Shown here one piece after another: positions 1 through 64,000 of a stretch of 64,000 nucleotides of DNA (position 1 is the stretch's first letter; every line of letters begins with the position of its first letter). The notes beneath the pieces were generated by a model. That model worked only from the letters and a program-made list of their open reading frames with translations. It was not told where the DNA came from and did no database searches. The position numbers and the translations under genes are program-made. The stretch covers positions 1-64,000 of the forward strand of contig NZ_JACOIJ010000013.1 of the NCBI RefSeq assembly GCF_014692495.1, written 5' to 3'. This DNA comes from Sphingobacterium litopenaei (GTDB lineage Bacteria; Bacteroidota; Bacteroidia; Sphingobacteriales; Sphingobacteriaceae).

Positions 1-2
1 AC

Positions 3-113
3 ATAAAACAAAATCATAATTTCCGCCGCTTTATGCTCCGCGGTAAAGATCTTGTGTCAATAGAATGGGGATTATTGGCAATTGCACAAAATTTAAGAAA
101 GAAAGCGGCCTAA
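3..113 (+). mobile_element. C-terminal end of an IS1182-like transposase (partial, cut by window edge)
   Basis: An open frame enters from the left edge and ends at the TAA at 111-113. Its last 36 residues contain NFRRFMLRG and VSIEWGLLAIAQNLRKK. This resembles the conserved tail of IS1182-family DDE transposases, where an NFRRFxLRG block is followed by an E-x-GLLAIAHNLRK block. Only the tail is visible, so I cannot say whether the element is intact or where its terminal repeats lie. The family call rests on the tail motif alone. Confidence 0.7.
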
Positions 114-127
114 AAAGACCGCTTTTT
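102..127 (+). terminator. Terminator hairpin at the end of the transposase
   Basis: The arms at 102-110 and 117-125 pair with one mismatch (core AAAGCGG / CCGCTTT). The 5' arm overlaps the transposase stop codon region, and the hairpin ends in a T run at 123-127. Confidence 0.7.
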
Positions 128-213
128 GATATTTTGAACTAAATATTGAAATATTATGAACTCTTTGCTCACAAGGTAGTCAAACCATGACGGATTCATT
201 TAAAACTAAAAAA

Positions 214-246
214 GCCGCCTCAATTATTTTGAGACGGCCCCTTTTT
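214..246 (+). terminator. Second hairpin downstream of the IS fragment
   Basis: GCCG-C-CTCAA (214-223) pairs with TTGAG-A-CGGC (229-238) with one mismatch and is followed by CCCTTTTT. It lies in the 215-bp gap between the transposase and the FUSC gene. It may close the IS transcript or lie near the end of the element. I see no gene in this gap. Confidence 0.6.
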
Positions 247-328
247 GCTTTAATATTATTTCTTGCTGCAAAAAGAAAACGGTAAATTGTGCGAGAAATA
301 AAACAATTGAAATTCCATCTGATTCCTC

Positions 329-2473
329 ATGAAAAAAACACAAGAATTAAGCAGTTTTTTTTATAGTCAATACTTCGCTGAAGGTCTTCGCATTACGCTA
401 GGAACTATTATTCCAGTGATAGTGTGTGCTTTCTTAGGTGAATTTTTAATGGGAACTTTTATTTCCTTAGGAGCATTGATAGTAGGATTATCCGATACGC
501 CTGGAGCACCTAGACACCGCAAGTGGGGAATGTTTTATTGTACCCTCGTTTCCATCTTTGCGATAGTTGTTACCGCATTGGCTAATGATTATATTTTCAT
601 CATGACCTTAGTGATTGCAGGATTTTCTTTCCTCTGTTCTATGCTTTCTGTATTCAATGCACGAGCAGCTACTGTGGGAATGATGGGAATTCTAATAATG
701 CTGATTAACATCGATGCAAAATTCACCTTTCAAGAAGAGATGAATTATTTGGGACTATTCATCATTGGTGCGGTATGGTATATGCTAATCAGCTTTTCAT
801 TAATGCAAGTTCGCCCCTATCGATTAGCTCAGCAAGAACTTTCCGAGACTATTGTGCATGTAGGAGATTATTTACGATTAAAAGCTAATTTTTACGACCT
901 AAATAAAGATGCAGAGGAAAATTACCTCAAACTCATTGAAAAGCAAATAAGTGTCAACGAGCACCAAGAAAATGTACGTGATATATTATTTCAAAGTAAA
1001 AGATCCATCAAAGACACGACAAAAGAAGGTCGTTATCTGACCTTAATCTTTAATGAAATGGTCGATTTGTTTGAGCAAAGTATGACCACGCATTATGATT
1101 ATACCGAGATTCGAACTAAATATGCGATGTCAGGCATTTTGGAAGAAATTAAAATTATCATTGATAAAATGGCGCATGAATTGGACAATTTTGCCTATAA
1201 GATGCATGCGAACAAGCGTCCTATACCGTTATATGATTTCGAAAAAGAGATTGATAAATTAAGAATCCTTATCGAGGAATATGATGCACAGCAAAATGTT
1301 AATTCCATTCCACTAAAAAAAATTGTAATCAATATTCGCACGATTACCAAGCACATTCAAAATATTTATAAATATGTAGCTTTCAAAGCTGACGATATTA
1401 CGAAAGAAGAAATCCAACAGTCAAACAAGTTTATCAATAGAGATATTCTGAATTGGCAGAATTTTAAAGACAATTTAAGTCTGCAATCCAGTGTCTTTAG
1501 GCATGCCCTACGAATGGCTATTGTATTATCTGGCACCTATTTCCTATTTAATATTTTCAATTATTCCAGCTTTACGACGTATTGGATTCTATTGACAATT
1601 TTAGTGATTTTAAAACCTGGTTTTGGATTGACTAAAGAAAGGAATTTGCAACGCCTTATTGGAACTATTATTGGAGGTATTATCGGGGGTATTATCTTAA
1701 TAACCGTTCCGGATGTGACTATACGCTTTGCTATACTCATCTTTTTCTTTTTGATTGCGTATAGCCTTTTCCGTGTCAATTACATCATGGCGGTCATTTT
1801 TATGACACCTTATGTGCTGATCATGCTGAGCTTTTCGGGCGTAAACACTTTAGAGATGGCAAAAGAAAGAGTGTTAGACACATTTATTGGCGGTTCTATT
1901 GCCTTTTTATCGAGTTATGTAATATTTCCGAATTGGGAAAGTTTCCAGATTAAAAGCAATATGCGCCACTTACTTGTTGCAAATTATAAATACCTAGCGC
2001 AAGCTGTATTGATATTAGCGGACAAGAAAGTTTCTATCATTGATTACAAATTGGCACGTAAAGAAGTATACATTGCATCTGCCAATATGGGTTCTACTTT
2101 CCAGCGCTTGTTGACAGAACCTAAATGGCGCCAAAAACACACCAAAGAAGTTAACCGCTTTGTGATTCTAAACCACATTTTTTCGTCTTATACAGCTACC
2201 CTTTTGACACAAATTTATAATACAGAAAACAAGTATTACACCAAAGAACATATCAAATTATTGCTGAAATCCCTGACCTATCTTCAAATGGCAATAGAAG
2301 AGATTTCTACCGCTGATTCTTCTCCTGTAGATTTTATCAAATCATTGGACAAAAATTTTTCAGAATTATCAAATGATGATACCTTATTAATTACCGAACA
2401 ATTACAATTTTTGACCAAAATTTCTGGAGATTTGCAAAAGAATGTAGCTACATTAGCTTCTAAAGAAATTTAA
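329..2473 (+). CDS. FUSC family (YccS/YhfK-like) inner-membrane protein
   Basis: A 714-residue membrane protein with the two-half layout of the FUSC/YccS family. Each half has a cluster of hydrophobic helices (about residues 20-165 and 390-545) followed by a soluble alpha-helical segment (about 165-385 and 545-714). Related proteins (YccS, AaeB, plant ALMT) are aromatic-acid exporters or anion channels, but the substrate of the Bacteroidota members is unknown. The ATG at 329 precedes a short hydrophilic lead and then the first membrane helices. ypdA starts 6 bp after the stop, so the two genes are probably co-transcribed. No clear promoter was found in 247-328. Confidence 0.85.
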   Translation: MKKTQELSSFFYSQYFAEGLRITLGTIIPVIVCAFLGEFLMGTFISLGALIVGLSDTPGAPRHRKWGMFYCTLVSIFAIVVTALANDYIFIMTLVIAGFSFLCSMLSVFNARAATVGMMGILIMLINIDAKFTFQEEMNYLGLFIIGAVWYMLISFSLMQVRPYRLAQQELSETIVHVGDYLRLKANFYDLNKDAEENYLKLIEKQISVNEHQENVRDILFQSKRSIKDTTKEGRYLTLIFNEMVDLFEQSMTTHYDYTEIRTKYAMSGILEEIKIIIDKMAHELDNFAYKMHANKRPIPLYDFEKEIDKLRILIEEYDAQQNVNSIPLKKIVINIRTITKHIQNIYKYVAFKADDITKEEIQQSNKFINRDILNWQNFKDNLSLQSSVFRHALRMAIVLSGTYFLFNIFNYSSFTTYWILLTILVILKPGFGLTKERNLQRLIGTIIGGIIGGIILITVPDVTIRFAILIFFFLIAYSLFRVNYIMAVIFMTPYVLIMLSFSGVNTLEMAKERVLDTFIGGSIAFLSSYVIFPNWESFQIKSNMRHLLVANYKYLAQAVLILADKKVSIIDYKLARKEVYIASANMGSTFQRLLTEPKWRQKHTKEVNRFVILNHIFSSYTATLLTQIYNTENKYYTKEHIKLLLKSLTYLQMAIEEISTADSSPVDFIKSLDKNFSELSNDDTLLITEQLQFLTKISGDLQKNVATLASKEI

Positions 2474-2479
2474 CATAAA

Positions 2480-3451
2480 ATGGATAATAGTATTTACGAC
2501 GTAATAATTATAGGTGCTGGACCAATTGGAATTGCTTGTGGTATTGCTGCGAAAAATAATAATCTATCGCATTTAATTATTGAAAAGGGGTGTCTCGTTA
2601 ATTCTTTGTACAATTATCCAATCAATATGACTTTCTTTTCTTCCTCGGAACGCCTTGAAATAGAAGAAATCCCTTTTGTGACAACAAATCCCAAACCCAA
2701 AAGAGCTGAAGCTTTAGAATATTACCGTCGCGTACATGATAAATATAAATTGAATACTTGCCTTTTCGAAGAAGTATTAGCTTGTAATAAAAACGAGGGC
2801 GTTTTTGAAATTAAAACTTCAAAAGCACAGTACATTGCTAAGCATGTAATTGTTGCAACAGGTTTTTATGATATCCCTATGTACTTAAATATACCTGGCG
2901 AAAATCTACCAAAGGTAAGTCATTATTATAAGGATCCGCACTACTATGCAGGAATGAATGTAGTAGTGGTTGGAGCGAGCAATTCTTCCATAGATGCGGC
3001 TCTTGAAACATATCGTAAAGGTGCAAAAGTTACATTAGTTGTTCGTGCAACTGATATCAGTCACCGTGTCAAATATTGGGTAAGGCCAGATATTTTAAAT
3101 AGAATCTCCGAAGGCTCTATTGATGTGTATTTTGAAAGTAATTTGTCAGCAATCCGACAAAATGAAGTGGTAATCAGTACCCCAAAAGGTGATGTGACTA
3201 TTCCCAATGATTTCGTGCTTGCATTAACAGGTTATAGACCTAATTTCGAATTATTGAGAAAATTCAGCATTAATGTTCCCGATGAAGAATGTATGATTCC
3301 CGAACACAATCCTGAGACAATGGAAACAAATATTGGAGGACTATATCTAGCGGGGGTAGTTTGTGGTGGATTAAATACACACCTATGGTTCATCGAAAAT
3401 TCACGTATTCACGCAAAAATGATTATGGATTCCATTCTTTCGAAGAATTAA
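2480..3451 (+). CDS. ypdA: YpdA-type putative bacillithiol disulfide reductase
   Basis: A 323-residue flavoprotein of the thioredoxin-reductase-like fold. The N-terminal FAD-binding motif is GAGPIG (about residues 12-17). A second nucleotide-binding site is VVGASNSSIDAALE (about 162-175), and ATGFYD (about 126-131) and LAGVVCGG (near 293) are also visible. There is no CxxC redox pair, which fits YpdA/Bdr, an NADPH-dependent reductase of oxidised bacillithiol, rather than TrxB. This suggests the organism makes bacillithiol, as many Bacteroidota do. The gene follows the FUSC gene by 6 bp and overlaps the convergent TetR gene by 4 bp. Confidence 0.85.
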   Translation: MDNSIYDVIIIGAGPIGIACGIAAKNNNLSHLIIEKGCLVNSLYNYPINMTFFSSSERLEIEEIPFVTTNPKPKRAEALEYYRRVHDKYKLNTCLFEEVLACNKNEGVFEIKTSKAQYIAKHVIVATGFYDIPMYLNIPGENLPKVSHYYKDPHYYAGMNVVVVGASNSSIDAALETYRKGAKVTLVVRATDISHRVKYWVRPDILNRISEGSIDVYFESNLSAIRQNEVVISTPKGDVTIPNDFVLALTGYRPNFELLRKFSINVPDEECMIPEHNPETMETNIGGLYLAGVVCGGLNTHLWFIENSRIHAKMIMDSILSKN

Positions 3452-4062
3452 GCTCTAAGTCCAGCGACAAAAATTTCAGCCAACTTTTTCTGCATAGCCA
3501 GAATTTCATCAAATTCACATTTGTCTGGAATAAAATCATTTTTGAAGTCTTTCAATACAGACATACGCATACCTAAAGTACCAAAGACAAAAATGCGTGC
3601 CGTATCTTCCACATCTATCGGTTTCAATTCTCCAGAATCCACGCCTTTTTGGAAAACTTGTTCTACAGTTTTACGCTGACTTTCGAACGAATCAATTATT
3701 AATTTATCCAATTCTGTAGGAAGTTCTTTGCGCATAATGATGGTATATTCCAACAAATAGAAATATTTCTTTTTGAAATTCATGCTAATGTCCAATACAG
3801 AATTGACTCCATCCAATACATTTATCATGTTCGAAATAGAGTTTTCTATCAACCCTTGACACTCTTCGATCACATGTTCAAGAACAGCAGCATAAAGACT
3901 ATTTTTATCTGGAAAATAATAATACAATAATGCTTTAGAAAAAGATAAGTCCTTCGCAATCTCCGCCATAGTTGTCTTTGCCATACCATAATGAGCAAAA
4001 CGTCTTTTAGCGGTTTCTAAAATTCTTACTCTCTTTTCATCTGCATTATTAGCCATATTCAA
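3448..4062 (-). CDS. TetR/AcrR family transcriptional regulator
   Basis: A 204-residue protein. The N-terminal helix-turn-helix is typical of TetR (about residues 10-56: RILETAKRRFAHYGMAKTTM, then SKALLYYYFPDKNSLY). The C-terminal ligand-binding domain is all-helical and shows no recognisable ligand signature. A second ATG two codons in (MANNADEK) is an equally good start. The gene is divergent from murB across a 109-bp gap and convergent with ypdA (4-bp overlap). Its targets are not evident; FUSC/ypdA or itself are guesses from proximity. Confidence 0.85.
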   Translation of the reverse strand: MNMANNADEKRVRILETAKRRFAHYGMAKTTMAEIAKDLSFSKALLYYYFPDKNSLYAAVLEHVIEECQGLIENSISNMINVLDGVNSVLDISMNFKKKYFYLLEYTIIMRKELPTELDKLIIDSFESQRKTVEQVFQKGVDSGELKPIDVEDTARIFVFGTLGMRMSVLKDFKNDFIPDKCEFDEILAMQKKLAEIFVAGLRA

Positions 4063-4171
4063 ATAAAATTTTTAGGTATTCATCCGCTTATACTATCTTT
4101 ACAGCGAACTAAAGAATTTAAATATACTACATAAATTCATTAATATTCAGCAAAAGATCAAATTCAATAAC

Positions 4172-5182
4172 GTGGAACTACAGAAAAATATTTTTTTAAA
4201 AGAGTACAATACTTTCGGTGTACAAGCAATAGCGAATCAATTTGTTGAAATACAAGACGAAAGACAGCTTATAGAATTATATAATTCTGGTATTTTCCAA
4301 AATAGATTTTTTGTCCTTGGAGGAGGAAGTAACGTGTTGTTTACAACCGATTTCGAAGGTACAATAATTAAAATTTCAAATAAAGGAATTCAACATTTTA
4401 TTGAGGGGAATAATATATATATTACTGCAGCAGGTGGTGAAATATGGAATGATCTAGTATGGTATTGTGTCGATCATGGTTTCCCTGGTTTAGAAAACAT
4501 GGCGTTGATCCCTGGTACAGTAGGTGCATCACCAATCCAAAATATCGGTGCTTATGGAACTGAACTGATGGATGTCATGTATACTTGTAGAGCTTTTGAT
4601 ACTTTGACAGGAGAATTCAAAACATTCACAAACAAAGAATGCGGCTTCTCCTATCGTGATAGCATATTCAAAAGTAAATACAAGGGTCGATATATCATTG
4701 TATCTGTAACCTACAAATTAAACCTTCATTCTGTAAGAAATACTTCTTACGGCGCTATTGAATCTGAATTAGCAAAACGAGGTATCAATAATCCTACGAT
4801 GAAGGATGTAGCAGAGGTTGTATCTTTTATTCGTGTAGAAAAACTTCCAGATCCAAGTACTATTGGGAATGCAGGTAGTTTTTTCAAAAATCCAATTATT
4901 TCTAATTCCCAATTAAATGAGTTAAAACAATCATTTCCAAATATTGTTAAATATTCTATAGATGAGCAACACAGCAAAGTGGCTGCTGGTTGGCTAATTG
5001 AACAAGCGGGATGGAAAGGAAAAGAAATAGGCAATGTTGCAATTTGGAAAAATCAAGCGTTAGTAATAACAAATAAAGGAAACGCTACAGGTAAAGAAAT
5101 TTTTCAAGTGTCACAAGAAATAATTGATTCGGTTTTTGATATTTTCGGTATAGAATTGGAAAGAGAAGTAAATATTTTATAA
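4172..5182 (+). CDS. murB: UDP-N-acetylmuramate dehydrogenase (UDP-N-acetylenolpyruvoylglucosamine reductase)
   Basis: MurB reduces UDP-GlcNAc-enolpyruvate to UDP-MurNAc with NADPH and FAD, the second committed step of peptidoglycan synthesis. At 336 residues it matches the E. coli-type enzyme. The FAD-binding block is LGGGSNVLF (about 50-58), followed by IPGTVGASPIQNIGAYG (about 113-129). SYRDSIFK carries the substrate-binding Arg/Tyr region and GNAGSFFKNP the catalytic serine region. The start is a GTG at 4172; no in-frame ATG lies upstream in the open frame, and alignment to the family N terminus (NTFGV) supports GTG. Confidence 0.93.
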   Translation: MELQKNIFLKEYNTFGVQAIANQFVEIQDERQLIELYNSGIFQNRFFVLGGGSNVLFTTDFEGTIIKISNKGIQHFIEGNNIYITAAGGEIWNDLVWYCVDHGFPGLENMALIPGTVGASPIQNIGAYGTELMDVMYTCRAFDTLTGEFKTFTNKECGFSYRDSIFKSKYKGRYIIVSVTYKLNLHSVRNTSYGAIESELAKRGINNPTMKDVAEVVSFIRVEKLPDPSTIGNAGSFFKNPIISNSQLNELKQSFPNIVKYSIDEQHSKVAAGWLIEQAGWKGKEIGNVAIWKNQALVITNKGNATGKEIFQVSQEIIDSVFDIFGIELEREVNIL

Positions 5183-5402
5183 AAAAGTTTTCCACAATTC
5201 TTAAAAACTTTTTTTAATTAAAATTTAAAAAATGCTATTCTCAGTAGCAAAAATACGTTTTTTAATATTTTTTATTTATTATTAACAAAAATTTAATAAA
5301 AAGCGATAAAATTCTAGCACAGTGTTTGTAAGGTTTTTATTAACCGTAGTATTCTTTTTATAAATCTGAAGGCTACTTTTTTTAATTACAAACCTCAAGG
5401 CT

Positions 5403-5909
5403 ATGAACAGAACAGAATTTAACACTTTGGTGATAGAACATTCAGATTCATTAAGATCGTATGCAAGAAATTTTACGAAAGATAGTGATGATGCAAATGA
5501 CCTAGTCCAAGACACGCTGCTAAAGGCTGTCACTTATTTCAAAAACTTCAGGGATGGAACGAATCTTAAAGGTTGGTTATATACCATTATGAAAAACACC
5601 TTTATAAACAACTACCGTCGTATTACGAAGTCAAATAGCTTTATTACGAAAGAAGAAGAAATTTCTCCAGTAAATCTTGTCCATTCTGCTACTAAAAATC
5701 AAGGAGAAAACAAGTTCGTATTAGAAGACATTAACTGCGCACTTTCATCATTAGCAGAAGATTACTATACACCCTTTACGATGTATTTTGAAGGATATAA
5801 ATATCATGAAATATCCGAACATTTGAACATTCCTATAGGAACAGTAAAAACCAGAATTCATGTTGCACGTAAAGTAATGAAAAAGACATTATCTACTTAC
5901 AAGTACTAA
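5403..5909 (+). CDS. ECF-type RNA polymerase sigma factor (sigma-70 family)
   Basis: A 168-residue protein with sigma region 2 (about residues 8-75, including DDANDLVQDTLLKA and GWLYTIMKNTFINNYRR) and sigma region 4 (about 110-165, including YHEISEHLNIPIGTVKTRIH). There is no extra C-terminal domain. No anti-sigma factor is adjacent: the next gene is a small cytochrome-b5-like protein on the same strand 18 bp later. This type of solitary ECF factor is common in Sphingobacteriia. The 220-bp upstream gap is very AT-rich; it holds two copies of AAGGCTA shortly before the ATG but no clear promoter. Confidence 0.88.
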   Translation: MNRTEFNTLVIEHSDSLRSYARNFTKDSDDANDLVQDTLLKAVTYFKNFRDGTNLKGWLYTIMKNTFINNYRRITKSNSFITKEEEISPVNLVHSATKNQGENKFVLEDINCALSSLAEDYYTPFTMYFEGYKYHEISEHLNIPIGTVKTRIHVARKVMKKTLSTYKY

Positions 5910-5927
5910 TATTTGTACATTTGTAAG

Positions 5928-6170
5928 ATGAGCGATGATAACTTAACCGTATACACGAAATCACAATTAGCTTTACGAAATGGACAGGATAAACCCGAAA
6001 TATGGGTTGGGTTTAAAGGATATATTTATGATGTCTCCGAAAGCAGATTATGGAAAAAAGGCATGCATTATGAGCATTGGGCAGGACAAGATCTGACAGA
6101 AGAGTTAGCAGATGCGCCACATTCAGAATCTGTCTTCGAAAGATTCAAAAAAATAGGGAGAATTGGATAA
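5928..6170 (+). CDS. Small cytochrome b5-like heme/steroid-binding domain protein
   Basis: About 80 residues that form a single cytochrome-b5-like domain: WVGFKGYIYDVSESRLWKKG, then HYEHWAGQDLTEELADAPHS. The two conserved histidine positions (GMH and APH) could be axial heme ligands, as in the small bacterial b5-domain family. I place the start at the ATG at 5928, because the five codons upstream of it would need a TTG start with no support. The gene follows the sigma factor by 18 bp and ends in a strong hairpin. Electron partner and role are unknown. Confidence 0.75.
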   Translation: MSDDNLTVYTKSQLALRNGQDKPEIWVGFKGYIYDVSESRLWKKGMHYEHWAGQDLTEELADAPHSESVFERFKKIGRIG

Positions 6171-6190
6171 CCAATCTGCCTATTTTTTTT
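6147..6190. terminator. Bidirectional terminator between the b5-like gene and the PfkB kinase
   Basis: A long, nearly perfect hairpin. The 5' arm (about 6147-6166) ends in AGAATTGG and the 3' arm (about 6171-6188) begins with CCAATCTG. Runs of A on one side and T on the other make it functional in both directions. It overlaps the stop codon of the b5-like gene. Confidence 0.85.
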
Positions 6191-6203
6191 TATATAAATA
6201 CAA

Positions 6204-7118
6204 TTACGCAATTTCAAACTTTGATAAAGCAACAAACTGTTGTAAACGAGCAGCAATCTCTTCTTGTGTAAGATTTTGTAAGCGCTCCGTACCGAATTTT
6301 TCTACGCAGAAAGACGCCATAGCTGATCCATAGATAATAGCATTTTTCATGTTATTAAAATTAATCGATTTCACTTTTGCCATATAACCTATAAAACCAC
6401 CCGCAAAAGTATCACCGGCACCTGTAGGATCAAATACATCTGCTAAAGGCAATGCAGGTGCAGAAAAAATCTGACCTTCACCGAAAAGCAATGCACCATG
6501 TTCACCTTTCTTGATGATCAAGTATTTGGGCCCCATGTTCAAAATCTTTTCAGAAGCTTTTACTAAAGAATATTCACCAGAAAGCTGACGTGCTTCCGCA
6601 TCATTAATAGTCAAAACATCCACTCGTTGCAAGACTTTTTTCAAATCTTCCAAAGCTACATCCATCCAAAAGTTCATCGTATCCAAAACCACTAATTTTG
6701 GTTTCTTTTCCAAACGTTCTAAAGTAATTAATTGCACTTGAGGAGTCAGATTACCTAACAATAAATATTCGCAATCTTGATAGGAACTAGGGATTTTAGG
6801 ATCAAAATCTTCTAGAACATTTAATTCCGTGATTAAAGTATCACGTGAGTTCATATCATTGTGGTATTTTCCTGACCAAAAGAAGGATTTACCCCCTTTT
6901 ACCACCTCTATTCCCTCGATATCGATTCCTTTGGATTGAATAATATCCATATTATTCCCAAAATCCTCTCCCACTACACTCACCAATTTCACATCATCAT
7001 AAAGATTAGAAGCCGATAAGCCAGCGAAAGTAGCAGCACCTCCAACTATTTTATCAGTTCTACCAAAAGGTGTCTCTATCGCATCAAAGGCAACTGTCCC
7101 CACAATAACTAAACTCAT
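6204..7118 (-). CDS. PfkB (ribokinase) family carbohydrate/nucleoside kinase
   Basis: A 304-residue PfkB-fold kinase. The N-terminal GGAATFAG (about 26-33) corresponds to the first PfkB signature. The second signature, DPTGAGDTFAGGF (about 230-242), holds the anion-hole GAGD and its catalytic aspartate. NDAEARQL and LIIKKGEHGALL are also typical. The substrate cannot be read from sequence; sugar or nucleoside are both possible. It is monocistronic, with a near-ideal promoter about 145 bp upstream and a long leader. This leader is unusual because most genes here have short ones. Confidence 0.85.
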   Translation of the reverse strand: MSLVIVGTVAFDAIETPFGRTDKIVGGAATFAGLSASNLYDDVKLVSVVGEDFGNNMDIIQSKGIDIEGIEVVKGGKSFFWSGKYHNDMNSRDTLITELNVLEDFDPKIPSSYQDCEYLLLGNLTPQVQLITLERLEKKPKLVVLDTMNFWMDVALEDLKKVLQRVDVLTINDAEARQLSGEYSLVKASEKILNMGPKYLIIKKGEHGALLFGEGQIFSAPALPLADVFDPTGAGDTFAGGFIGYMAKVKSINFNNMKNAIIYGSAMASFCVEKFGTERLQNLTQEEIAARLQQFVALSKFEIA

Positions 7119-7261
7119 TTTATTTTTTTATGAATAGTGTAATACCATATCGGCAATAACCGAAAATAACTGCTCCAATCTTTGGAATCGTCCCCCGTCA
7201 TCCTCACAGCTGCTCACTTGAGCTATAGTAGATAACTACTAGGATTTTATAAATCAAGGTG
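7119..7261 (-). promoter_or_regulatory. Long 5' leader of the PfkB kinase gene, candidate structured RNA
   Basis: From the predicted start of transcription to the ATG there are roughly 135 nt without an ORF. Read on the minus strand, the leader can form a 6-bp TAGTAG/CTACTA hairpin (arms near 7220-7235) and a TCCAA/TTGGA hairpin (near 7173-7186). It also holds a G-rich loop GACGGGGGAC and a CGG/CCG hairpin close to the gene. I compared it mentally with TPP, SAM, cobalamin, FMN, purine and ykkC-type riboswitches and found no match. A 6S-like or new cis-regulatory RNA is possible but not shown. Together with the promoter this accounts for part of the 363-bp gap before the symporter. Confidence 0.35.
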
Positions 7262-7292
7262 CAAAATTAATCATTTAATATGTATTACCCAA
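7262..7292 (-). promoter_or_regulatory. Bacteroidota-type promoter for the PfkB kinase
   Basis: On the minus strand, TTG (7292-7290) is followed after 20 bp by TAATTTTG (7269-7262), an exact match to the TAnnTTTG -7 element recognised by the primary sigma factor of Bacteroidota. Confidence 0.6.
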
Positions 7293-7481
7293 GATATAAA
7301 GTATTTGAGTCAATGCAAATAAGTAAACGCTTTCGAGCATTATTTAAGTTTCTTCTGATTTCTTTGTTATTAAAGAACAATAACTTTATCTTGTTGTTTC
7401 AATATGGGCTTCAGGTCCAATCCCTCTACTAAGAGATATTTAAGTTATAAACGCATATGCCCATCATATAAACAAAAATTT

Positions 7482-8741
7482 ATGAGAAAACTAGCACTAC
7501 ATTGGCAAATATTAATTGGAATTTTACTAGGAATATTCTTTGGCGTATTATCGATACAATTTAATGAAGGCAAAGAATTTGTTTTAGACTGGATAAAACC
7601 ATTCGGTACTATATTCATAAATCTATTAAAACTGATTGCAATCCCTCTTATTATTGTATCGCTGATAAAAGGTATTTCAGATCTAAAAGATATTACACAA
7701 TTGTCAAGCTTGGGGCTAAAGACTTTCGGATTATATATCAGCACCACCATAATTGCCGTATGTATCGGATTACTTTTAGTAAATCTAATCCAACCTGGAT
7801 CTTTCATTACAGACAACACAAGACAAGAGATGTTACAGTCTTTTGGAGGTGAAATCAATCAGAAGGTGGATGAAGTCAACAAAATAAACGAACGAAGAGG
7901 CCCGCTACAAGTTTTGGTAGACATTGTTCCAGAAAATATATTTGCAGCAACATCCTCTAATAGCAATATGCTCCAAGTGATTTTTTTCAGTCTATTAGTT
8001 GGTATTGCTATGATTATGCTTCCATTAACTCAAATAGAACCATTGAAAAAAGTACTTGACGCAGCCAACGATGTCGTATTGAAAATAGTGGATATAATTA
8101 TGCTATTTGCTCCATACGGCGTATTTGCTCTTATCGTGACACTAATTGCCGAAGCTCCCTCTACGGATATGTTTAAAGCCTTAAGCATATATGCCGTCAC
8201 TGTTATCCTTGGCCTTTTAATCATGGTTTATTTAATTTATGGATCATTTATATATCTATTTGGCAAAAAAAATCCGTTAGAATATTTTAAAGCAATACTA
8301 CCAGCACAGCTTCTGGGTATATCGACAAGTTCAAGTGCAGCCACCCTACCCGTGACAATGGAATGTGCAGAAGAGAATCTGAAGATACGAAAGGATGTAT
8401 TGAGTTTTGTCCTGCCTATAGGTGCTACAATCAATATGGATGGGACTTGTCTTTATCAAGGCGTTGCAGCGGTATTTATAGCGCAGGTAATGGGATATGA
8501 TCTTAATTTCTCGCAACAATTAAGTATTGTAGCCACAGCCACTTTAGCTTCTATTGGTGCAGCTGCAGTTCCGGGCACAGGAATTTTGATGTTGGTTATA
8601 GTCCTCGAATCAATAGGTGTAAATCCTGCGGGTATAGCTTTAATTTTTGCAGTTGATAGACCACTTGATATGCTACGAACTGCCACAAACGTGACCGGTG
8701 ACTTAATGGTAGCTACCTTAATGAATAAAACAAAGCTATAG
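7482..8741 (+). CDS. Dicarboxylate/amino acid:cation symporter (DAACS family, GltP/DctA-like)
   Basis: A 419-residue secondary transporter of the glutamate/aspartate/C4-dicarboxylate family. The serine-rich motif STSSSAATLPVT (re-entrant loop 1), NMDGT (helix 7), IGAAAVPGTGI (loop 2) and an RxxxDMLRTATNVTGD segment (helix 8) are all present. Substrates in this family are glutamate, aspartate or C4-dicarboxylates taken up with Na+ or H+. The open frame begins at 7404. I prefer the ATG at 7482, because MRKLALHWQILIGILLGIFFG is the family N terminus and the 26 residues before it are hydrophilic. It ends in a 15-bp terminator shared with tRNA-Asn. Confidence 0.9.
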   Translation: MRKLALHWQILIGILLGIFFGVLSIQFNEGKEFVLDWIKPFGTIFINLLKLIAIPLIIVSLIKGISDLKDITQLSSLGLKTFGLYISTTIIAVCIGLLLVNLIQPGSFITDNTRQEMLQSFGGEINQKVDEVNKINERRGPLQVLVDIVPENIFAATSSNSNMLQVIFFSLLVGIAMIMLPLTQIEPLKKVLDAANDVVLKIVDIIMLFAPYGVFALIVTLIAEAPSTDMFKALSIYAVTVILGLLIMVYLIYGSFIYLFGKKNPLEYFKAILPAQLLGISTSSSAATLPVTMECAEENLKIRKDVLSFVLPIGATINMDGTCLYQGVAAVFIAQVMGYDLNFSQQLSIVATATLASIGAAAVPGTGILMLVIVLESIGVNPAGIALIFAVDRPLDMLRTATNVTGDLMVATLMNKTKL

Positions 8742-8753
8742 CATACTAAAATG

Positions 8754-8788
8754 AAAAAGCCGAATCTCTTAATGAGATTCGGCTTTTT
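8754..8788. terminator. Bidirectional terminator between the symporter and tRNA-Asn
   Basis: A perfect 15-bp stem (8754-8768 / 8774-8788; core GCCGAATCTC / GAGATTCGGC) has a 5-nt loop, with A and T runs built into the arms. It starts 12 bp after the symporter stop and sits 2 bp beyond the tRNA 3' end on the other strand. Confidence 0.92.
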
Positions 8789-8790
8789 AG

Positions 8791-8864
8791 CTCCTGAAGC
8801 TGGGCTCGAACCAGCGACCCTCTGATTAACAGTCAGATGCTCTAACCTGCTGAGCTATTCAGGA
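8791..8864 (-). tRNA. tRNA-Asn (anticodon GTT)
   Basis: A 74-nt cloverleaf on the minus strand. The acceptor stem is TCCTGAA / TTCAGGA with discriminator G. The D arm is AGCTCAGCAGGTTAGAGC, the anticodon loop CTGTTAA reads GTT, and the T arm is GCTGGTTCGAGCCCAGC. CCA is not encoded. It has its own exact-consensus promoter and lies 120 bp downstream of asnB on the same strand. Confidence 0.97.
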
Positions 8865-8895
8865 TCATATTAGTAGGTTTTCCCTGCCAACGGCA

Positions 8896-8926
8896 CAAAG
8901 ATAACACTTGTCTTTATAGATTCAAA
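8896..8926 (-). promoter_or_regulatory. Promoter of tRNA-Asn
   Basis: On the minus strand, TTTG (8926-8923), 19 bp, then TATCTTTG (8903-8896). Both elements match the Bacteroidota consensus exactly. The tRNA 5' end lies about 30 bp downstream. Confidence 0.75.
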
Positions 8927-8984
8927 ATGAATTTTAAAATTTCTTTGTTCCTTTTTAAAGCGGAAAAAACCTACAAAAAATCTA

Positions 8985-10679
8985 TTAATTAACTTCTACT
9001 TCTGTTTTAGCTTTTTCGTAGCTCTCATTGTGTACACTTGCTACCGCTCTACCAGATGGATCATTCAAGTTTTGGAATGAAGCATCCCACAGTAAAGCTT
9101 CCGGTGTACTACAAGCTACTGATTTCACTGAAGGAACAGTTTTCGCTGCAGCTTCAGAAGGGAAATGCGATTCGAAAATCGATCTGTAGTAATATTCCTC
9201 TTTGTTTTTAGGTGTATTCACAGGGAAACGTGTAGCAGCCGCTGCAAACTCCTCATCTGTAACTTTAGATTCAGCCTGTGCTTTCAATGTATCGATCCAG
9301 CTGTACCCTACTCCATCAGAGAATTGTTCCTTTTGACGCCATGCAATACTTTCTGGCAAGTAGTCTTCGAAAGCCTTACGAACTACCCATTTTTCCATAC
9401 GACCATCCTTAATCATTTTGTCTGCTGGATTCAACCGCATCGCTACATCCATGAATTCTTTATCCAAGAAAGGAACACGTCCTTCTACACCCCATGCTGC
9501 CAAAGATTTGTTTGCTCTCAAACAATCGTATAAATATAATTTTTTCAGTTTACGAACTGTTTCTTCGTGGAACTCCTGAGGATTTGGTGCTTTGTGGAAA
9601 TACAAATAACCACCGAACAGCTCATCCGAACCTTCACCTGACAACACCATCTTTATCCCCATTGATTTGATAACACGAGCCAATAAATACATTGGTGTAG
9701 AAGCACGAACTGTAGTAACGTCGTAGGTTTCCAAGTGATAGATTACATCGCGGATAGCGTCCAAACCTTCTTGAATAGTAAAGTTGACTTCGTGGTGAAT
9801 AGTACCAATATGATCAGCAGCTTTTTGAGCTGCTACTAAATCAGGAGCACCTTTCAATCCTACTGCGAATGAATGCAATTGTGGATACCAAGCTTCTTCC
9901 TGATCACCTGATTCAATACGTTTTGAAGCGAACTTTTTCGTAACAGCAGCAATTACTGATGAATCCAAACCTCCCGATAATAATACACCATAAGGCACAT
10001 CGGACATCAATTGACGGTGCACAGCAGCTTCTAATGCATCGCGTAAATCATCAATGCTCGTCACATTATCCTTTACCGTTTCATAAGATTCCCAATCACG
10101 CTTATACCATTTCTGAGGTTCTAAACCTTCTTTGCTGTAAATATAATGTCCTGGAGGAAATTGTTCGACTGTAGTACAGAAACCTTCTAATGATTTCAAT
10201 TCCGAAGCAACAAAAAATTGACCTTCATCATCACGACCATAGTACAAAGGAATAATCCCCATATGATCACGTGCTACGAAAAATGAATCTTCTCTTGAAT
10301 CATATAATGCAAAGCCAAAAATTCCGCTTAGATCTTCGACGAAACTAGGGCCTTTTTCTAAGTACAAAGCTAATACTACTTCAGAATCTGAATTAGTAGC
10401 AAAATTATAATGTGGTAAGGAATTACGTAGTTCTTGATGATTGTAGATTTCACCATTAACTGCTAATACAACTTTCCCGTCAGGACTGTACAACGGTTGA
10501 CTTCCTGATTTAGGATCTACAATAGCTAAACGCTCGTGCGCCAAGATAGCTTTAGATGAGCTGAAGATACCTGACCAATCTGGTCCGCGGTGACGAATAC
10601 GTTTTGACATTTCTAATACTTGGGGTCTAATCTGCGACTCCTCTTGCACTAATTCAAATGCTCCAATAATACCACACAT
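8985..10679 (-). CDS. asnB: Asparagine synthetase B, glutamine-hydrolysing
   Basis: A 564-residue enzyme that makes asparagine from aspartate, ATP and glutamine. It begins MCGIIGAF, so the catalytic N-terminal cysteine (Cys2 before Met removal) of the class II glutaminase is present. RHRGPDW, AIVDPKSGSQPL and NGEIYNHQELR follow. The synthetase domain carries the ATP pyrophosphatase loop SGGLDSSV (about 235-242) and GEGSDELFGGY. The length is typical of bacterial AsnB. I see no strong terminator between its stop and tRNA-Asn, so read-through into the tRNA is possible. An ammonia-dependent AsnA is also encoded in this window. Confidence 0.95.
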   Translation of the reverse strand: MCGIIGAFELVQEESQIRPQVLEMSKRIRHRGPDWSGIFSSSKAILAHERLAIVDPKSGSQPLYSPDGKVVLAVNGEIYNHQELRNSLPHYNFATNSDSEVVLALYLEKGPSFVEDLSGIFGFALYDSREDSFFVARDHMGIIPLYYGRDDEGQFFVASELKSLEGFCTTVEQFPPGHYIYSKEGLEPQKWYKRDWESYETVKDNVTSIDDLRDALEAAVHRQLMSDVPYGVLLSGGLDSSVIAAVTKKFASKRIESGDQEEAWYPQLHSFAVGLKGAPDLVAAQKAADHIGTIHHEVNFTIQEGLDAIRDVIYHLETYDVTTVRASTPMYLLARVIKSMGIKMVLSGEGSDELFGGYLYFHKAPNPQEFHEETVRKLKKLYLYDCLRANKSLAAWGVEGRVPFLDKEFMDVAMRLNPADKMIKDGRMEKWVVRKAFEDYLPESIAWRQKEQFSDGVGYSWIDTLKAQAESKVTDEEFAAAATRFPVNTPKNKEEYYYRSIFESHFPSEAAAKTVPSVKSVACSTPEALLWDASFQNLNDPSGRAVASVHNESYEKAKTEVEVN

Positions 10680-10871
10680 AATTTATATTTTTCTTTGAGT
10701 TATTTCTAAATTATTTAATAACACAAAATAACAGCTTTAAAAACAAAAATCATAACATTTATTGATTTTTATTGAAATTTTAACATTTTATACATGTTTT
10801 TTATAAAAATAAAATAAAACAAGTGTTATTAGCATATCAAATATGAAATTTTGAAAATTTCATTAAACAAA

Positions 10872-10897
10872 AAAGGCGTCAAAAATTTGACGCCTTT
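10872..10897 (-). terminator. Terminator of the His-rich lipoprotein gene
   Basis: An 11-bp stem, AAAGGCGTCAA (10872-10882) / TTGACGCCTTT (10887-10897), has a 4-nt loop and is followed on the minus strand by a T run. It lies 23 bp after the stop at 10920. The rest of the 240-bp gap up to asnB is AT-rich without a recognisable element. Confidence 0.85.
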
Positions 10898-10919
10898 CAA
10901 TATCTAAAGTTCTATTGGC

Positions 10920-11501
10920 TTAGTGATGCCCGTGAGCTTCTTCTTTACCACCAATTTGAACGTACAACTCAGAGACAATTTCTAATTGCTCTTTTGCGAA
11001 TGAACGCAAAGCAGCATTAGTATTGTGAGTTAAACGAGTTAAATGATCTTTCACTGTTGCTAACTCATGCTGTGCATGGTGCGCATAATCAAAATGATCG
11101 TGCGCCTCATGTGCTACTGTAGCTGTATGTGCTGTAGAATCAGCTACCGATGCAGTATTAGCTTCTTCTTCGCCATGACCTTGAGGAATACCTTTGATTG
11201 GGAAATCAACTTGATTCGCTGTAGCTAAAGAATCTAAAGTAGGCAACAATTGTGTATAGAAAGCCTTTACTTTAGTCGCAATTTCTGTAGATTTTGCATC
11301 GCCAGATTTTTCAGCATATTCTGCGTATTTAACGCCATCTAATGCTGTTTCACCTACAACTTGAAAAAACGCGTAAGCATCTCCATCTACTAAAGATGTA
11401 TGCGTGTATTTCAATTGATTTTCCTTAGCAGTATCATGTACGCATGAAGTCATCAATGAACTTGCACAGATTGCCGCAACAAATAATGTATTAAATTTCA
11501 T
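10920..11501 (-). CDS. His-rich lipoprotein, DUF4142-like
   Basis: A 193-residue protein with a lipoprotein signal ending LMTSC (Cys20). Residues about 38-105 resemble the helical DUF4142 fold (AYAFFQVVGETALDGVKYAE, then VKAFYTQLLPTLDSLA). Between about 108 and 145 lies a linker rich in His, Ala, Thr and Glu (HGEEEAN, HEAHDHFDYAHH), and the protein ends EEAHGHH. The His clusters suggest metal binding, but no function is established. It is monocistronic, with promoter and terminator of its own. The DUF4142 link is by pattern only. Confidence 0.7.
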   Translation of the reverse strand: MKFNTLFVAAICASSLMTSCVHDTAKENQLKYTHTSLVDGDAYAFFQVVGETALDGVKYAEYAEKSGDAKSTEIATKVKAFYTQLLPTLDSLATANQVDFPIKGIPQGHGEEEANTASVADSTAHTATVAHEAHDHFDYAHHAQHELATVKDHLTRLTHNTNAALRSFAKEQLEIVSELYVQIGGKEEAHGHH

Positions 11502-11523
11502 GTTTATTCAATTTTTCCGAACA

Positions 11524-11531
11524 CAAAAATA
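11524..11531 (-). promoter_or_regulatory. -7 element upstream of the His-rich lipoprotein
   Basis: TATTTTTG on the minus strand matches TAnnTTTG exactly, about 22 bp before the ATG. No clear -33 TTTG was found at the expected distance. Confidence 0.45.
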
Positions 11532-11573
11532 TAAAATATCTGATAAAGATTCTTAAAACTTTCAGAATAAGTC

Positions 11574-14150
11574 TTATGCTAGGTTTCTACCTGCATTCAC
11601 GACTCCATATATTGTTCGTCCGATGATTTTTCTATAAATTTCTTGTTGCTCTTCACTTAATCGATTATTGTCAATTGCGCGTATTGCATAGTGTTGAATA
11701 ATCAAAAGCGGCAATACAATTTTCTCTCTCTCGAGAATAGAAGCACGCTCTACGGGATAATTTTCCATTAACACATTCGCATTGCTCAATTTTAATAAAT
11801 ATGCTTTTGTTTTTTCATATTCATCATGCAGCATTTTCCAAAAATCTCCAAATTCCTTATCGTCTTTCATGTATGCTGTAATGTCAAAATTAGATTTTGT
11901 CATCGACATCATACAGTTATCAACCAATGTATTAAAGAAACCTGACGTTTGGTACAAATTACGCACATACGACCACAAATTATTCTCTTCAGCCCATTGT
12001 AAAGCACTACCTACCCCAAAGAAACCTGGAATATTTTGCTTTAATTGACTCCAAGATGTTACAAAAGAAATCGCTCTCAAATCCTGCAATCTCAATTCTT
12101 TATCCGAATTACGTTTTACAGGTCTACTACTGATATTGATTGATGACAACGCTTTCAACGGACTCAATTTTTCTAAATATTTCAAAAATTGAGGATGATT
12201 ACGCAAAGTCATAAATTTACGATGGCTTTCCGCAGCCATATCATCTATCACACTTTTTTGTTTCTCGGTCAATGTATCACTGCTATTTTGTTTGATCTCG
12301 GAAATCAAACCTGCATGCAACAATTGCTCAATATTATATTGCGCGGTATCCAATGATCCGTATTGACTACTGATGGTCTGTCCTTGAATCGTCAATTGAA
12401 TATGTTTGTTTTCTATTTCGCCACCCATGGCTGCATAGAATCGCTGAGTCTTACCACCGCCACGTGCAGGAGGTCCACCACGACCGTCAAAAAACACTAA
12501 GTCTACATCGTATTCACGCGCTAATGCTGTCAATTCGATTTTTGCTTTATAAATGGACCAGTTCGCCATCAAATAACCACCATCTTTGGTACTATCTGAG
12601 AAACCTAGCATAATTGTTTGCATATTGCCACGTTTTTTCAAATGCGTTGCATAAGCTTTATTGGTATACAAAGCTTGCATTACACTACGCGCTCTAGACA
12701 AGTCATCTACGGTCTCGAATAAAGGAACAAAATCAATTGTTAGGGATTCTTTTTTCCATCCTTGCCACAAGAACAATTGCATCAATCCCAAAATATCAGA
12801 AGCTTGTTGGCAATTGGAAATTATAAAACGCTGTGCCGCGCGCTCACTTCCTGAGGCTTGAATATCTTTTAACAATCGGATTACACCTAAAGTATCCTGT
12901 ACTAACGCATCAGCTTCTGTAGAGAAATCAAGTTGTTCTTCGTTGAATTTAAAAGCTTTTTGTTTCGCTTCTTCATCAAGATCTAAATCAGACTGTTTTA
13001 AACCTGTTTTGCCATCAAATGTTTCAACTAAATAACTAACTGTTTTTCTTAGTATGGAACTATCCTGACGAATATCCAATGTCGTGAAATAACATCCGAA
13101 AGTATTTACTTTACGAATTAAATCTTCCACTAGATTTACAAATAATCCATTGTGGTATTTGTACAATACATCCTTGATATTATTTAAATTCTCTAATATT
13201 TTGGATGTCTCGTCCACAGGATTCTCTACTGGGTTGAAACTATTATTGTACAACAACTCTTGAAGATTTTCAAGATATTGTTCGACACCACGGAAAGTAA
13301 TTCTTCTTTTTACAACTCTAAAATCACGGTAATAACATCTAAAAAGTATAGTGCGCAACATTGTTGCTACTTTTTTCGTGCTTTCTACCGTCACATTTGG
13401 ATTACCATCACGGTCACCTCCAGGCCAGAAACCTAATTCAATCAATTGTTTTACATCATCAGAAGGTAATTCTAATTCCGAATCAATTTTTGAATGAATA
13501 CTTGAAGTAACTTTGTAGAACACATTTTCCAAATACCAAGCTAAACTTATAGCCTCATCCACCGGCGTAGGCTTTTGTTTTTTGATAAAAGGCGTTTTAC
13601 CTAACTGCTGAAGCAACAAATTAATGTTTGGAATATCATTATTTTTGATAGCTTCAATTAAATCGTTAATAATACCCAACACAGGTCCTGGATAAAACTG
13701 CGTAGGATGTGCTGTCAAAACAAGACGAACAGAGAAGTCTTTCAATTTCTCTACGATGCGACTCTTCAACTTTGGATCAGTCTGCGCTAATTTGAACAAA
13801 GAATCCAAACCAGCCGTTTCATCTGTTTTTCCTAAAGCTTGAAAAGAAGAATCTTCAATCGCATCAAACAAAACAACCTGTCTTTCAATATATTGCACGA
13901 TACGAAAAAGCAAATCCACTCGATCGCTTTCTTGTACATATTGCTCGTATTGGCCAAAAAAGCTATCAATAATATGCTCTGGCGCTAAATGTTGTTCAAC
14001 ACCTCTTTCACAATGCGCAGCAAAAAATGGCAACAAAGTACCTGTGTGCTTTACACGTTGAAATGGAAGTGTTAAAAACAAGCTTTTAAACAGGTCAAAT
14101 CTTGTCAGTACCTCATTTTCAAATACAACTTGCTTTTGACTTAATTTCAT
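11574..14150 (-). CDS. ppc: Phosphoenolpyruvate carboxylase
   Basis: An 858-residue enzyme that carboxylates PEP to oxaloacetate to refill the TCA cycle. The catalytic motifs are in order: VLTAHPTQ with the active-site His (about 150), GGDRDGNP (about 244), GFSDSTKDGGY (about 520), FFDGRGGPPARGGG (about 554-567, catalytic Arg and Gly loop) and QGQTISSQYG. The C terminus is RTIYGVVNAGRNLA; most PEPCs end in NTG, so the ending is slightly different. It has a near-ideal promoter 50 bp upstream and appears monocistronic. Confidence 0.95.
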   Translation of the reverse strand: MKLSQKQVVFENEVLTRFDLFKSLFLTLPFQRVKHTGTLLPFFAAHCERGVEQHLAPEHIIDSFFGQYEQYVQESDRVDLLFRIVQYIERQVVLFDAIEDSSFQALGKTDETAGLDSLFKLAQTDPKLKSRIVEKLKDFSVRLVLTAHPTQFYPGPVLGIINDLIEAIKNNDIPNINLLLQQLGKTPFIKKQKPTPVDEAISLAWYLENVFYKVTSSIHSKIDSELELPSDDVKQLIELGFWPGGDRDGNPNVTVESTKKVATMLRTILFRCYYRDFRVVKRRITFRGVEQYLENLQELLYNNSFNPVENPVDETSKILENLNNIKDVLYKYHNGLFVNLVEDLIRKVNTFGCYFTTLDIRQDSSILRKTVSYLVETFDGKTGLKQSDLDLDEEAKQKAFKFNEEQLDFSTEADALVQDTLGVIRLLKDIQASGSERAAQRFIISNCQQASDILGLMQLFLWQGWKKESLTIDFVPLFETVDDLSRARSVMQALYTNKAYATHLKKRGNMQTIMLGFSDSTKDGGYLMANWSIYKAKIELTALAREYDVDLVFFDGRGGPPARGGGKTQRFYAAMGGEIENKHIQLTIQGQTISSQYGSLDTAQYNIEQLLHAGLISEIKQNSSDTLTEKQKSVIDDMAAESHRKFMTLRNHPQFLKYLEKLSPLKALSSINISSRPVKRNSDKELRLQDLRAISFVTSWSQLKQNIPGFFGVGSALQWAEENNLWSYVRNLYQTSGFFNTLVDNCMMSMTKSNFDITAYMKDDKEFGDFWKMLHDEYEKTKAYLLKLSNANVLMENYPVERASILEREKIVLPLLIIQHYAIRAIDNNRLSEEQQEIYRKIIGRTIYGVVNAGRNLA

Positions 14151-14200
14151 TATGAATGTTATTAATATTTTGGTGTAGGTAAAAAAAATATTATCTGGCC

Positions 14201-14230
14201 CAAATGTATATAAAATTTATATTTTTTCAA
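14201..14230 (-). promoter_or_regulatory. Promoter of ppc
   Basis: On the minus strand, TTG (14230-14228), 19 bp, TACATTTG (14208-14201): an exact TAnnTTTG element at ideal spacing. Confidence 0.7.
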
Positions 14231-14292
14231 CCTTTTTTTTGCGAATATAAAATTAAAACAAGAGTTTTAATAAAAAAATAAAATTAAAACAT

Positions 14293-14323
14293 AAATAAAG
14301 CAACCTTTTGGGTTGCTTTATTT
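14293..14323 (-). terminator. Terminator overlapping the end of the bTHX gene
   Basis: A 13-bp stem, AAATAAAGCAACC / GGTTGCTTTATTT, has a 5-nt loop. The proximal arm contains the bTHX stop codon. A weak T-rich tract follows on the minus strand. Confidence 0.75.
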
Positions 14324-14434
14324 TGATTCTTCAGCAGTCTCTTTTTTCTTTAGTCCATTTTTCCCTGGTCGTTTATTGCCATAAGATCCCATAATAATTT
14401 TTCCACGTCTTGTCTTTTTATCTCCTTTTCCCAT
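14318..14434 (-). CDS. Small ribosomal subunit protein bTHX
   Basis: A 38-residue, very basic protein that starts MGKGDKKTRRGKI and continues GSYGNKRPGKN. This matches the Thx peptide first seen in the 30S head of Thermus and widely present in Bacteroidota (30S ribosomal protein THX), where it stabilises the 16S rRNA head. The ATG at 14434 gives exactly the family start. It is a single gene between guaB and ppc on the same strand, with guaB's terminator upstream and its own terminator overlapping the stop. It is short and easily missed. Confidence 0.85.
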   Translation of the reverse strand: MGKGDKKTRRGKIIMGSYGNKRPGKNGLKKKETAEESK

Positions 14435-14510
14435 AATTAAAACTGAATTAGTGAATATAAATTGATTACTTGAGATACTAATTTAATAATTATTAAAAAC
14501 TAGAGCAAAA

Positions 14511-14536
14511 AAAAGCCTAGAAATATCTAGGCTTTT
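14511..14536 (-). terminator. Terminator of guaB
   Basis: An 11-bp stem, AAAAGCCTAGA (14511-14521) / TCTAGGCTTTT (14526-14536), lies 23 bp beyond the guaB stop and is followed on the minus strand by a long T run. Confidence 0.9.
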
Positions 14537-14558
14537 AAAAATATTATAAAGTAAAAGA

Positions 14559-16142
<1,584 letters not shown>

Positions 16143-16321
16143 TCAAATGACATGAATTTAAGAGAAGGATAATAAGTACAAAAAATTAAAATCCCATTTT
16201 TAATATTAACCTATACGTAGTTTTCAAATACTTTGGCAACATATTTGCTTTATCACAATAAAAATTAAACACTGAACTCAGGATTGACCTCAAGTTCGTT
16301 CTTAAAAACAAGTTATAGATT

Positions 16322-16798
16322 ATGAAAAAAGTATTTTTATCTTTAATTGCAGTGGGTGCCTTGACTTTCGGAGCTAATGAAGCAAAAGCACAAACTCCTT
16401 TCAAATCAGCACTAGGTGTTGTATTCGATGGTAATGATGGTGCTAACGTAGGTATCCAATACAAAACAGCTTTAAATGGTCCACAAGCATTGCAATTGCA
16501 AGCAGCATTTGGTGATCATTGGGTAACTTTAGGTGGTGACTGGCAATACGAAAGACCTATCAATGGAGCTGATGGTTTACACTGGTACGCGGGTGTTGGT
16601 GCACAAGTAAATATCTGGACAGGAAAAGGTGATAGCGATACTGGTTTTGGATTAAGACCTCAAATTGGTTTAGAATACAAAATCCCTACAATTCCATTTG
16701 CTATGCACTTAGATTATAAACCTTATTTAAGATTAAACAATGATGCACATTTCCATGGAGATGGCTTTACATTTGGTATTAAATACGTTCTTAGATAA
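16322..16798 (+). CDS. Small secreted, probably outer-membrane beta-barrel protein
   Basis: A 158-residue protein with a signal peptide (about 1-24, cleavage after AKA). The mature part is made of alternating hydrophobic/polar strands rich in Gly, Trp and Tyr (ALGVVFDG, NVGIQYKTAL, WVTLGGDWQYE, HWYAGVGAQVNIW, LRPQIGLEYK). It ends FTFGIKYVLR, with an aromatic near the C terminus as in small outer-membrane barrels. Eight strands are plausible. No function can be given. It is monocistronic, with a hairpin terminator 14 bp after the stop. Confidence 0.7.
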   Translation: MKKVFLSLIAVGALTFGANEAKAQTPFKSALGVVFDGNDGANVGIQYKTALNGPQALQLQAAFGDHWVTLGGDWQYERPINGADGLHWYAGVGAQVNIWTGKGDSDTGFGLRPQIGLEYKIPTIPFAMHLDYKPYLRLNNDAHFHGDGFTFGIKYVLR

Positions 16799-16811
16799 GA
16801 AATAAGCTAAA

Positions 16812-16842
16812 AAAGGGAATCAAATGGTTCCCTTTAATATTT
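16812..16842 (+). terminator. Terminator of the small outer-membrane protein gene
   Basis: A 10-bp stem, AAAGGGAATC / GGTTCCCTTT (16812-16821 / 16826-16835, one G-T pair), has a 4-nt loop and is followed by a T-rich stretch. Confidence 0.8.
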
Positions 16843-16893
16843 TTTTTCTTTCCTGTAACTATATAATCCTTATATAGTTAATCTCTTCATTCC

Positions 16894-16927
16894 TTTGTTT
16901 TCTTTCTGTATTTTTTTTATACCTTTG
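16894..16927 (+). promoter_or_regulatory. Promoter of secDF
   Basis: TTTG (16894-16897), 22 bp, TACCTTTG (16920-16927). The -7 element is an exact TAnnTTTG and the spacing is slightly long. The secDF ATG is 78 bp downstream. Confidence 0.55.
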
Positions 16928-17004
16928 CGAATCTTGGTAAATATTTTTATCATTACATCGTAATAAAAACATAAACTATATCAAATTAATAGACGAATAA
17001 GAAA

Positions 17005-19992
17005 ATGCAGAGCAAAGGGCTGATTAAATTTTTGGTAGCCGTATTGACAGTAGCCTGTCTCTACGCGTTATCATTTACATTTGTTACTAGGAAAGTAGAG
17101 CGAGATGCTGAAGCTTACGCAGGTGGCGATATTGCCAAAGAAAAAGCGTATTTAGATTCTATCGCTGGGGAAGTAGTGTATAATTTAGGCGTAGCTAAAT
17201 TTACCTACAGAGAATGTAAAGCACAAGAGTTGCCTTTGGGTCTTGACCTTAAAGGCGGTATGAACGTAACAATGGAAATTTCATTGGATGAGTTGATTCG
17301 TAACTTAGCGAACAATCCAAAAGATGAAAAATTCAACAATGCGTTAACTACAGCAATTCAAAAAAGTAAATCAACTAATACATCTATTGTTGATTTATTT
17401 ATAAACGAATATAAAGCAAGTGGTGCTTCTGCAACATTAGCTTCATTCTTTGCTACTAAAGATAATTCAAACTTTATTTCTAACAACAGCTCAGAAGCTG
17501 ACGTAAAGAAATTCTTACAAATAGAAGCAGATAATGCTATCCAAAATTCATTTAAAGTATTACGTACACGTATTGATAAATTTGGTGTAGCATCTCCTAA
17601 TATCCAAATTCAACAAGGTACAAACCGTATCTTAATCGAATTACCAGGCGTAAACGACGCGGATCGTGTTCGTAAATTATTACAAGGATCTGCTAAGCTA
17701 GAATTCTACGAAACTCATGACAACGGTCAGATTTATCCTCTTTTAGATAATATAAATAGAACTTTAGCTTCTTCATTAAAATCTACTGAGAATACAGTAG
17801 CTAAAGCGGATACAGCAGCAACGGATACAACTAAAAAAGAAAACTTATTAGCGAATTTAGGTGGTAACAAAGCTGCTAAAACAGATTCATCTGCTGCAGT
17901 AGCAAACATGGCTGCTCAAAATCCATTATTCAGCGTGTTGATGCCTTCTATCTATCAAACTCCTGATGGTCAACAACAGTTAGCTCCAGGTGCACAGATA
18001 GGTATCGCTGCTTTGAAAGATACAGCTAAAGTAAATGCTTATTTTGAAAGACCTGAAATCAAAGCGTTAATCCCTGCTAACGTAAAATTATTGTGGGCAG
18101 TAAAACCTGAACAAAGTGCTAGCTTATTATCGTTATATGCTATCAAAGTTGGCGCTGGAGAAACAGGTTCAGTATTATCTGGAGATGTAATTACAGATGC
18201 CAGAGATGAGTTTGATCCTCAAACTAACTCTCCTGTAGTAAGTATGAAAATGAACTCATATGGTGCTAAAGAATGGAGAAGAGTTACGGCTAAAGCATCT
18301 CAAAAGAAAGAAGCTATCGCTATCGTATTAGATAATGTAGTATACTCTGCCCCTACTGTACAATCAGAAATCGCAGGTGGTAACTCATCAATTTCGGGTA
18401 ACTTCACTATTGAAGATACAAAAGACTTAGCTAACGTATTAAAATCAGGACGTCTTCCGACTACTGCTAAAATCGTTGAAGAAGCTATCGTAGGACCTTC
18501 TTTAGGTCAAGCTGCTATCGACGCTGGTTTGAATTCATCATTAATCGCTGTTGTAGTTGTAATGTTGTTCATGGTAGCGTATTACAATAAAGCAGGTTGG
18601 GCTGCAAACATTGCCGTTATTTTTAACGTATTTTTCTTATTAGGAATTTTAGCCTCCTTGAATGCGGTATTGACACTCCCTGGTATCGCGGGTATAGTAT
18701 TGACAATGGGTACAGCGGTAGATGCCAACGTCCTTATCAACGAACGTATTCGTGAAGAAATCCGTGGAGGTAAAAGTATTCGTCAAGCTATCGCAGATGG
18801 CTACAAGCACGCTTTACCATCTATCTTAGATGGTCAGATTACGACTTTCTTAGTAGGTGTGGTATTATTCTTCTTCGGATCAGGACCTATCTTAGGTTTC
18901 GCTACTACCTTGATGGTTGGTATTATTACATCATTATTTACTTCAATCTTTATCTCTCGTTTGATTTTCGAATTCATGCTTGAAAGAGATATGAAGATTA
19001 ATGTATCTTTCCCTTGGTCAGCAAACACGTTATTGGGTGCGAATTTCCAATTCATCAAAAAACGTAAATTATTTTATACAATTTCGATAATTGCAGTTGC
19101 TGTATCCTTGATTTCTATCTTCACAAAAGGATTTAGTTGGGGTGTGGACTTCCAAGGAGGTCGTACGTACACGGTACGTTATGAGCAACCAGTTAACTTG
19201 GAAGAAGTTCGTAAAAACTTAGATAACGAATTCAAATCCACTACAGAAGTAAAAACTTTTGGTAGTGCGAATCAAGTTCGTGTTACTACCACTTATCATA
19301 TCACAGAAACTTCGGATGAAGCGGATGCAGAGGTATTAGCTAAATTGAATACTGGTTTAGAAAAAATTTCGGGTAATAAATACGAAATCTTATCTTCTCA
19401 AAAAGTTGGTCCTTCTATCGCTTCAGATATTACTGATAGAGCGGCTTGGTCAGCAATTATCTCTATATTAATTATTGCTGTTTATATTTTTGTACGTTTC
19501 CACAAATGGCAATATTCAGTAGGTGCTGCTGTTGCAACTATTCACGATGGTATTATCTTGTTAGGTTTATTCTCTTTATTAGATGGAATAGTACCTTTCT
19601 CATTAGATATAGACCAACACTTTGTAGCTGCATTCTTAACAGTATTGGGTTACTCCGTGAATGACACCGTGGTTGTATTTGACCGTATCCGTGAAGATAT
19701 TAACAAATCATTAGGTACAAATAAATATTTTGGAGATGTAGTGAATCACGCGATCAACACGACTCTTTCTCGTACGATTATTACGTCTTTAACAATTATA
19801 TTCGTATTGGTAGTGTTGTTTATCTTCGGTGGTGAAGTAATCAGAGGATTTGCGTTTGCAATCTTAGTAGGTATCGTAGTTGGTACTTATTCATCTATTA
19901 TCTTGGCTTCACCTGTTGTTTACGATTTAGGTAAAAACAACAACAGTATATCTAAACCAAAAGCTGTAGAACCAAAAGTTGTTACTCCATAA
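17005..19992 (+). CDS. secDF: Protein translocase subunit SecDF (fused SecD-SecF)
   Basis: A 995-residue inner-membrane RND-type protein that uses the proton gradient to pull preproteins through SecYEG. SecD makes up about the first 650 residues: TM1 at about 8-26, the conserved LGLDLKGGMNVTMEI, a large periplasmic domain with P1-like strands, then five TM helices including TAVDANVLINERIREE. SecF follows, with GVDFQGGRTYTVRY and GYSVNDTVVVFDRIRED. An Ala/Thr/Lys-rich insert (about 270-310) interrupts the periplasmic domain, as in other Bacteroidota. It is monocistronic, with its own promoter and terminator. Confidence 0.96.
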   Translation: MQSKGLIKFLVAVLTVACLYALSFTFVTRKVERDAEAYAGGDIAKEKAYLDSIAGEVVYNLGVAKFTYRECKAQELPLGLDLKGGMNVTMEISLDELIRNLANNPKDEKFNNALTTAIQKSKSTNTSIVDLFINEYKASGASATLASFFATKDNSNFISNNSSEADVKKFLQIEADNAIQNSFKVLRTRIDKFGVASPNIQIQQGTNRILIELPGVNDADRVRKLLQGSAKLEFYETHDNGQIYPLLDNINRTLASSLKSTENTVAKADTAATDTTKKENLLANLGGNKAAKTDSSAAVANMAAQNPLFSVLMPSIYQTPDGQQQLAPGAQIGIAALKDTAKVNAYFERPEIKALIPANVKLLWAVKPEQSASLLSLYAIKVGAGETGSVLSGDVITDARDEFDPQTNSPVVSMKMNSYGAKEWRRVTAKASQKKEAIAIVLDNVVYSAPTVQSEIAGGNSSISGNFTIEDTKDLANVLKSGRLPTTAKIVEEAIVGPSLGQAAIDAGLNSSLIAVVVVMLFMVAYYNKAGWAANIAVIFNVFFLLGILASLNAVLTLPGIAGIVLTMGTAVDANVLINERIREEIRGGKSIRQAIADGYKHALPSILDGQITTFLVGVVLFFFGSGPILGFATTLMVGIITSLFTSIFISRLIFEFMLERDMKINVSFPWSANTLLGANFQFIKKRKLFYTISIIAVAVSLISIFTKGFSWGVDFQGGRTYTVRYEQPVNLEEVRKNLDNEFKSTTEVKTFGSANQVRVTTTYHITETSDEADAEVLAKLNTGLEKISGNKYEILSSQKVGPSIASDITDRAAWSAIISILIIAVYIFVRFHKWQYSVGAAVATIHDGIILLGLFSLLDGIVPFSLDIDQHFVAAFLTVLGYSVNDTVVVFDRIREDINKSLGTNKYFGDVVNHAINTTLSRTIITSLTIIFVLVVLFIFGGEVIRGFAFAILVGIVVGTYSSIILASPVVYDLGKNNNSISKPKAVEPKVVTP

Positions 19993-20020
19993 TTTTAACA
20001 ACTTCAAAAATAAAACTAAG

Positions 20021-20045
20021 GGCTATCCATTTGGATAGCCTTTTT
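20021..20045 (+). terminator. Terminator of secDF
   Basis: GGCTATCC (20021-20028) / GGATAGCC (20033-20040) with a 4-nt loop, followed by TTTTT. Confidence 0.88.
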
Positions 20046-20103
20046 CGTTTATCACAAATTCATCATAAATAGATAGTTTTCCTGAAGACCGTGTTATTTT
20101 TTA

Positions 20104-20111
20104 TAGATTTG
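20104..20111 (+). promoter_or_regulatory. -7 element upstream of the redoxin lipoprotein-gap-GNAT operon
   Basis: TAGATTTG is an exact TAnnTTTG, 17 bp before the ATG at 20129. No obvious -33 element. Confidence 0.45.
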
Positions 20112-20128
20112 TGTAAAGAACTATTTAT

Positions 20129-20761
20129 ATGAAAAAAATGATGATCTCAACTCTAATATTAAGTACTATTCTTGGATTTTCGAGTTGTTCTAATTCTACT
20201 AACAATACGAATACAGCTACTGAAGTAGAAAATCATGAAGGCCATGATCACAGTGGACACGATCATAGCACACACAGTCCTGAAGCCACTACAGCAGAAG
20301 CGCAACAACAGACAGTAGAGGAATTATCTCAAAAAGCCCCAGCTCCTGTCTTGCCAGAATTCACCTTCTATAAAGTAAAATCAGGCATCAGCTATACACA
20401 GCAGGACATTCCAAAGGGCAAAAAATCAGCTTTCATATTATTCGATCCAAGCTGTGGCCATTGTCAATTGGAAGCAGGACAAATCGCTAAAAATTACGCC
20501 AAGCTTAAAAATATAAATATCTATTTCGTTTCGATGAATGATCCAGCATTGATGGCAAATTTCTTAGAAACTTTTGGAAAAGAATTGGTTGGCAAGCCAA
20601 ATGTTGAAGTGTTATACGACAAAAACCAAGATTTCATCCAAAAAATTCACGTTCCTAAGCAATTCCCAGCTAACTATGTTTACACAGCTGAAGGAAAATT
20701 ACAGTCTTATTGGGATGGTGATCGCAAAATCGAAGAAATCATAAAAGAATACACAAAATAA
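20129..20761 (+). CDS. Thioredoxin-fold lipoprotein with His-rich linker
   Basis: A 210-residue protein with a lipoprotein signal (lipobox FSSC, Cys20). An Asn/Thr-rich stretch is followed by a His-rich segment (HEGHDHSGHDHSTH, about 37-50). The rest (about 75-210) looks like a thioredoxin/redoxin domain: FILFDPSCGHCQLEAGQIA with a CxxC at Cys109/Cys112, then IYFVSMNDPALMANFLETFG and a cis-Pro-like QFPANYVY. It is probably a periplasmic-facing thiol-disulfide protein, and the His segment may bind metal. gap starts 5 bp after its stop, so the three genes form an operon. Confidence 0.78.
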   Translation: MKKMMISTLILSTILGFSSCSNSTNNTNTATEVENHEGHDHSGHDHSTHSPEATTAEAQQQTVEELSQKAPAPVLPEFTFYKVKSGISYTQQDIPKGKKSAFILFDPSCGHCQLEAGQIAKNYAKLKNINIYFVSMNDPALMANFLETFGKELVGKPNVEVLYDKNQDFIQKIHVPKQFPANYVYTAEGKLQSYWDGDRKIEEIIKEYTK

Positions 20762-20766
20762 AATCA

Positions 20767-21765
20767 ATGAAAATAGCAATAAATGGTTTTGGTCGAATTG
20801 GAAGACACACGCTTCGCAATTTGCTAAAGCGAAATTTAGAAAATATTGATGTCGTTGCTATTAATGATTTAACAAGTACATCTACCTTAGCTCATCTATT
20901 CAAGTATGATTCAGTGCATGGGCCTTTCGAAGGGAAAGTGACCTTTGATGAAAAATACCTGTATATTAATGAGCATAAAATTTTAGTGCCCCAGGAGAAA
21001 AATCCTGCGGATCTACCTTGGGGAAATTTGAATATTGATGTTGTTGTAGAGTCCACCGGGCATTTTACAACAAAAGAAAAAGCATCACAACATTTGGAGG
21101 CTGGAGCTAAACAAGTCATAATTTCAGCACCATCTCCAGATAAGGAAGTACCAACAGTCGTATTAGGCATTAATGACCAAGATTTCGATTGGAATACTCC
21201 CCTATTTTCAAATGCTTCTTGTACAACCAACAATGTAGCACCTTTAGTAAAGATTTTAGATGAAAACTGGGTTATCAATGACGGCTATATTACGACAGTG
21301 CATTCCATGACAGGTGATCAGAATTTACATGATGCTCCTCACCGTGATTTGCGTAGAGCACGTGCTGCATCTTCTTCTATCATTCCTACGACTACAGGAG
21401 CTGCTAAAGCTATTACCAATGTATTTCCGCATTTAGAAGGTAAATTAGGTGGAGCAGGTATCCGAGTACCGGTTTTGAATGGTTCTTTGACGGATTTTAC
21501 CTGTACATTGAGTAAAGAAACTACGGTAGAAGAAATCAACAAAAAATTCAAAGTTGCTGCTGCGAACGAACTAAAACAGGTACTTTATTATACAGAAGAC
21601 CCCATAGTTTCTGTGGATATTATTAACAATCCATATTCTTGTGTCTTTGATGCGCAGTTAACATCTATTGTAGGTGGTTTGGTAAAAGTAGTGGGTTGGT
21701 ACGATAATGAATTTGGATATTCTAACCGTCTTGTGGATATTTTAGAGAAATTAAGCAAAAGATGA
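20767..21765 (+). CDS. gap: Type I glyceraldehyde-3-phosphate dehydrogenase
   Basis: A 332-residue GAPDH (1,3-bisphosphoglycerate formation, NAD+). INGFGRIGR opens the Rossmann fold, and the acidic residue in AINDLTS (about 35) favours NAD. The catalytic Cys152 lies in SNASCTTNN, with His in TVHSMTGDQ and the phosphate-binding TTTGAAKA. The active-site block reads CTTNNVAP rather than the usual CTTNCLAP, which suggests a divergent paralogue; a second GAPDH may exist elsewhere. It overlaps the downstream GNAT gene by 4 bp (ATGA). Confidence 0.93.
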   Translation: MKIAINGFGRIGRHTLRNLLKRNLENIDVVAINDLTSTSTLAHLFKYDSVHGPFEGKVTFDEKYLYINEHKILVPQEKNPADLPWGNLNIDVVVESTGHFTTKEKASQHLEAGAKQVIISAPSPDKEVPTVVLGINDQDFDWNTPLFSNASCTTNNVAPLVKILDENWVINDGYITTVHSMTGDQNLHDAPHRDLRRARAASSSIIPTTTGAAKAITNVFPHLEGKLGGAGIRVPVLNGSLTDFTCTLSKETTVEEINKKFKVAAANELKQVLYYTEDPIVSVDIINNPYSCVFDAQLTSIVGGLVKVVGWYDNEFGYSNRLVDILEKLSKR

Positions 21766-22199
21766 TACGTTTTATTTCTGCAGAGCAAACACTCCCTTTG
21801 CGCTCTTTAGTCTTACGAAACGGATTTCCAGAGGCAGAATGTATGTTTGATCATGATACATTACCCACAACCTTCCATCTAGGATATTATAACGAAGAAA
21901 TTGAGTTAACTTGCATCTTAACTTGTATGAAGGAAAATCACGGTAAACTTCCGAAAGATGCTTATCGTCTTCGTGGAATGGCTACACATCCCGATCATAG
22001 ACGCAAAGGCTATGCTGCTGAATTGCTGAATGCTTGTATCTCACATCTTCAAAATCAATTGGGTATAGCATACCTATGGTTCAATGCTCGCACAATAGCA
22101 TTTCCTTTCTATGAAGCTTTAGGATTCGAATTTATGTCCGATGAGTTTGATATTCCAGGCATCGGTCCTCATCGTGAAATGTTTAAATATATTGGATAA
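21762..22199 (+). CDS. GNAT family N-acetyltransferase
   Basis: A 145-residue single-domain GNAT protein. The acetyl-CoA site is RLRGMATHPDHRRKGYAAELL (motif A, with R-R-K-G-Y/A; about 68-87), followed by LWFNARTIAFPFYEALGFE (motif B). Substrate unknown. The start overlaps the gap stop by 4 bp, so translation is probably coupled. Confidence 0.85.
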   Translation: MIRFISAEQTLPLRSLVLRNGFPEAECMFDHDTLPTTFHLGYYNEEIELTCILTCMKENHGKLPKDAYRLRGMATHPDHRRKGYAAELLNACISHLQNQLGIAYLWFNARTIAFPFYEALGFEFMSDEFDIPGIGPHREMFKYIG

Positions 22200-22201
22200 A
22201 C

Positions 22202-22233
22202 AAAAAAGTCATTTCATTGGAAATGACTTTTTT
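22202..22233. terminator. Terminator after the GNAT gene, shared with the convergent TIGR02757 gene
   Basis: A perfect 14-bp stem, AAAAAAGTCATTTC / GAAATGACTTTTTT, with a 4-nt loop lies between the two convergent stop codons (22199 and 22236). Confidence 0.92.
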
Positions 22234-22235
22234 GT

Positions 22236-23018
22236 TTACATCTCCCCTTCCACGCCTAAGCCGAATAAAGCGAAATCATATTTTACAGGATCCGATTCAT
22301 CCAATTGATACAAATTTTCCGATAATTCAACAGCAGCCTTCCATTGCAATTTCTCCAATGTTATTAAATGGAATTTACGTGCTACACGCTCTACATGTAC
22401 ATCACAAGGACATATCAATTGGGATGGCGCAATTCTATTCCATATTCCAAAATCTACGCCCTTATCATCCTGGCGAACCATCCAGCGCAAAAACATATTT
22501 AATCGCTTACATGTGGACTTTTGAGCAGGTGAACTCACATGTTTTCTCGTCCGTAATGGAAAATCTGGTAGCGAAAAGAAATAGAGTTTGAATTCATTTA
22601 AAGACTTTTCTATGGAAATTTCTGATGGTTTCAAATTTTCCTGCCCTATTAGAAAAGCGTCTTCCAAGGAATCAAAACGGCTGTAGTGATAACGAAAGAA
22701 TTCTACAAAATAAAGCAGATCCGTATCATTGAACGTACGATGTTTAAAGCCCAACAAAGATCTCAAATCTTCCTCCTTGTGATTCATAATAAAATCATAT
22801 GGACTTCCGCCCATTCGCTCGATCAACTCCTTACACTTATTAATAATGGTTTTTCGTTGTCCCCAAGCTAATATCGATGCGATAAAGCCCATAATTTCTA
22901 TATCCTGCTTTTTAGTAAAAAGATGCGGGATACAAATCGGATCATTGGGTATAAAATTCGGTTGATTATATTCCTCAACCTTGCTATCCAAAAATTCTTT
23001 AAGATTAAAATCTGACAT
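22236..23018 (-). CDS. TIGR02757 (DUF2400) family protein
   Basis: A 260-residue protein matching the TIGR02757 pattern: an N-terminal DPICIPHLF, ILAWGQRKTII, and a C-terminal LRWMVRQDDKGVDFGIW then CPCDVHVERVAR. The spacing of these blocks resembles a helix-hairpin-helix DNA glycosylase-like fold (CPCDVHVERVAR looks like the helix carrying the catalytic Asp), but the biochemical function is not known. It is the last gene of a three-gene minus-strand operon, only 1 bp after the DUF1835 gene. Confidence 0.82.
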   Translation of the reverse strand: MSDFNLKEFLDSKVEEYNQPNFIPNDPICIPHLFTKKQDIEIMGFIASILAWGQRKTIINKCKELIERMGGSPYDFIMNHKEEDLRSLLGFKHRTFNDTDLLYFVEFFRYHYSRFDSLEDAFLIGQENLKPSEISIEKSLNEFKLYFFSLPDFPLRTRKHVSSPAQKSTCKRLNMFLRWMVRQDDKGVDFGIWNRIAPSQLICPCDVHVERVARKFHLITLEKLQWKAAVELSENLYQLDESDPVKYDFALFGLGVEGEM

Positions 23019-23019
23019 T

Positions 23020-23847
23020 TTATTTTACTAAAGCCACTTCAAATATATGTCCATTTCGCTGACCATGCTCTTGATTTCGCATTTGTAACTGACCTTCATA
23101 GCAAAGTTGCTTTAATCGTTCTATTAAAAAATAATCACCTATTCCATTAGAATTATATCCATTATACATATTACCAATGGTTAATCCAATTACTTTGAAG
23201 GAAAACTGAAATTCAGGAGTACAATGCGCTATTAATATATCATCAAAATATGTAATATTTGATTCTTCTATCTCATTTTGATTATTTAAAATTCTCAAAT
23301 TGGAGTTGTTTCTTAAATACTTCTCCCAACTTTTTTCAAAAAATAGCTTTTCATTATTAGTTATTAATCTAAAATATTGTTTTGCAAGCTGTATGTTTTC
23401 CGATGTACAGACATACAATGAAAACAATTTTGCATCATATCCATTATGGTTATTAAAAGAAATATTTTCCCAATCGACTGTGTAAATAGAGATTTTTTTA
23501 TCCTTCAAAAAATTTAATGTAGCTGCTTTCCATATGTATTCATTACCATCATCACCTAGCCACATATAAACAGTATCTAATGAAGTTATTTCACTTAGTT
23601 TGTCAGCGAGTTCCTTGCTTTTTATCTCTCTGTGATAGTAAGAATCAGGTTCTTGAAAAAATTCTTCAAACCAATTAATACGTTCATTAATTCCTTTTAA
23701 TGTCTTTAAATCATACAAAGGACCTAATACTAATGTATCTAATAAAGTAATTAATTTAATATTCTCATTTGATAAATCAATAACATCGCTTATCATTAAA
23801 TTATTTAATGAATTTTCGCCATAAACGATATGATATTCTTTTACCAT
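23020..23847 (-). CDS. DUF1835 / DUF3658-like protein
   Basis: A 275-residue soluble protein. The start YHIVYGENSLNNLM and the following strand/helix pattern match DUF1835. The end, GDYFLIERLKQLCYEGQL then HIFEVALVK, matches the C-terminal DUF3658 half that usually accompanies it. No catalytic residues are known. Its coding sequence is visibly more AT-rich (many AAT, ATT, TTA codons) than its neighbours, which may mark it as a later arrival in the operon. It sits between an epimerase-like gene (9 bp) and the TIGR02757 gene (1 bp). Confidence 0.7.
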   Translation of the reverse strand: MVKEYHIVYGENSLNNLMISDVIDLSNENIKLITLLDTLVLGPLYDLKTLKGINERINWFEEFFQEPDSYYHREIKSKELADKLSEITSLDTVYMWLGDDGNEYIWKAATLNFLKDKKISIYTVDWENISFNNHNGYDAKLFSLYVCTSENIQLAKQYFRLITNNEKLFFEKSWEKYLRNNSNLRILNNQNEIEESNITYFDDILIAHCTPEFQFSFKVIGLTIGNMYNGYNSNGIGDYFLIERLKQLCYEGQLQMRNQEHGQRNGHIFEVALVK

Positions 23848-23856
23848 ATTATTAGT

Positions 23857-24630
23857 TTAAAAGGTTACAGGGGAGGAATGCTTAAAACTATATTTTAATT
23901 CCTTAATAATAAGACTTCCATCAACTATTTTTTGGAAAGAATTCTCAGAATTGAATGATAAGGGTAAGTCAAAACCATATTTTTTAGCGGATGCTAAAAT
24001 TACATCCCTTTTAGAAGGATGTTCTGGTGCTACAAGGTTATAAATTGGATAATGTAGATGTGAGTCAAATCCCTTTGTGATTAACGCCACTACATCATCT
24101 ACGTGAATAAAATTCGCCGGTTGATCGCCTGTCATACAGATACGATTAGCAAAATACTTGGCAAAAATTCTATTCTTTCCAAATAATCCTCCAAGACGGT
24201 AAATATGAGAATTTGTCAACTCTACCTTTTGCTCTGCGACTAACAACCTCTCATTCAAATCTTCAGTATAGTCTTCTGTGAAAACACCATCCTGATCCGG
24301 ATAGATCCCTATAGAGCTCAAATAGATTTGCTTTCGAAATTTTAGGTTATCGATGTATTGTCGAACATGTTCAAAACGATTAGATATTTCATCTACAGAA
24401 TTCTTAGAACTGGCAGGAACACTGTTTAAAATATAATCAAAGGTAGTGGGGAATTCAGAATTAGAATCTTTCAAATCAAAATTAACTACCGCAACATGCA
24501 AACCTAATGCAGAAAGGTAATTCTTCTTCTCCTGCGAAGTACATGTAGCGAAGACTTGCCAACCTTTCTCGACATAATATTTTGCCACCTCTTTTCCTAC
24601 CCAACCACAACCTAAAATCAATATTTTCAT
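23857..24630 (-). CDS. NAD-dependent epimerase/dehydratase-like (SDR) protein, YeeZ type
   Basis: A 257-residue Rossmann protein: ILGCGWVGKEVAKYY (about 4-18, glycine-rich NAD(P) loop), LNSVPASS, IYLSSIGIYPDQDG (SDR Ser/Tyr region), YRLGGLFG and NFIHVDDVVALI. It resembles the short YeeZ-like extended SDRs, whose substrate is uncertain. It is the first gene of a three-gene operon. The proS terminator lies directly upstream, so the operon needs its own promoter in the short gap 24631-24645 or relies on read-through. Confidence 0.78.
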   Translation of the reverse strand: MKILILGCGWVGKEVAKYYVEKGWQVFATCTSQEKKNYLSALGLHVAVVNFDLKDSNSEFPTTFDYILNSVPASSKNSVDEISNRFEHVRQYIDNLKFRKQIYLSSIGIYPDQDGVFTEDYTEDLNERLLVAEQKVELTNSHIYRLGGLFGKNRIFAKYFANRICMTGDQPANFIHVDDVVALITKGFDSHLHYPIYNLVAPEHPSKRDVILASAKKYGFDLPLSFNSENSFQKIVDGSLIIKELKYSFKHSSPVTF

Positions 24631-24644
24631 CTAGCTAATTTAAA

Positions 24645-24674
24645 CAAAAAGAGCAAAGAAATAATCTTTGCTCT
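24645..24674 (-). terminator. Terminator of proS
   Basis: A 10-bp stem, AGAGCAAAGA (24650-24659) / TCTTTGCTCT (24665-24674), has a 5-nt loop and is followed on the minus strand by TTTTTG. It lies about 37 bp beyond the proS stop. Confidence 0.85.
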
Positions 24675-24710
24675 CCGGATATGAAATTTTGAATTTTTAT
24701 TTAATAAAAA

Positions 24711-26183
24711 TTAATATGCTTTTGCGAATAATACTCTGCCTTTCGAAGGCTTACCTGTAAAGATACAAACGCCATCTTCCACTGCGAAGTCTAAAGGAAT
24801 ACAACGTGTAGTAGCTTTGGTCTCTTCTTTCACACGTTTCTCTGTTTCAGGTGTTCCATCCCAATGACAAGAAACAAAACCACCTTTATTTTCTAATACA
24901 TCTTTAAATTCTTCGTAAGAATTTACTTCTGTAATGTGAGAATCACGGAAATTTAACGCTTTTTGGAAGATATTATCTTGGATTTGATCCAACAAGGTAA
25001 CGATATGATTACCTAAACCTTCTTGTGAAACAGTTTCTTTAGTTTGTGTATCACGACGCGCTAATTCTACGGTACCATTTTGCATATCACGTGCACCAAT
25101 CGCAACGCGCAAAGGAACACCTTTCAATTCCCATTCCGCGAATTTGAAACCTGGACGTTGTGTATCGCGGTCATCGTATTTCACAGAAATACCTTGCGCT
25201 TTCAACTCTGCATTTAAATTATCTACAAAAGCATCTATGTTTGCTTTTTCTTCTGCTGTTTTGAAAATCGGTACGATTACAACTTGAATTGGAGCTAATT
25301 TTGGAGGTAATACCAAACCTTGGTCATCCGAGTGCGCCATAATCAATGCACCCATCAAACGCGTAGAAACGCCCCAAGAGGTAGCCCATACGTACTCTTG
25401 CTTTCCTTCTTTCGATGTAAATTTCACATCAAAAGCTTTAGCAAAATTTTGACCTAAGAAGTGAGAAGTACCAGCTTGCAATGCTTTACCATCTTGCATT
25501 AGCGCTTCGATAGTGTATGTATCCAATGCACCTGCAAAACGTTCTGATTCCGTTTTACTACCACGAATAACTGGAACAGCTAATGTTTTCTCCGCAAATT
25601 CAGCATACACTTCCAACATTTGTTGTGCTTCAGCAACAGCTTCTTCCGAAGTCGCATGCGCTGTATGCCCCTCTTGCCACAAGAATTCAGCCGTACGCAA
25701 GAATAAACGAGTACGCATTTCCCAACGTACCACATTCGCCCATTGGTTTACCAAAATAGGAAGATCGCGGTATGATTCAATCCAGCCTCTGTATGTATTC
25801 CAAATAATAGTTTCGGAAGTAGGACGAACGATTAATTCTTCTTCCAATTTCGCTTCTTCATCTACGATAATATTTCCATTACCATCATTTTTTAAACGAT
25901 AATGTGTCACTACCGCACATTCCGTAGCAAAACCTTCTACGTGAGAAGCTTCTTTGGAGAAAAATGATTTAGGAATAAACAAGGGAAAATATGCATTGCT
26001 ATGTCCTGTTTCTTTGAACCGCTTATCCAAAATAGCTTGCATACGCTCCCAAATAGCATAACCATAAGGTTTTATCACCATACAACCTCTGACTGCAGAA
26101 TACTCCGCCAAATCCGCCTTGATAACCAGATCATTATACCATTGTGAATAATCTTCACTACGACTTGTTATTCCTTTACTCAT
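24711..26183 (-). CDS. proS: Prolyl-tRNA synthetase (eukaryote/archaeal-type)
   Basis: Charges tRNA-Pro. At 490 residues without the inserted editing domain of E. coli ProRS, it belongs to the eukaryote/archaeon-like ProS group found in Bacteroidota. Class II motifs are visible: motif 2 region [23 protein letters not shown] (about 150-172) and motif 3 [20 protein letters not shown]. The anticodon-binding domain follows (about 290-400), with [23 protein letters not shown]-terminal zinc-binding-like domain ends in FAKAY; a terminal Tyr is a hallmark of this subgroup. Confidence 0.96.
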
Positions 26184-26355
26184 TGCTTAAACTATATCTT
26201 ATAAATCGGAAAATATATGTTAAAAAAGCACATATTCTCGCGCTGTAAAAATTTATTTATATTTTTGATTAGAGGTATTAAACCTTTGTTAAAATTCGCG
26301 TCTAAGATAATAAAAAGACGTTGGATTATCTACAACAACTAGCGATAAAGATATT

Positions 26356-27633
26356 ATGAAAGCGAATAGAATAGTATTAGGTGGTTTAGCATTGACAATA
26401 GCCGTGGCTATTAGTTCATGTTCAACAAGTAAGCAAATCGCTTACAAAGATGACATGTACAATAATCGTCAGGCTAATGTTGATCAACCTTATCAAAGTC
26501 CAGATTATTACTATACGGACGAACAATATACAGAACAAAATAATGATTATTATGCCGATGAATATTCTGATGAAGAATATTATGAGGATGGATATGAAGA
26601 TCTAGAATACGCTAATCGTATCAATAGATTTTATTATTCTTCTCCAGGTATGACATATTATGATCCATTCTTTGATCCATGGTTTGGCTATGGTTATGGT
26701 GGAATGGGTTTGGGATGGTCTAATTGGGGCTGGGGTTCTAATTGGTCACTAGGGTTTGGATGGGGCTATCCATACGGACGTTTCGGTTATAACTTTGGAT
26801 GGGGAAATCCTTACTATTCATACGGTTGGGGCTGGGGTAATCCATATTATTATGGTTCGTATTGGGGATATAACTCTTATTACAATCATTGGGGACATCC
26901 TTATTACGGATATAGTAATGTAGGTTATGGAAATGGTTATAGAGTTCGCCCTACTTATACGTCTGTTCGCTCGACAAATCGTGGCTCATACGATTCAAGG
27001 GTTAATAATCGATCAACTAACAGAGCTACAGCAGGAACATCCTCTCGCAGTGTAAGCAGAGATGCAAGCGGACGCATAGTGACAGGTTCAAGAGTATCTT
27101 CTAGAAATACTGAAGGTTCATCACGTACTAGCACTACACGCAGAGAAAATGGTACTGTACAAAGAGGAACATCTTCACGTAGCGTATCAGAAAGATCATC
27201 TAGTACTACTGAAAGAGGAACTATACAAAGAGGTACTTCTTCACGCAGTGTAACTCCAGATAGAAATTCTAATTCGGGTAATTCTAGAGGTACTACTATC
27301 CAGAGAGGAACTTCAAGTGAAAGAGGAACAACTACAACATATCCTTCTACTAGATCTACTACTACAGACCGTTCGTCGAGATCATCATCGGATAACACGA
27401 ATAGATCTACAACAACAAATAGAAGTGTTAGAGAAAGTTCAAGTTCATCTTCTAGCAGTAGCAGAGGAAGTTCATATACACCATCGAGCTCTTCTTCTTC
27501 ATCTTCTTCTGTAGGAAGTTCTTCAAGAAGTTCTTCTTCATCAGTAGGTAGCAGTTCTTCAGGTTCTTCATCAAGAAGCTCGTCTTCTGGATCAAGTTCA
27601 TCGGGCTCAAGCTCGCGTTCTTCAAGAAGATAA
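26356..27633 (+). CDS. Low-complexity Gly/Tyr/Trp- and Ser/Arg-rich lipoprotein
   Basis: A 425-residue protein with a lipoprotein signal (ISSCSTSK, Cys22). It has three biased blocks: Asp/Glu/Tyr-rich (about 45-90), Gly/Tyr/Trp/Asn-rich (about 98-205) and Arg/Ser/Thr-rich to the end. The last ends in about 70 residues of almost pure Ser with Gly and Arg. The motif QRGTSS recurs (IQRGTSSRSV and close variants). No folded domain is evident. Such proteins occur in Sphingobacteriia and Cytophagia and are probably surface-exposed and disordered. Role unknown; adhesion, gliding or a matrix role are only guesses. Confidence 0.75.
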   Translation: MKANRIVLGGLALTIAVAISSCSTSKQIAYKDDMYNNRQANVDQPYQSPDYYYTDEQYTEQNNDYYADEYSDEEYYEDGYEDLEYANRINRFYYSSPGMTYYDPFFDPWFGYGYGGMGLGWSNWGWGSNWSLGFGWGYPYGRFGYNFGWGNPYYSYGWGWGNPYYYGSYWGYNSYYNHWGHPYYGYSNVGYGNGYRVRPTYTSVRSTNRGSYDSRVNNRSTNRATAGTSSRSVSRDASGRIVTGSRVSSRNTEGSSRTSTTRRENGTVQRGTSSRSVSERSSSTTERGTIQRGTSSRSVTPDRNSNSGNSRGTTIQRGTSSERGTTTTYPSTRSTTTDRSSRSSSDNTNRSTTTNRSVRESSSSSSSSSRGSSYTPSSSSSSSSSVGSSSRSSSSSVGSSSSGSSSRSSSSGSSSSGSSSRSSRR

Positions 27634-27649
27634 CATTAATAAAAATATT

Positions 27650-27675
27650 TGCCAGCTCTTATGAGCTGGCATTTC
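27650..27675 (+). terminator. Terminator of the low-complexity lipoprotein gene
   Basis: A 9-bp stem, TGCCAGCTC (27650-27658) / GAGCTGGCA (27663-27671), has loop TTAT and then TTTCTTT. It lies inside the open frame of the next gene upstream of its true start, which argues for the ATG at 27703. Confidence 0.85.
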
Positions 27676-27702
27676 TTTAACCTTATTTTGACTAATAATC
27701 TC

Positions 27703-29262
27703 ATGAATATTAAAAAAATTATACTTTCTGTTTTTGTGTCTAGCGCTTTTTGGGGATATGCTCAAGCGCAATCCGTAGACGATGCTGTTTCTTTTTCTAA
27801 AGATGATAATCCAGCTTCAGCCAGAATCAAAGGTATGGGAAATGTACAAACTTCTCTAGGAGGTGATATTACTGCGGTAAATGGTAATCCTGCAGGTCTT
27901 GGATTTTTCAGCCGCTCTGATATAAGCATTACTTTTGACTATTTACAGAACAGCAATAAGGCCGATTTCCTTGGCACTAATTCTAATAGTAATAAAGGAA
28001 ATTTTGGCGTTTCGCAAGCTGGTGTAGTTTTTAATTTTCCCAATAGAAATCAGATAGCGGGGTATGCAGGCTGGCAAAATTTTAATATGGGAATCAGCTA
28101 CAATAAAAAGCAGAATTTCAATAATTCAATTATTTACAATGGAATAAATAATGAAACATCCTATGTAAATAATCTTACAGACATCATGGCTGAAGATAAA
28201 GGCTTTGAAAATGATTTTTATAATAGTTATCTTGTTGAAAAATTTGCTAATCCAGCAGATGGATACTTCCCTTTAGCAGAAGAAGGCTATGATAAAGATC
28301 AAGTTAATGATTTATTAACAAAAGGTTACCATAGTAATACTGCTCTCGCTTTTGGTGCAAACTATAATAATAAATTCTATATCGGAGGTACTTTAGGTTT
28401 GTCATTCTTTAAATATGAAAAGAGTAAGATATTTGAAGAAAATGGTTTGACAAAACTTGCAGTAGATGTAGCAAAGGACAACCCAAATTCTGATTTCGCT
28501 GACCCGACCTCTGCTGATTATATAAAGTTTGGAGATAAAAGCTATCAACTAATAGATGATTATTCTCAAATTAGTGAAGGTTCAGGTGTTGACTTTAAAT
28601 TAGGTATGATCTACAAGCCTGCTACCGATTGGAATATTGGCTTAACAATCACCACTCCTACGTTGTTAAGCATCAGCGAAACTACTGACGCCTTTACTGA
28701 TGTTAGTTTTTTTCCTGATATGGGATCTAATAATTCATTTCACACTTATGAGTCAAAATTGTACTCAAGTGATCAAGATTATAACTTAACTACGCCTTGG
28801 AAATTCGCATTAGGCGCTACTAAATTCTTTAATCGAGGATTATTTAGTGCAGAAATGGAATATATAACCTACAATACTACACGATACAGTAATCCTTCAA
28901 GATTTAACTCATTCCAAAATATGAATGATATTATCAAGGATGAGCTGCAAGGTGCAGTGAATGTTCGTTTAGGAGGTGAATATTTGATTAATAATATTAT
29001 CAGTGGACGTGCAGGATTCAACTTTATAGGCAATCCTTACAAATATGCTGAAGAAACTAATGTTAGTGGTAGTGTTGGTCTAGGTTTCAAATTGACGAAC
29101 ACCTTATATGCTGATATAGCTATTGTACATCAAGTTAATTCTTACAGCGCTGCACCTTATGTGTTAAGTGATTTTTGGTACGATAGAGGAAGTTTTGAAC
29201 CAATCGCAGATTTAAAACTTCAACGCACAAATGCATTGTTTACTATTGGAGCTAAGTTTTAG
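27703..29262 (+). CDS. Outer-membrane beta-barrel protein, FadL/OmpP1 (PorV-like) type
   Basis: About 519 residues with a signal peptide (about 1-19, cleaved after AQA). The mature N terminus is VDDAVSFSKDDNPASARIKGMGN followed by SLGGDITAVNGNPAGLGFF, the NPAG hallmark of the FadL/OmpP1 superfamily in Bacteroidota. The rest is strand-rich barrel ending TIGAKF with a C-terminal Phe. FadL proteins move hydrophobic molecules; the substrate here is unknown. The open frame reaches back to 27649, but that extension is the terminator of the previous gene. Confidence 0.82.
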   Translation: MNIKKIILSVFVSSAFWGYAQAQSVDDAVSFSKDDNPASARIKGMGNVQTSLGGDITAVNGNPAGLGFFSRSDISITFDYLQNSNKADFLGTNSNSNKGNFGVSQAGVVFNFPNRNQIAGYAGWQNFNMGISYNKKQNFNNSIIYNGINNETSYVNNLTDIMAEDKGFENDFYNSYLVEKFANPADGYFPLAEEGYDKDQVNDLLTKGYHSNTALAFGANYNNKFYIGGTLGLSFFKYEKSKIFEENGLTKLAVDVAKDNPNSDFADPTSADYIKFGDKSYQLIDDYSQISEGSGVDFKLGMIYKPATDWNIGLTITTPTLLSISETTDAFTDVSFFPDMGSNNSFHTYESKLYSSDQDYNLTTPWKFALGATKFFNRGLFSAEMEYITYNTTRYSNPSRFNSFQNMNDIIKDELQGAVNVRLGGEYLINNIISGRAGFNFIGNPYKYAEETNVSGSVGLGFKLTNTLYADIAIVHQVNSYSAAPYVLSDFWYDRGSFEPIADLKLQRTNALFTIGAKF

Positions 29263-29285
29263 ATAATTTTCAATTTATATCAACG

Positions 29286-29316
29286 AATAGCGGAGTATTT
29301 ACTTCGCTATTTTTAT
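29286..29316. terminator. Hairpin between two convergent genes (OM protein and ABC transporter)
   Basis: AATAGCGGAGTA (29286-29297) pairs with TACTTCGCTATT (29300-29311) with one G-T pair, followed by TTTT. It serves the plus-strand gene and probably also the minus-strand gene. Confidence 0.7.
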
Positions 29317-29338
29317 TTGGGTTCCTTTGATTCATCCA

Positions 29339-31122
29339 TTAATTATCCTGCATACTTTTAGTAATCTTCTGAATATTCAGGCTATTCGCCATAGCGGAAA
29401 AAATACGATGATAAGTTCCTTTTTGATCGTATAAATCATCGTGTGTTCCGTCTTCCACTACCCTACCTTTTTCCATCACAATAATATGAGAAGCGTCAAT
29501 TATTTGGGAAATGGAATGAGATACGATTACTACTGTACGCCCGACTTTGATCGCATCAAGACTATTTTTAATTTGCTCTGTCGCTATAGCATCCAAATTG
29601 GCCGTGGGTTCATCCAAAAATATAATCGGAGGATTTTTCAAAAACATTCTGGCTATTGCAATACGCTGTTGCTGTCCTCCGGATAATAAATGAGCTTCGG
29701 AATCATATCCTTTTGGCAATTCCATTATCTGTTCATGGATATACGCTTTCTTCGCAGCTTCCATCACATCTTCAAGGGATGCTGTAATCTTTCCATAGCG
29801 GATATTATCCGCAATAGTTCCTTTGAAAATGTGGTTTTTCTGAAGGACCAAGCCAATATTCTCGCGCAAAAATTTTGTATCGTATTCTTTTAAATTCACT
29901 CCATCTAAAAAAATATCGCCCGATGTAGGATAGTAAAACTTATCCAAAACATTAATAACGGTACTTTTGCCCGCTCCGCTCAAGCCAACTAAAGCCGTAA
30001 TCTCATTAGGTTCTATACGCATTGATACATTGTACAAGGCTGGTGTTCCATTGGGATATTCAAAATCTACATGACGCATTTCGATAGCACCAGTAATTTT
30101 TGTTGGTCTATAATATCCTGTTAATTCTTTTTGATCGTCAGCCTTTAAAATTTCAAAAAAGCTTTCTGAATATATCAAAGCATCATTCACCTCATCATAT
30201 ATACGATGCAGTTGTCTGATTGGGGCAGAAACATTGTTAAATAACATGATGTGAAACATAATTGCCCCTAGCGTCATTTGCTCATCCAGCACAAAATATG
30301 CTGTAAGAATAATTACCAATACGATACCGATCTGCTCCACAAAACTTTTTAGGCTATCGAAAAGGTAACTCGTCTTGCGTGTAGACATTTGATTTTCCGT
30401 CATATCGTATTGAATTTTACGATGACGTTCGGCTTCTTCGCCTTCTCGCACAAAGGATTTGATTACCGTGATAGAATCAATAAGATTGATAATTTGATTG
30501 CTTTTATTCTCTCTGAAAAACCGCATATTACGACGGAAACCAGATAATTTGGTGGCCTGTAATTGAGAAATATAGAAATAAATAGGAACGGTAATAAGTC
30601 CAATAAGACCAACATAAAAGTTGGCCAAAAACATGCATACCAAAGCTACAATAGCTGTCGTAAAAAGCGGTAAAATGTCTATGAAGAAATTCTGCACCAA
30701 ACGTGTCAATGAACTAATTCCAGCATCAATACGCGTTTGTAATTTACCTGATTCATTGGACTCGGTGGTATAAAATGCCATTCTATAGGTCAGAATCTTC
30801 TCGACAATAGTCTGCGAAAAGTCCCGGGCAATCATAATTTTTAATTTCTCCCCATAAAACTTCTGGCCGAATTGTACCAGCGAATAAATGATTTCTTTTC
30901 CTAACAAGATGGCAGAAATAATCCCTATGATATGCATGCCCTGCTGGAGTGGGGTTTTGTTTACCAACAAATCACTTATTTATCTACAGTATATTTCAGT
31001 ACAAATGCATTAATCTGTGCTGCAAATGATCCGATTACTGTCAATCCTAATGCTAGAAAAATTAGATGTTTGTAAGGTTTGACAAACGGAAGGATATTTT
31101 TGTATAGGTTTCTTATTGTCAT
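29339..31122 (-). pseudogene. ABC exporter (fused permease and ATPase), frameshifted near the N terminus
   Basis: The main frame (29339-30970) encodes the permease and a complete nucleotide-binding domain: Walker A GLSGAGKST, signature LLSGGQQQRIAIARM, Walker B IIFLDEP and H-loop VSHS. It lacks the first TM helix. That helix is in a second frame that starts with the ATG at 31122 (MTIRNLYKNILPFVKPYK) and stops at 30976. One extra A in the AAA run (plus-strand TTT, 30979-30981) would join TVDK to ISDLLVNK in one frame and give a normal protein of about 594 residues. This is either a real inactivating deletion or a homopolymer sequencing error. It lies 47 bp downstream of glpR. Confidence 0.8.
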
Positions 31123-31169
31123 ACAATAAGTATAACAACAAAATTTTGTATTTGTTTCCTAACGGTATG

Positions 31170-31931
31170 CTATTTACATACGATGGTTTGTATTCCCAGA
31201 GAATCAAATAATTCTTGGAAAGAAGAAGGTATTTCGTTGCTAATAATAACATCTATATTAGAGAAATCAGCAATTTTACCAAAACTCTTTCTGCTAAATT
31301 TACTTGAATCCGCTAGCACAATAACTTGTTGAGCGACTGAAATCATTTTTTGGTTTAACAAAGCTTCTTGCGCACTAGTAGTAGAAATGCCATATTCTAA
31401 ATCTATACCATCCACACCTAGAAAAAGTTTGGAGCAAAAAAATTGTTCCAGGGTATTAATAGCATATTGACCTGTCACGGAAGAAGAAGTATGTCGAACA
31501 GAACCTCCCAACTGAATAACCTCTACATTAGAATGCTTTAAAAGTTCCAAAGTGACATTTAATGCAGACGTAACCACGGTCAAATGACCTTGAGGTATTA
31601 TCTCGCGCGCAAAAAATTGTGTAGTCGTACCTGATCCAATGATAATGGAATCATTTGGCGTCACAAAATTAGCGGAAGCTTTTGCAATAGCACGTTTTTC
31701 TGCCTCATGCAATTTTTCTTTTTCAATAACTGAACGATCTGTCTGATAAGGGTTTTGTTTGGTTACGCCTCCATGTGTCCGATACACCAATCCAGAATCT
31801 TCTAAAAATTGTAAATCCTTTCGTATTGTTACGGATGAAACTCCTAAACTTTCACAAAGTTCTACTACCGATATATGTCCTTTAAGGTTTACTTCCCTGA
31901 TAATGTGTTGATGACGTTCGACGTTATTCAT
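31170..31931 (-). CDS. glpR: DeoR/GlpR family transcriptional repressor (probable glycerol regulon regulator)
   Basis: A 253-residue DeoR-family protein. The N-terminal helix-turn-helix is HISVVELCESLGVSSVTIRKDL (about 19-40), with the DeoR-typical RTHGGV following. The C-terminal sugar-phosphate-sensing domain (about 75-250) has the DeoRC pattern IIIGSGTTTQFFA, VVTSALNVTLEL and VDGIDLEYGISTTSAQEA. It is divergent from glpD, so it is probably the glycerol-3-phosphate-responsive repressor of glpDKF. Candidate operator boxes lie in the 127-bp intergenic gap. The effector is inferred from context. Confidence 0.85.
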   Translation of the reverse strand: MNNVERHQHIIREVNLKGHISVVELCESLGVSSVTIRKDLQFLEDSGLVYRTHGGVTKQNPYQTDRSVIEKEKLHEAEKRAIAKASANFVTPNDSIIIGSGTTTQFFAREIIPQGHLTVVTSALNVTLELLKHSNVEVIQLGGSVRHTSSSVTGQYAINTLEQFFCSKLFLGVDGIDLEYGISTTSAQEALLNQKMISVAQQVIVLADSSKFSRKSFGKIADFSNIDVIISNEIPSSFQELFDSLGIQTIVCK

Positions 31932-31958
31932 AATGGTCTAATTTATCAATTAATTCTA

Positions 31959-32024
31959 AAACGAAAGAAAAAGATAAAATATTTTTCATTTTGTTTCGTT
32001 TATTTACGTTTTTTATTAATTTTA
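31959..32024 (+). promoter_or_regulatory. glpR-glpD intergenic control region: inverted repeat and TTTCG/TTTACG boxes
   Basis: AAACGAAA (31959-31966) and TTTCGTTT (31994-32001) are exact inverted copies. A related TTTACG box occurs at 32003-32008 and another at 32021-32026. TAATTTTA (32017-32024) fits 7 of 8 positions of the -7 element, with TTTG at 31990-31993 upstream. The boxes overlap or flank the promoter, as expected for a DeoR-family repressor operator. Assignment to GlpR is inferred from position and from TTTCG-type sites known for other DeoR-family proteins. Confidence 0.5.
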
Positions 32025-32058
32025 CGCGATAACCAAAACACAATTACATCTATTCAAA

Positions 32059-33624
32059 ATGAAATTTACTAGAAACGAAGCTATTAGAAGCATTGAAAGC
32101 ACCCAAGAATGGGACATTACGATTATCGGTGGTGGTGCTACGGGCCTAGGTATAGCAGTTGATGCCGCATCCAGAGGTTATAAAACATTACTTGTCGAGA
32201 AGTATGATTTTGCAAAAGGTACATCAAGTAAAAGTACGAAGCTTGTCCACGGAGGAGTTCGTTACTTGGCTAACGGTGATGTAAAATTGGTAATGTCAGC
32301 TTTAAAAGAGCGCGGTTTAATTTTCAAAAATGCCCCTCATGTTTCTTTTGTTCAAAGTTTTGTTATCCCTTCGTATGATTTCTTTGGCAAAATGAAATTT
32401 TTGATTGGCTTAAAGTTATACGATTGGCTTGCAGGTAAACTTCGTATTGGTAAATCAACGTTATTGAGTAAGTCTGAGGTTATCGAAAAACTACCAAAAG
32501 TAAAACAGAAAAACTTAATCGGTGGTATCCAATATTTTGATGGTCAATTTGACGATGCACGTTTAGCATTAAATTTAGGGCAGACTGCTTCAGAACATGG
32601 TGCTGTTGTATTAAACTATTCTGAAGCATCAGCTATCTTAAAAGACGACAAGGGTACTGTAACCGGCATTGAATTTATTGATAGAGATACGGATAAGAAA
32701 TACACCATTAAATCCAAAGCAGTAATTAATGCTACAGGAATTTTTGTGGATGATATTTTGAAATTAGATGTGGCTGCTCATAAAAATTTGGTAAGACCAA
32801 GTCAGGGAGCACATATTGTAATTGACAAAAAATTCTTAGGCAATATTGATGCCCTTATGATTCCCGAAACAAGTGATGGTCGTGTACTTTTTGGTGTGCC
32901 TTGGCATGACAAAGTCTTATTAGGCACGACGGATACCCCTTTGAATGCACATCAAATTGAGCCTCGCCCTTTGGAAGAAGAGATCCAATTCATTTTGACT
33001 ACAGCGAATGATTATTTGGACAACGCACCTACCCGTCAAGATGTATTAAGTGTATTCGCTGGTTTAAGACCTTTGGCTGCCCCTACTGATAATGACAGCA
33101 ACAGTACAAAAGAAATTTCTAGAGATCACAAATTAATCAAAAGTAAATCTGGATTAATCACTATTACAGGTGGTAAATGGACTACCTATCGTAAGATGGC
33201 AGAAGAAACTGTAGACTTAGCGATTACAACAGGAAATCTTGCACCAAAAGCTTGTCAAACAACCACACTTCAAATCCATGGTTACTCTACAGAGAGACGT
33301 GAGGGACATTGGCAAGTGTACGGTTCAGATACTGAGCAAATCAAAAATTTGGTTAAAGAAACACCTTCATTAGGTAATAGACTACATCCAAATTATGATT
33401 TTATCGAAGCAGAAGTAGTTTGGGCAAGCAGAAATGAAATGATTTACAACATTGAAGATTTCTTAGCACGTAGAATTCGTTTTCTTCTTTTAGATGCCAA
33501 AGCATCCCTTCTAGCAGCACCTCGAGTGGCCGAATTAATGGCGAACGAACTGCAAAAAGATGAAAATTGGGTTAAAGCACAATTGGAAAATTATAGTGCA
33601 TTAGTCAAAAACTATACGCTATAA
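32059..33624 (+). CDS. glpD: Aerobic glycerol-3-phosphate dehydrogenase, FAD-dependent
   Basis: Oxidises glycerol-3-phosphate to dihydroxyacetone phosphate and passes electrons to the quinone pool at the membrane. 521 residues. The N-terminal FAD motif IGGGATGLGIAVDAASRG (about 23-40) is followed by the GlpD signature TSSKSTKLVHGGVRYL (about 56-71). GLRPLAAP and GGKWTTYRKMAEE are also present. The C-terminal cap domain (about 400-521) is intact. First gene of glpD-glpK-glpF, divergent from glpR. Confidence 0.95.
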   Translation: MKFTRNEAIRSIESTQEWDITIIGGGATGLGIAVDAASRGYKTLLVEKYDFAKGTSSKSTKLVHGGVRYLANGDVKLVMSALKERGLIFKNAPHVSFVQSFVIPSYDFFGKMKFLIGLKLYDWLAGKLRIGKSTLLSKSEVIEKLPKVKQKNLIGGIQYFDGQFDDARLALNLGQTASEHGAVVLNYSEASAILKDDKGTVTGIEFIDRDTDKKYTIKSKAVINATGIFVDDILKLDVAAHKNLVRPSQGAHIVIDKKFLGNIDALMIPETSDGRVLFGVPWHDKVLLGTTDTPLNAHQIEPRPLEEEIQFILTTANDYLDNAPTRQDVLSVFAGLRPLAAPTDNDSNSTKEISRDHKLIKSKSGLITITGGKWTTYRKMAEETVDLAITTGNLAPKACQTTTLQIHGYSTERREGHWQVYGSDTEQIKNLVKETPSLGNRLHPNYDFIEAEVVWASRNEMIYNIEDFLARRIRFLLLDAKASLLAAPRVAELMANELQKDENWVKAQLENYSALVKNYTL

Positions 33625-33657
33625 CAATAAATAGTAACACTATAAACCAAATTTGAT

Positions 33658-35160
33658 ATGAAAAAGGAATACATTCTTTCCTTAGATCAAGGTACTACGA
33701 GTTCTCGCGCTATCTTATTCAACCACAATGGGGAGATTGTGGAAGTAGCGCAAAAAGAGTTCAAACAAATCTATCCTAAATCAGGATGGGTAGAGCACGA
33801 TGCGCAAGAAATCTGGTCTACACAGCTTGCTGTCATGACCGAAGCTATCGCAAAAGCTAATGTAAAACTTGATTCTATAAAAGGAATAGGCATCACCAAT
33901 CAACGTGAGACGACAATTGTCTGGCATCGCAAAACAGGAAAACCCATTTGTAATGCGATAGTATGGCAAGATCGACGCACGGCAGATTATTGTAAATCAA
34001 TTGCTGAAAAAGGATTAGACACCTTGATTCAAGAAAAAACAGGTCTTTTAATTGATGCGTATTTTTCTGCTTCTAAGATTAATTGGATTTTAGAAAATGT
34101 GGAAGGAGCGCGTCTAATGGCTGAAAATGGTGAATTAGCTTTCGGAACCGTAGATTCTTGGTTAGTATACAATTTGACAAATGGTGAAAAACATGTTACT
34201 GATGTAACTAATGCTTCAAGAACATTACTTCTTAATATACATACTTTAGATTGGGATCAAGAGTTACTAGATATTTTTGATATCCCAAAATCGATGTTAC
34301 CAACAGTAGCAAGCAGTTCTGAACTTTACGGTCATACTTCATTGGAAATTGGCAATGTAAATATTCCGATAGCGGGTATTGCAGGAGACCAACAAGCTGC
34401 GCTTTTTGGTCAGTTATGTACAAAAGAAGGTATGGCTAAAAATACTTATGGAACAGGTTGTTTTCTGTTAATGAATATTGGCAGTAAGCCTGTAATTTCA
34501 AAAAACAAATTGGTCACTACAGTTGCTTGGAAAATTGGCAAGGAAGTAAATTATGCCTTAGAGGGCAGTATTTTCATTGGTGGAGCTGTTGTACAATGGT
34601 TAAGGGATGAATTAGGCATTATCAAAAAATCATCTGAGGTAGAAGCTTTGGCAACGAGTGTTCCGGATACCAATGGAGTCTATCTAGTTCCTGCATTCTC
34701 GGGATTAGGTGCACCACACTGGAATGCTAACGCACGTGGAACTATCGTCGGTCTTTCAAGAGGTACAAAAGACGCACATATTGCACGTGCAGCTTTGGAA
34801 AGCATCGCTTATCAGACTTATGATATTTTGAAAGCCATGGAAAACGATTCGGAAAACCAAATCCAGGAATTGCGTGTGGACGGTGGCGCTACCAACAATA
34901 ACTTCTTGATGCAATTTCAAGCCGATATTGTACAAACCAAAGTTATTCGTCCAGCTATCACGGAAACTACAGCAATGGGTGCCGCATTCTTGGCGGGACT
35001 AGCAGTAGGATTTTGGAGTGATATTGATGAATTAAAATCTCTGTGGAAAGAAGATAAGGCTTTCGAAGCTAAATCAGAAGAAGGTTCGAATAAAGAGCTG
35101 TTGCGTGAATGGAAAAGAGCAACTGAAACAGCAAAATTCTGGGCTAACTATAAAGACTAA
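33658..35160 (+). CDS. glpK: Glycerol kinase
   Basis: Phosphorylates glycerol to sn-glycerol-3-phosphate. A 500-residue FGGY-family kinase. The N-terminal [13 protein letters not shown] binds phosphate, [18 protein letters not shown] and [13 protein letters not shown] (with the catalytic Asp region ...[13 protein letters not shown]) follow, then [15 protein letters not shown] and the C-terminal [19 protein letters not shown]. Starts 33 bp after glpD. Confidence 0.96.
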
Positions 35161-35186
35161 AAAATTATAACTAATAAACTACTATT

Positions 35187-35912
35187 ATGACACCTTTATT
35201 AGCTGAATTTATTGGAACAGCTGTATTAATCCTTCTGGGAGGTGGAGTTGTAGCCAATGTCCTTCTAAAAGGAACAAATGGCAACAATTCTGGCTGGATT
35301 GTGATTAGTACTGCTTGGGCTTTAGCTGTTTTCGTAGGCGTTACGATTGCAGGCCCCTATAGCGGAGCACATTTGAACTGCGCTGTTAGTTTATCGGTAT
35401 TAATCATGGGCGAAATGAGTTTGATGACAGCATTAGGCTATATGGCTGCGCAATTAGCAGGTGCTATGCTTGGTTCTTTTTGCGTTTGGGCATTCTACAA
35501 AGATCATTTTGACCAAACAGAAGATGCTGGCGCTAAACAAGCAGTATTCTGCACTTCTCCTGCAATCAAAAACTTACCTCGCAATTTGCTAAGTGAGACA
35601 CTAGCGACTTTTGTTCTAATTTTCACTATTCTGCATTTTAAGGATGCCACTTTGAATTCCACCACACCTATTGGCTTAGGCTCTATTGGTGCACTACCAG
35701 TGGCTTTTCTTGTTTGGGCAATAGGACTTTCATTAGGAGGAACAACGGGATATGCGATCAATCCAGCGAGAGATTTGGGACCGCGCATTGTTCATGCATT
35801 AGTACCCATTAAAAACAAAGCGTCATTTAATGCGGAATATGCATGGGTTCCAGTATTGGGGCCAATGATAGGCGCAGCATTAGCAGCATTACTATATCTT
35901 GTCATACATTAA
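35187..35912 (+). CDS. glpF: MIP-family glycerol facilitator (aquaglyceroporin)
   Basis: A 241-residue, six-helix channel for glycerol entry. The second half-helix motif is canonical: NPARDLGPR (Asn192-Pro-Ala, with Asp196 typical of glycerol channels and Arg195 of the filter). The first half-helix motif reads GAHLNCAVS, so the usual NPA is Asn64-Cys65-Ala66. The Asn that orients substrate is kept, while Pro is lost. This could be a lineage variant or affect selectivity. Starts 26 bp after glpK and is the last gene of glpDKF; no strong terminator is visible before the susC leader. Confidence 0.9.
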   Translation: MTPLLAEFIGTAVLILLGGGVVANVLLKGTNGNNSGWIVISTAWALAVFVGVTIAGPYSGAHLNCAVSLSVLIMGEMSLMTALGYMAAQLAGAMLGSFCVWAFYKDHFDQTEDAGAKQAVFCTSPAIKNLPRNLLSETLATFVLIFTILHFKDATLNSTTPIGLGSIGALPVAFLVWAIGLSLGGTTGYAINPARDLGPRIVHALVPIKNKASFNAEYAWVPVLGPMIGAALAALLYLVIH

Positions 35913-35962
35913 TGATAAACATATATAGATAAATTAAGAAAAGAAACATAACCAACAATTAG

Positions 35963-36000
35963 CTTAATATAAGTTTAACATCGACTTAATTTAAGCTTTG
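35963..36000 (+). promoter_or_regulatory. Candidate PhoB-type box and promoter of the susC operon
   Basis: Three TTAA-centred repeats start at 35964, 35975 and 35986, exactly 11 bp apart. As 11-mers from 35963 they read CTTAATATAAG, TTTAACATCGA and CTTAATTTAAG; the first and third agree at 10 of 11 positions. Direct repeats with an 11-bp period are the defining geometry of PhoB sites. TA-AGC-TTTG (35992-36000) follows at once as a near-consensus -7 element (one base too long), consistent with an activator-dependent promoter. It lies 30 bp before the susC ATG. The PhoB assignment is inference. Confidence 0.45.
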
Positions 36001-36029
36001 CAAATTAGCAACGAATTAATCATACTCCT

Positions 36030-39000
36030 ATGTTAAATAAAATAAAATGGGGAAATGGAGATAGACCATTTCAGACCAAACTTGTTTGGCTTGCACTTAT
36101 TTCTAGCCCATTTGTGGGAAATGCATTTGCCTATGAAAAGACACCTACAGATGCATGGGTATTACAGCAGACCATAAAAATAGGTGGTAAAGTTTTAGAT
36201 TCTAAAACCAATCAGCCCCTATCTAATGTTTCTATTCAGGTGAACGGAAAAGCCGTGACATCATCTAAAGTAGATGGTACATTCACTTTAGATGTTCCTA
36301 CAGGAGCAGAGGTAAGATTTAATCTTATTGGATATGAATCTTATACTCAAAAGTATAGTACAGCGAACAGTAACATTACTATCCGATTAACCGAATCTTC
36401 TCAAGATATCGACGAGGTTGTTGTTACGGCGTTAGGAATCAAAAGAGAACAAAAGGCTCTTGGTTATTCCGTTAGTACGGTTTCAGGAGAACAATTAACT
36501 GATGCGATATCTAACAACTGGTCAGATGCCTTAGTCGGAAAAGTAGCAGGTTTGAATGTTACGAAATCCAATGGAGGTCCTTTAGGATCAAATGAAATCG
36601 TATTGCGAGGCGAAACTTCGTTTTCAGGTGACAACAGTGCACTTATCGTGATTGATGGTGTTGTCATGGAAGCTGGTAAAAGAATGACTACTACTGGTCA
36701 ATCCAATTATTTAGCAGACGATTCTCCTGTTGACTTTGGTTCGTCATTAGCAGACATCAATCCAGATGATATAGAATCCATAACAGTATTAAAAGGTCCT
36801 GCGGCATCCGCATTATATGGTTATCGTGGTGCAAATGGAGCTTTGATTATTACGACAAAACAAGGCAAAAAAGGTGGTGGATTTGGTGTTTCTGTAAACT
36901 CCAATACTACTTTTGGAACTATTAACCGTTGGCCAGATTATCAATATGAATACGGACAAGGTGATATTGGTCAAGACCTCTACTACTCGTATGGACAAAC
37001 AGATGATGGATCATCTACATTTAGTACTTCTTCGGCATGGGGTCCGAAATTTGATGGACAAATGTTCTACCAATATGATCCAGAATATTATAGAATAGCT
37101 CCACCAAATCGTACATTGTGGCAAGCTTATCCAAACAATAGAAAAGATTTATTTACGACAGATGTTACTGCGACAAATAGTATCAGCATCTCGGGTTCGA
37201 CAGATAAAACATCTGCTCGTTTCGCTTATACTAACGTTTATAATTCTTGGATTATTCCAAACATGGGATATAACCGGAACTCCATAGCGGGTAACTTAAC
37301 AAACCAACTTACAGAGAAGTTATCATTCTCTACCAAAATTAATTACAACCACCGTGGATCTGACAACTTACCTAACTCGGGTTATAACAACCAAAGTTAT
37401 ATGTATTTTGTTCGTGGTATTACTCCAAACATGGATTCCAAATGGTTTGAAGATAACTGGAGACCAAATAGATATGGTATTGAACAAACAACGCCATTCT
37501 CTAACTTATTGGATAATCCAAAAACCATGTCTTATGACATGATTAACTCCCAAAACAAACATCAAGTTATTGGTAATATTCAAGCGGACTACAAATTCAC
37601 TTCCGAACTGAGTTTGATGCTTCGTGGTGGTCTAGACTTTTCTTACGATCAACGTACGCAGTCAAGACCTTTTGACACGTACAAATATGCTTTTGGTTAC
37701 TACCGTGAACAAGGTGTCTACAACCAAGAAGTGAATGCGGATTTCCTTTTCACTTACAACAATCAGAGAAATGAGGATTTCAAATTTGGCGGAAACTTCG
37801 GTGGAGCGATGTTAGTAAACGTGTATGATAGAGAAGATGGCTGGACAAGATCATTAAGTGTTCCTAACGAATATAATTTCTCTAATTCCGCTACAACGGT
37901 TACATACTCTCCATATTTGTCTAAATATGCTGTTAACAGTTTGTACGGAATGGGTAATGCCAGTTATAAAGATGTAGTCTTCTTAGATGCTACATTACGT
38001 ACGGACTGGGCTAGTACTTTAGCTTCTCCTAAAAAAGGAAATGTTAAGCCTTTCTTCTACCCTTCAGTAAATGCCAGTGTGGTATTGTCGGATGTATTTG
38101 AACTTCCTCAAAATATCAGTTTCTGGAAATTTAGAGCGAGTGCAGCCGCAGTCGGAGGTGGTGGTAAACGCCCATACTTAAATAGTTACACCTACCCTCG
38201 CGAAACCAACTTCCCAGGTGGTGCATCCAACCCTACATCTATTCCAGATGAAGAATTAACATTCGAAAATAAAATTTCGTACGAATTAGGGACTGAATTT
38301 AGAATGTTTAAAAACCGTGCTAAAATAGATGTAACATTTTATAAAGGATTCAATGTAAATCAAATCATCGAAACGCCTATCGATCCATCATCGGGCTATA
38401 GAAACCAAATCATCAATGGTGGTAAGGTAAGTAATAAAGGTCTTGAAATTGAATTGAACGGCGATATCATTAAAAATTCTCAAGGATTTGGTTGGTCATT
38501 ATTCGGTAATTACACAGCTTTTGATACTAAAATCGAAGAATTGCCAGTGATGGACGAAGATAAACCATTAGTATTATCTACTATTTACGGAAGCCGTGGT
38601 ACTGTAGAAGCAAGACTAGGCGGACGTTTTGGTGATATGTACGGATTGGGTTACTTACGTAGTCCTGAGGGTCAAATAGTATACAGTTCAGGATTGCCTG
38701 TGTATACTGACGATGTTATTTACATCGGAAATCCGAATGCAAGACAAAAATTTGGTATCGGTACTACATTAAGCTACAAAAACCTAAGATTCAACGTTTT
38801 ATTTGATGGTCAGTTCGGTGGTGTTGGTTACTCTTTGACACATGCGGTACTGATGGAAGAAGGTAAATTAAGAAAAACTATTCCAGGAAGATATAACGGA
38901 ATTATTGGTAATGGTGTAATCGAAAATGCTGACGGTACGTATTCTCCAAATAATGTTGTGGTTGCTGCAGGAGATTATTACCGTACCCATTTCAACAGAG

Positions 39001-39272
39001 ATAACATTGAATCAAATACATTTTCTACCGACTTCGTTAAGTTAAGAGAAGCACGTTTGGATTATTCTTTACCAAAAGACGTATTGAGCAAGTTAAAAGC
39101 TAGCAAAGTGACTGTAGGTATTTATGGACGTGATCTTCTTGTATTTAGTAACTGGCCTGCGTTTGATCCTGAATTTGGATCATTAAATGCAAGTGGTGTG
39201 GAAAAAGGTGGTGAGATAGCTCAATTCCCTTCAACACGCAATTTTGGTATTAACTTATCCGTGTCTTTCTAA
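36030..39272 (+). CDS. SusC/RagA family TonB-dependent outer-membrane transporter
   Basis: A 1080-residue transporter. An N-terminal signal region (about 1-35) is followed by a carboxypeptidase-regulatory-like domain (about 50-130: GGKVLDSKTNQPLSNVSIQV, then DGTFTLDVP). The SusC signature DEVVVTALGIKREQKALGYS comes next (about 131-150), then the plug (about 150-300: LVGKVAGLNV, LIVIDGVV, DIESITVLKGPAASALYG) and a 22-strand-type barrel ending FGINLSVSF. With SusD it forms a lidded importer powered by TonB. Gene context points to phosphodiester or glycerol-phosphate ligands rather than a glycan. Confidence 0.94.
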   Translation: MLNKIKWGNGDRPFQTKLVWLALISSPFVGNAFAYEKTPTDAWVLQQTIKIGGKVLDSKTNQPLSNVSIQVNGKAVTSSKVDGTFTLDVPTGAEVRFNLIGYESYTQKYSTANSNITIRLTESSQDIDEVVVTALGIKREQKALGYSVSTVSGEQLTDAISNNWSDALVGKVAGLNVTKSNGGPLGSNEIVLRGETSFSGDNSALIVIDGVVMEAGKRMTTTGQSNYLADDSPVDFGSSLADINPDDIESITVLKGPAASALYGYRGANGALIITTKQGKKGGGFGVSVNSNTTFGTINRWPDYQYEYGQGDIGQDLYYSYGQTDDGSSTFSTSSAWGPKFDGQMFYQYDPEYYRIAPPNRTLWQAYPNNRKDLFTTDVTATNSISISGSTDKTSARFAYTNVYNSWIIPNMGYNRNSIAGNLTNQLTEKLSFSTKINYNHRGSDNLPNSGYNNQSYMYFVRGITPNMDSKWFEDNWRPNRYGIEQTTPFSNLLDNPKTMSYDMINSQNKHQVIGNIQADYKFTSELSLMLRGGLDFSYDQRTQSRPFDTYKYAFGYYREQGVYNQEVNADFLFTYNNQRNEDFKFGGNFGGAMLVNVYDREDGWTRSLSVPNEYNFSNSATTVTYSPYLSKYAVNSLYGMGNASYKDVVFLDATLRTDWASTLASPKKGNVKPFFYPSVNASVVLSDVFELPQNISFWKFRASAAAVGGGGKRPYLNSYTYPRETNFPGGASNPTSIPDEELTFENKISYELGTEFRMFKNRAKIDVTFYKGFNVNQIIETPIDPSSGYRNQIINGGKVSNKGLEIELNGDIIKNSQGFGWSLFGNYTAFDTKIEELPVMDEDKPLVLSTIYGSRGTVEARLGGRFGDMYGLGYLRSPEGQIVYSSGLPVYTDDVIYIGNPNARQKFGIGTTLSYKNLRFNVLFDGQFGGVGYSLTHAVLMEEGKLRKTIPGRYNGIIGNGVIENADGTYSPNNVVVAAGDYYRTHFNRDNIESNTFSTDFVKLREARLDYSLPKDVLSKLKASKVTVGIYGRDLLVFSNWPAFDPEFGSLNASGVEKGGEIAQFPSTRNFGINLSVSF

Positions 39273-39282
39273 TCGAATTGTT

Positions 39283-40743
39283 ATGAAATTTAAATTTAAC
39301 TTAATTATAGCCGCTGCAACTTTATGCATTACCTCATTGAGTTGTACAAAAGATTTTGTGGATGTGAATACCAACCCAAATGAAGCGGCGAAAGTATCGC
39401 CTCAAGCTTTATTGGGTCCCACAATATATAAAACCATATTAGCTAATATTGACCGTAATATGCGTATTAATAACGAGCTAATGCAGGTTACAGTTACAAC
39501 TAACAACAATCTAGAGTTTCACCGTTATGAGGTTCGTGCAACAGAAACTGAGGCGATGTGGAGAAACTGGTATGTAGAACTTACTAACATTCGTGATATT
39601 TACCATAGTGCGGGAATAGCTCAACAAGCAGGTTTCCAAGCTTACCAAGGTATCTCTAGAATCTTAGATGTATGGGTTAGTTCATTACTTACGGATATGT
39701 ATGGTGACATTCCTTATTTCCAAAGTAATCTAGGATACAAGGAATTAAATACGACACCCGTATATGATAAGCAAATAGATATTTATCGTGATCTATTCTT
39801 AAAATTAGAACAAGCCAATCAATTGTTGACGGATAATACGATTCCTGATGCACAAAAAAACATGGATCCTCTATTTGCTGGAAATACAGAAAAATGGCGC
39901 AAGTTTGGTAATTCACTTTACCTAAGATTATTGCTACGTGTTTCTCATAAACCAGAATTGGATGCTGCGGTGAAAATTCGTGAAATTGTAGAAACTAAAT
40001 CATCACAATATCCTATTATGGCTAGTCATGATGATTCAGCTATTCTTTATTTCTCTTCGCAAGAGCCATATATCAATCCTTACTTGAATGCCCGCGACAT
40101 TGATTTCAATGGTAATAAAGGCTATTCACATTTCTTTATTGAAAATTTAATTGCGCTTGGTGACCCTCGTCTTGCTTTGTGGGCTACTCAACCAACATTA
40201 GGTACTTATTTAGGTATGCAATCTGGTTATCCACGCGGATTAGTACCTGAGCGTCAGTCTACATTTCACCTGTCTTTAAAGACAAGTCCTAAATTAGGTA
40301 ATATCCTAAATTATGCGGAATTGCAATTTATATTAGCAGAATGTGCACTTAGAGGATTTACGTTTGGAGATTCGTGGCAACATTATCAAGATGGTGTAAA
40401 CTCGGCTATGCAAATATGGGATGCAAATGTACCTGTAAATTACTTTAGCAATGAACGTGTAGGCTTCTTCCCTACCGACACAGACGAAACCAAATTGAAG
40501 AAAATCCATTTACAAAAGTATTTTGCTTTATTCTTTACAGACTTCCAACAGTGGTATGAATACCGCAGAACTAAAGCTTTGGATTTAATTCCAGGACCAG
40601 GTTTAGAAGGACGCAAAATGCCAGTAAGAATGACTTATCCGTTAATCACTCAGGCATTAAATAAAGTTAATTATGATGAAGCATCTGCTCGTATGGGAGG
40701 AAATACTCCAAACGGATTAATGTGGTGGCAACCTGCTAATTAA
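39283..40743 (+). CDS. SusD/RagB family nutrient-binding outer-membrane lipoprotein
   Basis: About 486 residues from the ATG at 39283 (the frame is open from 39244, but MKFKFNLIIAAATLCITSLSC is a clear lipoprotein signal). The mature start CTKDFVDVNTNPNEA is characteristic of the SusD-like 2 subgroup. Helical TPR-like segments follow (GISRILDVWVSSLLTDMYGDIPYF, then KWRKFGNSLYLRLLLRVSH), with AELQFILAECALRG near residue 350. It is the surface lid of the adjacent SusC, 10 bp downstream. The SusD-like 2 subgroup is often linked with non-glycan substrates, which fits the context. Confidence 0.92.
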   Translation: MKFKFNLIIAAATLCITSLSCTKDFVDVNTNPNEAAKVSPQALLGPTIYKTILANIDRNMRINNELMQVTVTTNNNLEFHRYEVRATETEAMWRNWYVELTNIRDIYHSAGIAQQAGFQAYQGISRILDVWVSSLLTDMYGDIPYFQSNLGYKELNTTPVYDKQIDIYRDLFLKLEQANQLLTDNTIPDAQKNMDPLFAGNTEKWRKFGNSLYLRLLLRVSHKPELDAAVKIREIVETKSSQYPIMASHDDSAILYFSSQEPYINPYLNARDIDFNGNKGYSHFFIENLIALGDPRLALWATQPTLGTYLGMQSGYPRGLVPERQSTFHLSLKTSPKLGNILNYAELQFILAECALRGFTFGDSWQHYQDGVNSAMQIWDANVPVNYFSNERVGFFPTDTDETKLKKIHLQKYFALFFTDFQQWYEYRRTKALDLIPGPGLEGRKMPVRMTYPLITQALNKVNYDEASARMGGNTPNGLMWWQPAN

Positions 40744-40745
40744 AT

Positions 40746-41996
40746 ATGAAGACTATGAAAACGAGAGGAATAAAACAATTAATATATATTGGGATTACAG
40801 CAACTTTGCTTTCAAGTTGTTTCAAGGAAGATATAAATGAAGCTATCGGTACGAATAATCCGGAGATTTCTATTTATGCTTTACGCAATCTTCACAAACA
40901 AGACGATGTTAAACTTACCGATACTGAACTAACAAGTGCTAATCATATCAAAGCATTAGTAGTATCCACTCATGAAGGCAATAATTTCCCTAAGAATTAC
41001 ATTGCTGTACAGAATGAATGGAGAGGACAGCTTCGTGGTATATTGTTAGAAGTAGCTGATCCGCAACGCTATAAGCTGGGCGATTCAGTAGACATCTGGG
41101 TAGATGGTCTTACATTAGGACGTCGTGAAGGCGTACTAGCTTTATTAGGCGCTGATCACAACAATACGTATATCATCAACAGAAATAACCCTGTTGTTGC
41201 AAAAGCAGTAGCTATTTCTTCGCTTAACAAACAATATGACAATTATGAATCTACATACGTAGAAATTACGTCGGATTTAGAAGTTGAACCTAACCCAGGA
41301 GAAAAAATTAAAGGTTCACGACCTTTAGCAGATGGAAGTGGCAATAAAGTGTATGTAACTGTTAGCAATGAAGCAAATTTCGCTGAGGAAGTGGTCGCTC
41401 CTAGTGCAACGTTTAGAGGAATAGTGTCGAAACAGCAAGAGGAAGTTCATTTACGTTTGTTAACGTATGCGGACATGGCTTATCCAAGTGGTAAAATATA
41501 TGCAGGATGGCCTGAGACATTTGAGAATCCTGATTCACCAAAAGATGGATACGCCAATAGAACTGTCGTCCTTTCCACAGGACCTTGGTGGTTCCAACAA
41601 ACATTATTAGGTGTGACACAAGGAAGAGATCGTATTGTTTCGGGTGCGAATGCTGTTCGTTTCCAACAAAACCATGCTTCTTTAGATGCGTTATTGCAAA
41701 TGGATTTTGATGTGCCAAATGGTGCTTCCAAAGTAACTTTCTTCTACGGATCGTATTGGAATGACCCTACTAGCTGGTTCAAATTAGAATACTCTACAGA
41801 CAAAGGTGCTACATGGCAGCAAGCTGGTGAACCAATTAGAGATGCGCATACAACAACGGAAAGTATGGACAGCAAGCAAGCCATATTCTTAATGAATATT
41901 CAAGGCCCTGTTCGCTTCAGAATAAATCGTCCTCAAGCAAACAACGTTGGTGGAAGATTAGGTGTGGATGATTTTGCTATTTTCAGAAGTTACTAA
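40746..41996 (+). CDS. DUF5689-domain surface lipoprotein
   Basis: A 416-residue protein with a lipoprotein signal (LLSSCFKED). The N-terminal part has the DUF5689 pattern: IKALVVSTHEGNNFPKNYIA (about 67-86), then GILLEVADP, LGDSVDIWVDGLTLG and TYVEITSDLEV, an OB-like beta fold. The C-terminal part (about 265-416) looks like a choice-of-anchor or carbohydrate-binding-like jelly roll (KVTFFYGSYWNDPTSWFKLEYS, then VRFRINRP ... LGVDDFAIF). It probably binds substrate at the cell surface for the SusCD importer. It begins 2 bp after susD; a second in-frame ATG 3 codons in is possible. Confidence 0.82.
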   Translation: MKTMKTRGIKQLIYIGITATLLSSCFKEDINEAIGTNNPEISIYALRNLHKQDDVKLTDTELTSANHIKALVVSTHEGNNFPKNYIAVQNEWRGQLRGILLEVADPQRYKLGDSVDIWVDGLTLGRREGVLALLGADHNNTYIINRNNPVVAKAVAISSLNKQYDNYESTYVEITSDLEVEPNPGEKIKGSRPLADGSGNKVYVTVSNEANFAEEVVAPSATFRGIVSKQQEEVHLRLLTYADMAYPSGKIYAGWPETFENPDSPKDGYANRTVVLSTGPWWFQQTLLGVTQGRDRIVSGANAVRFQQNHASLDALLQMDFDVPNGASKVTFFYGSYWNDPTSWFKLEYSTDKGATWQQAGEPIRDAHTTTESMDSKQAIFLMNIQGPVRFRINRPQANNVGGRLGVDDFAIFRSY

Positions 41997-42015
41997 ACTA
42001 TATAACCTGACTATC

Positions 42016-43980
42016 ATGAAAAAATTTAATATATTTTTAATGTTAATTTTCATCTTTACTACTGTATTTACAGCCTGTGAAGATAAGATTATCGATACCA
42101 CGGAGGATAAAATTCAAACCTCCATTAAAGTCACACATATCAATATTCCATATGTGTATAATGTAACCAATGAATCTGATATCACTATCGAAGGAAAAGG
42201 TTTTGAACAAACAGATAGTATCACATTTATTCCACGTGGAGGCCAAGGTGGTGGAACTATTAAATTGGGGATTAAAACAATAGAAGACGAGAAAGTGGCT
42301 CTAGAAAATAGCCCTTATTTTAGAGACGGAGAATATGAAATCCGCATACAACGAGGAATATTAGATCAACTTTTAGGTAGAACATTTGTAAACCGCATCT
42401 TCAATGCTAGTATTCCGGATCGTGAAGGAATGACAGTAAAAGGAACGGTACATTCCAATGGCCAAGGTGTGGCAAACGTCATCGTTTCAGATGGTATCGA
42501 ATTTGCTGTCACCGATCAGAATGGTGTGTATTACTTACCTTCTGCTAAGAAACATGGTTTTGTGTTCATTACGGTACCTGCTAACTATGAAGTATCGGTA
42601 ATCAATACTATTCCTCAGTTTTTCAAGAGACTTGCGGGGTTAGCTTCTGCTACTGAAATCAAAGATTTTGAATTATTTCCAGTAAATAATGAAAACCATG
42701 TGGTGGCTTTTATGACTGATATGCACCTTGCAAACAGAAATAATGATTTGACACAATTTCAAAGTTTCATTGAAGATGTAAAGAATGTCTATGAGGAATA
42801 CAAAGGTCAAAATAAAAAATTCTATGGTATTACTTTAGGTGATCAGACATGGGATCAATACTGGTATTCAAATAACTTTAAATTAGAAAACTATGTCGAT
42901 CAAATCAAGAGCTTAGAATTCCCAATTTATAATGTTATTGGTAATCATGACTACAACCCTTATGTAAGTGCGAATGACTGGTTAGGTGCGGCTGAATACA
43001 GAAAAGTATTAGGACCTACTTATTATTCTATCAATATTGGCCGTGTTCACTACATTATTTTGGATAACATGCAGTGGTTGAATGATGGCGGAAGTCAAGG
43101 CGTTGTTGGTGAAAGAAACTACAGAGACTTTTTAGACCAAGAACAATTGACGTGGTTGGCTAAAGACTTATCTTATATTACGGACAAGAGCACACCGATT
43201 GTGATCGCTACTCACGTTCCATTATTTACAAATCCCGATCAAAACGGAAATTTCAACAATGCAATGGAAAATACTTCAGAGCTTTTAGCTGCGGTATCGG
43301 AGTTCACAAACGTAAAAGTAGCTACAGGTCACACCCATATTAATTACCGCAACTCTCCTGCAGGTTCTAACGTATATGAACAAAATATTGCTGCAGTAAG
43401 TGCAACTTGGTGGTGGACTGGTGCTACATCAGCAGCAAACCATATCTCTAGAGATGGTAGTCCAGGTGGTTATGCGATTTGGGAGATGACAGGAAGAAAC
43501 CAACAATGGTATTATAAGAGTATAGGATTTGATAAAGACTATCAATTCAGATCATACGATTTGAATAATATACACATTACTTCAGCTACTTATACACCAA
43601 GTGCTACGGATGAGTTTAAAGGAAAAGTTGCAGGCTATGCTGGTGAATTTGCTACAGCAAATAAAAATAACCAAGTGCTTATTAATGTATGGGGATACCA
43701 AGATAATTGGAAAGTTACGGTGAAGGAAAATGGTAACACTTTACCTGTAACTCGTGTACGTAAAAAAGACCCTTTACATATTATATCCTATGAGATGCAG
43801 CGCTTGAATGCCAATGCAGAACCGACCTCGTCATTTGTGACGGTAAATTCTGCTCACTTATTCTTAGCTACTGCATCTAATGCCACTTCGACATTAGAAA
43901 TAACCGTAGAAGATGAGTTTGGAAATAAATATACAGAAACAATGGTAAGGCCTAAAGCTTTCACTTACTCTATGCGCTAA
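42016..43980 (+). CDS. Secreted calcineurin-like metallophosphoesterase (three-domain)
   Basis: About 654 residues from the ATG at 42016, which opens a lipoprotein signal ending VFTACEDK; the open frame reaches back to 41962 within the previous gene. The N-terminal domain is Ig- or carboxypeptidase-regulatory-like (about 35-215: VKGTVHSNGQGVANVIVSDG). The catalytic domain (about 225-490) has all metal-binding blocks: TDMHLANR, LGDQTWDQYW, VIGNHDYN, IATHVPLF and GHTHINYR. A beta-rich C-terminal domain follows. It probably cleaves phosphomonoesters or phosphodiesters outside the cell; the substrate is inferred from flanking glpQ/glpT. Confidence 0.88.
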   Translation: MKKFNIFLMLIFIFTTVFTACEDKIIDTTEDKIQTSIKVTHINIPYVYNVTNESDITIEGKGFEQTDSITFIPRGGQGGGTIKLGIKTIEDEKVALENSPYFRDGEYEIRIQRGILDQLLGRTFVNRIFNASIPDREGMTVKGTVHSNGQGVANVIVSDGIEFAVTDQNGVYYLPSAKKHGFVFITVPANYEVSVINTIPQFFKRLAGLASATEIKDFELFPVNNENHVVAFMTDMHLANRNNDLTQFQSFIEDVKNVYEEYKGQNKKFYGITLGDQTWDQYWYSNNFKLENYVDQIKSLEFPIYNVIGNHDYNPYVSANDWLGAAEYRKVLGPTYYSINIGRVHYIILDNMQWLNDGGSQGVVGERNYRDFLDQEQLTWLAKDLSYITDKSTPIVIATHVPLFTNPDQNGNFNNAMENTSELLAAVSEFTNVKVATGHTHINYRNSPAGSNVYEQNIAAVSATWWWTGATSAANHISRDGSPGGYAIWEMTGRNQQWYYKSIGFDKDYQFRSYDLNNIHITSATYTPSATDEFKGKVAGYAGEFATANKNNQVLINVWGYQDNWKVTVKENGNTLPVTRVRKKDPLHIISYEMQRLNANAEPTSSFVTVNSAHLFLATASNATSTLEITVEDEFGNKYTETMVRPKAFTYSMR

Positions 43981-44038
43981 GCATATAGAGTATTTGCCTA
44001 CCAATTATACTAACCATTGATTGTAAAAAAATATTAAG

Positions 44039-45595
44039 ATGAAAAAAGAAGGAATTAAAAGTTACGTTTTGTTATTAGCTTTATTCTTCGGCCTTTTTAC
44101 TTCATGTAGCAAAGACGAGGTTATAGGTTTCTTTTTGGACAAAACGACGAGTGAACTCGCATTCCCTTGGGAAGGTGGCGAAAAAGGATTTGCCTTTACG
44201 ACGAACGGAGAATCTTGGACTGTTTCTGCTCCAGATGCGGATTGGATAAGTTTTGATGTAACCTCAGGAACTGGTACAGGAAAAAGACAACCTGTCTTAG
44301 TAACTGTAACGCCAAATAAAGGAGAACAACGAACTGCTAACATCCAGATTAAAGTCGGCGAAGAGATAAGTGAGATAGCTGTTGCTCAAGAAGACGGAAG
44401 ATTGACTTTGGGAGAAGCTTCTCTTAATGCAGAATTATTCAATATCGGTGAAACTCTTGAAGATGTTTACATCACTATTCCTTACCAAAAAGGAATAGTA
44501 GGTGATGAGATTCATTTTTCAGTGAATGTAACTGGTGCTGGTGCTGCTGGAATAGACAAAGTAGAAAATCTTCTCGTAAAATTAGAAGCTACAGCAGGTG
44601 AAATTCGTATTCCTTTGAATGGTAATCCTACAGCAAAAGGAGATGTAACATTCACTGTAAGCATTACTGAAACAGATCGCGGACTTGTGATGCCAGCTCC
44701 TATTTCTAGAGAAGTATTTGATCCAAATGAACCACATCCAGATTCTTTACCATTTGTGATTTCGGGTTTCATGCCAGATCCTAATGGAGCAGATGGTAAC
44801 TATGAATACATCCAATTCCTAGCCTTACGTGATATTACATTTGATAATAATGCGAATGCGTATTCTGTTATTATATGTAACAATGCGGGAACTACTGCAG
44901 CGCCATCTGCTGGTCAACTTGACCGTAGACAGGATTATCCACCACAAGGATGGGCTTCAGGAACTTACACATTGAATAATGCATCGGTCGCACGTACATA
45001 CAAAATAAATATTACTTCTGGATCTGTTCAAAAAGGGCAATATTTCTATGTAGGAGGAACTGGAGCAAAAATCAATGGTCCTAATTCTACTAGCATGGAT
45101 AATGCAAAATGGATCACACAATATGATTATGTTAATAATCCTGGCGCTGATGGAATCGGAGATAAAAGCTCAGGTTTATTCGCTAACTCTGGTCTCACCT
45201 CAGGTTTAGCTGTATTCAAGGGCACAGCTGTAGATCATGAAACAGAACCAATAGATGTTATCTTTATTGGTCCGGGCACTGGAGCATTATATGGTCTTCG
45301 TAGCTATGCACCTTCTACAGGTCAAGAAAGAGGTTATCGAGTGACGAATACAGATCATTATACTGTAACCGGAACAAGTGATCGCTTCTATCGCCAAGGC
45401 AACAATACATTTGCTGTACCTTACCCTACGGGAGCTCCAGTTCAACAACAATTCTACGAATTGCGCGGAACTTATAATGTAACATCTGCAACTTGGACCA
45501 CAGCTAGATCATTCAATTTGATATCTTTAACGGATAATTCAACATTGAATCAAATTGAAACCAACAATTCAACAAAAATGATTCCTGCTCCATAA
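44039..45595 (+). CDS. BACON-domain surface lipoprotein of unknown function
   Basis: A 518-residue protein with a lipoprotein signal (LFTSCSKDE). A BACON-type Ig fold spans about 30-117 (FPWEGGEKGFAFTTNGESWTV, ADWISFDVTSGTG, RTANIQIKVG), a domain that usually acts as a binding or spacer module. A second beta domain follows (about 118-225). The C-terminal half (about 238-518) begins FVISGFMPDPNGADGNYEYIQFLALRD, which recalls lamin-tail domains. No catalytic residues are recognised. It is the last gene of the susC operon, followed by a very stable hairpin. Confidence 0.78.
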   Translation: MKKEGIKSYVLLLALFFGLFTSCSKDEVIGFFLDKTTSELAFPWEGGEKGFAFTTNGESWTVSAPDADWISFDVTSGTGTGKRQPVLVTVTPNKGEQRTANIQIKVGEEISEIAVAQEDGRLTLGEASLNAELFNIGETLEDVYITIPYQKGIVGDEIHFSVNVTGAGAAGIDKVENLLVKLEATAGEIRIPLNGNPTAKGDVTFTVSITETDRGLVMPAPISREVFDPNEPHPDSLPFVISGFMPDPNGADGNYEYIQFLALRDITFDNNANAYSVIICNNAGTTAAPSAGQLDRRQDYPPQGWASGTYTLNNASVARTYKINITSGSVQKGQYFYVGGTGAKINGPNSTSMDNAKWITQYDYVNNPGADGIGDKSSGLFANSGLTSGLAVFKGTAVDHETEPIDVIFIGPGTGALYGLRSYAPSTGQERGYRVTNTDHYTVTGTSDRFYRQGNNTFAVPYPTGAPVQQQFYELRGTYNVTSATWTTARSFNLISLTDNSTLNQIETNNSTKMIPAP

Positions 45596-45617
45596 GAGCA
45601 ATAACTTTATAGTATTC

Positions 45618-45664
45618 AACTTCGGTAGGACATTTTCTATTCATAGAAATGTCCTATCGAAGTT
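45618..45664 (+). terminator. Long hairpin closing the susC operon
   Basis: The arms at 45618-45639 and 45644-45664 pair over about 21 bp with one bulge and one G-T pair (core CTTCGGTAGGACATTT with AAATGTCCTATCGAAG). There is no strong T tail, so it may also act as an mRNA 3'-end stabiliser. It separates the susC operon from glpQ-glpT. Confidence 0.75.
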
Positions 45665-45687
45665 ACATTGTTTAATACAATATCATT

Positions 45688-45717
45688 TTTGTGAACTGTG
45701 TTTATTAGTTATTTTTA
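45688..45717 (+). promoter_or_regulatory. Candidate promoter of glpQ-glpT
   Basis: TTTG (45688-45691), 18 bp, TATTTTTA (45710-45717; 7 of 8 to TAnnTTTG), followed by CG as in the glpD promoter region. The ATG of glpQ is 22 bp further on. No copy of the TTTCGTTT box was seen here. Confidence 0.4.
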
Positions 45718-45739
45718 CGACCACATACTACTATAAACC

Positions 45740-46651
45740 ATGTTTATTAAGAAAAACATAATTTTATCTATTCTTATTTCAAGTACCGCATTCATATCTT
45801 GTAAGCAAATGCACTTGTCAAAAAACGTAGAACCCAACTTCCCTACTTTCGCTTACGAAGGTCATAGAGGTGCGCGTGGATTGTATCCTGAAAATTCTAT
45901 TGGCGCTATGAAAGTAGCAATGGATTTGCCAACAGTCACTACATTGGAAATGGACTGTCATATCACCAAAGACAAGAAAGTAGTTGTTTATCACGATGAT
46001 TTTCTAAATCCAAAATTCGTTACTTATAACAGCGGTAAAGAATTAGAAGGAAAGGACAACAAAGGTTTAATCTACGATTATACTTATGACCAGTTGCAAC
46101 AGTTTGATTTGGGATTAAAAGGAAATGTTGATTTCCCACAGCAAAAAAAGGTGTCAACAAAAATTTCACTTCTAGAGGATTTGGTCGAAGAATCTGAAAA
46201 ATATGCTGCAGCTAAAGGCAAAAAGATGTTTTATAATATCGAAACCAAAAGCAGTGACAAAAAAGACAACGTAGCACATCCTGAGCCAAAGGAATTTTCA
46301 GATTTATTATTGAAAGTTGTTTTCAACAAAGGCATTGACAAAAGAACGGTAATCCAATCTTTTGACAAACGCACGATCCAATACATCAACAAAAAATACC
46401 CTACAATTCGTACATCTTATTTAATCGATGCAAAAAACACAAAAACTCCAGTGCAATTGATAGAAGATTTGGGTTTTAAACCTTTTATCATTAGTCCTAA
46501 TTATAAAATTGTAACCAAAGATTTCGTGGAGCAGGCACATCAATTAGGCATCAAAATTATTCCTTGGACAGTTAACACCAAAGAAGAAATTGAAGCGTTG
46601 AAAGCGTTGAACGTGGATGGTATTATTAGTGACTATCCTAACCTATTTTAA
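45740..46651 (+). CDS. glpQ: Glycerophosphodiester phosphodiesterase, lipoprotein form
   Basis: Hydrolyses glycerophosphodiesters (deacylated phospholipids such as glycerophosphocholine or -ethanolamine) to glycerol-3-phosphate and the alcohol. 303 residues. The N-terminal signal ends FISCKQ (lipid-anchored Cys). The GDPD catalytic blocks are GHRGARGLYPENS (about 36-48, His/Arg/Glu), EMDCHITKDKKVVVYHDD (metal Glu/Asp and second His) and the C-terminal IIPWTVNTKEEIEALKALNVDGIISDYPNLF. It is a periplasmic-facing enzyme, 20 bp before glpT, so product release and uptake are coupled. Confidence 0.92.
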   Translation: MFIKKNIILSILISSTAFISCKQMHLSKNVEPNFPTFAYEGHRGARGLYPENSIGAMKVAMDLPTVTTLEMDCHITKDKKVVVYHDDFLNPKFVTYNSGKELEGKDNKGLIYDYTYDQLQQFDLGLKGNVDFPQQKKVSTKISLLEDLVEESEKYAAAKGKKMFYNIETKSSDKKDNVAHPEPKEFSDLLLKVVFNKGIDKRTVIQSFDKRTIQYINKKYPTIRTSYLIDAKNTKTPVQLIEDLGFKPFIISPNYKIVTKDFVEQAHQLGIKIIPWTVNTKEEIEALKALNVDGIISDYPNLF

Positions 46652-46671
46652 AATCAAACCTTAGAAAATAC

Positions 46672-48009
46672 ATGCTGAATTTTTTAAAACCACCAAAACA
46701 CAAGGAACTATTACCAGCAGATAGAATAGATCCAGAATACAAAAAATTACGTATACAAGTCTTTATCGGGATATTCCTTGGATATGCCGCTTACTACTTT
46801 GTACGTAAGAATTTCTCGTTCGCTGTTAAAGATTTACAAGATACATTAGGCTATAGTAAAGCAGAATTAGGTTTTGCGATGTCCGCAATTTCTATTGCCT
46901 ACGGTTTAAGTAAATTCGTAATGGGGAATGTTTCAGACCGTAGTAATGCCAGATATTTCTTAGCGATTGGTTTAGTATTATCGTCGTTGACGATGATTTT
47001 TATGGGCTTTTCCCCTTTTGCTACTTCTTCCGTTGCCATCATGTTTATCTTGCTTTTTATAAACGGTTGGGTACAAGGAATGGGATGGCCTCCATGTGGT
47101 CGTGTGGTCGTACACTGGTTCTCCATCAAAGAACGCGGTACTACGATGTCTATTTGGAACTTAGCACACAATGTAGGTGGATTTTTAGTAGGTCCATTAG
47201 CCATTTTGGGTGTGGAATTATTTGTAGACTGGCAAGCTAGATTGTATTTTCCAGGTTTAGTGGCTATGCTATTTGCCCTTATTGTGATTCTTTTTGTGCG
47301 TGATACACCTCAATCTTGTGGTTTACCTCCTATCGAAAAATACAAAAACGATTACCCAAAAACTTATGAGGAATCGCAAGAGCAAGAATTCACAGCAAAA
47401 GAAATCTTCTTCAAATATGTATTCAACAATAGGCTGTTGTGGTTTATTGCTATCGCGAATGCTTTTGTGTATTTAGTCCGAAATGGTATTATCAACTGGG
47501 CACCCACATTCCTGCAAGAAGCCAAAGGATTCTCTTCTGCTGAAGCAGCTTGGTCTGCATCAGTTTATGAATTAGCAGCTATCCCTGGTACTATCCTTTG
47601 TGGGATTATGAGTGATAAACTATTCAAAGGAAGACGCGCACCCGTGACCATTATATTTATGGCAGTTACTTTCTTAGCGGTATTGTTGTACTGGTTGACA
47701 CCGGGTGATAATCCTTGGGTAATTAACATTGCATTATGGACAATCGGCTTTTTAATCTATGGACCAGTAATGTTGATTGGCGTACAAGCATTGGATTTAG
47801 TTCCGAAGAAAGCAGCGGGTACCGCAGCAGGTCTAACAGGTTTATTTGGCTATTTCATCGGTGATATGTTGGCGAATGCGGCATTAGGCGGATTGGTGGA
47901 TAAAAGCGGTTGGGATGCTTCATTCGAAATGATTCTAGCCTCATCGGTATTGGCAATTATCTTTACTGCTTTCACATGGAACAGAGAAAAAGAAATTCTT
48001 AACAGATAA
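46672..48009 (+). CDS. glpT: Glycerol-3-phosphate:phosphate antiporter (MFS, OPA family)
   Basis: A 445-residue 12-TM transporter of the organophosphate:phosphate antiporter family. LGYAAYYFVRKNFSFAV (about 35-51, TM1 with the substrate-binding Arg), YGLSKFVMGNVSDRSNARYFLAIGL (TM2-3 loop) and WVQGMGWPPCGRVVVHWFS are classic GlpT blocks, with LVRNGIINWAPTFLQE (second substrate Arg) in the second half. It brings G3P released by GlpQ into the cytoplasm for GlpD. UhpT-like hexose phosphate transport cannot be excluded, but glpQ and glpDKF favour G3P. Confidence 0.9.
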   Translation: MLNFLKPPKHKELLPADRIDPEYKKLRIQVFIGIFLGYAAYYFVRKNFSFAVKDLQDTLGYSKAELGFAMSAISIAYGLSKFVMGNVSDRSNARYFLAIGLVLSSLTMIFMGFSPFATSSVAIMFILLFINGWVQGMGWPPCGRVVVHWFSIKERGTTMSIWNLAHNVGGFLVGPLAILGVELFVDWQARLYFPGLVAMLFALIVILFVRDTPQSCGLPPIEKYKNDYPKTYEESQEQEFTAKEIFFKYVFNNRLLWFIAIANAFVYLVRNGIINWAPTFLQEAKGFSSAEAAWSASVYELAAIPGTILCGIMSDKLFKGRRAPVTIIFMAVTFLAVLLYWLTPGDNPWVINIALWTIGFLIYGPVMLIGVQALDLVPKKAAGTAAGLTGLFGYFIGDMLANAALGGLVDKSGWDASFEMILASSVLAIIFTAFTWNREKEILNR

Positions 48010-48028
48010 GCTTTAAAATACTCCACAT

Positions 48029-48063
48029 AAAAAAGTCTTGTGAACGAATCACAAGACTTTTTT
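48029..48063 (+). terminator. Terminator of glpQ-glpT
   Basis: A 15-bp stem from 48029 to 48063 (core AAGTCTTGTG / CACAAGACTT), with A and T runs in the arms, ending TTTTTTG. Confidence 0.9.
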
Positions 48064-48094
48064 GTTTATTTTAGTAAGACTAAAAGCGAAAAGT

Positions 48095-48241
48095 ATGAAA
48101 AAGAAATTTTTCAAGATATTAAATAACATTAATAAAGCTATATTGCCTAAATACAGCAAGCTTGACCCCTCGAAATTATCAAAATTTCAACAAGCTATTG
48201 TGGCTTTTCGCTATTATGTGCTGACTAATTCGTTGGATTAA
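48095..48241 (+). CDS. Small basic conserved protein of 48 residues
   Basis: A 48-residue frame, MKKKFFKILNNINKAILPKY then DPSKLSKFQQAIVAFRYYVL, ending TNSLD. I recall a similar short protein in many Bacteroidota (N-terminal KFFKxLNKINKxxLPSY, C-terminal AYRYWVLxNSLD), sometimes labelled SsrA-binding protein without basis. It is much too short to be SmpB. It lies directly after the glpT terminator, and its stop overlaps the stop of the convergent MscS gene by 4 bp. Function unknown. Confidence 0.7.
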   Translation: MKKKFFKILNNINKAILPKYSKLDPSKLSKFQQAIVAFRYYVLTNSLD

Positions 48242-49074
48242 TTCTGTAAATCTTTAGGCGCATTCTTTATTAACATTTCTGTTTGCGGATAAGGTATAGT
48301 GATACCTTTATCATCAAAAGCTAATTTTATTTTTTCCTGAAGACTATTGAACGTATCCCAATATTGGTCACGATCAATCCAACCTCTTACAGTTAAATTG
48401 ACAGAACTATCTCCTAATGAATCTACAAAAACCATAGGAGCCGGACTTTTCAAAATATATTCCTCTTTGGTTAGAATATTTAAAATTATTTCCTTCGCAG
48501 TTTTAATATTATCCTCATACCCGATACCCACGATAAAATCAAATCTTCGAGAAGTAATTTTTGTAAAGTTTTTAATTACAGAATTTGCCAAAGTACCATT
48601 AGGACTAAATATTCGGATACCATTCGCATCTTTAAGCGTTGTATACAATAAATCAATTTTTTCTACTGTTCCACTTGATCCATTTTGACTATCGATATAG
48701 TCCCCTACCTCAAAAGGACGAAATAAAAGGATTAAGACTCCACCAGCAAAATTGGATAAGCTACCTTGTAATGCCATACCAACTGCCAATCCAAAAGCGG
48801 ATAAAGCAGCAATAAAAGAGGTAGTTTGAATGCCAACAGTGCTTGCTACAGTTAGAATCAATAGCGTGTAGCATACAAATTTCAATAAACTTAAAATAAA
48901 TCCTCTTATGGATATATCCAGATTCCTCTTCTCAAATCTTGAATTTAAAATTTTTAAAATTAATTTAATTACATATCGCCCTACAATGAGAATTACTACA
49001 CCTGCCACTAACTCTGGGACCTTTAGTACCAACAAATCAATAAGTTTTTCAATTCTTCCTTCAAAGTTTTCCAT
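48238..49074 (-). CDS. mscS: Small-conductance mechanosensitive channel, MscS family
   Basis: A 278-residue channel that opens under membrane tension to release solutes on hypo-osmotic shock. Three TM helices (about 18-40, 60-80, 85-108) are visible. The pore-lining TM3 is FIAALSAFGLAVGMALQGSLSNFAGGVLILLFRPF, with the expected Gly/Ala packing pattern and the hinge Gly near LSNFAGG. The beta domain follows (VGDYIDSQNGSSGTVEKIDLLYT), then the alpha/beta C-terminal domain. Size and layout match E. coli MscS (286 residues). Confidence 0.92.
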   Translation of the reverse strand: MENFEGRIEKLIDLLVLKVPELVAGVVILIVGRYVIKLILKILNSRFEKRNLDISIRGFILSLLKFVCYTLLILTVASTVGIQTTSFIAALSAFGLAVGMALQGSLSNFAGGVLILLFRPFEVGDYIDSQNGSSGTVEKIDLLYTTLKDANGIRIFSPNGTLANSVIKNFTKITSRRFDFIVGIGYEDNIKTAKEIILNILTKEEYILKSPAPMVFVDSLGDSSVNLTVRGWIDRDQYWDTFNSLQEKIKLAFDDKGITIPYPQTEMLIKNAPKDLQN

Positions 49075-49149
49075 ATAATTTTATTTTTCAATTCCACAAA
49101 ATATACAATTTTCGAATGGTAATCCTTAGTTTTTGAATAACTTTATACA

Positions 49150-50319
49150 ATGATCTATCTAGATAACAATGCCACCACACGTATAGATGATGCCGTATTG
49201 GATGCTATGCTACCTTTTTTGAAGGAAGAATATGGTAATGCTTCCAGTCTACAGCACAAATTGGGCAGAACTGCACATCAAGCTATAGAAAAATCAAGAA
49301 GTAGTATTGCTAACTATTTCGGCGCTTCATCAAAAGAAATTTATTTTACCAGTGGCGCTACGGAATCTATTAATATGGTATTACGTGGCATATTTGAGCG
49401 TTATCAATCAATTGGCAAGCATATTATCACGACTAAGTCAGAACATAAAGCTGTTCTGACAACTTTAGAAATCTTAACAAAAAAAGGAGCTGAAATTACC
49501 TACTTACCTTTGGATAATCAAGGTAATATCAATCTGTCGGATTTAGAAAATAGCATTCGTCCCGAAACGATTTTAGTATGTCTTATGCAAGCAAACAATG
49601 AAACGGGCGTCATTCATCCTCTAGCTAAAATAGCTGAGATTATCTCTTCCAAAGATGTGTTGTTATTTAGTGACACAACACAAGCTATTGGCAAATATGC
49701 TTTCGACTATGCCAAGTCAGGAATTGATATTTGCTGCTTCAGTGCACATAAATTACATGGTCCAAAAGGAATTGGAGGACTTTACATTAAAAGGAAGACC
49801 AGACCAATTCAAATTGAACCTCTGATTACAGGCGGAAAACAAGAAAATAGTCTGCGAGGCGGAACTTATAATACACCATCAATTGTTGGAATGGGCAAAG
49901 CTTTTGAACTTATATCCTTAAAATATCAAGAACAAACAGCTGAACTAAGGAATTATTTTGAAAACCGAATTCTGCAAGAGATCGAAGATACAGCTGTACA
50001 CGCATCTCATGCTGACCGTTTGTGCAATACGACAAACATTCTTTTCAAACATGTGAAAAGTGCTGAATTGATGCCCAAACTGATCAATATAGCCGTATCA
50101 TCGGGTTCAGCATGCGTATCAGGTGATCGAGATCCTTCACATGTGCTGACAGCGATGGGAATAGCGGCCGAGGATGCATTATGCAGTTTGCGATTTAGCT
50201 TGTCTAAATTTATAACCAAAGAAGAACTAGATGTTGCTATTGAAGACATTAAATCTGCAGTACAAAAAATCAGAAAGGACTCTCCTATTTGGCAATTGTA
50301 CAAGTCCGGTGTACTCTAA
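49150..50319 (+). CDS. Cysteine desulfurase, NifS/IscS family
   Basis: Removes sulfur from cysteine for Fe-S cluster or thio-modification pathways. A 389-residue PLP enzyme of the class V aminotransferase fold: YLDNNATTRID at the N terminus, TSGATESINMVLRG, SEHKAVL, QANNETGVIHPL, and the PLP lysine in SAHKLHGPKGIGGLY (about 198-212). The catalytic cysteine is in SSGSACVSGDRDPSHVL (about 317-333). The loop is short as in NifS. An IscA-type gene follows 84 bp later, which supports a role in Fe-S assembly. A near-consensus -7 (TAACTTTA) lies just before the ATG. Confidence 0.93.
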   Translation: MIYLDNNATTRIDDAVLDAMLPFLKEEYGNASSLQHKLGRTAHQAIEKSRSSIANYFGASSKEIYFTSGATESINMVLRGIFERYQSIGKHIITTKSEHKAVLTTLEILTKKGAEITYLPLDNQGNINLSDLENSIRPETILVCLMQANNETGVIHPLAKIAEIISSKDVLLFSDTTQAIGKYAFDYAKSGIDICCFSAHKLHGPKGIGGLYIKRKTRPIQIEPLITGGKQENSLRGGTYNTPSIVGMGKAFELISLKYQEQTAELRNYFENRILQEIEDTAVHASHADRLCNTTNILFKHVKSAELMPKLINIAVSSGSACVSGDRDPSHVLTAMGIAAEDALCSLRFSLSKFITKEELDVAIEDIKSAVQKIRKDSPIWQLYKSGVL

Positions 50320-50403
50320 TAAAATGACAAAATTCATACGGTTTGTAGTTGTGGGTTGCAATTTATTTACGAACTTTGTTCTAATCTTAAAAGATTAATA
50401 ATT

Positions 50404-50730
50404 ATGGTGACTGTAACAGAAAAAGCGAAAGAGAGAATACAACAAATCATGTCCGACGAAAAGTACGATGAAAACTATTTTGTACGTGTTGCTGTGGTTA
50501 GTGGTGGTTGTTCAGGACTTTCTTACGATCTTAAGTTTGATAACGAAGAGAAAAAAGGCGATCAGTTTTTTGAAGATAACGGCGTAAAAATTTGTTTGGA
50601 CATAAAATCCTACTTATATCTTGCAGGCACAGAACTAGATTATTCTGACGGTTTGAACGGTAAAGGTTTTGAATTTCACAATCCAAATGCATCAAGAACT
50701 TGTGCGTGTGGCGAAAGCTTCTCCGTTTAA
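50404..50730 (+). CDS. Iron-sulfur cluster assembly protein, IscA/ErpA (HesB) family
   Basis: A 108-residue A-type carrier. The three conserved cysteines are in GGCSGLSYDL (about 38-47) and the C-terminal CACGESF. MVTVTEKAKERIQQIM is the family start, so I choose the ATG at 50404 over the longer frame from 50356. Together with the upstream cysteine desulfurase it forms a small Fe-S assembly pair. A short AATCTT/AAGATT inverted repeat lies just before the ATG; its meaning is unclear. Confidence 0.92.
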   Translation: MVTVTEKAKERIQQIMSDEKYDENYFVRVAVVSGGCSGLSYDLKFDNEEKKGDQFFEDNGVKICLDIKSYLYLAGTELDYSDGLNGKGFEFHNPNASRTCACGESFSV

Positions 50731-50752
50731 GCAGTTTTCTACTTAAAATATT

Positions 50753-50781
50753 AAAGAGCTGCAAATGCAGCTCTTTCTTTT
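50753..50781 (+). terminator. Terminator of the IscA-type gene
   Basis: A 10-bp stem, AAAGAGCTGC (50753-50762) / GCAGCTCTTT (50767-50776), with loop AAAT is followed by CTTTTT. The same stem sequence recurs after asnA. Confidence 0.9.
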
Positions 50782-50811
50782 TATAATATTATTAAAAATC
50801 ACATTTATAGG

Positions 50812-50841
50812 TTGTTATTTTAATGAAATTTCGTAGCTTTC
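50812..50841 (+). promoter_or_regulatory. Candidate promoter of asnA
   Basis: TTG (50812-50814), 19 bp, TAGCTTTC (50834-50841; 7 of 8 to TAnnTTTG). The ATG of asnA is 44 bp downstream. Confidence 0.45.
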
Positions 50842-50884
50842 CCTACATTTATCATAACATAATAACCAATTATTTAATCAGTTA

Positions 50885-51889
50885 ATGGGCAGAGAATTAT
50901 TACAAAGAGAACAAGCCATTACGTTTGTTAAGGATACTTTTTCAACATATTTAAAACAAGCTTTAAACTTAATACAAATTTCATCACCTTTGATCGTATT
51001 GGATGGAACAGGAATTAATGACGACTTAAACGGTATTGAAAGACCAGTTTCGTTTCCGATTAAATCGTTGAATGAACAACGCGCTGTCGTTGTACATTCT
51101 CTAGCGAAATGGAAACGCGTACGATTGAAAGAATTAGAACTGGAAGCTGGCGAAGGAATCATCACAGATATGCGCGCTTTGCGTCCAGATGAAGATTACT
51201 CGCCAATACATTCTATTTATGTGGATCAATGGGATTGGGAAAAAGTTATCCTACCAGAAAATAGAAACTTAGCTTTTCTACAACAAACAGTAAAAGATAT
51301 ATACTCTTCTTTAGTAGAAACTGAAAAACACATAGAAGCTAAATTTCCGCACTTAAAGGCTATTCTTCCTGCCGAAATTACATTTATCTCTTCGGAAGAA
51401 TTATTACAAAAATACCCTTATTTTACTCCTAAAGAACGAGAAAACGCTATTGCAAAAGAATACGGTGCTGTATTCTTATATGGTATTGGTGGTGTATTGT
51501 CCAATGGTTTTGCGCATGACGGAAGAGCCGCAGATTATGATGACTGGAGTACAGAAAATGAGGCTGGCTACCAAGGTTTGAATGGTGATATTTTAGTTTG
51601 GAATCCTATCTTAAATAGTGCCTTTGAATTGTCATCCATGGGAATACGCGTCAGTAAAGAAGCTTTACAAAGACAGTTAGAAATCCGAAATTGTGAAGAT
51701 AGAGCACAATTATCTTTTCACCAAATGCTGTTGAATGATCTATTGACAGAATCCATTGGTGGTGGTATTGGGCAATCTCGTGTATGTATGTTTATGCTCA
51801 AATTATCGCATATCGGAGAAGTTCAAGTAAGTATATGGGACGATCACAAAAAGAAAATCCTAGCCGAAGAAAATATCAATTTATTATAA
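50885..51889 (+). CDS. asnA: Aspartate-ammonia ligase (asparagine synthetase A)
   Basis: Makes asparagine from aspartate, ATP and free ammonia. The fold is class II aminoacyl-tRNA-synthetase-like. 334 residues, matching E. coli AsnA (330). Typical blocks: QREQAITFVKDTFSTYLKQAL at the N terminus, LIVLDGTGINDDLNGIERPV, VHSLAKWKR, MRALRPDEDYSPIHSIYVDQWDWE, GDILVWNPIL and the motif-3-like GGGIGQSRVCMFML. The same window also carries the glutamine-dependent asnB, so the organism has both types. Confidence 0.95.
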   Translation: MGRELLQREQAITFVKDTFSTYLKQALNLIQISSPLIVLDGTGINDDLNGIERPVSFPIKSLNEQRAVVVHSLAKWKRVRLKELELEAGEGIITDMRALRPDEDYSPIHSIYVDQWDWEKVILPENRNLAFLQQTVKDIYSSLVETEKHIEAKFPHLKAILPAEITFISSEELLQKYPYFTPKERENAIAKEYGAVFLYGIGGVLSNGFAHDGRAADYDDWSTENEAGYQGLNGDILVWNPILNSAFELSSMGIRVSKEALQRQLEIRNCEDRAQLSFHQMLLNDLLTESIGGGIGQSRVCMFMLKLSHIGEVQVSIWDDHKKKILAEENINLL

Positions 51890-51893
51890 AAGC

Positions 51894-51924
51894 AAAGAGC
51901 TGCAAAAAATGCAGCTCTTTCTTA
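51894..51924. terminator. Terminator shared by asnA and the convergent GNAT/nitrilase gene
   Basis: The stem AAAGAGCTGC / GCAGCTCTTT (51894-51903 / 51911-51920) is identical to that after the IscA-type gene and has a slightly longer loop. The two convergent stops are at 51889 and 51922. Confidence 0.85.
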
Positions 51925-53430
51925 TTTCAGTAGATTTACTTCGTATAAATCTTTCCTTCTATCTTTCATAATCTTAACCGTACCATATTCGTGTAGATCG
52001 CGTAAAGCGTACAGATCCACATCGGCGATTAGTACCATTTCTGTGTTTGGTGTAGCTTCCGCTTTAATAGCATTATTCGGAAAGGCGAAATCCGAAGGGG
52101 TAAAAACTGCTGACTGCGAATATTGAATATCCATATTGTTGACGCGAGGCAAATTACCTACCGAGCCCGCAATAGCCACATAACATTCATTTTCAATAGC
52201 TCTTGCTTGCGCACAATGACGTACGCGAATATATCCATTCTGCGTATCCGTCATAAATGGAACAAATAAAATCTGCATGCCTTGATCTGCCAGAATACGC
52301 CCTAATTCAGGGAATTCCACATCATAACAAATTAATAAACCAATTTTTCCGCAATCTGTATCGAATACTTTCACTTCACTTCCGCCCACCATACCGTAGT
52401 ATTTAAACTCATTAGGCGTAATGTGTACCTTACGGTATTGATCCACGTGTCCATTACGATGACACAGATAACTTACATTATATAATTTCCCTCGCTCGTA
52501 CAAAGGCATAGAACCAGCTATAATATTCACATTGTAGGAAACCGCAAATTGCGTGATCTTTTGTTTGATTTCTTTGGTATGTTCTGCTAATTTTTCCATA
52601 GCCATACGCTCGGGTAAGTCATTATATGGACTCATCAATGGCGTATTAAAAAATTCGGGAAACATAATAAAGTCAGTACCATAATCTGAAACCGTATCCA
52701 CGAAAAATTCGATTTGATCGTAGAATTCCTGCAGATTTTTAAACGAACGCATTTGCCATTGTACTAATCCCAATCGAATAGCTTGTTTTGTTGCCGAATT
52801 GGATCGGGCATCAGGTTCATAATAAATATTATTCCATTCCAACAGCGTCGCGAATTCCATGGATTCTGCATCCTCGGGCAGGTAATTTTTTAAAATTTTT
52901 TTAACATGGAAATCATTCGATAATTGAAACGTCAAGGTAGGATCATAGATTTCTTTACGCTTAACCTTTTCAATATAAACACGAGGACTCATCTCCTCAG
53001 CATAATTGTAATAATTAGGAATACGTCCTCCAGCGATAATGCTTTTCAAATTCATCTGCTCGCACAATTCCTTGCGGGAATCATACAAACGTCGACCCAA
53101 ACGCAAAGACCTGAATTCAGGATGCACAAATACTTCTATTCCGTACAGGGTGTCTCCCTCGTAATCGTGCTTGGAGAATTTCCCGTCATCGATGATTTCA
53201 TAATAAGAATCGTATATGTTGTTTTTTTTCGAATTGAGAATAATAGAAAGTGCGCAGGCTACTACATGTCCATTCACTTCGACACACAATTGTCCTTCAG
53301 GGAATACATCAATTAGATCCACAATATTCTCCCTTGACCAGACATCTCCTACCCCATGATATGCTTCGGTCATAGATTTTTTCAAATCCGAATAATCTTT
53401 CTTCGAAAGCAATCTTACTTTAATATCCAT
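51922..53430 (-). CDS. Bifunctional GNAT N-acetyltransferase / carbon-nitrogen hydrolase (nitrilase superfamily)
   Basis: A 502-residue fusion. The N-terminal GNAT domain (about 1-190) has GIEVFVHPEFRSLRLGRRLYDSRKELC (acetyl-CoA motif A). The C-terminal nitrilase-fold domain (about 215-500) has the Glu-Lys-Cys triad: FIMFPEFFNTP (Glu), YRKVHITPNEF (Lys) and LLICYDVEFPELGR (Cys). The architecture is widespread in Bacteroidota. The substrate is unknown; an amide hydrolase coupled with N-acylation is implied. It has no operon partner: the next gene upstream on this strand, whose own terminator separates them, is the DUF4965 gene. Confidence 0.9.
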   Translation of the reverse strand: MDIKVRLLSKKDYSDLKKSMTEAYHGVGDVWSRENIVDLIDVFPEGQLCVEVNGHVVACALSIILNSKKNNIYDSYYEIIDDGKFSKHDYEGDTLYGIEVFVHPEFRSLRLGRRLYDSRKELCEQMNLKSIIAGGRIPNYYNYAEEMSPRVYIEKVKRKEIYDPTLTFQLSNDFHVKKILKNYLPEDAESMEFATLLEWNNIYYEPDARSNSATKQAIRLGLVQWQMRSFKNLQEFYDQIEFFVDTVSDYGTDFIMFPEFFNTPLMSPYNDLPERMAMEKLAEHTKEIKQKITQFAVSYNVNIIAGSMPLYERGKLYNVSYLCHRNGHVDQYRKVHITPNEFKYYGMVGGSEVKVFDTDCGKIGLLICYDVEFPELGRILADQGMQILFVPFMTDTQNGYIRVRHCAQARAIENECYVAIAGSVGNLPRVNNMDIQYSQSAVFTPSDFAFPNNAIKAEATPNTEMVLIADVDLYALRDLHEYGTVKIMKDRRKDLYEVNLLK

Positions 53431-53499
53431 AAAATTTCAGCGTTAAGTCTATTAAATATACGCAAATCTGATACCATTGTAACCGCATTGATAAAGAAA

Positions 53500-53529
53500 A
53501 ACCCCATCAATGTGGAAATTGATGAGGTT
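53500..53529 (-). terminator. Terminator of the GH127-GH2-DUF4965 operon
   Basis: A 12-bp stem with one mismatch (53500-53511 / 53518-53529; CATCAAT / ATTGATG core), followed on the minus strand by TTTTTC, 22 bp after the stop of the DUF4965 gene. Confidence 0.8.
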
Positions 53530-53551
53530 CAGATTTGAATAACCAGATATA

Positions 53552-56035
53552 CTATTTTTGATTGTTTATTTTTTCCTCAAGCATCTTTATGAAATAACCT
53601 CCCACCACTGATCTCGCTTTAAAACCTGCTCGTGTAGGTTTATCCGTATAAACCCAATCAGACATAGGTACGCGATCTGTAGTTTCATACATAAATTTAT
53701 AAACAGGATTTATAAATTTTTGGAAAGTCACCATATCATCTGCTAAAGTTGCAGTCCACATAATCCAGTCTGTCTTTGTATATGTTCTTCTGTTATCAAG
53801 CGGTAAACCATATTGATTTTGCTTGGTGAGATAATAGTCTATTTCTGTTTTGAAGATAGATTTATCGAAGATATTCATATCCAAAAGCTTATCCCACACT
53901 AGGTTGTATTTTTGACTCCAAGTACCTTCCTTATCAAATGTGAGACGGTAATGATCGCCGTCTGCAGCCATAGATTTCCATTTTGCTGCCATATCCTTTG
54001 CTATGGCAATATATTTTTTGGATACATCCGTTTTTCCTAACATTTCCGCCAAATATCCATAGGAACCAATCGCTACGATAGCTTTGACCGATAAATTCGC
54101 ATTATGTGCAAAATGTCCGGCAAAATCATCTGTACACAATTGATTATCGGGATCCAAACCATGTTCTACCAAATAATCCGTCCATGTTGTAAGTACTTCC
54201 CAATGTTTTTTGGCATAATCAGCATTTTTCTCCATTCTAGCAATTGCATAAGTCAGAATCAGCATATTACCAGATTCTTCCACTGGCATATCACCCCCAT
54301 AGGTCTGCCCATTACCAATTGGATATGTCCCGATATCATGTGCAGCGAAAGGCTTTGTCCATTTTTTACTCGCACTGTAATAAAAAATATGATTGAGAAG
54401 ACCTTTTGCCAATTCGGGATTGTAATACAAATAAAGTGGTGCAGAAGGATAAGTAACATCCACAGTTCCAATAGAACCATTGCTGTCATTTTCCTTAGAT
54501 AACCATAGCAGATCACCATTCGGAGCCTGTACAAGTTTGTGCGCTGCGATAGACTGTCTGTACGACAAGGCTATCAAGGCTGCATATTCATATCCTCCTA
54601 CACGTATAGCCGTGTTCCATAGTTCGGCATCAAATTTATCACATGCCTGTTTCAATTTCGCAAAGTCTTTGTCTGCTAGTTGAAATTGTTTTTCAATCGT
54701 GCTGTTATCCTGTCTATTCCAATATGGACGAAGATTTTTACCAAAATATTGAATGGAATAAATATCATCGTATCCCAGCATAATTTTGTCAGAGTGTTTA
54801 GTAGAAACAGTAAAATTTTGGGTTAAGACAAGCTGATTTCCATTTGCTGTTGATTGAAGCGTTTGCCCTTTAAGAAATTGTTCGCGCAAAGTCGTTCCCT
54901 TTCCTGTAGCTGATTTCGATTTGTTCGCATCAGCAGCCATGTAAAAATAACCCCAGTCGATACGAATATGATCACCTTTTTTAGCCAACACTTCTTGACT
55001 TTTACTTCCTGTTTTTACATACTGTAAATTTCCAGATTTATACGTTGAACTAGTGGATTCTTGCAAAGGAGAATTTAATGCCCAATGTGAAGAAGCTTCG
55101 AGATAAAGCTGTACATCATGTTTTTTTCCATCCCGAGAGGTCACTTCGTAAGCTAAATAATTCACAGGCCTAGAAACTAATTCCAGATCGGTCAATAATA
55201 ATGGCGCAATAAAGGAAATGTTTAAATCAACTGGTCCACATTCAAATTGATAATGCGTTTGCGTTGCCTGAACATCTACTGATTTTTGAAGGGCGGTTTG
55301 TGTAAAGGAAATAGTATTTTTTCTTTCCGTATACATTCCAAAATCAAAATATCCATTAGCCACTCGATTATAACAGTAACCTGCTAAGATATTCTTGCCT
55401 TTTTTCAAAGTTTTAACCACTTCTTCAGAAAGTTTTACTCTCCGATTTTTGCCGGTAGCCTGTCCAGTATTAGCGACTTCGATCCCGTTTACATACATTA
55501 TAGCATCATCATCATGCGTAAATTCCAGATACACATTTTTACCACCTAAATCTTCGTTCAATATCACTTCCCGGCGTACCCAAATCTTAGGTTCCTGCCA
55601 ATCCGTTCTGGAATTAGGTTCATTATCCAACGTACCGTATGGAGCAGCTCCAGTTTTCCAATCCGAATCCGTAAAGTTGATTTGAGTCCAATCTTTAGAA
55701 GGTTCGTTCACCGTATATTTCGCAGACCAAATCTCGTGTTCACCCATCTTCGCAATAGCCTCAAGCTCAATTTCCTCTTTTCCAAGAAAACGATATACAA
55801 TACCATCGACTTTAACTACACCCAACAATGGAAACGGTTTGTCTGTCCAATGACGAACAGCATCATCATACAAATTATCCGAATAAGACCATGCACTAGT
55901 ATTGGGATCAATAGTAATTAAAGGAAATGCAGGTGCTCTAAGTTGATTTTTGGAGTTTGACTGCTGCGCTAACACATGTATAGCACAGCAAACCAAAACA
56001 ACCAAAAAAGTGATTTTATTTCTCAAAAAATTCAT
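53552..56035 (-). CDS. Secreted glutaminase-like protein (DUF4964/DUF5127/DUF4965/DUF1793)
   Basis: An 827-residue protein with a signal peptide (about 1-23, ending VLAQ). LRAPAFPLITIDPNTSAWSY (about 32-51), then RHWTDKPFPLLGVVKVDG, is the DUF4964 start. DUF5127 follows (about 250-450), then DUF4965 (CDKFDAELW, GGYEYAALIALSYRQSIAAH) and the DUF1793-type alpha-barrel end (HDIGTYPIGNGQTYGGDMPVEESGNML). A fungal relative (GtaA) is called glutaminase. In Bacteroidota the family travels with glycoside hydrolases, and its (alpha/alpha)6 barrel suggests a possible glycosidase. A jelly-roll-like insert (about 90-230, DDAIMYVNGIEVAN) is also seen. Confidence 0.85.
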   Translation of the reverse strand: MNFLRNKITFLVVLVCCAIHVLAQQSNSKNQLRAPAFPLITIDPNTSAWSYSDNLYDDAVRHWTDKPFPLLGVVKVDGIVYRFLGKEEIELEAIAKMGEHEIWSAKYTVNEPSKDWTQINFTDSDWKTGAAPYGTLDNEPNSRTDWQEPKIWVRREVILNEDLGGKNVYLEFTHDDDAIMYVNGIEVANTGQATGKNRRVKLSEEVVKTLKKGKNILAGYCYNRVANGYFDFGMYTERKNTISFTQTALQKSVDVQATQTHYQFECGPVDLNISFIAPLLLTDLELVSRPVNYLAYEVTSRDGKKHDVQLYLEASSHWALNSPLQESTSSTYKSGNLQYVKTGSKSQEVLAKKGDHIRIDWGYFYMAADANKSKSATGKGTTLREQFLKGQTLQSTANGNQLVLTQNFTVSTKHSDKIMLGYDDIYSIQYFGKNLRPYWNRQDNSTIEKQFQLADKDFAKLKQACDKFDAELWNTAIRVGGYEYAALIALSYRQSIAAHKLVQAPNGDLLWLSKENDSNGSIGTVDVTYPSAPLYLYYNPELAKGLLNHIFYYSASKKWTKPFAAHDIGTYPIGNGQTYGGDMPVEESGNMLILTYAIARMEKNADYAKKHWEVLTTWTDYLVEHGLDPDNQLCTDDFAGHFAHNANLSVKAIVAIGSYGYLAEMLGKTDVSKKYIAIAKDMAAKWKSMAADGDHYRLTFDKEGTWSQKYNLVWDKLLDMNIFDKSIFKTEIDYYLTKQNQYGLPLDNRRTYTKTDWIMWTATLADDMVTFQKFINPVYKFMYETTDRVPMSDWVYTDKPTRAGFKARSVVGGYFIKMLEEKINNQK

Positions 56036-56061
56036 AGTGTAGTGTTTAAAATAACCTGGCT

Positions 56062-57897
56062 CTAGTGAGCATACAACTTACGATGTACCTCAATTAATTG
56101 TGTTTCAGGAATCTTAATTACTTTGCGGTCATACGTCATTAGACCATTTGTTTCCACTTCTACATCTGTAGTTTGCGTATAAACTGCTGCAGAAAGTCCC
56201 ATTGGAATAAGTTTATCCAATTTTTCAATCAGTTGTCTATATCTGTTAAATAATTCTTCTTTATTCTTGAAACTTTGGTAGCCCCAATTGTCTTTTTGCT
56301 GCCAAACATGTCCATCTACAGGTAAACCAAGTCCACCAAACTCACCCAACGCCAAAATTTGTGTAGCTCCAAACAAATCTGGATCAGGCATAGCTGCGTC
56401 TGGATAGTTGTGAATATCCAAAATATGTCCAGTATTCATAAAATTACCACCACTAGCACTGTTCACTAATCTTGAATTATCCATCGCTATCGTCCATTCT
56501 GTAATTTCTTTAGTCTTAAATTGTCCCCAAGCTTCATTGAAAGGAACCCATACCACAATACTTGGATAATTATGCAATGTCTCCATAATGGTTTTCCATT
56601 CTTTACGGTAGTAAGCTTCAGATTCTGGAGAACGATTTTTGTCTCTTCTATCTCCTGAAATTTTTCCCGGCTGCATATCCCAGCTATTTCCTCCTAAATC
56701 CCCGCTCGGCATATCTTGCCAAACTAAAATTCCTAAACTATCACAATGACGATACCAACGTGCGGGCTCTACTTTGATATGTTTACGAATCATATTGAAG
56801 CCCATTTCTTTTGTTTTGATAACATCAAACTTAAGCGCTTCATCCGAGGGAGCAGTATGCAATCCATCAGGCCACCAGCCTTGATCAAGAGGTCCATATT
56901 GGAATACAAACTTGTTGTTAAGCAACATACGTTGAATACCATTTTTATCTTTTTCCATGGAAATTTTGCGCATAGCAAAATAGCTTTTTGCGCGGTCCAG
57001 CACTTTACCTTTACGGATTACCTGTACATCTAAATCGTACAATTTAGGGTTGGAAGGAGACCATTGTTCTAGATTTGGCACATTAATATCTAAAGTAGAA
57101 TTTACGTCACCAACTTGCTCTGTTACTACTTTATTACCATCTAATACCACTACTTTGACTTGATCTCCTGCGGTAGCTCCTCCAATATTAGAAGCAAAAG
57201 TTAGCTTTCCTTCATCCAATTGTGGAGTATGTTTTGTACTCGCGATATATGTTTTTGGCACACTCTCTAACCATACTGTTTGCCAAATTCCCGTCACTGG
57301 TGTATACCAAATTCCGTGAGGATTTTTAATTTGCTTACCTCTTGGTTGAGGACCGTCATCTGTAGGATCCCAAACACGAATCACAATATCTTGTTTGGCT
57401 CCTTTTTTTACAAAAGAAGTAATATCCATGCTAAATGAATCAAAACCACCCTCGTGTCGTCCAACTAAACTTCCATTCACATAGATATCACATTGCCAAT
57501 CTACCGCTCCAAAATGCAAAAGAATATTATCCTTATTCACCTTTTTATCCAAGGTAATGGTATTATGATACCATAAAGCCTTATCCTTTCCGACTTCTTT
57601 TCCTACACCTGATAAAGCAGATTCTACAGCAAAAGGCACTAATATTTTACCTTCCCATTTTTCTGGAAACTCTTTTCGGTCAGCGGCTGTAATAGCATAA
57701 TTCCATAAACCATTTAAGTTTTGCCAGTTCTTTTCACGAACCAACATAGGTCTAGGATATTCCGGATGAGGTTGTTGTGGATTAACTTTTTCACCCCAAG
57801 GAGTCGAAATTTTCGAACCCGCTGGTTTCCATTCTTGGGCAAAAGTAAGCTGGCCCGCCAGCATTAGGCATGCTACAAAAATCTTTCTTTTCATCAA
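56062..57897 (-). CDS. Glycoside hydrolase family 2 protein
   Basis: A 611-residue secreted enzyme (signal peptide about 1-20, cleaved after TFA). The three GH2 domains are in order: sugar-binding (about 50-210, LWYHNTITLDKK, WQCDIYVNGSLVGRHEGGF), immunoglobulin-like (about 215-310) and TIM barrel (about 320-600). The acid/base is Glu455 in VVWVPFNEAWGQ. The likely nucleophile is Glu519 in LALGEFGG. Family activities include beta-galactosidase, beta-glucuronidase and arabinosidase; the neighbouring GH127 suggests an arabinose- or galactose-containing target. It lies 22 bp after GH127. Confidence 0.9.
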   Translation of the reverse strand: MMKRKIFVACLMLAGQLTFAQEWKPAGSKISTPWGEKVNPQQPHPEYPRPMLVREKNWQNLNGLWNYAITAADRKEFPEKWEGKILVPFAVESALSGVGKEVGKDKALWYHNTITLDKKVNKDNILLHFGAVDWQCDIYVNGSLVGRHEGGFDSFSMDITSFVKKGAKQDIVIRVWDPTDDGPQPRGKQIKNPHGIWYTPVTGIWQTVWLESVPKTYIASTKHTPQLDEGKLTFASNIGGATAGDQVKVVVLDGNKVVTEQVGDVNSTLDINVPNLEQWSPSNPKLYDLDVQVIRKGKVLDRAKSYFAMRKISMEKDKNGIQRMLLNNKFVFQYGPLDQGWWPDGLHTAPSDEALKFDVIKTKEMGFNMIRKHIKVEPARWYRHCDSLGILVWQDMPSGDLGGNSWDMQPGKISGDRRDKNRSPESEAYYRKEWKTIMETLHNYPSIVVWVPFNEAWGQFKTKEITEWTIAMDNSRLVNSASGGNFMNTGHILDIHNYPDAAMPDPDLFGATQILALGEFGGLGLPVDGHVWQQKDNWGYQSFKNKEELFNRYRQLIEKLDKLIPMGLSAAVYTQTTDVEVETNGLMTYDRKVIKIPETQLIEVHRKLYAH

Positions 57898-57919
57898 ATT
57901 TGTGTTATTATGTTAATTA

Positions 57920-59965
57920 TTATTTTACAACTGGAAATGCTGATATACGCAATCTTGCTGCGCCCATCGGTATCAATTCTACGACCTGCTCTTTGCTGTC
58001 TACCACAAGCGGACTTAAAGGGAGCTCACCTGTCAATCCATGCCGATCAACTAACCATTCTTTCAGCTGTTTAGCTTTTATAGTGATGGATATAGGAACA
58101 GTATTCGCTTCAAAAGGAAATGAATCCTTAGGCCACGCTTTTTTGTTGACTGTCAAATTCTCTGGACGCTCCAACTCACTTTTTACAATACCATAGTTCC
58201 AATCGCTGGCAGGCAAAATTTCATAAGAAGGCCATTTTGAAGGGTCGGCATTCTCTTGCCATTTCGAATCCCCGATAGCTGACGCCTTACTGTCTTTTTC
58301 AACGTATTGCTCCTTTATTTTTAAAGAATAAGTCAAAGGGCCACGCATGATACTTACTGCATTTTTATTCTTTTCCCAAGTTTTGACTTTTACAGCCATA
58401 GGCAAAATAAGTTCTACCTTATCGTCATTATTCCACATACGATCAATTTTGAAGTATTTTGCTCCACGTGACACGTTATATTTTTTTCCATTGATTTTTA
58501 CCTCAGCTTTTTCAGCCCAATTTGGAATGCGTAAATAAAAGGGAAACTGAACATTTTTCTGTTTGGTGTTCACTTCAAAGTTTATCACTTCCTCAAATGG
58601 GTAATTAGAAGTTTGCTTAATACTTACTTCGCTTTTATTTCCGACTTTCACATCGACCGTCGATGCAGCATATAGAACCGCAGCTACACCATTATCATTC
58701 GTTGCCATATATAAATGTTCGGCATAATAAGGCCAACCTTGACTGTGGTTATGTTGACAACACCTAGAGCTGAATGGATTCATCATCAAAAATGGTCCAC
58801 TATTATCTATACCAGGCGCATGATTTTTACTGTCGCTAATCGTCATATTAGGACTAGTGATGTATCGCAAAGCTTTAAAATCTGCCGTCACAGCTGCTGG
58901 ATAAGTGTTAAAAGCCACTTCCTCCGCATGATCAGCCCAAAATGGATCGCCCGTGATGCCTAATAGAATCTCATTGGAAGCCATCTGTTCCACCATACCA
59001 CAAGTTTCTACGCCTTGTCGCGGATCCGTGTAACCAGGTCGAGCATTTTCATCAGCGCCAAACATTCCGCCTGGAACTTGTCCAAATACTTCGCGAACAA
59101 AATGAAAATTGTCATACGTAGCTTTTAAATGTTTTGCATCTTGGCTTTGTAAATAAAAGGTTGCTGGCTCTCGAAAACATTGCGCCACATTCACATTATG
59201 CCAATTCGGCAAATCATTTTGCTTTGTCCAATCCGCCGTATTGCGATGTAATTTTTCCGCTAAATCAAGCAGCCACTCATTTCCTTTAGTGCGATTATAT
59301 AACCAGTACACGGATAAGATATTATCCCCGCCACGACTATTTTCCCAATAATCTTTTAATAAGAAACTATCTGGTAAATTATATTGCCATTTGAAATAAT
59401 TGGTCATCAATGTCAATACGCGCTCATCTCCACTGTACTCATAATAGGATTGCAAGCACCAAAGCATAATCATATTTCCCCACAAGTCAGGTTTATTGTT
59501 TCGAAGAATTAGAGGTCCAAAGTAACCATCAGGACGTTGGCTTTGAATCGCTGCCTCCAACCAAATTTTGGATTCCTCAATTATCTTTGGATCATTCAAG
59601 ATATAGCCCAGATGCGCATAGCCTTTTAGCCAATACGGAACTTCCTCCCAACCATGATCTCCCGAACCATCTTTACTTAACCAAGCATTATTTTTCTTTG
59701 AAAGCCAAGCACTGATCTCGCCCAAATTACCTGTTAAGCCTTCTTTTTGCAATTCCAAATAGCGTCCTAACCATCCTGATGGTCGAATATTTCCGACAGG
59801 AAGCTTAATAAGCACATTTTGCTTCAAAGGCTGACGATTATTAATATAATAAGCATTGCTAGATTCTACTGGCAAGTCTTGTGTACTACCAATTGTTTCC
59901 TGCTGCGCAGATAAATTAGAAAAAGTCAAGCCTAAAACTAGTGCAAGAAATAAATGCCTTTTCAT
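57920..59965 (-). CDS. GH127/DUF1680 family protein, probable beta-L-arabinofuranosidase-type
   Basis: A 681-residue secreted protein (signal about 1-20, ending LSA). The (alpha/alpha)6 barrel pattern of DUF1680 is clear: NIRPSGWLGRYLELQ, SQRPDGYFGP and the active-site zinc ligands. Glu320 and Cys322 (in VETCGMVEQ) and Cys402-Cys403 (in SRCCQHNHSQGW) correspond to the Glu-x-Cys ... Cys-Cys set of Bifidobacterium HypBA1, where a cysteine is the nucleophile. The exact sugar cannot be read; related families act on arabinofuranose or aceric acid. First gene of the operon, divergent from the sensor kinase. Confidence 0.88.
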   Translation of the reverse strand: MKRHLFLALVLGLTFSNLSAQQETIGSTQDLPVESSNAYYINNRQPLKQNVLIKLPVGNIRPSGWLGRYLELQKEGLTGNLGEISAWLSKKNNAWLSKDGSGDHGWEEVPYWLKGYAHLGYILNDPKIIEESKIWLEAAIQSQRPDGYFGPLILRNNKPDLWGNMIMLWCLQSYYEYSGDERVLTLMTNYFKWQYNLPDSFLLKDYWENSRGGDNILSVYWLYNRTKGNEWLLDLAEKLHRNTADWTKQNDLPNWHNVNVAQCFREPATFYLQSQDAKHLKATYDNFHFVREVFGQVPGGMFGADENARPGYTDPRQGVETCGMVEQMASNEILLGITGDPFWADHAEEVAFNTYPAAVTADFKALRYITSPNMTISDSKNHAPGIDNSGPFLMMNPFSSRCCQHNHSQGWPYYAEHLYMATNDNGVAAVLYAASTVDVKVGNKSEVSIKQTSNYPFEEVINFEVNTKQKNVQFPFYLRIPNWAEKAEVKINGKKYNVSRGAKYFKIDRMWNNDDKVELILPMAVKVKTWEKNKNAVSIMRGPLTYSLKIKEQYVEKDSKASAIGDSKWQENADPSKWPSYEILPASDWNYGIVKSELERPENLTVNKKAWPKDSFPFEANTVPISITIKAKQLKEWLVDRHGLTGELPLSPLVVDSKEQVVELIPMGAARLRISAFPVVK

Positions 59966-60005
59966 CAGTGTAGATAGGATTATAATTTTGAAATAATTGA
60001 TTACT

Positions 60006-60038
60006 CAAATATAAAAGCCTTATTCCTAATCCTGTCAA
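60006..60038 (-). promoter_or_regulatory. Promoter of the GH127-GH2-DUF4965 operon
   Basis: On the minus strand, TTG (60038-60036), 22 bp, TATATTTG (60013-60006), an exact TAnnTTTG. The GH127 ATG is about 40 bp downstream. Confidence 0.5.
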
Positions 60039-60120
60039 CAATTTATCTCAAAATAATATCGTTTTGTATCAATGCACCCTATTTATCCCTTCGAATGCTA
60101 CTATAGATATATTCTTTGTA

Positions 60121-60128
60121 TATTTTTG
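60121..60128 (+). promoter_or_regulatory. -7 element of the sensor kinase gene
   Basis: TATTTTTG is an exact TAnnTTTG, 65 bp before the ATG at 60194. No good -33 element was seen. Its presence here supports the downstream start, since the upstream in-frame ATG at 60116 precedes it. Confidence 0.4.
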
Positions 60129-60193
60129 TAGAAATAGGTTATATATTTATAACAATTACAGATACCATTATAAACAAAAATTTTCACGACAGC

Positions 60194-63100
60194 ATGATGA
60201 AATATATAGGTCTATGGTTATGCGCCCTCATAGTTATTATACTTCCTACAGCGTTGTATGCCCAGCCCTATTACTTCAATCATTACCAAATCAATGATGG
60301 TCTTTCCAATAATACAGTTATCTGTAGCATGCAAGACAGTTACGGTTTTTTGTGGTTCGGAACTAAAGATGGTCTCGATCGATTTGATGGAAATAGCTTC
60401 AAACATTTTGATATCAAGAATCAACTACGCAATACAATTGCTAACAATATAATTTCGCTAGTAGAAGATGACCACAAACAAATTTGGATCGGCACCGATC
60501 AGGGAATTTACATTTATAATCCGCTATATGAAACTTTTACATTACTGAATCAAGAATTCGCTAATTCTGACGTCCCCGTAATCAAAAAAGATTACAGAAA
60601 TAATATTTGGTTTATCGCTAACCAAAATCTTTATTTTTATGATTTCACTAAAAAAATAATCAAAAAAATAACCGCTGACCAAAATAATATTTCTGCTTTA
60701 TACTGTACGAATGAAGGTAAATTATATTATGGAACATTCACTGGAAAAATATGTTTATTAGAACAATTTGAATCAAAAACCATTCTCGACCTTGAACGCA
60801 TATATGGCCCTAAAGATTGGTTTGCCATTCAAAAAATTATTGAAAATGATCGAGGACAATTAATTTTTGGCACCTCTAAGGCAGGGGTTGGATCCATATC
60901 AAAAGGTGACAAAACAGTAAATTGGCTGTTAGGAATCGAACATCTGAGGCAATTTTTATATGTACGCGACATCTTTCAATTGAATAATCAAGAATATTGG
61001 TTTGCTACCGAATCAGGGCTATTCATATATAATATTGAAAGTAAAAAATTCATCAATATCAAGAAAGCAGAAAATAATCCTTGGGGTCTATCCGACAACG
61101 CTATTTACAACATTCTAAAAGATAAAGATGGAGGAATTTGGTTGGGCACATATTTTGGCGGCATTAATTACTACCATAAGAATAATAATCTTATTCAGAA
61201 ATTCATGTCCAAAATGCAAGGAGGAGATCTGTTAGGAACAGTAGTTCGAGTCATCAACAAAGATAAAAATGGTAAAATCTGGCTGGGTACAGAAAATGGA
61301 GGACTGAGTAAGCTCGATCCCCTTACTAATAAGATAGAAAACTATAGTGTTGAAAATGTAGGTCTAGCAGACAATAATATACACGGTCTCCTAACATATG
61401 AAGACAATATCATACTTGGCACCTTCGTCTACGGTATGGATATTTTCAATTCTACACAAAAAAGGGTTATTTACCACGCCGAATATGATGGCAACTCTTC
61501 AACTTCATTAAAAAGCAACTTCTTATATGATATAAAAAAGAGTAAATCTGGAAAAATATTACTTGCTTCGACGCGTGGGCATTATTCCTTCGATATAAAA
61601 AACAAATTCTTTCATCCCATACTAGATGTTCCTTTTAGAATGTCTTATACTACGGTATTCGAAGATAGCAATGGATATGTATGGTTAGGCACTTGGAGAA
61701 ATGGGCTATATATGTATCACCCAAACAAAAAAATTAAAAAACATTTTATTCATCAAGCAGACAACCCAAATTCACTACCCAACAATAAGATTAATTTTAT
61801 TGCTGAAGATTCCAAGGGAAATATTTGGATAGCTACCGAAGGTGGCCTGAGTAAGTTAATATACAAAAATGGTGATTTTGAATTTGTTAAGCCTAAAATA
61901 TCGCTTCCTAGTAAAATTGTTTTCGCGATATTAGAAGATAAAAGTAATAACCTTTGGATTACTACATCTAAAGGTCTAACTAGATATAACCCTACATCAA
62001 ATAATACACGATTATTTAATATAGAATCAGGATTGCCCTCGATTCAGTTTAATTATAACTCAGCATTTGATGATGGAGAGGGAAATTTTTATTTCGGCAC
62101 TATCAATGGTTTGATTCGGTTCAATCCAGAAAAACTTAATCAAATAAAATACAATGCTAATACGCCTATTTATATTACCAAATTAACCATCAATAATAAG
62201 GAAATCCATCAATATGATCCTGATTCACTATTGAAACATTCTATACTATTTACTGATGAAATCATTCTTCAATACAACCAGTCCTCATTTAGCCTGGATT
62301 TTACAGCTTTACTATTTGATTCGCCACAATCCGTAAAATACAGTTATAAATTGGATGGTATAAATAAAGATTGGGTCACAACAAATGGTTCCAATCGCGC
62401 ACATTTTACTAAATTACTGCCAGGAAATTACGATTTCGTCGTGAAAGCTGAGGATCCAAATGGCATAGCCATCAGCAGCGAACGCAAACTTAAAATAAAA
62501 ATACTACCTCCATTTTGGGCAAGTATTCCAGCTTTCATTCTTTACTTCATTATTATTATAGGACTTATTTTATTTGTAGCATATCATTTCAGTGAACGAA
62601 TAAAGCAAAAGAATAAAGAACATTTATTGACCATTCAAAATCAACGTGAACAAGAGCTTTATCAAGCAAAAATTAATTTTTATACGGATGTAGTACACGA
62701 AATTCGTACACCCCTTACGTTGATAAAAGCACCGCTGGAGAAATTGATTAGTAAAGTACCTGAAAATCCAATTACGGATAAATTGCTAAAGAATATTCAA
62801 AATAATACAGAACGTTTGATATCGCTGAGCAATCAACTGTTGGATTTTAGAAAAGTAGAAACCAAAGGTTTTAAATTCCATTTTGAACTAAAAAACATTA
62901 GCCTCGCGACGCAGGATATTGTTGATAACTTCAGAGAGACTCTAGATTCACAACATAAGAAATTGACCTATGTCATAGCAAAAAACATTGAATCGTATAT
63001 CGATTTGGATGCTTATGAAATTATTTGCAATAATTTACTCAACAACGCTTTGAAATATTCCAAAAAGATAATTGAATTACATCTTGAAAAAGATGAAGAG

Positions 63101-63352
63101 AACAGTGTATTACTATTAACCATTAAAAATGATGGCCTGCTTATCCCTGATGAAGATAGAGAATACGTTTTCGAGCCTTTTAACCGCTTAGAACACAACA
63201 AAAGCATACCTGGAAGCGGATTAGGACTGGCATTATCGCAATCTCTGGCACTCAAAATGAATGGAATAATTAATTACAATATTGATAATAAAAATCTTAA
63301 TACCTTTACGCTACGACTACCTTTAAACCAAACTTATGTCTATGAATGCTAA
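60194..63352 (+). CDS. Two-component sensor histidine kinase with N-terminal propeller (HTCS-type sensor)
   Basis: 1052 residues from the ATG at 60194 (signal MMKYIGLWLCALIVIILPTALYAQ). The periplasmic part (about 25-680) has many two-component propeller repeats of the form GxLWFGTxxGLxRF, followed by a Y_Y_Y domain (about 690-770: YSYKLDGINKDWVTTNGSNR). A TM helix lies at about 777-798. The HisKA domain carries His835 in VHEIRTPLTLIKAPLEKL, and the HATPase has FEPFNRLEH and GSGLGLALSQ. This is the sensor half of the hybrid systems that control glycan loci in Bacteroidota, but it ends before any receiver domain. The regulator is the next, overlapping gene. Confidence 0.9.
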   Translation: MMKYIGLWLCALIVIILPTALYAQPYYFNHYQINDGLSNNTVICSMQDSYGFLWFGTKDGLDRFDGNSFKHFDIKNQLRNTIANNIISLVEDDHKQIWIGTDQGIYIYNPLYETFTLLNQEFANSDVPVIKKDYRNNIWFIANQNLYFYDFTKKIIKKITADQNNISALYCTNEGKLYYGTFTGKICLLEQFESKTILDLERIYGPKDWFAIQKIIENDRGQLIFGTSKAGVGSISKGDKTVNWLLGIEHLRQFLYVRDIFQLNNQEYWFATESGLFIYNIESKKFINIKKAENNPWGLSDNAIYNILKDKDGGIWLGTYFGGINYYHKNNNLIQKFMSKMQGGDLLGTVVRVINKDKNGKIWLGTENGGLSKLDPLTNKIENYSVENVGLADNNIHGLLTYEDNIILGTFVYGMDIFNSTQKRVIYHAEYDGNSSTSLKSNFLYDIKKSKSGKILLASTRGHYSFDIKNKFFHPILDVPFRMSYTTVFEDSNGYVWLGTWRNGLYMYHPNKKIKKHFIHQADNPNSLPNNKINFIAEDSKGNIWIATEGGLSKLIYKNGDFEFVKPKISLPSKIVFAILEDKSNNLWITTSKGLTRYNPTSNNTRLFNIESGLPSIQFNYNSAFDDGEGNFYFGTINGLIRFNPEKLNQIKYNANTPIYITKLTINNKEIHQYDPDSLLKHSILFTDEIILQYNQSSFSLDFTALLFDSPQSVKYSYKLDGINKDWVTTNGSNRAHFTKLLPGNYDFVVKAEDPNGIAISSERKLKIKILPPFWASIPAFILYFIIIIGLILFVAYHFSERIKQKNKEHLLTIQNQREQELYQAKINFYTDVVHEIRTPLTLIKAPLEKLISKVPENPITDKLLKNIQNNTERLISLSNQLLDFRKVETKGFKFHFELKNISLATQDIVDNFRETLDSQHKKLTYVIAKNIESYIDLDAYEIICNNLLNNALKYSKKIIELHLEKDEENSVLLLTIKNDGLLIPDEDREYVFEPFNRLEHNKSIPGSGLGLALSQSLALKMNGIINYNIDNKNLNTFTLRLPLNQTYVYEC

Positions 63353-64000
63353 AGCCAATATTTTATTAATAGATGATCATGCTGAATTGCTCGAATTCAT
63401 TGCCGATGATTTGATGGAAGATTACCATATCACCAAAGCATCAAATGGAGTCGAAGCCTATGCCCTCTTTGAGCATGAAAATTTCGATCTTATAGTCAGC
63501 GATGTGATGATGCCGGATATGGATGGTTTTGAATTTTGTGAAAAAGTCAAAACTAACATGAATTTAGCGCACATTCCAATCATTCTGCTTACGGCGAAAA
63601 ATACCTTGGAGTCTAAAATCAAAGGTTTGGAATACGGCGCTGACGCGTACATCGAAAAACCTTTTTCATTAGCCTTTTTACGTGCACAAATAAGCAGTTT
63701 ACTGAATAACCGTACGCGCGTAAGAGAATTCTTTTTTAAGAATCCGACTTCGCAAATACAACAAATTGGACAAAATCAGAGCGACAAAGAGTTTTTGATG
63801 AAAATTGAAGAAATTATCTTGGAGAATTTGGATAATTCGCAATTTAATGTCGATAAAATGGCTGATATTCTTTGTATGAGTAGACCTACTTTATATAGAA
63901 AGATTAATGTGGTTTCTAGTCTCTCACCCAATGAATTAATTAATCTGACCAGACTTCGTCGTTCGGCTGAATTACTTACGCAAGGAAAATTAAAAATCTA
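63336..64000 (+). CDS. Response regulator with AraC-type DNA-binding domain (partial at right edge)
   Basis: The frame is open from the ATG at 63336 to the window end (221 codons seen). The receiver domain (about 1-125) has acidic residues in LIDDH, phospho-acceptor Asp56 in SDVMMPDMDGFEF, the Thr switch in LLTAKN and Lys in IEKPF. An AraC helix-turn-helix begins at about 155: FNVDKMADILCMSRPTLYRKINVVSSLSPNELI. In typical HTCS proteins this module is fused to the kinase. Here it starts 17 bp inside the kinase gene (or 11 bp, at a second ATG) in another frame. It probably activates the divergent GH127 operon. Confidence 0.9.
   Translation, partial: MSMNAKANILLIDDHAELLEFIADDLMEDYHITKASNGVEAYALFEHENFDLIVSDVMMPDMDGFEFCEKVKTNMNLAHIPIILLTAKNTLESKIKGLEYGADAYIEKPFSLAFLRAQISSLLNNRTRVREFFFKNPTSQIQQIGQNQSDKEFLMKIEEIILENLDNSQFNVDKMADILCMSRPTLYRKINVVSSLSPNELINLTRLRRSAELLTQGKLKI

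Follow-up and report, generated by a model that had tools for sequence, protein, structure and literature searches.

The 64,000-nucleotide stretch of DNA analysed here (the window) carries three TTAA(C/T)A units, arranged as direct repeats in steps of 11 bp, upstream of a susC gene. The array is conserved in relatives, recurs at phosphate genes and at the promoter of a PhoB-like regulator gene, and lies at a preferred distance from a −7-like promoter element. Judged from these sequences, it is very likely to be a Pho-type box for a PhoB-like regulator, which would switch on an importer operon at low phosphate. The original prediction had proposed a PhoB box at this one promoter, and the comparison widens that idea to a regulon in which the position of the box follows a rule.

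The array between glpF and susC

The 117-bp gap between glpF (which ends at 35912) and susC (which starts at 36030) contains TTAATATAAGT-TTAACATCGAC-TTAATTTAAGC at 35964-35996. It can be seen that TTAA cores lie at 35964, 35975 and 35986, in steps of exactly 11 bp, just as had been predicted, and the two paired 11-mers singled out at the same time were located at 35963-35973 (CTTAATATAAG) and 35985-35995 (CTTAATTTAAG). Because the unit of the array is a direct repeat of TTAA(C/T)A, the near-palindromic appearance of CTTAATNTAAG is incidental. When the gap (35913-36029) was shuffled with dinucleotide composition retained, the pattern TTAAYN6TTAAYN6TTAAY was found at 15 of 15 positions, on either strand, in one of 5000 shuffles, and an equally good array was found in two of 2000 when all periods from 9 to 12 were permitted. 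The single 11-mer CTTAANNTAAG, allowed at most one mismatch, was not enriched in the window (16 occurrences against 31 expected).

Among named susC loci the closest are from Sphingobacterium, which places the genome in that genus. Twelve susC promoters from the genus were compared, each in the register that the matrix scored best. All twelve have TTAAC as the middle unit (in the window it is TTAACATCGAC, 35975-35985, forward strand, with the consensus TTAACA), and the distal unit (TTAATATAAGT, 35964-35974, forward strand) is TTAAY in five of them (the window, G009, G001, G015 and G048), ATAAC in one (G010) and not kept in the other six. The promoter-proximal unit (TTAATTTAAGC, 35986-35996, forward strand) is followed by a −7-like element at 15 bp in seven of the twelve, window included, and at 16 bp in one; two have none, and of the remaining two one has a −7 that is out of pattern by 1 bp or absent and the other fits another register better.

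A weight matrix was trained on pstS and PiT promoter sites only; the PiT set used in the training had starts placed too far upstream, and the register may be wrong for a few of the training rows. With this matrix the top score of the window, both strands considered, was 19.3 at 35961-35997, and the second best was 18.0 at 28296-28332, within an ORF. As 19.3 was reached somewhere in six of 200 random Markov sequences of 64 kb, the matrix score alone is no proof of a site, and it is modest beside the values of up to 29.4 seen in relatives. Scores of at least 12 were nevertheless found for 12 of the 14 glpF-linked susC promoters and for 12 among the 16 remaining susC orthologues, as against none of 51 controls, and the PhoB-like promoters, which lay outside the training, scored from 13.5 to 25.2.

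The weak −7 element originally said to abut the last unit (TAAGCTTTG) is probably the wrong one, since relatives and pst promoters favour CAAATTAG at 36001-36008 (forward strand), which on the basis of spacing is the likely −7 element. With CAAATTAG in this role the middle unit of the array occupies the expected −33 position, and no TTG-type −33 was seen at the expected place before susC. The −7 and −33 promoter elements of Bacteroidota are unlike those of E. coli, and E. coli PhoB is the model for an activator that takes the place of an upstream promoter element; the layout before susC suggests an activator substituting in this way. The array differs from the PHO box of E. coli in that its units are TTAA(C/T)A and not CTGTCAT, that three units are common, that the distance to −7 is in most cases 15 bp or 15 bp increased by a multiple of 11, and that no −35/−33 element is seen. 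Its unit resembles the B. subtilis PhoP box, which is TTAACA.

Spacing was analysed for 75 promoters with a box score of at least 13 (susC 9, pstS 22, PiT 14, phoB-like 30), using a −7-like pattern, [TC]AnnTT[TA]G, that had been selected after some of the same promoters had been seen. Of 61 offsets between the last unit and a −7-like element, 59 were 15, 26 or 37 bp; the two exceptions, 13 and 27 bp, are both in pstS promoters, and in 14 of the 75 promoters no such element was present within range. Among the class-wide phoB-like rows an offset of 26 occurs four times and one of 27 twice. Within the window's own genome the offset is 15 for the window susC and a PiT gene and 26 for the sites on C14, C77 and C66 described below, and the porin and ppx sites have no −7 at the usual distance.

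Recurrence of the box at phosphate genes

There are five perfect places for TTAAYN6TTAAYN6TTAAY in the window's own genome, against about 0.3 expected (an order-3 Markov model of the window gave one match in 12 runs of 0.96 Mb). These are the window susC, a PiT gene (PF01384; C25), a Porin_O_P gene (PF07396; C20) for an OprP-type, phosphate-selective porin, a MetallophosN/C phosphoesterase gene (C14), and a site on C77 where a TonB-dependent receptor gene ends and after which comes a lipoprotein gene with no Pfam match. At the porin the perfect register is on the strand pointing away from the gene and a one-mismatch register points toward it. The places with one mismatch, of which 34 were listed and a part inspected, include the promoters of a PhoB-like regulator gene (C66) and a Ppx/GppA gene (C11). 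The array is therefore shared with known phosphate genes, both in the own genome (PiT, porin and, with one mismatch, ppx) and in the genus (pstS and PiT). Two PF12849 matches are present in the own genome, both different from the pstS type that bears the box; the box is instead on PiT and the OprP-type porin.

An own-genome operon resembling PstSCAB (G000:C9, L335) was considered as a counterexample. Its promoter scored 10 of 15, with a matrix score of 2.1, and has no box, and its ATPase comes close to the PstB cut-off (335.6 against 343.2 bits). However, the divergent neighbour encodes a protein of the nitrite/sulfite reductase family (Pfam), and further neighbours, together with those of the G014 copy, resemble sulfur-assimilation genes when judged from sequence; the operon is therefore probably a sulfate transporter, and the counterexample was set aside. 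This operon and its G014:C6 counterpart (L334), both divergent from a sulfite-reductase-type gene, have a conserved TATATAATCTACCAAATTAGTATATATTTG-type promoter, probably for a regulator of their own.

We scanned about 200 bp upstream of sets of genes for the best three-unit score (maximum 15) at periods from 8 to 14, with start codons set by rule and not by annotation. The pstS set comprised 29 of 33 loci chosen by frame length and score (those of G024, G052, G074 and G018 were omitted, the last appearing as L133 elsewhere in the survey), and the PiT set 23 of 25, two partial genes being excluded. The glpF-linked susC set was 14 of 15 glpF loci, L031 with its longer gap being placed among the other susC orthologues. 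As controls we took the best 30 of 57 own-genome susC matches and 21 sulfate-type ABC operons, whose sulfate identity was inferred from the neighbours of the G000:C9 and G014 copies. The sequences are related, and hence the box counts are not independent.

At period 11 a score of at least 14 was found in 21 of 29 pstS, 11 of 23 PiT and 7 of 14 glpF-linked susC promoters, and in 0/16 other susC orthologues, 0/30 own-genome susC controls and 0/21 sulfate-type operons. A score of at least 13 was found for 22/29 pstS, 9/14 glpF-linked susC and 1/16 other susC promoters, and among the controls for 2/30 own-genome susC and 0/21 sulfate-type promoters; 7/29 pstS and 9/23 PiT promoters scored below 13. 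No score of at least 14 was seen at periods 8-10 or 12-14 in the pstS, PiT, susC or sulfate-type sets, so that in the phosphate sets the enrichment is at 11 bp. The control promoters are similarly AT-rich, yet they do not have the array, and a general susC-promoter motif was rejected, none of the 30 own-genome susC controls reaching 14.

A stricter pattern, TTAAYATN4TTAACAN5TTAAY, was searched for in 93 Sphingobacterium genomes, own included, and gave 36 matches in 30 genomes, compared with two for the reversed pattern. Fifteen of the 36 precede phosphate-linked genes (pstS 6, window-type susC 4, ppx 2, PiT 1, porin 1, ppk1 1), and the other 21 precede genes with no known phosphate link. Eleven of the latter belong to a ROK-regulator group, namely ten loci (one member assigned by Pfam and the others by similarity) plus an eleventh, identical site whose gene was assigned by the identity of the site; the remaining ten are before genes with no clear phosphate link or none identified. 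The ten ROK-group loci (L126, L137, L139-L143, L146, L151 and L152) are orthologous and divergent from another gene, and only some members of the genus have a perfect strict match at these ROK-regulator genes, with no apparent phosphate link.

The genome search that had been proposed for the 11-bp-period motif was thus positive: in Sphingobacterium it precedes pstS, PiT, OprP-type porin, ppx, ppk1 and PhoB-like regulator genes, and it is absent at 14 of 15 from all 51 controls.

Eighty named susC relatives were also compared, again with start codons set by rule. Five scored at least 14, all from Sphingobacterium, and none outside the genus reached 13, so that the link between this importer and the box looks like a trait of the genus; the box itself appears to be older. 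Pontibacter locus L288, one of the 80, had a matrix score of 13.1. At L011 and L035 the susC promoter and signal peptide are near-identical, with SusC proteins 88% and 53% identical to that of the window; it seems that the body of the importer was swapped behind a retained promoter.

A candidate regulator and its putative operon

Seven full-length OmpR-family regulators in the own genome match the PhoB model, the best of them being G000:C66:114749-115420, which has Response_reg and Trans_reg_C domains. Its best NCBIfam models are TIGR02154 (219 bits, cut-off 296) and the Bacteroides PhoB model NF053854 (211 bits, cut-off 270); as both scores fall below the cut-offs, we regard it as PhoB-like, though not certified as PhoB. 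Among its genus orthologues (30 loci listed, of 58 genomes with a match) the promoter array scored at least 13 in 30/30 and at least 14 in 29/30; at other periods a score of 14 was reached in 6/30 (period 13) and 1/30 (period 8). The promoters of the six other own-genome OmpR-family regulators scored 10-11. A class-wide set consisted of 28 of 30 listed loci, from 75 matching genomes among 149, with the own genome and a contig-edge locus excluded and one locus from the same genus. In this set 22/28 promoters (21/27 outside the genus) scored at least 13 and 10/28 at least 14, and at any other period at most 2/28 reached 13. PhoB/PhoP-type regulator genes are commonly autoregulated, and a box at the regulator's own gene is the pattern expected of an autoregulated PhoB. 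Together with the five perfect own-genome places and the pstS and PiT counts, the 29 of 30 regulator promoters support the PhoB-box reading, with corrections.

Under phosphate scarcity, a phosphorylated PhoB-like response regulator, most likely G000:C66:114749-115420, would bind the box at 35964-35996 head-to-tail, one monomer to each TTAA(C/T)A unit and all on a single helix face. The bound regulator would then recruit RNA polymerase to a promoter with a −7-like element (36001-36008) and no clear −33, and susC, susD and the genes for the DUF5689 protein, phosphoesterase and lipoprotein would be switched on, providing an outer-membrane importer and a phosphoesterase for phosphodiesters, for example glycerophospho-compounds.

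The locus runs in the order DeoR-family regulator (reverse strand), glpD, glpK, glpF, susC, SusD-like_2, DUF5689, phosphoesterase, lipoprotein, GlpQ, GlpT. The first gene after the box is susC (36030-39272, forward, as are those that follow; TIGR04056, 523.9 bits, above cut-off). Probably co-transcribed with it are genes for a SusD-like lipoprotein (SusD-like_2, Pfam; 39283-40743), a DUF5689 protein (Pfam; 40746-41996), a calcineurin-like phosphoesterase (MetallophosN/C, Pfam; 42019-43980) and a putative lipoprotein (44039-45595), the last known from ORF position and sequence only. Beyond these are a gene for a GlpQ-like glycerophosphodiesterase (45740-46651; Pfam GDPD), perhaps with its own promoter, and the glycerol-3-phosphate transporter gene glpT (46672-48009; TIGR00712, above cut-off). 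The 144-bp gap before glpQ (45596-45739) has no box, and it contains a CATTTTTG element as well as a long inverted repeat, which suggests a terminator or attenuator plus a separate promoter. GlpQ-GlpT may accordingly be a transcription unit apart from the susC operon. GlpQ had been counted in favour of Pho control, and while it is indeed present downstream, it may belong to a separate unit without a box. With GlpQ, GlpT and glpDKF nearby, glycerophosphodiesters are a natural guess for the imported substrate.

Alternative readings and known systems

A potential explanation that would not need to invoke phosphate is that the array is the operator of the neighbouring DeoR/GlpR-like repressor, in which case susC would be regulated along with the glycerol genes; susC lies 117 bp behind glpF. 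A DeoR-family regulator is encoded nearby (31170-31931, reverse strand; Pfam, GlpR-like by neighbourhood, with AgaR as its best NCBIfam model at 239 of 260 bits), and at L032 and L034 a half-site, AAAACGAAAG, stands directly before the susC box and resembles the glpD element. That element, a candidate operator of the DeoR-family regulator, is TTTCGTTTATTTACG at 31994-32008 (forward strand) with a similar one in Sphingobacterium relatives; there it is of the TTTCGTTTRTTTACG type, unlike the TTAAC repeats, and is likely to be the operator of the adjacent regulator. It has no match in the susC promoter (35913-36029) at up to three mismatches, so that no motif common to glpD and the window susC was found, and PiT, pstS and phoB-like promoters also carry the TTAAC array; we therefore regard a DeoR/GlpR operator at susC as very improbable. 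Even less credit is due to a dimeric repressor bound at a pair of palindromic CTTAANNTAAG operators with a spacing of 22 bp. Both 11-mers of this type are near-palindromic, but relatives retain the direct-repeat cores and not the palindrome (for example TTAATATTGAG-TTAACATTGAC-TTAATATTAGC), and the own genome has no further such pair at fewer than three mismatches; this reading was rejected.

The idea that the array is a box for an OmpR-family regulator with another signal, such as envelope or general nutrient stress, the phosphate genes being covered as well, is unlikely, though it has more to recommend it. Direct repeats of 11 bp are general for OmpR-family regulators, the C66 regulator falls under the PhoB cut-offs, and strict matches occur before the ROK regulator (11) and before genes of unclear link (10). 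Against this, those targets that can be recognised are genes for phosphate transport, polyphosphate and phosphoesterases, and the regulator promoter that bears the box belongs to the genome's best PhoB match, the other six being without one. Chance, finally, was originally raised as a real alternative in AT-rich intergenic DNA, and the matrix score recurs in random 64-kb sequences as noted above; the rarity of the array among gap shuffles, its retention in orthologous promoters and its absence from similarly AT-rich controls leave this explanation scarcely credible.

The reading of the array as a Pho-type box can be set beside systems already described. In the available text of PMC4415409 the PHO box of PhoB/PhoP consists of 11-nt direct repeats of species-specific sequence, which the regulator binds head-to-tail. 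The susC array is like it in having 11-nt direct repeats, three where at least two make a PHO box, and in lying upstream of phosphate genes. Bacteroidota PhoB is known by genetics from B. fragilis, and low-phosphate SusCD importers by omics from Flavobacterium. According to the available part of PMC3547664, B. fragilis PhoB was shown by EMSA to bind the pst promoter, and pstC expression at low phosphate requires it; this PhoRB regulon likewise has a Bacteroidota PhoB, and no box sequence is given there, the words 'consensus' and 'motif' being absent from the main text. Pho boxes have been predicted in plcP clusters of marine bacteria, with no sequence given in the available text (PMC4796936), and we recognised no published Bacteroidota Pho-box sequence in the accessible portions of the open-licence literature searched.

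With the balance only just in its favour, we put forward a single Bacteroidia-wide Pho box, made up of three TTAA(C/T)A units with an 11-bp period and placed 15, 26 or 37 bp before −7, which would serve autoregulation of the PhoB-like gene and lineage-specific phosphate genes including SusCD. In Sphingobacterium it would tie the glycerol-catabolism cluster to phosphate regulation, with a DeoR-type half-site next to it in some relatives, and the importer would serve both phosphorus and carbon need. A defined box would let Pho regulons be read from genomes and could tell SusCD systems serving phosphorus from those for sugar, and it would provide a simple rule, based on position, for how Bacteroidota promoters are activated.

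The window operon, known here from its genes, resembles in gene content the Pus clusters of Flavobacterium, having a SusCD pair and a phosphoesterase. As described in the available text of PMC8115612, Pus of F. johnsoniae are SusCD-like pairs that are induced at low phosphate and whose genes stand together with those for phosphomono- and phosphodiesterases; the word 'motif' does not occur in its main text. Unlike those clusters, the window locus adjoins glpDKF and glpQ-glpT, and its SusD-like protein is of family PF12771, whereas F. johnsoniae PusD1 and PusD2 are pf07980/pf14322 proteins (PMC8115612, available text).
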